Virus record (IMG/VR): IMGVR_UViG_3300031523_000007
Span: 1 to 24,774 of that record
Length of the DNA: 24,774 bases
Direction: 5' to 3' (one strand)
From: a virus
Both the position numbers and the translations under genes were made by a program. Positions 1 to 24,774 of this stretch are shown piece after piece. The notes below the pieces were generated by a model that saw only the letters and a program-made list of their open reading frames with translations, searched no databases and was not told where the DNA came from. Numbering within the stretch: the first letter of the stretch is position 1; the number at the start of each line of letters is the position of its first letter.

Positions 1-204
1 AATAGCCTCGGCTAGAGCATAACCAACTTCGGGATCTAAGCCTATAAGCTCTTGAAGTTTTTGGCCGCCACCCTCTTGTAATGCCTGACCTGTTAGCTTT
101 TCGACCTGTTGACCTTTTGCAAATTGCCGGCCTTCTCTAAAGCTCCCGACAATATCAGGAGCTTTTTGGTTAAGTATTGCGCTTGCTAATGTTTGAGATA
201 CCAT
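1..204 (-). CDS. Ejection/DNA-transfer protein, P22 gp16-like position (partial)
   Basis: Only the first 68 codons are present; the gene runs off the left edge. The ATG at 204 follows the stop of the previous gene by one base and has a GGGGAG ribosome site about 7 nt upstream. The visible part is helical and Gln/Gly/Ala-rich (MVSQTLASAILNQKAP...), with no recognised motif. Its place as the last of three consecutive virion genes after the gp14-like gene matches P22 gp16, an internal protein ejected with DNA. The function is inferred from gene order and composition only; the C-terminus, where larger ejection proteins carry distinctive domains, is not visible. Confidence 0.6.
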   Translation of the reverse strand, partial: MVSQTLASAILNQKAPDIVGSFREGRQFAKGQQVEKLTGQALQEGGGQKLQELIGLDPEVGYALAEAI

Positions 205-205
205 A

Positions 206-859
206 CTAAAAACTCCCCGCCAATGTACCGGCTAAACTTGCTAACTGATTGTTTCTCGATGCTTGTTGGTTAGCGCTTGATATGCCCTGCAAGCCTGACA
301 ATTCAGCACCCCTCTGTATCGATGCAACTTGTGGAGCCGCAGCGCCTAGCCTAATGTTTGCTAACTGTGTGCCCAAGCCTGATTGTATTTGAGCCTCACC
401 AACTCGACCCTGCTCAGATAATCCCGACATTGTAGAGCGTATACCGCGTGATGCTGCCACTAAAGGGCTAAGCTGTGCCAATCGTTGCTGTATAAAGTTT
501 GCTTGTTGTGCGCCTGCTAATTGCTGTCCTGCTTGCAATGTAGCACCACCACCAGCTTCGCCAGATGCCGCAGCGCCTCGCATTAATTGCTGTTGCTGTC
601 GTCGTCTTAATTCAGTATCAAATTGAGACTCTGGAATATTGCCTATTGCAAACTCTTGAGCCTCTGCGCCTCGCTGCCCAAGTATAGATTGTTGTTCTTC
701 AAATGCTCGTAGATCATCAACCTCTTGAAGTGGAGCAAGGCCGGCCTGCGTGCCTAATCGTGCAAGCCGTAATTGTTCTTCTGAGCCCTGGTTAAGTATG
801 CCCAAAGCTTCTGGCGTTCTCCGACTTATAAGATCGTCAATACTTTCAAATGTAGCCAT
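206..859 (-). CDS. Putative ejection protein, P22 gp20-like position
   Basis: A 217-aa protein rich in Gln, Ala and Gly, with long helical stretches and a run of Arg/Gln (RRRQQQQ near residue 88), then a low-complexity AGG/QQ segment around residues 95-125. Such composition is usual for podovirus proteins stored in the capsid and ejected ahead of DNA. Start and previous stop overlap as TAATG at 859. It lies second in the trio 859-1638, 206-859, 1-204, corresponding to P22 genes 7, 20 and 16. I see no enzymatic motif. The assignment rests on synteny and composition, because these proteins diverge quickly. Confidence 0.6.
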   Translation of the reverse strand: MATFESIDDLISRRTPEALGILNQGSEEQLRLARLGTQAGLAPLQEVDDLRAFEEQQSILGQRGAEAQEFAIGNIPESQFDTELRRRQQQQLMRGAAASGEAGGGATLQAGQQLAGAQQANFIQQRLAQLSPLVAASRGIRSTMSGLSEQGRVGEAQIQSGLGTQLANIRLGAAAPQVASIQRGAELSGLQGISSANQQASRNNQLASLAGTLAGSF

Positions 860-1638
860 TAGTTAAAATTTCCTTGGTTAAACGGATCTTGACCAGAGCG
901 AAAGCCAAACTCATCTTTTGTAAATTGCTGTGTAAGATTACCGGCTAAACCTGCAATCTGCTCAGTGGCTCCCGTTCTAAAGTTTTGACCTGCTACGCTA
1001 GACAATAAGCGTGCGTCATCTGCGCCCGTTTGAAGTTGTGCCAATTGTGGACCTTGGCCGATCAATATGCTTGATCTTTGCGCCGCCTCACTTCCTGCAA
1101 TATCGCCCAATCGATTAAAGCCTCTTTGCTCTATCTGTGCTACATCAGCAGCACCAGCAAGGCCAGATTGCGCCGATTGCATCAAAGAATCTCTAAATTG
1201 TGGAGTTGCTGCGCTAACAGCTAAATCCCCTTGTCGGTCAATTTCTTGCCCTACAGGTGTGTTACCAATCATGCCGCTAAACTCTGGACGACTAGAAACA
1301 AAATCTATTGACGACTGCCTGATAGAGTCGGCAATTGCGCCACCAACCGGCAAATTTCCCAGAAACTCATCAGTAGCACGCTTAAAAGCGCTAGTGTCTG
1401 CAAATGGCCGCAACTGCTCAGCCGATTCTATAGTTGCAAGCTCTGACGTATGCCGAGCCAGCGCATTTTGACGAAGTATGTCAGCCTCGCCTTTCTTGCC
1501 TGCCTTTGCCAGCACATCAGCCGATTCTATAGCCGCGTTACGTTGCTTGTCTGCCGCTCGCTGACTTGCTTTTTTAGTGTTTCGTTGACCTATTAAAGAT
1601 ACTCCCACCCCTACTACTGCACCTATTGCTGAAGGCAT
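859..1638 (-). CDS. Putative ejection protein, P22 gp7-like position
   Basis: A 259-aa protein starting with a hydrophobic glycine-rich segment (AIGAVVGVGVSLIG, residues 4-17), then a basic helical region (residues 20-60) and Gln/Ala-rich helices. P22 gp7 and relatives share this plan of a small apolar N-terminus plus helical body and enter the cell envelope during DNA ejection. The ATG at 1638 has a strong AAAGGGGG site 5 nt upstream and overlaps the end of the gp14-like gene by 16 nt. The next gene starts at its stop (TAATG). Role inferred from position between gp14-like and gp20-like genes; no catalytic motif is visible. Confidence 0.6.
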   Translation of the reverse strand: MPSAIGAVVGVGVSLIGQRNTKKASQRAADKQRNAAIESADVLAKAGKKGEADILRQNALARHTSELATIESAEQLRPFADTSAFKRATDEFLGNLPVGGAIADSIRQSSIDFVSSRPEFSGMIGNTPVGQEIDRQGDLAVSAATPQFRDSLMQSAQSGLAGAADVAQIEQRGFNRLGDIAGSEAAQRSSILIGQGPQLAQLQTGADDARLLSSVAGQNFRTGATEQIAGLAGNLTQQFTKDEFGFRSGQDPFNQGNFN

Positions 1639-2087
1639 ATATCCCCCTTTAAAATACCGTATTGAAACATGCCAATCAAGACCCCGTCTTTTTTGTAGCT
1701 TTCTGAGTTGTACCCTTGCTTTTTTAAACCTAATGCCTCAACAAAATTAATCACATTAGAAAAGCATTCAGGAATATTAACAATAATTTTATTAAACTCT
1801 GTATTTTTGCACAGCCAATTAAGAACTTCATTTGCACACTCTAAGGAATGCTGTCTGTGGGCCGGCAACATAAAAACATGACCCTCTAAAAGAACGCTTG
1901 TAAGCGAATGGAATCGGTACATACCAACATACTGTTCATTTACAAACAAGCCCAGCCAAAGTTCGTTTAATAAATCCGGCGTAAACTGCTTGACATTATC
2001 TTCTGAAACGTCATCCCAAATATGATCCATTGTCCCCAAAACAAGAGAGTAATCATAAAGCCTTTTAACTACGATCTGAGAACCCAT
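1623..2087 (-). CDS. GNAT-fold protein, P22 gp14-like (DUF2824-type)
   Basis: A 154-aa protein with the outline of an acetyltransferase fold: a beta strand with Gly (LGLFVNEQYVGMYRF, residues 45-59), then EGHVFMLPAHRQHSLECANEV (68-88), where the segment after the beta strand occupies the acetyl-CoA loop position (P-x-x-R), followed by VNIPECFSNVINFVEALGLKKQGY, the usual IP..N......GF..EG pattern of small GNAT proteins. P22 gp14, a head assembly protein between gp26 and gp7, belongs to such a family. Here the gene sits between the gp10-like hub plus one small gene and the gp7-like gene, matching P22 order. Overlaps the upstream gene by 19 nt. Whether it acetylates anything is unknown; the acetyl-CoA loop looks degenerate. 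Confidence 0.65.
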   Translation of the reverse strand: MGSQIVVKRLYDYSLVLGTMDHIWDDVSEDNVKQFTPDLLNELWLGLFVNEQYVGMYRFHSLTSVLLEGHVFMLPAHRQHSLECANEVLNWLCKNTEFNKIIVNIPECFSNVINFVEALGLKKQGYNSESYKKDGVLIGMFQYGILKGDICLQQ

Positions 2088-2320
2088 CCAGTATTACCCT
2101 CGCCAGATTGCTTGAAGTATATGCCCGTTCCTGCCGATGCGCTTGTGTCTACGTACCATCTTCCAACCGTAGCTATAACATTGCTTTCCGGTGTGCCCGT
2201 TCCCGTTAAAGGGGCTTTTACGGCCTCTGTTACCTGCTGAATCCACAAATAAAATGGCACTGTTGGCGTTCCATTTTCAACTATTATATCACTTAATACA
2301 GGAGGTAGTATCTCATTCAT
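2069..2320 (-). CDS. Small virion-region protein, unknown
   Basis: An 83-aa acidic to neutral protein with no membrane segment; sequence MNEILPPVLSDIIVENG then TVPFYLWIQQVTEAV and a Gly/Thr-rich beta-like tail ending GWVLRS. I do not recognise the family with certainty; proteins of this form occur between stabilisation protein and tail genes in podoviruses. ATGA overlap with the stop of the gp10-like gene (2317-2320) implies translational coupling, and the next gene begins inside its 3' end. It occupies the position of the P22 tail needle gene 26, but it is far too short and lacks the heptad repeats of a needle. Confidence 0.65.
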   Translation of the reverse strand: MNEILPPVLSDIIVENGTPTVPFYLWIQQVTEAVKAPLTGTGTPESNVIATVGRWYVDTSASAGTGIYFKQSGEGNTGWVLRS

Positions 2321-3825
2321 CCTATATCAGCCTCTATTTTTATAATGGTTGATTTGGTAGGGCTTGAAACTGAAAACTTTAAAACTCTGCTTCTCGGAAA
2401 AACTCCCAGCCGCGACCATGTAGGCCTAACATTATATTCGCCAATTTTACCCAAAGATCTTGGGATATGGCCATCAAATGTACGAGCCCCATTGTCAGAC
2501 CATGAAAAAACGATCTTTGGATCTGCGCCGCCTGTGCCCTCTGTAGGCACGCCCCTTGCATTCTTGCCCGTCAGTACAGTTACATCATTAGACAGGCCCA
2601 CACCAGATTCAACGACCGCCTCAATGGATGCTACATTAACAGATTCACCTTTATTGTCAAAAGGTCTCGACGTAACAAATCTAGGCGTTAAAACGTCATA
2701 CTCTGTAAATAAATCCTCATCTAATTCGCCTATACTGCCGGTTTGAGAATCGCCTAATAAAATACGACCATAAGCATTAACCATATGTGTGCATCGATAG
2801 CGGTCTAATTTAGATCCGTCAATAGACTGTCTTTCGTGCCAGCGCTCATTTACTAGGTCGTAAACGTAACACGTACCAGGAACGCTAATACCCATCCAGT
2901 AGGCGCCAGATTCGGCATAAACCCATGAAAATACTTGTTCAGGTATTGTGTCGATCTTAAGCCGTGAAAATTCATTCTCGATTGAATTGGTGCTAATTTT
3001 TCTTTTCTGTCCGCCTTTTATGATCCATACCGCCGGCGACTCGTTGACGCTTGCGCCGACAAAGCAAAGACCTCCGCCAAATTTAACAATGGTTTGAGGG
3101 GCTGTTACACCTAAATCAATAGTAGAGCCAACAATAGGCGCAAATGGTGACGGCACACGGCCAATGGCTCTAAATTGCTGTGTGGTTTCTGATCCCAATA
3201 TATAAAGCTGATTGTTTAAAACACCTTGACCGCGTATTTGATCTGGATCTGATTCGGCAACGTTAAAATCTAGCGCGTCATAAGCTAAGCCGTTGTTTAA
3301 GTTTGATGTGAAAAACTTTTTGCCGTCTGACTTATGAAAGCTAAAATAGCCGCCAGCATAAACAACAGAAGACGCAGGGCCATCAAAATCAGTATCGGTA
3401 ATTTCCACCAATGTATTGCTGCTTAGCGTGTAGATAAAGCTTTTGCCGGTTGTAACAGTGTCGGGAATGGCAACTATGCAAAGCTGCAAACCGTTATCAG
3501 CCATATAGACACGTTGCGCCCCCGGTATAGTACCCAAAACAGTTTCCGTAAATAGCTCGTTACCGTCAGAAATAGAGCGAACCAATTTAACTAAATTATT
3601 ATTAATGACAAAATAAGGAACGCCTGCAAATACATGGGCACCACGGCATACTTCGCCAGCTTCACCAGTAATTATATTTTTAATGCCTGGCGTACTAAAC
3701 AAATTAGCGTCAGTAATTGTTGACGTTTGAGGCAAGCTTACATAAAAGTTTACACATTGCTGGGCGCTAATAGGGAGCGAATCAGATACATAAAAACCTT
3801 GTGCTATATCTAAAGTGGTCCGCAT
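2317..3825 (-). CDS. Packaged-DNA stabilisation / tail hub protein, P22 gp10-like
   Basis: A 502-aa protein with the hallmarks of the P22 gp10 family (Phage_stabilise): an N-terminus of form DIAQGFYVSDSLPISAQQCVNFYV, then FSTPGIK, followed by a beta-propeller-like body with repeated Gly-x-x-F/Y and aromatic motifs (GGYFSFHKSDGKKF, VYAESGAYWMGISVPG, YGRILLGDSQTGSIGELD). In P22, gp10 forms the hub below the gp4 ring, seals the packaged chromosome and holds the tailspikes. Length is close to the P22 protein. Start is at TAATG with the fibre-like gene upstream; its own stop forms ATGA with the next start. The gp4-like genes lie two genes upstream, as expected for a partner complex. Confidence 0.88.
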   Translation of the reverse strand: MRTTLDIAQGFYVSDSLPISAQQCVNFYVSLPQTSTITDANLFSTPGIKNIITGEAGEVCRGAHVFAGVPYFVINNNLVKLVRSISDGNELFTETVLGTIPGAQRVYMADNGLQLCIVAIPDTVTTGKSFIYTLSSNTLVEITDTDFDGPASSVVYAGGYFSFHKSDGKKFFTSNLNNGLAYDALDFNVAESDPDQIRGQGVLNNQLYILGSETTQQFRAIGRVPSPFAPIVGSTIDLGVTAPQTIVKFGGGLCFVGASVNESPAVWIIKGGQKRKISTNSIENEFSRLKIDTIPEQVFSWVYAESGAYWMGISVPGTCYVYDLVNERWHERQSIDGSKLDRYRCTHMVNAYGRILLGDSQTGSIGELDEDLFTEYDVLTPRFVTSRPFDNKGESVNVASIEAVVESGVGLSNDVTVLTGKNARGVPTEGTGGADPKIVFSWSDNGARTFDGHIPRSLGKIGEYNVRPTWSRLGVFPRSRVLKFSVSSPTKSTIIKIEADIG

Positions 3826-5384
3826 TAGTTTATTCTCATTACTGCGCTACTGACCAAAAGATCAACCGTTGACGTATCATTGGCTACAAAAACCTCTACA
3901 TAATCATCTGTTTCGGCTGCTATCTGCCAAGGGATGCTAATAACTTGAATAAGGCCTCCAGATGCTAGGGGAGCCGCTCGCCTTGATCTTGCCACTACAC
4001 TACCGTTAATGGCAATGTAAGCACTCATGGCTATTGCTGCGCCAGATACCGGCGTAACTGTTAGGTCAACCATAATTGGTAGTTTTGCGTTTTTTGATCC
4101 CTTGTATTGATATCTGCCCGCCGTTGTTCCAGCTGACTGACTAACGGAATCTACTTGCCAAGATCCGGCAACTAAAACCGCTGTCCCTGCTCCTGATATT
4201 GTCGTAGCTGTAGAGTTGCCAATTAAAGTCAACAGGCCATCAGGTCTAGTGTTAGCAACCTCATCATTACCAGAAAATTCGAATCTGGCGTTGTCTACGT
4301 TTATATTTGAACCTAATAATGTTGGCCCTTTTACATGACAATTATTTAAAACGCCAACACCGTTAGCGTTAATATTACCGCTATTTGCTAATCCATCAAC
4401 AAATTTAGCAGATGCAGCGCCTCTTGTTATTTGGTTTAAAAAGGTAATGCCGTCCATAGTTGAAGAGCCTAGATTAAACAATGTGCCTGCCGCCAAATCG
4501 TTAAAGCTGTTAGTAATTAAGACATAACCTAGATCGCCCGAAAACACAAAACCGTTTGCAGTAACATCAAAATCGCATCGCGTCATTCGTACTTGCTTTG
4601 TAGCGCCAATAGTGCCCATCGTTTTACCGTCAAATTCTATTGCGTCAAATTCCACTTTATATGTTGATGCTGTAGTGTTTATTCCGCTAAAAAAAGTTCC
4701 GTTAGGGCAGATTAACCCTATGTGCTCAATGTGAGCGCTAGCGTTAACCCAAGTAAACATATTGCCTGCGCCACTATAAGTTAAGGAGCTACTAGATTCG
4801 CTATCGCCCTGCAAAGACGAGCCGTTAGAAAATACAAAACGATTTGATGTCGTGATGTCTTTAACTAATTGATAAGATATATTTGCAGCAAGAGTGATCA
4901 CGCCGCCCACTGCACTAGGAAAGTCAGCAATTGTACTTACGACTACATTTGATCCAGATGTAACCGATACCGTAATCAGCCCAGTAGATCCAACAACGTC
5001 AACACCACTACCGCCAACGATACTGCGAAAGACCGCAGCCGAAGCAGACGCGTCATCAACTAATCTAGCGCCGGTGTTGTTATAGGTAAAACTTGTAGAA
5101 AAAGTGATACCGTTTTCAGCGTTAATGCTCGCATTAATACCATGCCCATTGGTTATATTTCTAATTCTGTTAATAGTTCCAGACACATCTAAAACAGGAA
5201 TTGCCCCCGATGCTGGACCCGACTGTACTAGTGTGCCGGTTGCGCCTAAGCTACCTATTAGGTCGCTGTCTGATACCTTATAATTAACTTTGTTATAGGT
5301 GTAATTAAAATAAGCGCCCACTGGTATGCTAGAGCTTGCTGTAAAAGCGCTCTGCTTTACGCCTTTAGTCGTGTTATTACTCAT
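3825..5384 (-). CDS. Fibre- or spike-like virion protein
   Basis: 519 aa from the ATG at 5384, chosen over an upstream in-frame TTG because AGGGG lies 6 nt before it. The N-terminal 120 residues are Gly/Ser/Thr-rich with motifs seen in tail appendage proteins (SLGATGTLVQSG, GSGVDVVGSTGLITV). The middle (about 150-380) reads as short beta strands with turns typical of a right-handed beta-helix (NGSSLQGDSESSSS, HIEHIGLICPNG, MTRCDFDVTANGFVFSGD, INANGVGVLNNCHVKG). The C-terminal 130 residues look like a compact beta domain ending LLVSSAVMRIN. No catalytic residues can be assigned. It lies between gp4-like and gp10-like genes, so it probably attaches at the tail hub. Receptor or glycan binding is inference. 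Confidence 0.72.
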   Translation of the reverse strand: MSNNTTKGVKQSAFTASSSIPVGAYFNYTYNKVNYKVSDSDLIGSLGATGTLVQSGPASGAIPVLDVSGTINRIRNITNGHGINASINAENGITFSTSFTYNNTGARLVDDASASAAVFRSIVGGSGVDVVGSTGLITVSVTSGSNVVVSTIADFPSAVGGVITLAANISYQLVKDITTSNRFVFSNGSSLQGDSESSSSLTYSGAGNMFTWVNASAHIEHIGLICPNGTFFSGINTTASTYKVEFDAIEFDGKTMGTIGATKQVRMTRCDFDVTANGFVFSGDLGYVLITNSFNDLAAGTLFNLGSSTMDGITFLNQITRGAASAKFVDGLANSGNINANGVGVLNNCHVKGPTLLGSNINVDNARFEFSGNDEVANTRPDGLLTLIGNSTATTISGAGTAVLVAGSWQVDSVSQSAGTTAGRYQYKGSKNAKLPIMVDLTVTPVSGAAIAMSAYIAINGSVVARSRRAAPLASGGLIQVISIPWQIAAETDDYVEVFVANDTSTVDLLVSSAVMRIN

Positions 5385-5826
5385 TTTCAACCCCTAAATA
5401 TTTGCTTTGGCCTTGACTGTTTGTATAAAAATCATTGCCATATATGCCGTTGTAATTCCCAGACCCAACAGGTAATGTTGACGGAAATTGCGCGGGCTCT
5501 GTTATGTTAATTGCTTGCGCTCGCATTGAATCAAGCGAACGCTTAGCGCTAAATTTAATTAATGGATTAACTACGCCAATATTGTATTGAGGCCATAGTA
5601 TTAATGCTAAGTTCTTAACCATGCCCATAGCAACTGTATCAGGAACCGTTAAAACGTCATCAGGGCTCGTTAAAGCTGTATAACCTAACTCTATGCCTTG
5701 CGCGTCAAACTTAGCCATCATTCGATTTAAGTACCGCAGGCCGTCAATTAGGTTGCCCGGCTCAATAGTATATTTAGATTGCACAACCTCTGCAAACGCA
5801 TAAGTGATGATGTCTTTGGCTCTCAT
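5377..5826 (-). CDS. Tail accessory factor, P22 gp4-like (second copy)
   Basis: 149 aa. The motif set matches the neighbouring 156-aa gene and P22 gp4: a helical N-terminus (KDIITYAFAEV), LIDGLRYLNRMMAKFDAQGIELGYT, a GMVKNLALILWPQY helix, RSLDSMRAQA, then TLPVGSGNYNGIYGNDFY at the C-terminus. P22 gp4 forms the ring below the portal that closes the head after packaging and also has a muramidase activity. I cannot point to a catalytic pair here. Start and upstream stop form ATGA at 5823-5826. The two tandem copies look like diverged paralogues. Confidence 0.78.
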   Translation of the reverse strand: MRAKDIITYAFAEVVQSKYTIEPGNLIDGLRYLNRMMAKFDAQGIELGYTALTSPDDVLTVPDTVAMGMVKNLALILWPQYNIGVVNPLIKFSAKRSLDSMRAQAINITEPAQFPSTLPVGSGNYNGIYGNDFYTNSQGQSKYLGVENE

Positions 5827-6293
5827 ACTGATTCCGGTGCAATATTGCCGTAGTTTTCTGTGAGAATTGGAGTTTCTTGCTCGTTAAAAAATCTTGCAGT
5901 ATTCCAGCGTTCATTGCCAGATCCAATTGGCAGATTACTAGAAAAAGGAGAGTTTGCTGGGCTGTCGTATGATATCTGCCTTAGTGTATCTAGGCTAGAT
6001 TGTGCCTGCTCAAACAAATCAGGGCTTGTTAATGTGCCTTTAAATAAAGGGCTTATCTCTATTGCTAGGTTTTTAACTATGCCTTCAATGGCACCATCAA
6101 CAACCGTTATCGGATCGCCTAAACTATTTACTGTGGTATAACCTAAGTTAACGCCAACAGAAGATAATTCAAACATCATTAGGTTTAAATAAAACATACC
6201 CGCTTGAGCTTTGTAAGCATCTACAGCAGCCTCGGCAGGTATGGCAACTATCTCTTTAAGCGCATCAAGAATAACTGTTTCCGCTGTTTCCAT
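5823..6293 (-). CDS. Tail accessory factor, P22 gp4-like (first copy)
   Basis: 156 aa. Features of the P22 tail accessory family: TVILDALKEIVAI at the N-terminus, YLNLMMFELSSVGVNLGYT, IEGIVKNLAIEISPLF, SSLDTLRQISYDSP, and the C-terminal NLPIGSGNERWNTARFFNEQE, the usual LP.GSGN...FF ending. It should bind the portal ring and provide the platform for the gp10-like hub. ATG at 6293 is preceded by AAAGGTAAGGG. It begins 11 nt after the 47-aa gene ends and is coupled by ATGA to the second copy. Only about a quarter of positions agree between the two copies by eye, but the order of motifs is the same. Confidence 0.82.
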   Translation of the reverse strand: METAETVILDALKEIVAIPAEAAVDAYKAQAGMFYLNLMMFELSSVGVNLGYTTVNSLGDPITVVDGAIEGIVKNLAIEISPLFKGTLTSPDLFEQAQSSLDTLRQISYDSPANSPFSSNLPIGSGNERWNTARFFNEQETPILTENYGNIAPESV

Positions 6294-6304
6294 TACCCTT
6301 ACCT

Positions 6305-6448
6305 TTAGTTACGCTTTTTGGTTTTTTTACTTTCTTGCTTTTTGACTTCTTCATTTCTAACCCAACCTTGTGATAGTGCGAATTCCTCCATGTTCGGAGT
6401 ATCTTGCAGAGTGATTAGAGTTAAACTTGGCCGCTTCCATACAATCAC
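6305..6448 (-). CDS. 47-aa protein between Tad2-like and gp4-like genes
   Basis: A GTG-started 47-codon gene. The GTG at 6448 overlaps the stop of the Tad2-like gene as GTGA, and GGAG lies about 9 nt upstream. The product starts VIVWKRPSLTLITLQDTP, continues NMEEFALSQGWVRNEEV and ends in a strongly basic tail (KKQESKKTKKRN). Small proteins with a W-K-R-P/S start, a hydrophilic middle ending GW.R and a Lys-rich tail are common directly after coat genes in podoviruses; their role is not known to me. The overlap, ribosome site and recognisable pattern make it a real gene despite its size. Confidence 0.7.
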   Translation of the reverse strand: MIVWKRPSLTLITLQDTPNMEEFALSQGWVRNEEVKKQESKKTKKRN

Positions 6449-6690
6449 AGAATTACACTCCAATCTTCGGCCAGCATGTCAGTTTGTGATGCAAGCCATG
6501 GCACGCAACTTTTTGGCGCTGCTTTGTTTTCTGTCTGTAATCCGGTAGTATCTATAAAAATATAAGGGCTAGTCATTTTACTATTTTTGTCAGGAGTTTG
6601 TAACGAAATAAAAATTCCTTTTCCGTTCCACCCCTTCCTTCGCACGTTTTCGCCTTCCTTCATTGCTTTTATTGCTTCGCCAAAATTCAT
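6445..6690 (-). CDS. tad2: Tad2 / DUF2829 family protein (anti-Thoeris type)
   Basis: 81 aa from the ATG at 6690, preferred over a GTG three codons upstream because AGGTG lies 6 nt before the ATG and the family begins M-N-F-G-E-A. The sequence has the full family pattern: MNFGEAIKAMKEGENV, the RKGWNGKGIFISL strand (residues 18-30), PYIFIDTTG (42-50), and the C-terminal signature VPWLASQTDMLAEDW (63-77). Characterised Tad2 proteins form multimers that bind and sequester glycocyclic ADP-ribose signals of Thoeris defence, and some bind cyclic dinucleotides. That activity is inferred here from family membership. It sits just after the coat terminator, so it probably depends on read-through of late transcription. 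Confidence 0.82.
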   Translation of the reverse strand: MNFGEAIKAMKEGENVRRKGWNGKGIFISLQTPDKNSKMTSPYIFIDTTGLQTENKAAPKSCVPWLASQTDMLAEDWSVIL

Positions 6691-6716
6691 AATGCTCACC
6701 TAAAATTAAATTAAAT

Positions 6717-6743
6717 TAAAAAAAGGGGGCTTTCTAACCCCCA
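6717..6743 (-). terminator. Rho-independent terminator after coat gene
   Basis: Read on the minus strand: GGGGGTT, loop AGAA, AGCCCCC, then eight T. This is a 7-bp stem including one T-G pair. It begins 13 nt after the coat stop codon and ends 27 nt before the Tad2-like start. It should cut most transcripts after the highly expressed coat gene and leave downstream genes at a lower read-through level. Confidence 0.88.
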
Positions 6744-6755
6744 AGGTAGCGAAGA

Positions 6756-8030
6756 TTAACCAAAGAACTGAGTAGCGAACATTGGGTTCATTACACCGTA
6801 TGCAGGTCTGAAATCAATACGGATCTTCTGAACATTCTGCTCGAAGCCAACACCCTTCGAGATACGGAATTGCAAACCGTCCTCTGTGGTTGCGACTGTA
6901 TCAGTAGAGTAAAGTTTCTCAATAGGCACAGAACCCATAGAGAACGCTTGACGATGCCATGCAAGGTTAGGCTGAATCAGTGTAGAAGCAGCGCCACCAA
7001 GGACAATAACGTCATTATCGGCAATTACCTGAGATACCGTATTGTACTGACCGGCAGCCTCAAAGATTGCTGGACCAGTAACTTTCAAAGTACCCGCGCC
7101 AGATCCGTTTAAAGTAACGGTTTGAGTGACAGTTCCCGTCCACAACACAGCCGCACCAGCCGAACCAATGATAGGCTGGCGAGTTGACAAGTTAAGGCGA
7201 TTAATTGCACCAGATGCCGCTGTAACAGTAACAGTTTCACCGGCTGCAATAACCAAGTTAGCTTGAAAAGCATCAACAGTAATATCTTGCGTCATAGTGT
7301 CCTTAGCAGCCAGATAAGTAGCTGTAGGGGCACCATTTACAGCACCAGTTCGATCAGAACCCGTACCAGTGGTATAGCTTGCAAGGGTAGTGCAAGACTT
7401 AACGCTAAGACCGGCAAAATTATCGGTAATGGTCGCCATCTTGTTAGCACCGCTTTCGCCAGTTTCGCCGCCAAGGCTTCGCTGATTACTTGCTAATGCA
7501 ATTTGTACAAACGGATTAACCGCAGCACACCAAGGCGCATCCATAGGAACGCCAGAGGATTGCATCAAAGCACCCGCAGCCGCAACATGATCCCAAGTGG
7601 TAACCGCTGTGCCGGCTGTACCAGATTTTAAGCCACTGTTATTCATCATAAACTTAGCAAAGTCTAATTCTAAATCAGTTTTGATGCGTGTCGCCATAGG
7701 TGCAAGCAACTGATCAAGTTGATCCATTTTAAGGGCTTCGTTAGCTTCTTTGAAGTCAACAAATACAGTAAAGTAATCTTGAACAACGCCGGACGCTTTA
7801 CCAGTTATGATATCGTCCTTAGTTGCGCCGGAAATGTCACCGGCTGATGTACGGATGGATTTGTAATCGGTAGGACGTTTAAAGTCAACAATCTCGCCAA
7901 CTGATGGATCAAAACGACCCGTTAAAAGTTGTGTGTCAACATTTTTAGTTAAAACACGCTCACTATCAAATCTCTCAAGAAACACTTTAGCCAGAGGGCG
8001 AGTGATGTTTGAGTCAAAGTTATTAGCCAT
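6756..8030 (-). CDS. Major capsid protein, P22 coat-like
   Basis: 424 aa from the ATG at 8030, chosen because GGAGG lies 5 nt upstream; the open frame continues further upstream without a ribosome site. Length is close to the 430 residues of P22 coat. Motifs of the P22-type HK97-fold coat family: N-terminal ANNFDSNITRPLAKVFLERF, VLTKNVDTQLLTGRFDPSVG, GEIVDFKRPTDY, the spine-helix region EANEALKMDQLDQLLAPMATRIKTDLELDFAKFM, and MDAPWCAAVNPFVQIALASNQRSL. A Thr/Val/Gly-rich stretch at about 255-345 probably corresponds to the inserted I-domain region. It ends YGVMNPMFATQFFG. Scaffold lies directly upstream and a strong terminator follows. Confidence 0.93.
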   Translation of the reverse strand: MANNFDSNITRPLAKVFLERFDSERVLTKNVDTQLLTGRFDPSVGEIVDFKRPTDYKSIRTSAGDISGATKDDIITGKASGVVQDYFTVFVDFKEANEALKMDQLDQLLAPMATRIKTDLELDFAKFMMNNSGLKSGTAGTAVTTWDHVAAAGALMQSSGVPMDAPWCAAVNPFVQIALASNQRSLGGETGESGANKMATITDNFAGLSVKSCTTLASYTTGTGSDRTGAVNGAPTATYLAAKDTMTQDITVDAFQANLVIAAGETVTVTAASGAINRLNLSTRQPIIGSAGAAVLWTGTVTQTVTLNGSGAGTLKVTGPAIFEAAGQYNTVSQVIADNDVIVLGGAASTLIQPNLAWHRQAFSMGSVPIEKLYSTDTVATTEDGLQFRISKGVGFEQNVQKIRIDFRPAYGVMNPMFATQFFG

Positions 8031-8143
8031 GATGGCCTCCAATAAATTAAAATTAAGGTTGAATAATAAACTGGTTGCTAAGGCCAATACTTACTTGTAG
8101 CGAACAAACTAAAAACGGCTTAAGGCTACCGTAACCTTTTAAA
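8031..8143. other. Scaffold-coat intergenic region
   Basis: 113 bases with no gene. On the minus strand a short imperfect hairpin (ACGG, ten bases containing CTTAAG, CCGT, then five T at about 8113-8133) could act as a weak attenuator. AT-rich sequence follows before the coat ribosome site. I see no convincing sigma70 promoter for the coat gene here. Confidence 0.35.
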
Positions 8144-8986
8144 TTAACTAAACGTTGCGCCACTAGGGCCACGTTCTTTCTTTGCCGTTGCCTTGCCGTC
8201 TAATCGGTCAGCAGGTGGCGGCGCTTTACTTGATTTCTTTTTAAGCAATGCAGCTTTTGCTTTAATGCCTGATAAAAACGCTCCACCCCTTGTAGGGTTA
8301 GCATTATGTATATCAACTAAGTCATACATTTCCATCGGATTAGCTTCTAAGTACAAAGCAATCAATGGGCCGTCTGAATCGTCTAGTATTTCCGAGGCTA
8401 AATAACCGCCAACACCAGCTTGCACTAAAGTATTTTCTGCCCGCGATAATGCAACCGCATCGACACCTAACTTTTTACCAGCATCAACAAATTTAGTTTG
8501 CTGCGCCTGTTGAGTTTCGTATGCTTCACGCTTTGCCGCTTGATCTGCCGCAGCATCACGCGCTTTATTGCTTTGAATTTGATAATCCGCATTAGCCCGG
8601 CTAACCATTGCCGCGTCCCTATCCCGCATCTTCTGCTCATAGTTTTCATCCCATGAATCAGGCAGTTCGGGCACTACAACATCAGCAACTACCGGCGCTC
8701 GCTTACTTTCAAAATCATTTAACCGCTTTTCAAGATCATTAGCTCTACGCTCTTGCTCTCTAAACTTTCGATGCTGTTTATCAATTGCTTTTTTAAACCC
8801 GTCTGGGCCTTCAACTTCAACACCATCTACTGTAGCGGATTGCTCTGTACTTTTTTCACCCTCATCAGGGCTATCAGGCGCTAACTCTGACTCATCAGCT
8901 ACATCTGTCAAAACTTCTGGCTCAACAACGTCTTGATCGTCGCTATCGTATGTAATGCCAATACTGCCTTCTTGTAGCTCGCTCAT
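8144..8986 (-). CDS. Scaffolding protein
   Basis: 280 aa, highly charged and mostly helical, located immediately upstream of the coat gene as in P22. The N-terminal 60 residues are very acidic (Asp/Glu with Ser). A basic coiled-coil section follows (KKAIDKQHRKFREQERRANDLEKRLNDFE, about 65-93), then a long Ala/Gln-rich helical middle, a LGVDAVALSRAENTLVQAG domain, and a basic C-terminus (KAKAALLKKKSSKAPPP). Scaffolding proteins bind coat through a small basic C-terminal helix-turn-helix, consistent with that end. It co-assembles with coat into procapsids and exits before DNA packaging. ATG at 8986 has AAAGGA 8 nt upstream. Confidence 0.83.
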   Translation of the reverse strand: MSELQEGSIGITYDSDDQDVVEPEVLTDVADESELAPDSPDEGEKSTEQSATVDGVEVEGPDGFKKAIDKQHRKFREQERRANDLEKRLNDFESKRAPVVADVVVPELPDSWDENYEQKMRDRDAAMVSRANADYQIQSNKARDAAADQAAKREAYETQQAQQTKFVDAGKKLGVDAVALSRAENTLVQAGVGGYLASEILDDSDGPLIALYLEANPMEMYDLVDIHNANPTRGGAFLSGIKAKAALLKKKSSKAPPPADRLDGKATAKKERGPSGATFS

Positions 8987-9088
8987 GCTTATATCCTTTA
9001 ATGCCGTGATGTGGTCACGTACCAGACATATATTATTTCATAAGTAAAGGAGATATAAACCGCTTAACGGTTACTTTTCTTTAGGCGT
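8987..9088. promoter_or_regulatory. Scaffold leader with two short palindromes and a weak possible promoter
   Basis: Lies between the moron terminator and the scaffold start. It has two perfect small inverted repeats: AACCG-5-CGGTT (9058-9072) and CGTGA-5-TCACG (9005-9019). On the minus strand TTTATA (9054-9059), 18 nt and TAATAT (9030-9035) form a weak sigma70-like pair, four matches in each hexamer. Something must restart transcription for scaffold and coat after the terminator unless read-through or antitermination suffices. These are suggestions, not firm sites. Confidence 0.3.
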
Positions 9089-9113
9089 AAAAAAACCCCA
9101 ATAAAGGGGCTTT
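9089..9113 (-). terminator. Rho-independent terminator closing the portal-scaffold cassette
   Basis: On the minus strand: AAAGCCCC, loop TTTATT, GGGG followed by seven T. The CCCC/GGGG stem is extended by A-T pairs around a one-base mismatch. It lies 20 nt after the last small gene of the cassette (stop at 9133) and 100 nt before scaffold, so it ends transcripts that begin at the 10304-10331 promoter. Confidence 0.85.
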
Positions 9114-9132
9114 AGGAAGTTAAATGGCTGCA

Positions 9133-9357
9133 TCAAAACTGCTTAACTAAAGTTCCATCATTTAATAGGTCGTATATTTCTTTATCGCTCATAGATAAAC
9201 GCCCGTCATTTTTCAACCTAATTAAAACATCATAAGCGAAAGCTACAGCAACATCATTAGCATATTCTGCATATACCCCATCAGATAAGCCAGACATTTG
9301 ATACTGATGCTCTATGCAATTTAAGTGCGATTGCATAGATATGATCATATCGCCCAT
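9133..9357 (-). CDS. Small cassette protein, unknown (74 aa)
   Basis: Fifth and last gene of the cassette between portal and scaffold. ATG at 9357 starts two bases after the stop of the Phd-like gene, with AAGGAT as ribosome site. The product MGDMIISMQSHLNCIEHQYQ... reads as mainly helical, with a middle AYDVLIRLKNDGRLSMSDKEIYDLLND that resembles a small helix-turn-helix but is not diagnostic. Soluble, no signal peptide or membrane segment. I do not recognise the family. The terminator follows 20 nt downstream. Confidence 0.6.
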   Translation of the reverse strand: MGDMIISMQSHLNCIEHQYQMSGLSDGVYAEYANDVAVAFAYDVLIRLKNDGRLSMSDKEIYDLLNDGTLVKQF

Positions 9358-9359
9358 TA

Positions 9360-9521
9360 TTATTTATCCTTAATCAGTTTTTTGTCATACGGCACCATCA
9401 AAGCCTTAAGCTCTACCGTTCTATCTAATCGCTTAAACTCAACTATGCAGCCGCCATCTTGCACAGCCTCGCGGATCTCCTGGCGCTTTTCGTTTAAATC
9501 TCTAGCTGTAAATGTCTTCAT
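9360..9521 (-). CDS. 53-aa Phd/antitoxin-like small protein
   Basis: A 53-codon gene overlapping its upstream neighbour as ATGA (9518-9521), with AAAGGTG ahead of the ATG. The N-terminus MKTFTARDLNEKRQEIREAV, then QDGGCIVEFKRLDRTVELKALMVPYDKK, follows the layout of Phd/YefM N-terminal domains: a short strand, an A-R-x-L-N helix, a second helix, a Gly-Gly turn and a beta strand with basic residues. It lacks the usual C-terminal toxin-binding tail, and no toxin-like gene is evident next to it. It could be a small DNA-binding regulator of the cassette. Family assignment is tentative; that this is a gene is well supported by coupling. Confidence 0.6.
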   Translation of the reverse strand: MKTFTARDLNEKRQEIREAVQDGGCIVEFKRLDRTVELKALMVPYDKKLIKDK

Positions 9522-9751
9522 AGCGCAACACCTTTATCATTATTGATAGCCTTTGCATGGTTAATATGCTTAAGTCTATCTTGTGCAGCAATAAGGGATT
9601 CAACCTTTATCCAGCGGGCATTGGAGCCAATCAAGCCCTTCATTGACGACCAACAACCGACGCCATTGCCCATCATATAAAATTGATAACCAAAAACCCA
9701 ATGCCCGCGCCTAACGCCATACGAACCATCATTAAACTTAACTATTTTCAT
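9518..9751 (-). CDS. Small cassette protein, unknown (77 aa)
   Basis: Third cassette gene. Sequence begins MKIVKFNDGSYGVRRGHWVFGYQFYMMGNG and is rich in Gly, Tyr and Trp. This suggests a small beta sheet, followed by a helical half (ARWIKVESLIAAQDRLKHINHAKAI). Basic and soluble. Small phage proteins of the form 'K-f-n-d-G-x-Y-G-v-R' occur in many phages, but I know no function for them. Spacing of 2 nt from the preceding stop and ATGA overlap with the following gene show one operon. Confidence 0.62.
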   Translation of the reverse strand: MKIVKFNDGSYGVRRGHWVFGYQFYMMGNGVGCWSSMKGLIGSNARWIKVESLIAAQDRLKHINHAKAINNDKGVAL

Positions 9752-9753
9752 GC

Positions 9754-9936
9754 CTAACCCTTCTTTACTAAAGGTGAATCTATTTTAAATTCTTCTATGT
9801 CATAATCATTATATTTACATGATTTATCACAATTAAGTGCTATTTCTTTGTAACCTTCTGCAATAGCTTTGCTTGAGTAAACGCCAAGAACTTCGCTAAA
9901 CTCATAAGGGTAAATAACTACTAAAACGTAAATCAT
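9754..9936 (-). CDS. Small cassette protein, unknown (60 aa)
   Basis: Second cassette gene, ATG at 9936, 3 nt after the first gene's stop, with AAGGAT about 6 nt upstream. Sequence MIYVLVVIYPYEFSEVLGVYSSKAIAEGYK has the shape of a beta strand, a loop and a helix carrying E-V-x-G-V-Y-x-S-x-x-x-A. It then ends with an acidic beta segment (YDIEEFKIDSP). This outline is common in tiny phage proteins of unknown role. The hydrophobic N-terminus looks like a buried strand rather than a signal peptide. Confidence 0.6.
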   Translation of the reverse strand: MIYVLVVIYPYEFSEVLGVYSSKAIAEGYKEIALNCDKSCKYNDYDIEEFKIDSPLVKKG

Positions 9937-9939
9937 TCT

Positions 9940-10278
9940 TTAATCCTTAGCTTTCAATGATAACTGATAGCCGGCTTTAAATTGTGCCAGAGGCCCGCCT
10001 GACCAAGAGACTTTGACTTCTGACTGACCAGAGCGAGCGCGGACAATAGCCGCCAGCTCAGCGTCTTCATGTTCTGTGTCATCCCTTTTGGTTAGCTTGT
10101 ATTCGTATATAGGTTCTACTTTTTTAAGATTGTAACCCCCTATATCAGATGACATAGCCACTAACCTATTGAATTGGGAGGTGTAACGATCTAACGCTTT
10201 CTGATTAACGCACACCTTATCAATATCAAACCCTAGCGCATCACATAGCGCTGTTAGTAGTTTCATTTCATTTGTCAT
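9940..10278 (-). CDS. First gene of portal-scaffold cassette, unknown (112 aa)
   Basis: First gene after the cassette promoter, with a textbook AGGAG site 7 nt before the ATG at 10278. The product is soluble: MTNEMKLLTALCDALGFDIDKVCVNQKALD, helical at the N-terminus with two cysteines, a basic middle (YEYKLTKRDD), an acidic helix (EHEDAELAAIVRARSG) and a short beta-like C-terminus. I do not recognise it. Strong promoter plus strong ribosome site imply it is the best expressed product of the cassette. Confidence 0.62.
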   Translation of the reverse strand: MTNEMKLLTALCDALGFDIDKVCVNQKALDRYTSQFNRLVAMSSDIGGYNLKKVEPIYEYKLTKRDDTEHEDAELAAIVRARSGQSEVKVSWSGGPLAQFKAGYQLSLKAKD

Positions 10279-10303
10279 TATCTATCTCCTGTTAGTGTTT
10301 AAC

Positions 10304-10331
10304 AGTATACACAATAATAAACCCTAGTCAA
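10304..10331 (-). promoter_or_regulatory. Sigma70 promoter of the portal-scaffold cassette
   Basis: On the minus strand TTGACT, a 16-nt spacer and TATACT, five of six matches in each hexamer. It starts 17 nt beyond the portal stop and lies 26 nt upstream of the first cassette ATG. The -35 box lies in the loop of a small hairpin (AAGCCCT / AGGGTTT, about 10319-10338), which may weakly terminate portal transcripts. Confidence 0.78.
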
Positions 10332-10347
10332 AGGGCTTATTGGTTGG

Positions 10348-12516
10348 CTAAATGGTTTCTGCTATTTCGTCTTGTTGGTTATCTATCTGGCCTATTTGCT
10401 GCGTTACTATCTCAGATCCCGCGCCCATTGAATCAGTAATGATTTTAAGCGTCTGCGCTTGAGTGTGCAAAGCTTCATACACCTGATTCTGACCTTTAAT
10501 ATTAGCTTCAATAAACTCTTGCTGTTGCTTAGACTGTTGCGCTTGCTGTGTCATCATAAGCTTTAGCTCTTCCATATCTAGCTTATCGGCTTTGTATTGA
10601 GCCTCCATTAGATCTTTTTGCTCTTTGATTCGCAGCTCTTCCTGTTTCAATACGCCTCTATTCTGTACGTCCGCAGTCTCAGCCATTACACGTTCAACTT
10701 CTGCCTGTGCAATCTTTTCATCTGGGCTTAATTCTTTTGGTTGCCCTTGTGCCGCTTGCATAGCCTTCTCAAGCTCTTCTTTTTCTTCCTTGGTATATTG
10801 TGACTCAGGTATAGCGCCGCTCTGCAGCATGCGTGCACGCACCCGTTCGGCTGCAATGTCGATGCCTGGCGCTGATATATTTTGAAGCCTAATGTCAGCC
10901 GTTAAATCACCAAGACCAGGAACAGATAGAGACAATTTATCAAGAGCATCTACGGTTTCTTTTTGCCTGCTAGAGAACATGTCGCCCACTTCACAAGTAA
11001 CATCATAGTTACCTTGAGAAAGATCGTTTAAAAATACGGGCTCACCCGTCTCTTCGTCTAACGTCATTTCATTCAGAGCAATCATTTCGTATGATCCATC
11101 CTCATTTAAAAGGCGCTTTTGTGATGACGAATCATAAAGATTAGGGATAGCATTGATCAATACTTTGGCCGTGTAGCACTGTGCTATCTCGCGAGATTTA
11201 AAGTATTTAATCGTACCCGTATCTGACCGGCTATTAAGTGCGTCAATAGCAACGCCAGACAACGATTGATCTATGTCGCCATTCTGTAAGGGCGCTCTAG
11301 CTGATCCTGTTTGAATGTCGCTAAGGCTATTTAGCGCTGCTTGTTGTACGCCTGCGCTTACTTGCGGAGTCTGACCCATCATGGGAGGCCCTGGAGCCAT
11401 AGGATCTGGAGTATACAAATAAACCCGCTTGGCGCTTACGCTCATGTTAGTCGCAGCATCGCGGTCGCTGACATTGCCTAGCTGAACCCTTGAGGCCCAA
11501 GTAACCGCAGGCGGCGATAACGCAACGTCTTCAATTTCTCGGCTTCTAGCGTAGTTATATGTGAACTGAGCATCAAGCAACTTCTCGATGGCACCACGAT
11601 AAAGAATTTTACCCTCTCGCACTTTAAAGTTGCCAAACATGGGCGCAATAGGTAAATCTTTAAACACAGTATCTTGAGGCTTATTTAAGAATTCAGTAGC
11701 ATCAAACATGCGACTCATTACTTTATGACCCTTTTTCTTGCGTCGATATTTAACCGTTTGGCCTTGCGCTGCTTTCTCGTCTACAACCTTTTTAAATTCG
11801 TCGTTATCTTCGTACACTGCGCCATCTGACATAATTACTAATTCAAGATCTATCTTTTTCTTGTAGAGTATGCGGCCAACAGTAATAAAATCCGGCTTGT
11901 GTTCGTAGCTTTCAAATGTTCGATTGCTGCCTATCGATTGCTTTGAGCCATCAGGAAATTGCTCATCGTAATCATCCGGAGTAATGTCATCAAGGATGAA
12001 TACGTGGTTAGCATCGCTCATATCCTGCATGGTTGCTGCCGTGTCAAACCACACGCGATCTTCATAGTTAGATATATTTTTGATAATAAAATCTTGATCA
12101 AAAGAATCATTGTCAACATAATCGGTGTAGATCTCCCAACCACCTAGGCCAGCCTCTACAACTGAACGACTAGCCGCATTATAAACATGAGAAGCATTGC
12201 TTATCGTTTGAATGTTGCGTATTAGCCCATCGTATGTCTTGGCTAGATCTTTAGTGGCGGTACCACCAGAAGGCATGACCCTAATGCCAAAGTTTGCACC
12301 CTCAATCTCTCCCGCTATCCCATCTACAACAGGGTTTAACTTGTCGAACGTATAGCGAGGCCGCCCATTCATCTTGGCAATTATTTCAGGCTCCCATTGG
12401 CCGTCAACTTTATCTAATACATTATGACACTTTCGCACCATCTCGCGTAAATCACTCTCAGCTTTTTTAGACTCGCTTAAAAGCTCGTTAACTTTCTTTA
12501 TATCATCGTATTTCAT
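10348..12516 (-). CDS. Portal protein, P22-like
   Basis: 722 aa, matching the large P22 portal family (about 725 residues). Family features: N-terminal helical region with WEPEIIAKMNGRPRYTFDKLNPVVDGIAGEI (41-72), AASRSVVEAGLGGWEIYTDY, the NYEDRVWFDTAATMQDMSDANHVFI strand pair, KYRRKKKGHKVMSRMF, LPIAPMFGNFKVREGKILYRGAIEKLLDAQFTYNYARSREIEDVAL, and a long C-terminal coiled-coil barrel rich in Gln, Glu and Lys from about residue 575. It forms the dodecameric DNA channel at the head vertex, docks the terminase and binds the gp4-like protein. It starts 4 nt after the TerL stop. Confidence 0.94.
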   Translation of the reverse strand: MKYDDIKKVNELLSESKKAESDLREMVRKCHNVLDKVDGQWEPEIIAKMNGRPRYTFDKLNPVVDGIAGEIEGANFGIRVMPSGGTATKDLAKTYDGLIRNIQTISNASHVYNAASRSVVEAGLGGWEIYTDYVDNDSFDQDFIIKNISNYEDRVWFDTAATMQDMSDANHVFILDDITPDDYDEQFPDGSKQSIGSNRTFESYEHKPDFITVGRILYKKKIDLELVIMSDGAVYEDNDEFKKVVDEKAAQGQTVKYRRKKKGHKVMSRMFDATEFLNKPQDTVFKDLPIAPMFGNFKVREGKILYRGAIEKLLDAQFTYNYARSREIEDVALSPPAVTWASRVQLGNVSDRDAATNMSVSAKRVYLYTPDPMAPGPPMMGQTPQVSAGVQQAALNSLSDIQTGSARAPLQNGDIDQSLSGVAIDALNSRSDTGTIKYFKSREIAQCYTAKVLINAIPNLYDSSSQKRLLNEDGSYEMIALNEMTLDEETGEPVFLNDLSQGNYDVTCEVGDMFSSRQKETVDALDKLSLSVPGLGDLTADIRLQNISAPGIDIAAERVRARMLQSGAIPESQYTKEEKEELEKAMQAAQGQPKELSPDEKIAQAEVERVMAETADVQNRGVLKQEELRIKEQKDLMEAQYKADKLDMEELKLMMTQQAQQSKQQQEFIEANIKGQNQVYEALHTQAQTLKIITDSMGAGSEIVTQQIGQIDNQQDEIAETI

Positions 12517-12520
12517 TTAA

Positions 12521-14017
12521 TCACCATAAGGAATTGTGTCCCATTTCAAAATCATCATTAACAGCAGAGTAAGGGTATAAGCACATCATCAAAGAATCTG
12601 CACCACCTGGCGACTCTATGCCGTTCTTTTTCATGTCAGCCTTAGCCATTATTTGCTCAAGGCCGTTATTGTTCTTTACTCTTGGCACTCTGCAAACTTG
12701 CGATCGCAAAGCGTCCATATCATCAACGCCATCAGAATCAATACTTAACATATCGTCGGGATCTATGTACTCACCCCTTACTACGCATCGATAAGTGTTG
12801 TAAACCCTTCTAGCCAGCTTGTCTATATAAAACTGAGCTCGGTTATTCTTAAATTGTTGATAATAATAAACGGCCTCATGGTTATCTTTGGCCGGTCTAT
12901 ATTCTTTTAGCGCATCATCTTGACCCCTGCCAGACAATGAACCTTTAAACATGTGATAGCTTGTGCTTGTGCCTTTGAATGCTTTGTCTATCTGACTCTT
13001 TGAGCCTGCGCCCATTCCGTCACCATCCCAAACAAAGCAATCGGCGCCCTCTGATTTGGCCAATGCTATAGCCCAATCAACACCCTCATCAACCTCGCCC
13101 ACATACGACTCTACCACGCGCTTAACAATTGAACCTGTACGACTAACAAAGCCTTTACTATCGCCACCTGTGCCGCTTAAATCATGCGCTGCTACTGTCG
13201 CGCCTTCATCTCTAAATACGTTTTGCAAGTGCGGCAATTTATGTGCGTCAATACAAGCATCAAACCATTCAGGTTTAATAATTGAACCATCTACTTCATC
13301 GTAATACTTGCCTAACCACTTGCTATCATATTCTGCTAAGCTCAAATGCTCTTTGTCATCCAATCGCTCAACCTCAAGTCCTGAATCTGCAAACCACGGA
13401 TTATCATTATAATTGACTTCAATCACTATCATCAAATCATCTTCATAATAACCGCACCGAGCTAACTCGTTCTCAGCCCTTGACAATAATTTCTTGGCTA
13501 CTGGATCAGCTCTTGACCCCCTGTTCATAGTGACCCATATTTCGGGTGTCTCTACAATCTCACCCTTTAGCGCTGCTTCTTTAGCCTCTAAAGGTGTGAC
13601 CCGTATCGATGCTGTCAATATCTTTAGCGTTTGAGCGGATAAGCCCTCACCCTCTTCTATCCATAGGCCATGAGCATTAACACCTTTTAACGATGTTATG
13701 TTACGTGCCAAGCCCTTGTAAAATGCTCTACCGCCTGACTTATGATCTATCTCCGATCGCTTAGGCTCAAACCCTGTTACCTCAAGCCGTTGGATCTCAT
13801 CTAGTAAAGTTTGGTGTACTGAGTCATCAATTGAGTTTTGAAACTCTCTCGCACAACACCATCGCTTGCCAGACATTACTTGAGATAATACATAATCAGC
13901 AACAAAGATAGTCTTGGTCGAAGCTCGACCACCAACCAATATTTTTATCCGCTTTTTCTTTTGAAGTAATACGCCTAACTTATCAACGCATTCAATCTTT
14001 AACAGAGACTCCGACAA
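12521..14017 (-). CDS. terL: Terminase large subunit, TTG start
   Basis: 498 aa packaging motor. ATPase domain: Walker A ILVGGRASTKT (K35), CCAREFQNSIDDSV (54-67), Walker B/catalytic acid LWIEEGE (118-124), coupling motif VTMNRGSRADPVAK (162-175). Nuclease domain: AAHDLSGTGGDSKGF (D279), FVWDGDGMGAG (D331, D333), and an acidic SIDSDGVDDMDALRSQV near the end, giving the RNase H-like metal site. The only plausible start is TTG at 14017, preceded by GGGGG with a 6-nt spacer; the next Met is residue 48, inside the ATPase core. It overlaps TerS by 26 nt. Ser-Thr-Lys-Thr in Walker A is a less common variant of the GxGKS/T form. Confidence 0.92.
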   Translation of the reverse strand: MSESLLKIECVDKLGVLLQKKKRIKILVGGRASTKTIFVADYVLSQVMSGKRWCCAREFQNSIDDSVHQTLLDEIQRLEVTGFEPKRSEIDHKSGGRAFYKGLARNITSLKGVNAHGLWIEEGEGLSAQTLKILTASIRVTPLEAKEAALKGEIVETPEIWVTMNRGSRADPVAKKLLSRAENELARCGYYEDDLMIVIEVNYNDNPWFADSGLEVERLDDKEHLSLAEYDSKWLGKYYDEVDGSIIKPEWFDACIDAHKLPHLQNVFRDEGATVAAHDLSGTGGDSKGFVSRTGSIVKRVVESYVGEVDEGVDWAIALAKSEGADCFVWDGDGMGAGSKSQIDKAFKGTSTSYHMFKGSLSGRGQDDALKEYRPAKDNHEAVYYYQQFKNNRAQFYIDKLARRVYNTYRCVVRGEYIDPDDMLSIDSDGVDDMDALRSQVCRVPRVKNNNGLEQIMAKADMKKNGIESPGGADSLMMCLYPYSAVNDDFEMGHNSLW

Positions 14018-14459
14018 ACTGAACCCCCGTTATTTCAATTGGTTTATCGCCCCCACTATGCTTAGCGTCTACTTTGTCAACCAGCAATCCTGCAATTTTA
14101 GCCTTGCCCATACTCGCTTGAATCATTGCGGAAGGACTAGCCAAGCAAGCGCCCTCACCGTCCTCTGACCCCTTGCTACCCTTTGCTAATGTCCTTGCCT
14201 CATCTAACTCATCAATAGCCTGTCTAGCAGTGTATAAGGCCTCTTCCTCGGCTTCCCCTCTAATGCTCTCATGCAATTGGCTAATCATGCACTGAACATT
14301 TACCAGCTTATGAAAGTCAACTGCTTTCGTGCTTAGCGAGCTTGGCTTTGCTTTTGACTCTGGGAAAACTGCTCTAATCGCTCTTGTCTTGTCACCATAC
14401 AGAACAAAAGACTCGGCATATTTAATTACTTGAACCTCTGTTGGTTTGCCAAAACTCAT
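13992..14459 (-). CDS. terS: Terminase small subunit
   Basis: 155 aa directly upstream of and overlapping TerL. N-terminal DNA-binding domain of the Terminase_2 pattern: QVIKYAESFVLYGDKTRAIRAVFPESKAKPSSLSTKAVDFHKLVNVQCMISQL (10-62), meaning F-x-x-x-Y-x-G-D/N-x-T-x-A followed by a second helix pair and V...I. A central acidic helical oligomerisation region follows (RGEAEEEALYTARQAIDELDEA), then a C-terminal tail (PIEITGVQFVGVSVKD) that should bind TerL or portal. It recognises the packaging site and regulates TerL. ATG at 14459 with AAGGA 6 nt upstream. Confidence 0.85.
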   Translation of the reverse strand: MSFGKPTEVQVIKYAESFVLYGDKTRAIRAVFPESKAKPSSLSTKAVDFHKLVNVQCMISQLHESIRGEAEEEALYTARQAIDELDEARTLAKGSKGSEDGEGACLASPSAMIQASMGKAKIAGLLVDKVDAKHSGGDKPIEITGVQFVGVSVKD

Positions 14460-14474
14460 AATAAATCCTTACTT

Positions 14475-14504
14475 AGCCGATCAATTAAGCCTGATCGTGT
14501 GGCT
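14475..14504. repeat. Inverted repeat just upstream of terS
   Basis: CGATCA, eight bases and TGATCG form a perfect 6-bp inverted repeat (14478-14497), with AGC/GGCT able to extend the stem around a small bulge. It lies in the 53-nt gap before terS. It could be a leader hairpin or part of a packaging recognition site; there is no U-tract, so it is not a terminator. Confidence 0.4.
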
Positions 14505-14512
14505 TTAAATGC

Positions 14513-14860
14513 TTAAGCTTGGCCGTTAGGCTCTATCACTAAAATAGTTGTATCGCCGTAAAACAAACTCGTTGAATCTTCATACTGAGTCGATACGGTC
14601 CAATTACCATCAATTGCAAAATCTACCGCTTGAGTTTTATAAAGCATATATGAGTTTGCAGGAAGGTTGCCCACGTTAGGCAAGGCCGGTGATGTTACGT
14701 TTGGCGCCGTTATATTGTTTGCTGCACTTGTACGGGTAAATGTTACTGTCCCGTCTGGCGATATGAAGTTTAGCGCAAGTGATGTAAAAGGAGCCGCATT
14801 CATATCGAAAGAAGTTCCCACATATAAATCCTTGCCTATCTCGCCCACTTTAATACTCAT
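14513..14860 (-). CDS. Small beta-rich virion-region protein (115 aa)
   Basis: The sequence MSIKVGEIGKDLYVGTSFDMNAAPFTSLALNFISPDGTVTFTR has the form of a small Ig-like beta sandwich, with SP-DGT turn, PALPNVGNLPANSYMLYKTQAVDF, GNWTVSTQYED and a final strand DTTILVIEP. Proteins with the start I-x-G-E-x-G-K-D-L-Y-V and the 'F-x-x-P-D-G-T' element recur next to fibre or terminase genes of podoviruses. By context it may bind or decorate a structural component; the exact role is unknown. ATG at 14860 preceded by GGGGTAG. Confidence 0.65.
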   Translation of the reverse strand: MSIKVGEIGKDLYVGTSFDMNAAPFTSLALNFISPDGTVTFTRTSAANNITAPNVTSPALPNVGNLPANSYMLYKTQAVDFAIDGNWTVSTQYEDSTSLFYGDTTILVIEPNGQA

Positions 14861-14929
14861 TTACTACCCCAAATTATCTATCAAGCTAATTACAACAGCA
14901 ACCGCTTGTATATTACTATTGATTGCATT

Positions 14930-15577
14930 TTATTTGCTATCAATGCGTGAAAATATAGTATTTAAATCATTATCTATTTTACTATGAAACCGGCTGTTAA
15001 CGCCAATTAACGACAGTATATCTTTTCCTTGCCTTCTAAACCCTGAGAATCGACCAACGCGATCAACATCTAAAACGCTTAAGGCTTCCCCTAACAAATC
15101 GATATCAGAGCTAGAACCCTTAAGCATTGATATATTTGATAAAGCGCCACTCTGATTCTTTATTGTGCTTAGTACGTCTCGACCATACCCATCAAAAAAC
15201 AAACTACTTACATAAGCATTTTTATTAATGCCGCTAATAATTGAATTTTCTTTACTGGCAAAGCGTGAAGATATATCGCTTAAATCGTCATCTATCTTGC
15301 TATAAATTAAATCGTTAACAGCGACTAATGATAATACATCCTTACCCTGCCTTTTAAAACCGGCAAACCTTCCAACACTTCGAACATCTAAAACACTTAC
15401 GCTTGACTCTATTAAATCTATGCTTGATAAAACTTGGTGCTTTGTTTTTATTAAGCTTCTTACATCTTCCCCATAAATAACAGCATCATTACTTAAAGGT
15501 ATTGAGATATAACCAGACGCTGCAATACTTAGCGGTCTATTTAGCCACCCGCCTGTTGCAACATCTAACGCTATCAA
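14930..15577 (-). CDS. Protein with internal tandem duplication (215 aa)
   Basis: I do not recognise a family. The N-terminal 35 residues form a short apolar segment (VATGGWLNRPLSIAASGYISIPLSND). The rest contains two copies of a unit of about 106 residues. The best conserved block is residues 61-109 against 167-215, 32 of 49 identical: SVLDVRSVGRFAGFKRQGKD compared with SVLDVDRVGRFSGFRRQGKD, then LSL..VN, SKID.DL and S..SK. A weaker G-x-D-V-x-S-x-I-K match precedes each block. Its ATG overlaps the 169-aa gene (ATCA/ATGG region 15574-15577). Position in the appendage block suggests a virion part, perhaps a repeated linker or binding module. Confidence 0.62.
   Translation of the reverse strand: MIALDVATGGWLNRPLSIAASGYISIPLSNDAVIYGEDVRSLIKTKHQVLSSIDLIESSVSVLDVRSVGRFAGFKRQGKDVLSLVAVNDLIYSKIDDDLSDISSRFASKENSIISGINKNAYVSSLFFDGYGRDVLSTIKNQSGALSNISMLKGSSSDIDLLGEALSVLDVDRVGRFSGFRRQGKDILSLIGVNSRFHSKIDNDLNTIFSRIDSK
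14933..15079 (-). repeat. Second copy of internal protein repeat
   Basis: Encodes residues 167-215 of the 215-aa protein; pairs with 15251-15397, offset 318 bases. Protein identity of the 49-residue block is 32/49 while the DNA has drifted, so this is an old duplication kept at the protein level. Confidence 0.75.
15251..15397 (-). repeat. First copy of internal protein repeat
   Basis: Encodes residues 61-109 of the same protein (SVLDVRSVGRFAGFKRQGKD and following); partner of 14933-15079. Confidence 0.75.
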
Positions 15578-16083
15578 TTTCTTGTCACTGTCACGGACCC
15601 GTCAACATTACTGGCAATACCGAGATCCACGGCGCCCGCTGTTCTTGCTGTCGAAGATACCGTCATTGCGTTTGCGGCATCTAGTCCAGCCAATGTCCAA
15701 AGCTCTGCAAGCTGTGATTGCTGTAATGGGGTTAAAGAGCTGCCAGAATTAATGGCTGACGCTTTAACGGGTGTCTCCAAGTTAACCAGCACATTAAAAT
15801 TGCCTAGCGTTTGCGCTATAGGACTACCACCACCAGCAACCAATAAGTTACCCGTAATTGTAGTAATTCCATCAGCTTCCAATGGTCTAACTAGCCAGCC
15901 GTTTTCCATAAATATGTAAAGGTCAACAGGGGCAACACCGCCTAACTGAGTCATCACCGCGCCATATTTTGAGTTATCCGATAATACAACATAGTCAACC
16001 CAACGACTCCATATCGTAGCTGCTGATACAGAGGTTGAATCTAGCTGGACTATCTTATTGGTTGGGTCGAATGTTATAGCCAT
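15574..16083 (-). CDS. Putative virion appendage protein (169 aa)
   Basis: The N-terminal half reads as beta strands: ITFDPTNKIVQLDSTSVSAATIWSRWVDYVVLSDNSKY, then a hydrophobic VDLYIFMENGWLVRPLEADG and TTITGNLLVAGGGSPIAQTLGNFNVLVNLETPV. The C-terminal part has a helix (LTPLQQSQLAELWTLAGLD) and a Thr/Val-rich end. The pattern 'F-D-P...I-x-L...T-x-V-x-A-x-x-I-W-S-R-W-x-D' followed by 'N-G-W-L-V-R-P' is one I associate with phage structural proteins of unknown detail. The neighbouring 215-aa protein also carries GGWLNRPLSIAASG near its N-terminus, hinting at a shared element. Separated by 3 nt from the 448-aa gene. Confidence 0.62.
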   Translation of the reverse strand: MAITFDPTNKIVQLDSTSVSAATIWSRWVDYVVLSDNSKYGAVMTQLGGVAPVDLYIFMENGWLVRPLEADGITTITGNLLVAGGGSPIAQTLGNFNVLVNLETPVKASAINSGSSLTPLQQSQLAELWTLAGLDAANAMTVSSTARTAGAVDLGIASNVDGSVTVTRN

Positions 16084-16086
16084 CAG

Positions 16087-17433
16087 TTACACGTAAGCCC
16101 TGTCTGTCTCCGCTACTAGCGAGAAGCTTAGACCTTTACTGCGTGATAGAGTGCCCGTTGCTACAGCGAACTTAGAGCTATTAGGACGTATGCCGATTAA
16201 AGTGACAGCCTTGTCTGTGGCTGCTGTGCCGCCAGCCGTATCGCCATCATAATCAAAGTCAAACCCAATTGAGCTAGAGGCTATTGTGCCTGTTACGGCA
16301 GTGCTTGAAGCATCAACAACAGTAATCGCACCCGCTTCGCCGTAGTCATTACCCGCACCAGATGGCGCTGAATAAAATAATCGATAGCTAGAGCCTGCGC
16401 CAACCATTACGGCATTGAAGTTTAAAGTACCCGCTGCTGTGAATGGGTTAGCTCTAAATGTGCCGGTGACATCTTTAAAGTTAATACGGTTACTGTCTGC
16501 GCTTTGAATAGCATCTACAAATACGCCCACTGTTGTTTCTAGGGTATCACCTACAAAACCGCACAATAGATCGGCTGTTTGTCCCGTAACGCTTCCAGCT
16601 CCGTTATCGATATCTGAATTCTGTCTAAGAAGGTATTGCATCTTAGTGTATATTTGTTCTAGTGTCGCACCATTGCCCGCTATGATTACATTGTAATTGT
16701 AAGCAACTCCACCGATAGTCCTCGATTGGTTAGACCCGAAATACTCGACAGTAATATTGTTATAAGGCGCGTTAGTCATTTCGGCATCAAGGTCTGATAT
16801 CTTTAAATCATCAGCATTAGATAACAGCACGTTTACAATGTTTGCACCTGTAGTCGTCTTACCTGTATCTGCTAGTACTGAATCACTAAAGCTCTTACCT
16901 TGCTCACGTACAAACGCTTTAAAGAAGACTCGCTTATCAAAGTTTCCGTTTGAGGCATCACCAAAGACCTGTATGCCTTCATTAGCTTGGTCAGTAAAGG
17001 TGAAGCTAGTAGGTGCATCAGAAGCGCTCGCTTGATAATATAGTTGTGAGCCTGCACTAACAGCACCAAGTCCTACCAAACCAGCATAAACACGATTAAG
17101 CACACCGCTTGAATCATACTCTTCCCATCCACCATCTCTCATCATTTGACGAGTTGTATCGTTCAGTGGCTTCCAGCCATTTGGGTTGCCCCCCGCATCA
17201 ATACCTATTTGATACTGACCTGATAGCGCATCCAAGGCATTCATAGGAAAGGGTGAATCTTGATAGGTTGCTGTTGCCCATAAGTCAACAAACTTAGAAT
17301 ACAAAGCTTGAATTGTTGCGCCATCTTTGGCTATCATATTACCTGTAGCGACATAGGCGAAAGTTCTATTAGGCTCATCAATAATCAGCTCAGTGCCAAC
17401 ATTTAAGCTCGCTCTACTTGTAATCTTAGCCAT
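16087..17433 (-). CDS. Large putative virion appendage protein (448 aa)
   Basis: I cannot place it in a named family. It is soluble, Gly/Ser/Thr/Asp-rich and mostly beta. The N-terminal region (1-150) includes IIDEPNRTFAYVATGNMIAKDGATIQALYSKFVDLWATATYQDSPFPMNALD and GWKPLNDTTRQMMRDGGWEEYDSSG. The middle has ITVEYFGSNQSRTIGGVAYNYNVIIAGNGATLEQIYTKMQYLLRQNSDID, which resembles the earlier DGATIQALYSKFVDLW segment and may be a repeated module. The C-terminal part is beta-rich with SSIGFDFDYDGDTAGG. Start at TAATG with the 59-aa gene. In this block it is probably a fibre- or collar-associated structural protein. Confidence 0.65.
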   Translation of the reverse strand: MAKITSRASLNVGTELIIDEPNRTFAYVATGNMIAKDGATIQALYSKFVDLWATATYQDSPFPMNALDALSGQYQIGIDAGGNPNGWKPLNDTTRQMMRDGGWEEYDSSGVLNRVYAGLVGLGAVSAGSQLYYQASASDAPTSFTFTDQANEGIQVFGDASNGNFDKRVFFKAFVREQGKSFSDSVLADTGKTTTGANIVNVLLSNADDLKISDLDAEMTNAPYNNITVEYFGSNQSRTIGGVAYNYNVIIAGNGATLEQIYTKMQYLLRQNSDIDNGAGSVTGQTADLLCGFVGDTLETTVGVFVDAIQSADSNRINFKDVTGTFRANPFTAAGTLNFNAVMVGAGSSYRLFYSAPSGAGNDYGEAGAITVVDASSTAVTGTIASSSIGFDFDYDGDTAGGTAATDKAVTLIGIRPNSSKFAVATGTLSRSKGLSFSLVAETDRAYV

Positions 17434-17612
17434 TAACTATCTTCCTTTGTTAGTATTACATAATTTGAATTAGAGTAGCGGACAATTCCACCCCCTAAGT
17501 CTTGCGTGTGTGTTGGTCTAAAGTCGCTACCATCTGTAAGACAATGCGCCTCACAGTCGAAGACATCACCTATAAACTTACCGTCAGTGGTTTCTATTAT
17601 TCGTCTAATCAT
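17433..17612 (-). CDS. 59-aa small protein in appendage block
   Basis: A 59-codon gene linking two large genes: its ATG overlaps the upstream stop as ATGA (17609-17612) and its stop overlaps the next start as TAATG (17431-17435). Product MIRRIIETTDGKFIGDVFDC, then EAHCLTDGSDFRPTHTQDLG and NSNYVILTKEDS. It looks like a tiny beta protein with two Cys and two His. I do not recognise it. The double overlap between two certain genes makes it a convincing gene. Confidence 0.7.
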   Translation of the reverse strand: MIRRIIETTDGKFIGDVFDCEAHCLTDGSDFRPTHTQDLGGGIVRYSNSNYVILTKEDS

Positions 17613-19147
17613 TGGTAAGTCCTGTCGGGTAATAGATTGATGGGTAGTGTTGCATTAGCTCCTGTTAAAGCAAAATTGTAAGTGTAGCTAATAGTGAATC
17701 CTTGCTTAATAACACCAATATCTACAGCGCTACCACTTGAGTAACCATAAGCAAACGTATTACCTGCTTGAGCGTCGACACTAGCTAATACAGTGTTAGT
17801 GCCTGCATCAAGTACCACCACATCACAGCCAGTTTGATTAACAGTAATTGACAAAGTGGCAGCGCTAACTAAATTGACCTGCCCTGCGCCTGTACCTGCT
17901 TCGCTTGTAGTGCCACTTGTTCCATTGCTAGAATTAATGGTTAGCGTATTGCTTCCGGTGTTAGTTAAATCACCTGTCCACTTGACGTTAGAGTAGGCAA
18001 CAGTAGAGTTGGCACCTGTGTTTATTCTAATATCACCATTAACAGTTATGTTTGAGTAATCTCTATCGTCGTTTATTTCTAAGTCACCGTTAATAGTAGA
18101 ACCATCTAAATTAGCGCCATTGCTGATAACATTTGATCCACTAGCTAGCGAGAAGGTTGCCGCACCTGATACAGATGAGCCACAAGTAAAGTTGCCCATA
18201 CCATTAAAAGTAGCGCCGCTAATTGTGCAAGCACTACTATTGCTTTGGTTAAAGTCCCAAGGTGCGGCTGTACCCCAGTTATAAGAGCCTGACAATATTG
18301 CAGCATCACCGCTTGATCTAAATGACAAATAAACTCTCATTGACTGGTTAGTTAAACGGAAGTTCTCAGCCTTACCTGCGTTGTCGGAAGGGCTTACTAT
18401 TACCACACCATTGTCATTAAAGGTTGTTGCACTTGAGCCATCACCTATTTGCCAAGGACAAGGTACGAAGAAAGCGCTGCCTACCTGTGAAATCCAAGCC
18501 CCAATCTTGTTAGTATAGTTAGAGCCTTGAACCGCTGTAAATGCCTGCCCCCAATCCGCTGTCCCAGTAAACTTGGGTATATCAGCCGAGTCTTTAGTCG
18601 TTTGCAATAGAAACACTCGCTGAAAGAAAGCCAGCATAGAACTATGGCCAGACAAGCTTATTTTTGAAGCACCAAACCCCCAGCCACTTACATTAGTATC
18701 ATCAAAGCTACCGCCTGACGAATCATTTGATAAGGATGTTGGGTCAATGCACAGAGTTACTGGGCCAGCCTGAGACGAGCCAAACGGCGTATCATTGCCA
18801 CCTATGTTAAATCGTTTGTAGTTTGCTTCTGTAGTGCCTGAGACAACGGTAAAGCTTGCGCCCTCATTAGCCATAGTATTACATTGTATTCTGTTTGGTG
18901 CGTTGTACTGCATCGAGCAAACTATCAGCCTGCTATCTGCTGACATGTCATAGCCGCTTGTGCTGTTTTGAGCATCTAACCCAAAGTATATTCTCGCAGG
19001 TGTAACGCTATTAACTGTAAACTGTTGTGCATTGGTTGTAATAGGTAGATTACCCGCAGACTTAGTGCCTTGAGATGAACTGCCTTCTAAACCTCTATTA
19101 CTATTGGAGGTCATTAGGTATTGTGCTGTTGGAAGTGTAAAAGCCAT
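17609..19147 (-). CDS. Putative fibre/appendage protein (512 aa)
   Basis: A Ser/Asn/Gly/Thr-rich, almost Lys-free protein typical of exposed phage beta proteins. The N-terminal 250 residues look like a folded domain (TPARIYFGLDAQNSTSGYDM, FFQRVFLLQTTKDSADIPKF, QVGSAFFVPCPWQIGDGSSATTF). From about 290 to 410 there are short repeated strands of solenoid type: ISGATFNGMGNFTCGSSVSGAATFSL, LDGSTINGDLEINDDRDYSNITVNGDIRIN, YSNVKWTGDLTNTGSNTLTI. The C-terminus is an apolar beta sheet (LSITVNQTGCDVVVLDAG...ISYTYNFALTG). I infer a trimeric or elongated surface appendage, perhaps receptor binding. It is the first gene after the lysis region. Confidence 0.68.
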   Translation of the reverse strand: MAFTLPTAQYLMTSNSNRGLEGSSSQGTKSAGNLPITTNAQQFTVNSVTPARIYFGLDAQNSTSGYDMSADSRLIVCSMQYNAPNRIQCNTMANEGASFTVVSGTTEANYKRFNIGGNDTPFGSSQAGPVTLCIDPTSLSNDSSGGSFDDTNVSGWGFGASKISLSGHSSMLAFFQRVFLLQTTKDSADIPKFTGTADWGQAFTAVQGSNYTNKIGAWISQVGSAFFVPCPWQIGDGSSATTFNDNGVVIVSPSDNAGKAENFRLTNQSMRVYLSFRSSGDAAILSGSYNWGTAAPWDFNQSNSSACTISGATFNGMGNFTCGSSVSGAATFSLASGSNVISNGANLDGSTINGDLEINDDRDYSNITVNGDIRINTGANSTVAYSNVKWTGDLTNTGSNTLTINSSNGTSGTTSEAGTGAGQVNLVSAATLSITVNQTGCDVVVLDAGTNTVLASVDAQAGNTFAYGYSSGSAVDIGVIKQGFTISYTYNFALTGANATLPINLLPDRTYQ

Positions 19148-19185
19148 TATCTACCTACTAAATTATTTACTGTCAATGAAGGGAT

Positions 19186-19536
19186 CTACCCCTTAAAATA
19201 ATTGATTGCTGATAACGCAGTGAAAGCAAACAAAAGAATTGGAGCCCCGAACTTATCCCAAAAGTTTTTACTGTTAGCTTGGTTAGCCTGCAATACTACA
19301 ATGTCATTAGACATTTGACCCTGCTGCTCTTCAATTTTTGCAATGTCTTTGCTTATTCTGGTGTTTGCCTCTTCCTGGTGATCAAACTTCTCCAGAAATC
19401 GTCCTATGCTTGTATTCATGCCGCCTATGGAATCCGCAAGCTTATCCCATTTATCAAGAACCTTTGTATTGTTATCGTCGATCTTTTTGCTTAATAGGTC
19501 GACTGATATCTGCAGCTCTTCTCTTGTAACGGTCAT
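19186..19536 (-). CDS. Tail-anchored coiled-coil membrane protein (116 aa)
   Basis: Residues 1-85 are charged heptad-like helix (EELQISVDLLSKKIDDNNTK, ISKDIAKIEEQQGQMSNDIV). This is followed by one C-terminal membrane segment, FWDKFGAPILLFAFTALSAINYF, with a single Lys-Gly after it. This plan resembles small phage lysis accessory proteins such as the XhlA type, in which a coiled coil and one membrane helix assist a holin. ATGA overlap with the upstream membrane gene at 19533-19536. Placement after endolysin and holin supports a lysis role, but this is inference. It ends 39 nt before the first appendage gene. Confidence 0.6.
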   Translation of the reverse strand: MTVTREELQISVDLLSKKIDDNNTKVLDKWDKLADSIGGMNTSIGRFLEKFDHQEEANTRISKDIAKIEEQQGQMSNDIVVLQANQANSKNFWDKFGAPILLFAFTALSAINYFKG

Positions 19537-19937
19537 TTAGAAACTTCGCTATGTAAATTGGAATTGGCGCCAGGCTTAGGCATAAAATAATCAACTCTAT
19601 GTTGCTCTGTATCCATTCGATCATTACAACTCAATAAAATTAAAATGGCGGTTAACGTAATCATTACGCTTGTGTAACTGTTATCAATTACATCAATGCT
19701 TAGTATAACGTTAAATTCGACTAAAGTATCTACAAACGCAAAAACCATGTAAGCGGCTACAAACAACAGGTAACCGTACATGGATAAGTAATCGTATTTA
19801 CGCGCTATTATGCTAAATGCAATTGATATGTACGCATAGATAATATAGAGCCAATTTAGATAAATGCCCTCAGTGTGATTTTGTGCGTATGTTATGCACT
19901 CAATCAACGCAATAAAGCAAATGGCTAATCGGATCAT
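19533..19937 (-). CDS. Multi-span membrane protein in lysis cluster (134 aa)
   Basis: Four apolar segments: IRLAICFIALIECITYA (2-18), YLNWLYIIYAYISIAFSII (26-44), YLSMYGYLLFVAAYMVFAFV (50-69) and VMITLTAILILLSC (90-103). A polar C-terminal tail of about 30 residues follows (NDRMDTEQHRVDYFMPKPG). No family recognised. Its ATG overlaps the stop of the 15-codon micro-ORF as ATGA. In a cluster with M15 endolysin and a holin-like protein it may be a second holin or antiholin; that is inferred from context only. Confidence 0.6.
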   Translation of the reverse strand: MIRLAICFIALIECITYAQNHTEGIYLNWLYIIYAYISIAFSIIARKYDYLSMYGYLLFVAAYMVFAFVDTLVEFNVILSIDVIDNSYTSVMITLTAILILLSCNDRMDTEQHRVDYFMPKPGANSNLHSEVSK

Positions 19938-19981
19938 TTACCTTGGCGCGTTTTCTTTTTCTTAGGTTTACTTACTGGCAT
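19934..19981 (-). CDS. Basic micro-ORF of 15 codons
   Basis: ATG at 19981 is preceded by AAAGGAG with a 6-nt spacer, one of the best ribosome sites in the window. The frame encodes MPVSKPKKKKTRQGK and stops in an ATGA overlap with the 134-aa membrane gene. The peptide is nine-fifteenths Lys/Arg/Gln. It could be a genuine micropeptide or just a coupling leader that delivers ribosomes to the membrane-protein start. No other ribosome site serves the downstream gene. Confidence 0.5.
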   Translation of the reverse strand: MPVSKPKKKKTRQGK

Positions 19982-19999
19982 GCTACTCTCCTTTTGAAA

Positions 20000-20494
20000 T
20001 TATTTATTTCTGTCTTTGTTTGCGCTGCTTCGAGTAGTGCCTACCCAATACGCAATAGATGCCATCCAAGCCGCGACAATTTGACCAATCAACATATTAA
20101 GCATTTGATTGTTTGCCGCCGGTATGGGTTCGAATATTAACGCTATACTAAGAATTGCCACAATTACGGATAGACCAATGCAAATAGCTGCTGGCATTCT
20201 GCTGTGCTTATGGTTTTTTCTTGCGTCTTGCACATCACCAAGCTTTGTGGCTACTAGGTCGTTGTCAAGCTCGCGCATTCTAATCTTAAATTGATTATTA
20301 GCCTGTGTGATCTTAAGCATCATTTCAGGGCTTGCAGACTCTACCGCTTTTTGTAGTTCGTCCTGCGTGCTTACCTCGTTACCGGTTGCATCAGCAATAG
20401 CTTTGATTGCTAGCTGTGGCAAGGTTGCGCCACCCGTCAAAACAGCCGTAGCTATGTCGGGTGCGTATTGTTTAAGTTTTTTTAGCCAATTCAT
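20000..20494 (-). CDS. Holin-like protein (GTA/3TM holin type)
   Basis: 164 aa from the ATG at 20494, chosen because TGGAGGT lies 7 nt upstream; a longer reading frame lacks a ribosome site. The N-terminus is amphipathic (MNWLKKLKQYAPDIATAVLTGGATLPQLAIKAI). The middle is charged helix with the family element VQDARKNHKHSRMPA. Two long C-terminal membrane helices follow: AICIGLSVIVAILSIALIFEP (105-125) and LNMLIGQIVAAWMASIAYWVG (132-152). It ends TTRSSANKD, a usual ending for the 3TM phage holin family. It begins 1 nt after the endolysin stop. Expected to form membrane lesions that release or activate the endolysin. Confidence 0.78.
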   Translation of the reverse strand: MNWLKKLKQYAPDIATAVLTGGATLPQLAIKAIADATGNEVSTQDELQKAVESASPEMMLKITQANNQFKIRMRELDNDLVATKLGDVQDARKNHKHSRMPAAICIGLSVIVAILSIALIFEPIPAANNQMLNMLIGQIVAAWMASIAYWVGTTRSSANKDRNK

Positions 20495-20495
20495 T

Positions 20496-20882
20496 CTAAT
20501 ACCTCCATGTTGGCACGTCTTTTCGTACAGTTTCAGTAAATGCGATATGCACAAACCCACAATAAGCTCCACCAGCTACACGAGTCGCCCCATGCCGACC
20601 AGCTAGAACCTTTAACTTAGTCTCGACATCAACATCATTGCAGGCAATATCAACGGCCTGCTGCAATTGATGATCGCCAGGGCTTGCCTTGGTTAACTCG
20701 TTTGGATGGTTTGCGCATCTACCGCCGGAAGTTATTGTCATCGGCTGACGTATATCAAGCCTGATTAATTGAATTTTATTTAACGCTGACTGACTGACAC
20801 TGCGCTTGTCGCACAATTCATGGCCGCAAGTGCATAGCAGTTTAGTGTCAATTTTTGGGTTAAAGTTATCCGTCTTAATCAT
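20496..20882 (-). CDS. Endolysin, peptidase M15A family
   Basis: 128 aa. Zinc D-Ala-D-Ala-type peptidase signatures: TITSGGRCANHPNEL (49-63), SPGDHQLQQAVDIA (67-80) supplying H71 and D78, and FVHIAF (110-115) supplying H112. This gives the H...D...H zinc triad of M15 enzymes. No signal peptide or wall-binding domain, so it acts as a catalytic-domain-only lysin needing a holin to reach the periplasm. The N-terminal CTCGHELC (17-24) is a second Cys/His group whose role is unclear. First gene after the 20917-20945 promoter, followed at once by the holin-like gene. Confidence 0.88.
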   Translation of the reverse strand: MIKTDNFNPKIDTKLLCTCGHELCDKRSVSQSALNKIQLIRLDIRQPMTITSGGRCANHPNELTKASPGDHQLQQAVDIACNDVDVETKLKVLAGRHGATRVAGGAYCGFVHIAFTETVRKDVPTWRY

Positions 20883-20916
20883 CTAATACCACAACCTAAG
20901 ATATTTTAGTATTAGT

Positions 20917-20945
20917 ATTTTACTATGTCGCTACTACAGTGACAA
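20917..20945 (-). promoter_or_regulatory. Sigma70 promoter upstream of endolysin
   Basis: On the minus strand TTGTCA, a 17-nt spacer and TAAAAT, five of six matches in each hexamer, 35 nt upstream of the endolysin ATG. The region just after the -10 box contains TACTAATACTAA, sharing the nonamer TAATACTAA with the palindrome next to the 22502-22530 promoter. The stop of the 52-aa gene at 20949 abuts the -35 box, so this marks an operon boundary. Confidence 0.72.
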
Positions 20946-20948
20946 GCT

Positions 20949-21107
20949 CTAATTTATTACTACTTTTACTTTATTAACTTTCTCGGCGAGTTCACGTAGC
21001 TTATCTCTAGCGGCCTTTGAGCCCGATAATCTTTTTAAATTTAGCTTAAACCTGCCTGCTCTGTCTATATCATATATTTTATCAAAACCTACCGTCCATT
21101 TCTTCAC
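20949..21107 (-). CDS. 52-aa basic protein, GTG start
   Basis: GTG at 21107 has AGGGG 7 nt upstream. The 52-residue product KKWTVGFDKIYDIDRAGRFK continues with LNLKRLSGSKAARDKLRELAEKVNKVKVVIN. It is basic, with a short N-terminal strand, then an amphipathic helix (SKAARDKLRELAEKV). Such a strand-helix peptide could bind nucleic acid, but I do not recognise it. It starts 28 nt after the VRR-NUC stop and ends at the endolysin promoter, so it closes the nuclease operon. Confidence 0.6.
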   Translation of the reverse strand: MKKWTVGFDKIYDIDRAGRFKLNLKRLSGSKAARDKLRELAEKVNKVKVVIN

Positions 21108-21134
21108 ACTCTATCCCCTGTTATTTGCATGGCC

Positions 21135-21497
21135 TTATGCCATATAAGTTTTAATTGCCGCGATTGCAATGATTGATCCCGCCGCCCACATTCCCTCGTA
21201 ACCCACGCTAATCATTAAATCTAAATGGGCTTGTTGGTCATCGCTTACACTGCATCGCGTCTTTCCGGCATCCTTCATTTCAATCCACAAGCCAAATTTA
21301 CCGTTTTTTGGTACTGCTATGAATAAATCAGAAACGCCGTTTTTAAACCCTTCCTTTTTTAATTTGTTCATCAATGCAAACTTGTTGCGCCCGCCCAGCA
21401 TTTGCCCGTTAGGTATGGCCATAATACATTTTTCGTATTGCGGGTATTGCAATTTAAACCAGTTTACTACCGCCACTTGATGATCGTGTTCGCTCAT
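21135..21497 (-). CDS. VRR-NUC domain nuclease
   Basis: 120 aa from the ATG at 21497 (MSEHDHQVAVV), chosen because it forms an ATGA overlap with the Ref-like stop; an earlier in-frame ATG five codons upstream is less likely. PD-(D/E)xK motifs of the VRR-NUC family: EHDHQVAVVNWFK (3-15), AIPNG (27-31), KEGFKNGVSDLFI with D57, GLWIEMKDAGK with E73 and K75, then SDDQQAHLDLMISVGYEGMWAAG. Small phage VRR-NUC proteins are thought to process branched DNA or act in packaging and recombination. Pairing with a Ref-like nuclease points to recombination or DNA maturation. Confidence 0.87.
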   Translation of the reverse strand: MSEHDHQVAVVNWFKLQYPQYEKCIMAIPNGQMLGGRNKFALMNKLKKEGFKNGVSDLFIAVPKNGKFGLWIEMKDAGKTRCSVSDDQQAHLDLMISVGYEGMWAAGSIIAIAAIKTYMA

Positions 21498-21793
21498 ATT
21501 AATTCCATGCACTGATTGAGTAAATCGTATTGACTGCCATAATTGCGCTCAAATTCTGCCTTGTTAGCGTGTAGCGTATACCAGCGCTTAGAGGTTTCAT
21601 TGTCTTGAAGCTGATGGTGCCTGTGACACAAAGGTAAAACTTTACGATGCGCCTCTGGCCTTGTCCTGCCGTCTATATGATGAATCGACACCTCGTAATT
21701 CTCAATGCCATTATTTAAACACACGATACACCCTATCTGGGCTACCCTGTTTTGAAATTTAATCTCGGCATTAGTTCGCGTTTTACCCTTCAT
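21494..21793 (-). CDS. Ref-like HNH nuclease (RecA-dependent nuclease family)
   Basis: 99 aa. Zinc-binding CIVC (22-25), IHHIDGRTRPEAHRKVLPLCHRHH (37-60) with H38/H39 and C56/H59/H60, then WYTLHANKAEFERNYGSQYDLLNQ. This is the arrangement of the phage P1 Ref C-terminal domain and its short phage homologues: Cys-x2-Cys, HHI, PLC..HH and a terminal F..KYG...LL motif. P1 Ref cuts DNA at RecA-made displacement loops. This protein lacks the long basic N-terminal arm of P1 Ref, as many phage homologues do. Both flanking genes overlap it by ATGA. Confidence 0.85.
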   Translation of the reverse strand: MKGKTRTNAEIKFQNRVAQIGCIVCLNNGIENYEVSIHHIDGRTRPEAHRKVLPLCHRHHQLQDNETSKRWYTLHANKAEFERNYGSQYDLLNQCMELI

Positions 21794-21924
21794 TCAAGCT
21801 CCATATCTTTTTTGTATTCTAAAGCGCACCCCCAATTACAGAAAGCGCCTAGGGGAACCCTTACCATTTTATGCCGATCCCTGCTTTTTTTGCAGTATCG
21901 ACACTTTAGCTTTTCGTTAGGCAC
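21790..21924 (-). CDS. 44-aa zinc-finger protein, GTG start
   Basis: GTG at 21924 lies 4 nt after the previous stop, with GAGGAAT about 7 nt upstream. The stop overlaps the Ref-like ATG (ATGA, 21790-21793). Product: PNEKLKCRYCKKSRDRHKMV, RVPLGAFCNWGCALEYKK, DMELE. CxxC plus FCNWGC gives a four-Cys zinc ribbon, resembling the N-terminal zinc part of lambda NinG (CKICGEWF...CCPEHG). It may be a detached NinG-type zinc module working with the adjacent nucleases. The gene call is strong; the function is inferred. Confidence 0.75.
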   Translation of the reverse strand: MPNEKLKCRYCKKSRDRHKMVRVPLGAFCNWGCALEYKKDMELE

Positions 21925-21928
21925 TATT

Positions 21929-22144
21929 CTATTCCTCGATGTAAAAATCATTTAGGCCGTACATATCAACAACAGTATCAAGCCTATACGGTTGAAATTT
22001 AAGCAGGTTCATAGGTATATTGACTAAGAATTTATGAGCGTTAGTTTCGAAAACATCGGCGCTATGCCTCCATCTAACCGTTTTACCGGCCCTGACAGCT
22101 TGCTCAATGTCTTTAACTGTCAAAGCTCGGCGATTATCCGGCAT
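21929..22144 (-). CDS. Unknown protein (71 aa)
   Basis: Start taken at the ATG 22144 (MPDNRRALTVKDIEQAV) with AGAGG about 10 nt upstream; a GTG at 22162 would add six residues and is a real alternative. The product is basic at the N-terminus: a helix (TVKDIEQAVRAGKTVRW) followed by beta segments (KFLVNIPMNLL, YRLDTVVDMYGLNDFYIEE). The 'V-x-D-I-x-x-A-V-x-x-G-K-x-V-x-W' form recurs in small phage proteins of unknown role. It overlaps the end of the HTH gene by 11 nt and sits upstream of the zinc-finger and nuclease genes in one operon. Confidence 0.6.
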   Translation of the reverse strand: MPDNRRALTVKDIEQAVRAGKTVRWRHSADVFETNAHKFLVNIPMNLLKFQPYRLDTVVDMYGLNDFYIEE

Positions 22145-22472
22145 TAGGGAAAGCCTCTTCACCGACGTTTTCCATAAGATATATGGCAGTCCATAGTGTT
22201 GAGGTTTTGCATCGAGTCAAAAAGGCCATATCCTCGATTGATTTACCCTCTGACCTATAAACCATAATTTGTAAAGCTTGCTTGTACGTAATTACATGGC
22301 AAGTCTTTGGTCTGCGCGAATTGCGAACCGATTTAACTACGCCGCCAAAAACTTCGTCATTTGTCATGGTTGACGTTATCCATTGGCCGTTAATGAATTT
22401 AAGCGCTAAACCAAACCGGCCCCGCTTGTATTCAATGTGCTCATGCCGCTTTTTTGTTTTTTCCATTGTCAT
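22134..22472 (-). CDS. Putative HTH DNA-binding protein (112 aa)
   Basis: First gene after the strongest promoter in the window. The N-terminal half is basic and beta-like (KRHEHIEYKRGRFGLALKFINGQWITSTM). The C-terminal half carries a helix-turn-helix: TYKQALQIMVYRSEGKSIEDMAFLTRCKTSTLWTAIY (about 63-99), with SIEDMAFLTRCKTSTLWTAI reading as the turn and recognition helix of a homeodomain-like fold. Size, HTH at the C-terminus and position suggest a regulator, possibly of its own operon through the adjacent palindrome, or a late-type activator. That is inference. The first ATG at 22472 lacks a clear ribosome site; the in-frame ATG two codons later is also possible. Confidence 0.62.
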   Translation of the reverse strand: MTMEKTKKRHEHIEYKRGRFGLALKFINGQWITSTMTNDEVFGGVVKSVRNSRRPKTCHVITYKQALQIMVYRSEGKSIEDMAFLTRCKTSTLWTAIYLMENVGEEAFPNAG

Positions 22473-22501
22473 TGCTCTGTATTATTATTTAAGTTGATGT
22501 A

Positions 22502-22530
22502 ACTATATATAAATGCACTTTAACTGTCAA
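22502..22530 (-). promoter_or_regulatory. Strong sigma70 promoter before HTH/nuclease operon
   Basis: On the minus strand TTGACA (perfect), a 17-nt spacer and TATAGT (five of six), 29 nt upstream of the HTH gene's ATG, within an AT-rich 75-nt gap. It is the best consensus promoter here and should work with host RNA polymerase early in infection. Confidence 0.85.
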
Positions 22531-22546
22531 CTATTAATACTAATAG
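22531..22546. promoter_or_regulatory. Candidate operator palindrome abutting the -35 box
   Basis: CTATTA, ATAC, TAATAG: a perfect 6-bp inverted repeat with a 4-bp centre, immediately upstream of the -35 hexamer. The core TAATACTAA is found again just downstream of the -10 box of the endolysin promoter, so a common regulator may read both. Confidence 0.5.
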
Positions 22547-22547
22547 A

Positions 22548-22751
22548 TTATAAATAATATCGCCGCACTCTTGTTTTTTCACCAAATCGATTGATTACCG
22601 TTAGCCAATCACTTTTTATTTTTCTACCCGCAGCCCTTAACTCACTAATACGCTTTGGCAGATCCATTACACCAAGATCGCGCAATGCGTTCAAACTGGT
22701 TAGCGTATTGCCTCGCTTTAAAGATGCCCATATTCGTATGTTTTGTGTCAT
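22548..22751 (-). CDS. Small helix-turn-helix protein (HTH_39-like)
   Basis: 67 aa matching the small phage winged-helix family: RIWASLKRGNTLTSLNALRDLGVMDLPKRISELRAAGRKIKSDW, then a wing-like strand pair (TVINRFGEKTRVRRYYL). The pattern L-x-x-G-x-x-L-T-x-x-x-A-x-x-x-x-G-V/x-x-L-x-x-R-I-x-E-L-R-x-x-G-x-x-I fits the whole domain. Such proteins are found near replication genes and probably bind DNA, but targets are unknown. ATG at 22751, GGAG about 10 nt upstream. It ends one base before the candidate operator. Confidence 0.75.
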   Translation of the reverse strand: MTQNIRIWASLKRGNTLTSLNALRDLGVMDLPKRISELRAAGRKIKSDWLTVINRFGEKTRVRRYYL

Positions 22752-22809
22752 TACTTACTTACTCCATGATTCATCTGTTAATCGTTGTTTTTGGGTTGCT
22801 AGCTCGCCT

Positions 22810-23289
22810 TTAATCGAACATTGATAGTAACTTACTGCTTTCCTCTTGGCCTCGCCTGTATCGCTCTTCTTTGGCTGTGAGGTCTTCCACTGCCGTTGAT
22901 CGATCAAACGCTTTATACATTTGTGACGCAATAACTGGCTCAGCATAAGCAATGACTGCAAGCGAAGATGGAGGCCATAGATCCTTACCTTCATGCGCAG
23001 CCGCTTTAATATCGTCCTCAATGCGTTTATATGCTTTCGTCCAATCCTTGTCAGTGAATTTTTTAAGCTCTTCACACCATCGTTTAAAATTGCTTGAATA
23101 CTCGCCTTGATTATCAATGTGTTCCCCCTCCGCTGATAGAAACTTGTGTGTGAATAACTGACTCATCCGAACCCAGAATTTCGTCATTATTCGTAAATGC
23201 CTCTCGTCGCACGTCCATTGCTTTTTGCTTCCGCTCCATTCTTTCGAGTGGAGTCTCTTTTGTATTTCCTCTAAATTGATTTCTTTCAT
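22810..23289 (-). CDS. Replication protein, lambda P-like helicase loader
   Basis: 159 aa from the ATG at 23289, which has TGGAG 7 nt upstream. The core RIMTKFWVRMSQLFTHKFLSAEGE, then FKRWCEELKKFTDKDWTKAYKRIEDDI and WPPSSLAVIAYA, follows the phage P/GpP family pattern F-W-x-R-M...H-K-F-x-S-x-x-G...W...L......W-P-P-S. These proteins recruit DnaB helicase to the initiator at the phage origin. The gene overlaps the initiator gene by 176 nt in another frame; a start at the internal ATG 23187 would reduce this to 74 nt. It follows the initiator directly, as O and P do in lambda. Confidence 0.77.
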   Translation of the reverse strand: MKEINLEEIQKRLHSKEWSGSKKQWTCDERHLRIMTKFWVRMSQLFTHKFLSAEGEHIDNQGEYSSNFKRWCEELKKFTDKDWTKAYKRIEDDIKAAAHEGKDLWPPSSLAVIAYAEPVIASQMYKAFDRSTAVEDLTAKEERYRRGQEESSKLLSMFD

Positions 23290-23965
23290 TGGTTGCTCCA
23301 CCGTAATTTAATTCGTCTGACCATCTTTCTTGATTTAGCCATGTTGATGCGTTAGGTATAAATTGGCCGTTATCTTTTAGCCACTCATTAGAACTTTTGA
23401 ACTTTTGAACATTGTTAAATATTGTATTTAAAAGAGTTTGATCAGGCTTTATTTTTAACCAAGATTTTTCAGCCTGCGCCTTGCCTTGCTTCTTTGGATA
23501 TAACCCCCAAAAATCTTTAAATGATTCTTTATGTTGGTTATTGGTTTCTAGTTTATAGTTAGTAGTTAGTAGTTTATAGTTAGGGTTATTTTGGCTAACC
23601 GAATCTAACCCAGTGGGTTTATTTTGGGATACGCTAGAGGCCGCATTCTTACTTGGTCTGCCGCCTTTCGCGCCATTTAATTTATTTTTCTTTGTAGTTT
23701 TTCGATATTCTTTTAAATTTTCTTCGCAGCGAGATTGAACCCAACCCTTATCAGTTAAAGTAAAAAACTCATCCAGAATAGTATTTGCAATATCCGAATC
23801 ATTACCCAAACGTAACCGACGAAAAACCGAGTGGGTTTCTTTTGGTATAGGCTTTTCTGTATCGTAGTAGTAATTGATCAAACGAAAATATATAGCCTCT
23901 TCAACTAAGCTTAGATGCGAAGTGCTTAGGGTCCACCCTGCTATATTAAATTTGTAGTAGTGCAT
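23114..23965 (-). CDS. Replication initiator, DUF1376-type (lambda O analogue)
   Basis: 283 aa. The N-terminal DUF1376 domain (1-100) has MHYYKFNIAGWTLSTSHLSLVEEAIYFRLINYYY, RRLRLGND and LTDKGWVQSRCEENLKEYRK. A basic stretch NGAKGGRPSK and a polar repeat linker (SVSQNKP...SVSQNNPNYKLLTTNYKLETNN, about 108-142) follow. Then comes a C-terminal phage replication domain, FWGLYPKKQGKAQAEKSWLKIKP to FIPNASTWLNQERWSDE. It should bind the origin, which probably lies in its own linker. The ribosome site AAGG at 23973-23976 lies 7 nt before the ATG, inside a long RNA helix, so translation is likely controlled. The P-like gene overlaps its 3' end. Confidence 0.82.
   Translation of the reverse strand: MHYYKFNIAGWTLSTSHLSLVEEAIYFRLINYYYDTEKPIPKETHSVFRRLRLGNDSDIANTILDEFFTLTDKGWVQSRCEENLKEYRKTTKKNKLNGAKGGRPSKNAASSVSQNKPTGLDSVSQNNPNYKLLTTNYKLETNNQHKESFKDFWGLYPKKQGKAQAEKSWLKIKPDQTLLNTIFNNVQKFKSSNEWLKDNGQFIPNASTWLNQERWSDELNYGGATNERNQFRGNTKETPLERMERKQKAMDVRREAFTNNDEILGSDESVIHTQVSISGGGTH
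23549..23628. repeat. Iteron-like repeats, candidate replication origin
   Basis: TAGTTTATAGTTAG occurs at 23549-23562 and 23570-23583, exactly 21 bp apart, with TAGTTAG between them. GGGTTATTTTGG (23583-23594) recurs as GGGTTTATTTTGGG (23615-23628). CTAACC occurs at 23595 and 23605, 10 bp apart. AACCC-AGT-GGGTT (23607-23619) is a perfect palindrome. Spacings near whole helical turns fit phased binding of an initiator. Location in the linker of the initiator gene parallels the lambda origin inside gene O. Confidence 0.6.
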
Positions 23966-23966
23966 A

Positions 23967-24075
23967 AAAATACCTTAAATCAGTCCCCCTAGCTGGTGAA
24001 ACTTACCGTGAAGGCAGTAACCAAGGGTGGTTAGAGAGTGGTATGACAACTAAAGGGACTGATTTAAAGTATTTT
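23967..24075 (-). ncRNA. Structured 5' leader of replication initiator (29-bp helix)
   Basis: On the minus strand the 29 bases from 24075 to 24047 pair with the 29 bases from 23995 to 23967 without a mismatch: 25 Watson-Crick and four G-U pairs. On the plus strand those four positions are C-A mismatches. The 51-nt loop contains a 6-bp hairpin (TAACCA-CCCT-TGGTTA, 24018-24033). The 3' arm includes the initiator's ribosome site (AAGG, 23973-23976) and ends one base before the ATG. It may be a translational switch, an RNase III site, or a folded mobile repeat. Confidence 0.6.
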
Positions 24076-24219
24076 GTTGCCTTCAATTACGGAGTTTCAC
24101 GACCGCTTAAATATATTGGACCCCCGATATTCATATTTCCAGAGTTTGCCTCGGGGCAGGGCTTCTCAAAAATCCATCTTACTCTATTTGGTCATCTTTG
24201 CAAGTGGTTGCTTCATGCC
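24076..24219. other. Gap without an intact gene
   Basis: Between the 82-aa gene and the structured leader. On the minus strand a 10-codon frame starts at 24216 with a good GAGGAG site (MKQPLAKMTK), and a 15-codon frame lies at 24087-24134 (MNIGGPIYLSGRETP). Between stops the first frame continues with protein-like sequence (EALPRGKLWKYEYRGSNIFK), which may be a decayed gene. No promoter or terminator is clear. Confidence 0.4.
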
Positions 24220-24468
24220 CTACTCCTCAACACTTAAATTTAATAAAACAACACACTCTATCAGCGTGATAGTGAGATCGTCTTCCTCGGTTTCAAAATG
24301 CGCATCGTCTTCCTGGCGTTCCGCATTGCCAATTAATACAAGAGATCCCTTTGCATCCACATCAGGAACAAAATTCATACCGCCTGTTTGGTCGTCAATG
24401 TACTCTGTAATGTCTGAGATCGTGCCTACAAGAACCTCGTCGTAGCCCTCTGTCGTGTAAATTTTCAT
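24220..24468 (-). CDS. Acidic unknown protein (82 aa)
   Basis: Starts at the ATG 24468, one base after the previous stop; a TTG five codons upstream in frame has no advantage. The product MKIYTTEGYDEVLVGTISDI continues as a small acidic protein with alternating beta-like segments (SLVLIGNAERQED, DLTITLIECVVLLNLSVEE) and no basic patch. Net charge is strongly negative, which in a phage early region could fit a host-protein inhibitor or DNA mimic, but there is no family evidence. Followed by the 254-nt gap with the structured leader. Confidence 0.58.
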   Translation of the reverse strand: MKIYTTEGYDEVLVGTISDITEYIDDQTGGMNFVPDVDAKGSLVLIGNAERQEDDAHFETEEDDLTITLIECVVLLNLSVEE

Positions 24469-24469
24469 G

Positions 24470-24721
24470 CTATTTGCTCGCAATTTCTTTTTCGGTTAAT
24501 GATTCAGCGCTTTCTAATAAAGCAATAATCTGCTCTAAGCTTTCGCACTTGCCACATTCTTTGTCGATCAAGTAGCGGCATATAAGTTTAAGGTTTGGGT
24601 GATAGGTTGTCTTGGTAAATTCTTTTTGGTTACCGTCCTTATCTTGACCCATGTATTTTTCGTTTAAGTGCCAGCAATACTGGTCACGCTCAAAAGAAAA
24701 TTTATTATTAAATGTAATCAT
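24470..24721 (-). CDS. Unknown early-region protein (83 aa)
   Basis: MITFNNKFSFERDQYCWHLNEKYMGQDKDGN, then TTYHPNLKLICRYLIDKECGKCESLEQIIALLESAESL. The layout is a two-strand N-terminal part followed by a helical C-terminal part. It contains three Cys and recalls small phage proteins of the DUF5405 kind (strand, D-x-x-x-W-x-L, long helix with L-x-x-L). I would not name it. No clear ribosome site precedes the ATG at 24721. The next gene begins one base after its stop. Confidence 0.55.
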   Translation of the reverse strand: MITFNNKFSFERDQYCWHLNEKYMGQDKDGNQKEFTKTTYHPNLKLICRYLIDKECGKCESLEQIIALLESAESLTEKEIASK

Positions 24722-24752
24722 GTTATTTGCTTGCTTTGTTTAATGTTTAGCT

Positions 24753-24758
24753 ACTATA
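24753..24758 (-). promoter_or_regulatory. Possible -10 box, -35 off the window edge
   Basis: TATAGT on the minus strand, 32 nt upstream of the first gene, in AT-rich sequence. A 17-nt spacer would put its -35 box just beyond base 24774, so it cannot be checked here. Same hexamer as the 22502-22507 -10 box. Confidence 0.3.
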
Positions 24759-24774
24759 TACGCTAGTTAATCTA

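Follow-up and report, generated by a model that had tools for sequence, protein, structure and literature searches.

What is the long inverted repeat that stands directly before the replication initiator gene of this virus: a repeat in the DNA, or an RNA that governs how the initiator is made? Control of phage replication initiators, lambda O for example, is commonly ascribed to transcription and antitermination. The stretch analysed here (the window) is an IMG/VR virus record of 24,774 nt in which the initiator and its leader lie on the minus strand; its portal is P22-like (phrog_156), and the nearest cultured relative of that portal protein belongs to a Pseudoalteromonas phage (37% identity). 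The elements at the start of the initiator gene are as follows.

23114..23965, minus strand: replication initiator or primosomal protein of 283 aa with an N-terminal DUF1376 domain (phrog_9327, E 2.5e-45; PF07120, E 2.7e-21)
24047..24075, minus strand: 5' arm of the long helix P1, 29 nt (sequence pairing and covariation)
23967..23995, minus strand: 3' arm of P1, 29 nt, carrying the ribosome site (sequence pairing and covariation)
23973..23976, minus strand: AAGG, the Shine-Dalgarno site, 7 nt upstream of the ATG and base-paired when the fold is closed (sequence)
24018..24033, minus strand: P2 hairpin UAACCA-CCCU-UGGUUA, compatible with both folds described below (pairing, alignment and folding)
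24004..24043, minus strand: P3, UACC (24043-24040) with GGUA (24007-24004), part of the closed fold (alignment)

An earlier reading made from the letters alone (the sequence-only reading) had described a 29-bp helix with four G-U pairs over the ribosome site, and its description stands in every detail: 24075-24047 pairs with 23995-23967 at 29 of 29 positions on the minus strand, the four G-U pairs are all U-G (5' U, 3' G), the 51-nt loop of P1 holds its own 6-bp hairpin (TAACCA/TGGTTA), and the 3' arm contains the AAGG (23976-23973) and stops one base short of the ATG (23965-23963). Together with a small upstream hairpin (SL1) the helices P1, P2 and P3 make up what we term the closed fold. The predicted fold of the minus-strand RNA has an energy of -46.2 kcal/mol, against -20.1 +/- 3.1 for shuffled sequences (z -8.45; 0 of 200 as low), and the plus-strand fold of the same region reaches -36.6 (z -4.1).

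Relatives of this element were recovered along two routes. A homology search with the initiator returned loci L004 to L083, among them L005 and L006, whose mutually identical leaders have a 25-bp hairpin at the same place with other arm sequence and a similar loop; a loop-motif scan added L238 (the same contig as L313), L321, L322 and L325, the last two being identical over the region. Five distinct members, all metagenomic, are therefore counted: the window, L005, L238, L321 and L322. A survey of 1.42 Mb of phage DNA for unbroken helices of at least 18 bp with loops of this kind gave as the three longest those of the window (29 bp) and of L005 and L006 (25 bp each), all at the same place; across the members P1 has 22-31 near-perfect pairs. 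All five RNAs end 1-2 nt before the ATG of a replication gene, and in each the outer part of the 3' arm contains a ribosome site of the AGG type.

The coding sequence behind the RNA is less constant than its position. In L321 and L322 it specifies a DnaD-like helicase loader (phrog_2514), the N-terminal part of which showed no similarity to the N-terminal part of the window initiator in a protein comparison, and the C-terminal 60 residues of the L321 protein are 47% identical to the window initiator. The gene that follows the initiator also differs:

22810..23301, minus strand: gene after the initiator, 163 aa, conserved in the members L321 (60% identity) and L322 (53%), where it again follows this RNA

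This gene was absent from the L005 and L238 records when these were compared, and the gene after the initiator there reads like a DnaB-type helicase (assigned by eye). The same RNA hence precedes three gene combinations and two unrelated initiator N-terminal types (DUF1376 and DnaD-like). Conversely, the hairpin is missing before the initiators of the close relatives L004 (79% identity), L007 and L008, and since some close initiator relatives do without it, the leader RNA is an exchangeable module. Homologues without the arms had been named by the sequence-only reading as evidence against a selected helix; these three are such homologues, but the arms of the five members change in a compensatory manner, as set out below. 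At L004 (5444-6001) a frame resembling an HNH/AP2-like endonuclease (by eye) runs up to the initiator ATG in the place of the leader RNA, possibly a replacement of the RNA by a homing gene. A scan of genome contigs gave a single, distant relative of the initiator, L290, on a contig of a GTDB Bacteroidetes bin (CAIWKX010000066.1); the leader element is absent at that locus, which is probably a binned phage contig.

In an alignment of the five distinct members (A4), 92.3% of the cells in P1, P2 and P3 are paired; the structure string came from L238, so this percentage favours L238. That choice does not account for the number of pairs changed on both sides, of which there are 14, 13 of them in P1: none of 500 shuffles reached this count, controls with slid pairing gave at most 2, and the two arms of P1 evidently change together. 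P3 is likewise UACC/GGUA in four members and UUGCC/GGCAA in L005. The ribosome site is thus paired in a stable fold whose pairing is conserved by covariation, as in a sequestering RNA. The claim that the helix has been selected as RNA and buries the initiator ribosome site is supported by this compensatory change in five distinct members, and by the fixed spacing of 1-2 nt before the ATG of two unrelated initiator types. The strand bias on which the claim had originally been founded is real, with 16 G-U against 6 A-C or C-A cells in P1 of the five members, but weaker than in the window alone, and part of it may simply be due to the richness in purines of the ribosome site that the 3' arm carries.

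These data also bear on two explanations at the level of DNA. Given that replication initiators often act close to their own gene, the repeat might be a structured DNA, such as an origin hairpin or the site of a DNA-binding protein, that merely lies beside the initiator gene. We consider this very unlikely in view of the fixed distance to the ATG and the ribosome site inside the arm in 5 of 5 members, the preference for G-U on the coding strand (16 versus 6), and the separate helices K1 and K2 described below. The other is that which the sequence-only reading had regarded as its main rival, a MITE-like mobile inverted repeat, to which we add arms kept alike by template switching and not by selection. 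Although long near-perfect arms can arise in these ways, this is hardly credible here: a 14-mer of the arm was found at 80 viral loci in an IMG/VR scan and never with an inverted partner, no further copy occurs in the window record, and no copies with the same terminal repeats turned up at unrelated loci among the phage, viral and related records searched. Moreover, the loop core is conserved and the arms differ, the opposite of what is seen in a terminal-inverted-repeat element, and the copying of arms cannot explain the covariation of K2.

Searches for further copies agree with a narrow distribution. A covariance model of the family (R1) finds each member at one place. The coding strand scores 95-159 bits and the opposite strand 28-53 bits, a difference that is partly built in because the model was made on the coding strand; the members aside, it had no match at E 0.1 in 50 related records, which again speaks against a mobile repeat. 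By blast the five distinct sequences are absent from 50,697 phage records, contrary to what mobility would have predicted, and among plasmids the element gave one chance match only. Among the pattern scans, a loop pattern beginning CCCTYGGTTA had one match, at L203 and by chance, a second loop pattern recovered only L005 and L006, a pattern beginning CTAAN{0,1}CC had nine other matches, none with the hairpin, and a last scan with CRCGGTAAGTTTCACCA yielded no new members; L203, L306, L316, L329 and others that fit a loop pattern without the architecture were set aside. Against Rfam 15 the window had no match at the gathering score, CopA-like RNA included, its best sub-threshold match being to a microRNA family of plants, with 16.8 bits where the cut-off is 107. 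Nothing was found on DUF1376 together with an "RNA motif" in the open-access literature, and this restriction to open access makes the negative weak evidence of novelty.

Examination of the leader upstream of P1 revealed a second helix that the sequence-only reading had missed: the segment 24100-24078 pairs with 24016-23996 in the P1 loop. Its components are:

24089..24106, minus strand: SL1, a small hairpin with the stem GCGG/CCGT and the 10-nt loop UCGUGAAACU (alignment and folding)
24094..24100, minus strand: 5' strand of K1, GUGAAAC, in the SL1 loop; partner 24002-23996 (7 of 7 pairs in four members)
23996..24002, minus strand: 3' strand of K1, GUUUCAC, immediately upstream of the 3' arm of P1 (alignment)
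24078..24085, minus strand: 5' strand of K2, UGAAGGCA, in the linker; partner 24016-24009 (four helix sequences, each intact)
24009..24016, minus strand: 3' strand of K2, UGCCUUCA, inside the P1 loop (pairing test)

The two blocks are collinear, and between them CCG pairs with CGG. K1 is swapped as a pair in L005 (TCGAA/TTCGA), and in all five members it is surrounded by small SL1 stems of 4-7 bp and differing sequence, which supports a putative loop-loop contact. K2 is found in four sequences: that of the window, GAATGGCA/TGTCATTC in L238 and L322, GAAGTGCGA/TCGTACTTC in L321 and TGAGCGGT/ACCGTTCG in L005. Each has 8-9 contiguous pairs and is complementary at P 0.0002-0.0014, and the matched strands rank first among 24 reassignments; K2 belongs to the most variable stretches of the element, its complementarity being kept nonetheless. 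The upstream strand and the loop of the window have a duplex energy of -24.2 kcal/mol, equalled by 1 of 1000 shuffles, and the overall value for L005 is ordinary (195 of 1000 as good). In 603 phage hairpins, complementarity of the loop to the upstream sequence was no commoner than to the downstream sequence; the case for K1 and K2 accordingly rests on covariation and not on presence.

The K1/K2 helix takes up the strands of P3 and of the 3' side of the SL1 stem, and with a joint of just 2 nt between K2 and the foot of P1, the geometry indicates that full P1 and K2 should not coexist. In all members the closed fold is predicted at -45 to -56 kcal/mol and the K1+K2 fold at -30 to -34 kcal/mol, so that in the full-length RNA the closed fold is favoured by 13-26 kcal/mol. 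In an RNA lacking the P1 3' arm, the best fold is 0.1-3.4 kcal/mol more stable than K1+K2 across the members. The calculated probability that the ribosome site is unpaired is 0-0.13 in the free ensemble and 0.43-0.67 with K1+K2 forced (all members); for the window, the mean over the ribosome-site region is 0.00 and 0.47, respectively. Since the K1/K2 helix competes with P1 and covaries as well, a two-state switch is likely.

Folding of successive prefixes of the modelled window transcript gave the K1+K2 fold as the minimum from about 128 to 140 nt, and P1 by 145. The prefix minimum of L005 is not the K1+K2 fold, and because that member shows no transient preference, the kinetic part of the proposal stands on weaker ground than the two helices themselves.

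We conclude that this is a real and apparently undescribed family of leader RNAs with two competing folds, for which there is strong computational support, and that it likely switches translation of the replication initiator on and off, to judge from sequence comparison. The best explanation, to which we assign a probability of roughly two in three, would be a cis-acting bistable leader RNA controlling initiator translation. In the closed fold the 29-bp P1 would bury the ribosome site; in the open fold the SL1 loop and the linker would pair with the core of the P1 loop through K1 and K2, displacing SL1 and P3, blocking full P1 and leaving the ribosome site free. The open fold can form first because the K1/K2 strands emerge from RNA polymerase before the P1 3' arm does, and in vivo P1, being much more stable, would take its place afterwards. 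The initiator would then be made mainly from new transcript and shut off as the RNA matures, tying its dose to active early transcription. The trigger would lie in the kinetics of transcription and not in a second RNA, in RNase III or in a protein; the choice of fold could nevertheless be biased by a trans partner on the K strands, by RNase III acting on P1, or by a protein, and given the advantage of 13-26 kcal/mol for the closed fold in full-length RNA, the open state may, unless a partner prolongs it, be too short-lived to have an effect.

Transcription would presumably start nearby. Promoter candidates lie upstream of SL1 in all five members:

24176..24203, minus strand: candidate sigma70-like promoter, TTGCAA-16 nt-TAAGAT, upstream of the leader (8/12 matches)

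The candidates of the four relatives have 8-11 matches and are strong in L005 and L238; that of the window (8/12) is weak when taken alone, because 24176..24203 is missing from the list of the standard scan. As candidates for a leader peptide that would open the structure when translated, as in the ColIb-P9/IncB type discussed below, the frame listing of the window leader contains only TTG frames of 24 and 27 codons. On the plus strand a promoter-like match at 24043-24070 (ATGACA-16-TAAAGT, 9/12) is at chance level and not conserved; it would read antisense across SL1 and K2.

Two other RNA-level mechanisms deserve weighing against the bistable cis-acting leader. RNase III prefers long near-perfect duplexes, and a P1 of 22-31 near-perfect pairs would suit it; P1 might thus be a constitutive block that is relieved in the style of the lambda N leader, a cut freeing the ribosome site and K1/K2 being secondary. 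As this leaves the covariation of both K1 and K2 unexplained, we think it improbable. The hairpin region, perhaps cut by RNase III, might instead be a trans-acting immunity or copy-control RNA, its K1/K2 3' strands pairing with the K1/K2 5' strands on the transcript of another phage, so that the K strands would set the immunity group and explain the differences in K2 between relatives. K2 is indeed highly variable yet still complementary, and at this place another RNA is found in further phages that have the same initiator: L270 is the only locus among those scanned to pass the gathering score of the Rfam int-alpA family (RF02996), which the window misses. Loops of the int-alpA type match the sequence flanking the initiator ribosome site, but these matches are suggestive only, several off-diagonal values equalling the diagonal, and the K strands are close together in cis, where their pairing is favoured over that in trans. 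A purely trans-acting role hence seems unlikely to us, if somewhat less so than dependence on RNase III. A composite of timer and immunity device, in which the leader is born open and closes by strand displacement, and resident K strands close the initiator messages of an incoming relative, is a speculative notion of comparably low probability; if true, replication and superinfection immunity would both be set by RNA pairing alone.

Among known systems, the pseudoknot switch of ColIb-P9 repZ appears to be the closest functional parallel to the bistable leader, a comparison by analogy that claims neither membership nor kinship. In that plasmid a leader hairpin reportedly hides the ribosome site, and initiator translation depends on whether an upstream loop pairs with a remote strand. 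As in the ColIb-P9/IncB rep pseudoknot, the loop of the upstream stem-loop of the phage RNA (K1) pairs with a distant strand of the leader. Unlike ColIb-P9, the bearer is a phage and not a plasmid, the sequestering helix has 22-31 bp and encloses the partner strand in its own loop, and K2 covaries; the SL1 loop UCGUGAAACU also lacks the UUGGCG-type target loop of ColIb-P9/IncB. In a comparison of the five members no conserved antisense promoter was found. The sequence-only reading had spoken of a possible new type of replication switch; the kind is known in plasmids, as ColIb-P9 repZ exemplifies, and what remains new is this particular RNA, which matches no Rfam family. The ColIb-P9 repZ switch and its IncB and IncL/M relatives, including the study of Asano & Mizobuchi (1998), are among the works that PMC10724649 references.

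Several phage leaders offer partial likenesses. The RNA shares with the P4 CI, P1/P7 c4 and int-alpA RNAs the character of a small phage leader RNA with a loop complementary to its own transcript. In related phages the leader position is taken by int-alpA-like RNAs, and the window element differs from them in having no int-alpA sequence. In the lambda N leader, a stem with an RNase III site near the ribosome site of an early gene limits translation. The phage leader described here likewise has a stem near the ribosome site of an early gene, but lambda controls an antiterminator in this way and the present leader, putatively, an initiator; we know of no competing covarying helix in the lambda N leader. 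In the MS2 maturation-gene leader and in hok mRNA, access to the ribosome site is governed by metastable folds that arise as the RNA is transcribed. Such folds also decide it in the aapA3 toxin mRNA, where transient hairpins block translation (PMC6733600); unlike in aapA3, the transient fold of the phage leader would permit translation. In contrast to these three, which belong to RNA-phage or toxin genes, the target here is the replication initiator of a DNA phage and the architecture is another.

The family accordingly presents an RNA outside Rfam 15 that stays before the initiator while the DNA-binding domain and the next gene get swapped. If the mechanism is true, plasmid-style RNA control of replication timing would reach DNA phages, and the leader would offer a small modular system for how co-transcriptional folding sets protein dose.

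Other leader RNAs were seen in the related loci. A second layout occurs at L018 (3140-3250), L019 (5890-6000), L075 (1160-1268), in the leaders of L038/L039 and L077, and at L010 (7205-7310 and 8820-8960), often before the same initiator gene, the two copies of L010 standing before other genes. Its small hairpins have loops mostly of the UUGGNN type (UUGGCGG, UUGGUAG, UUGGAAG and UUGGCAGA), with the targets CCGCCAA, CUACCAA, CUUCCAA and UCUGCCAA inside the long hairpin that follows, at the end of which come a U-run and, after it, a ribosome site; the whole looks like a kissing-loop attenuator, and UUGGCG is also the target loop of ColIb-P9. L018, L019, L075 and L010 were dropped as family members: the layout is similar, but they have no R1 match and look like terminators. 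A third type of RNA (GGCTAG..GAAAAG..CTGCC) precedes the same initiator gene in L021, L037, L042, L046, L047, L051, L056, L059, L067, L070, L071, L078-L081, L219, L223, L227, L228 and L270. Its second loop can often pair with the flank of the initiator ribosome site, over 8 bp in the case of L021 and L227, a pairing that resembles that of P4 CI or P1 c4 RNAs and for which the cross-control is only suggestive. Finally, L133 (5627-5720) has a 13-bp hairpin with the loop TTCCCCTCA, which is the complement of an upstream strand as well as of the downstream ribosome site GAGGGGAA before an ATG; this is possibly a different RNA switch.
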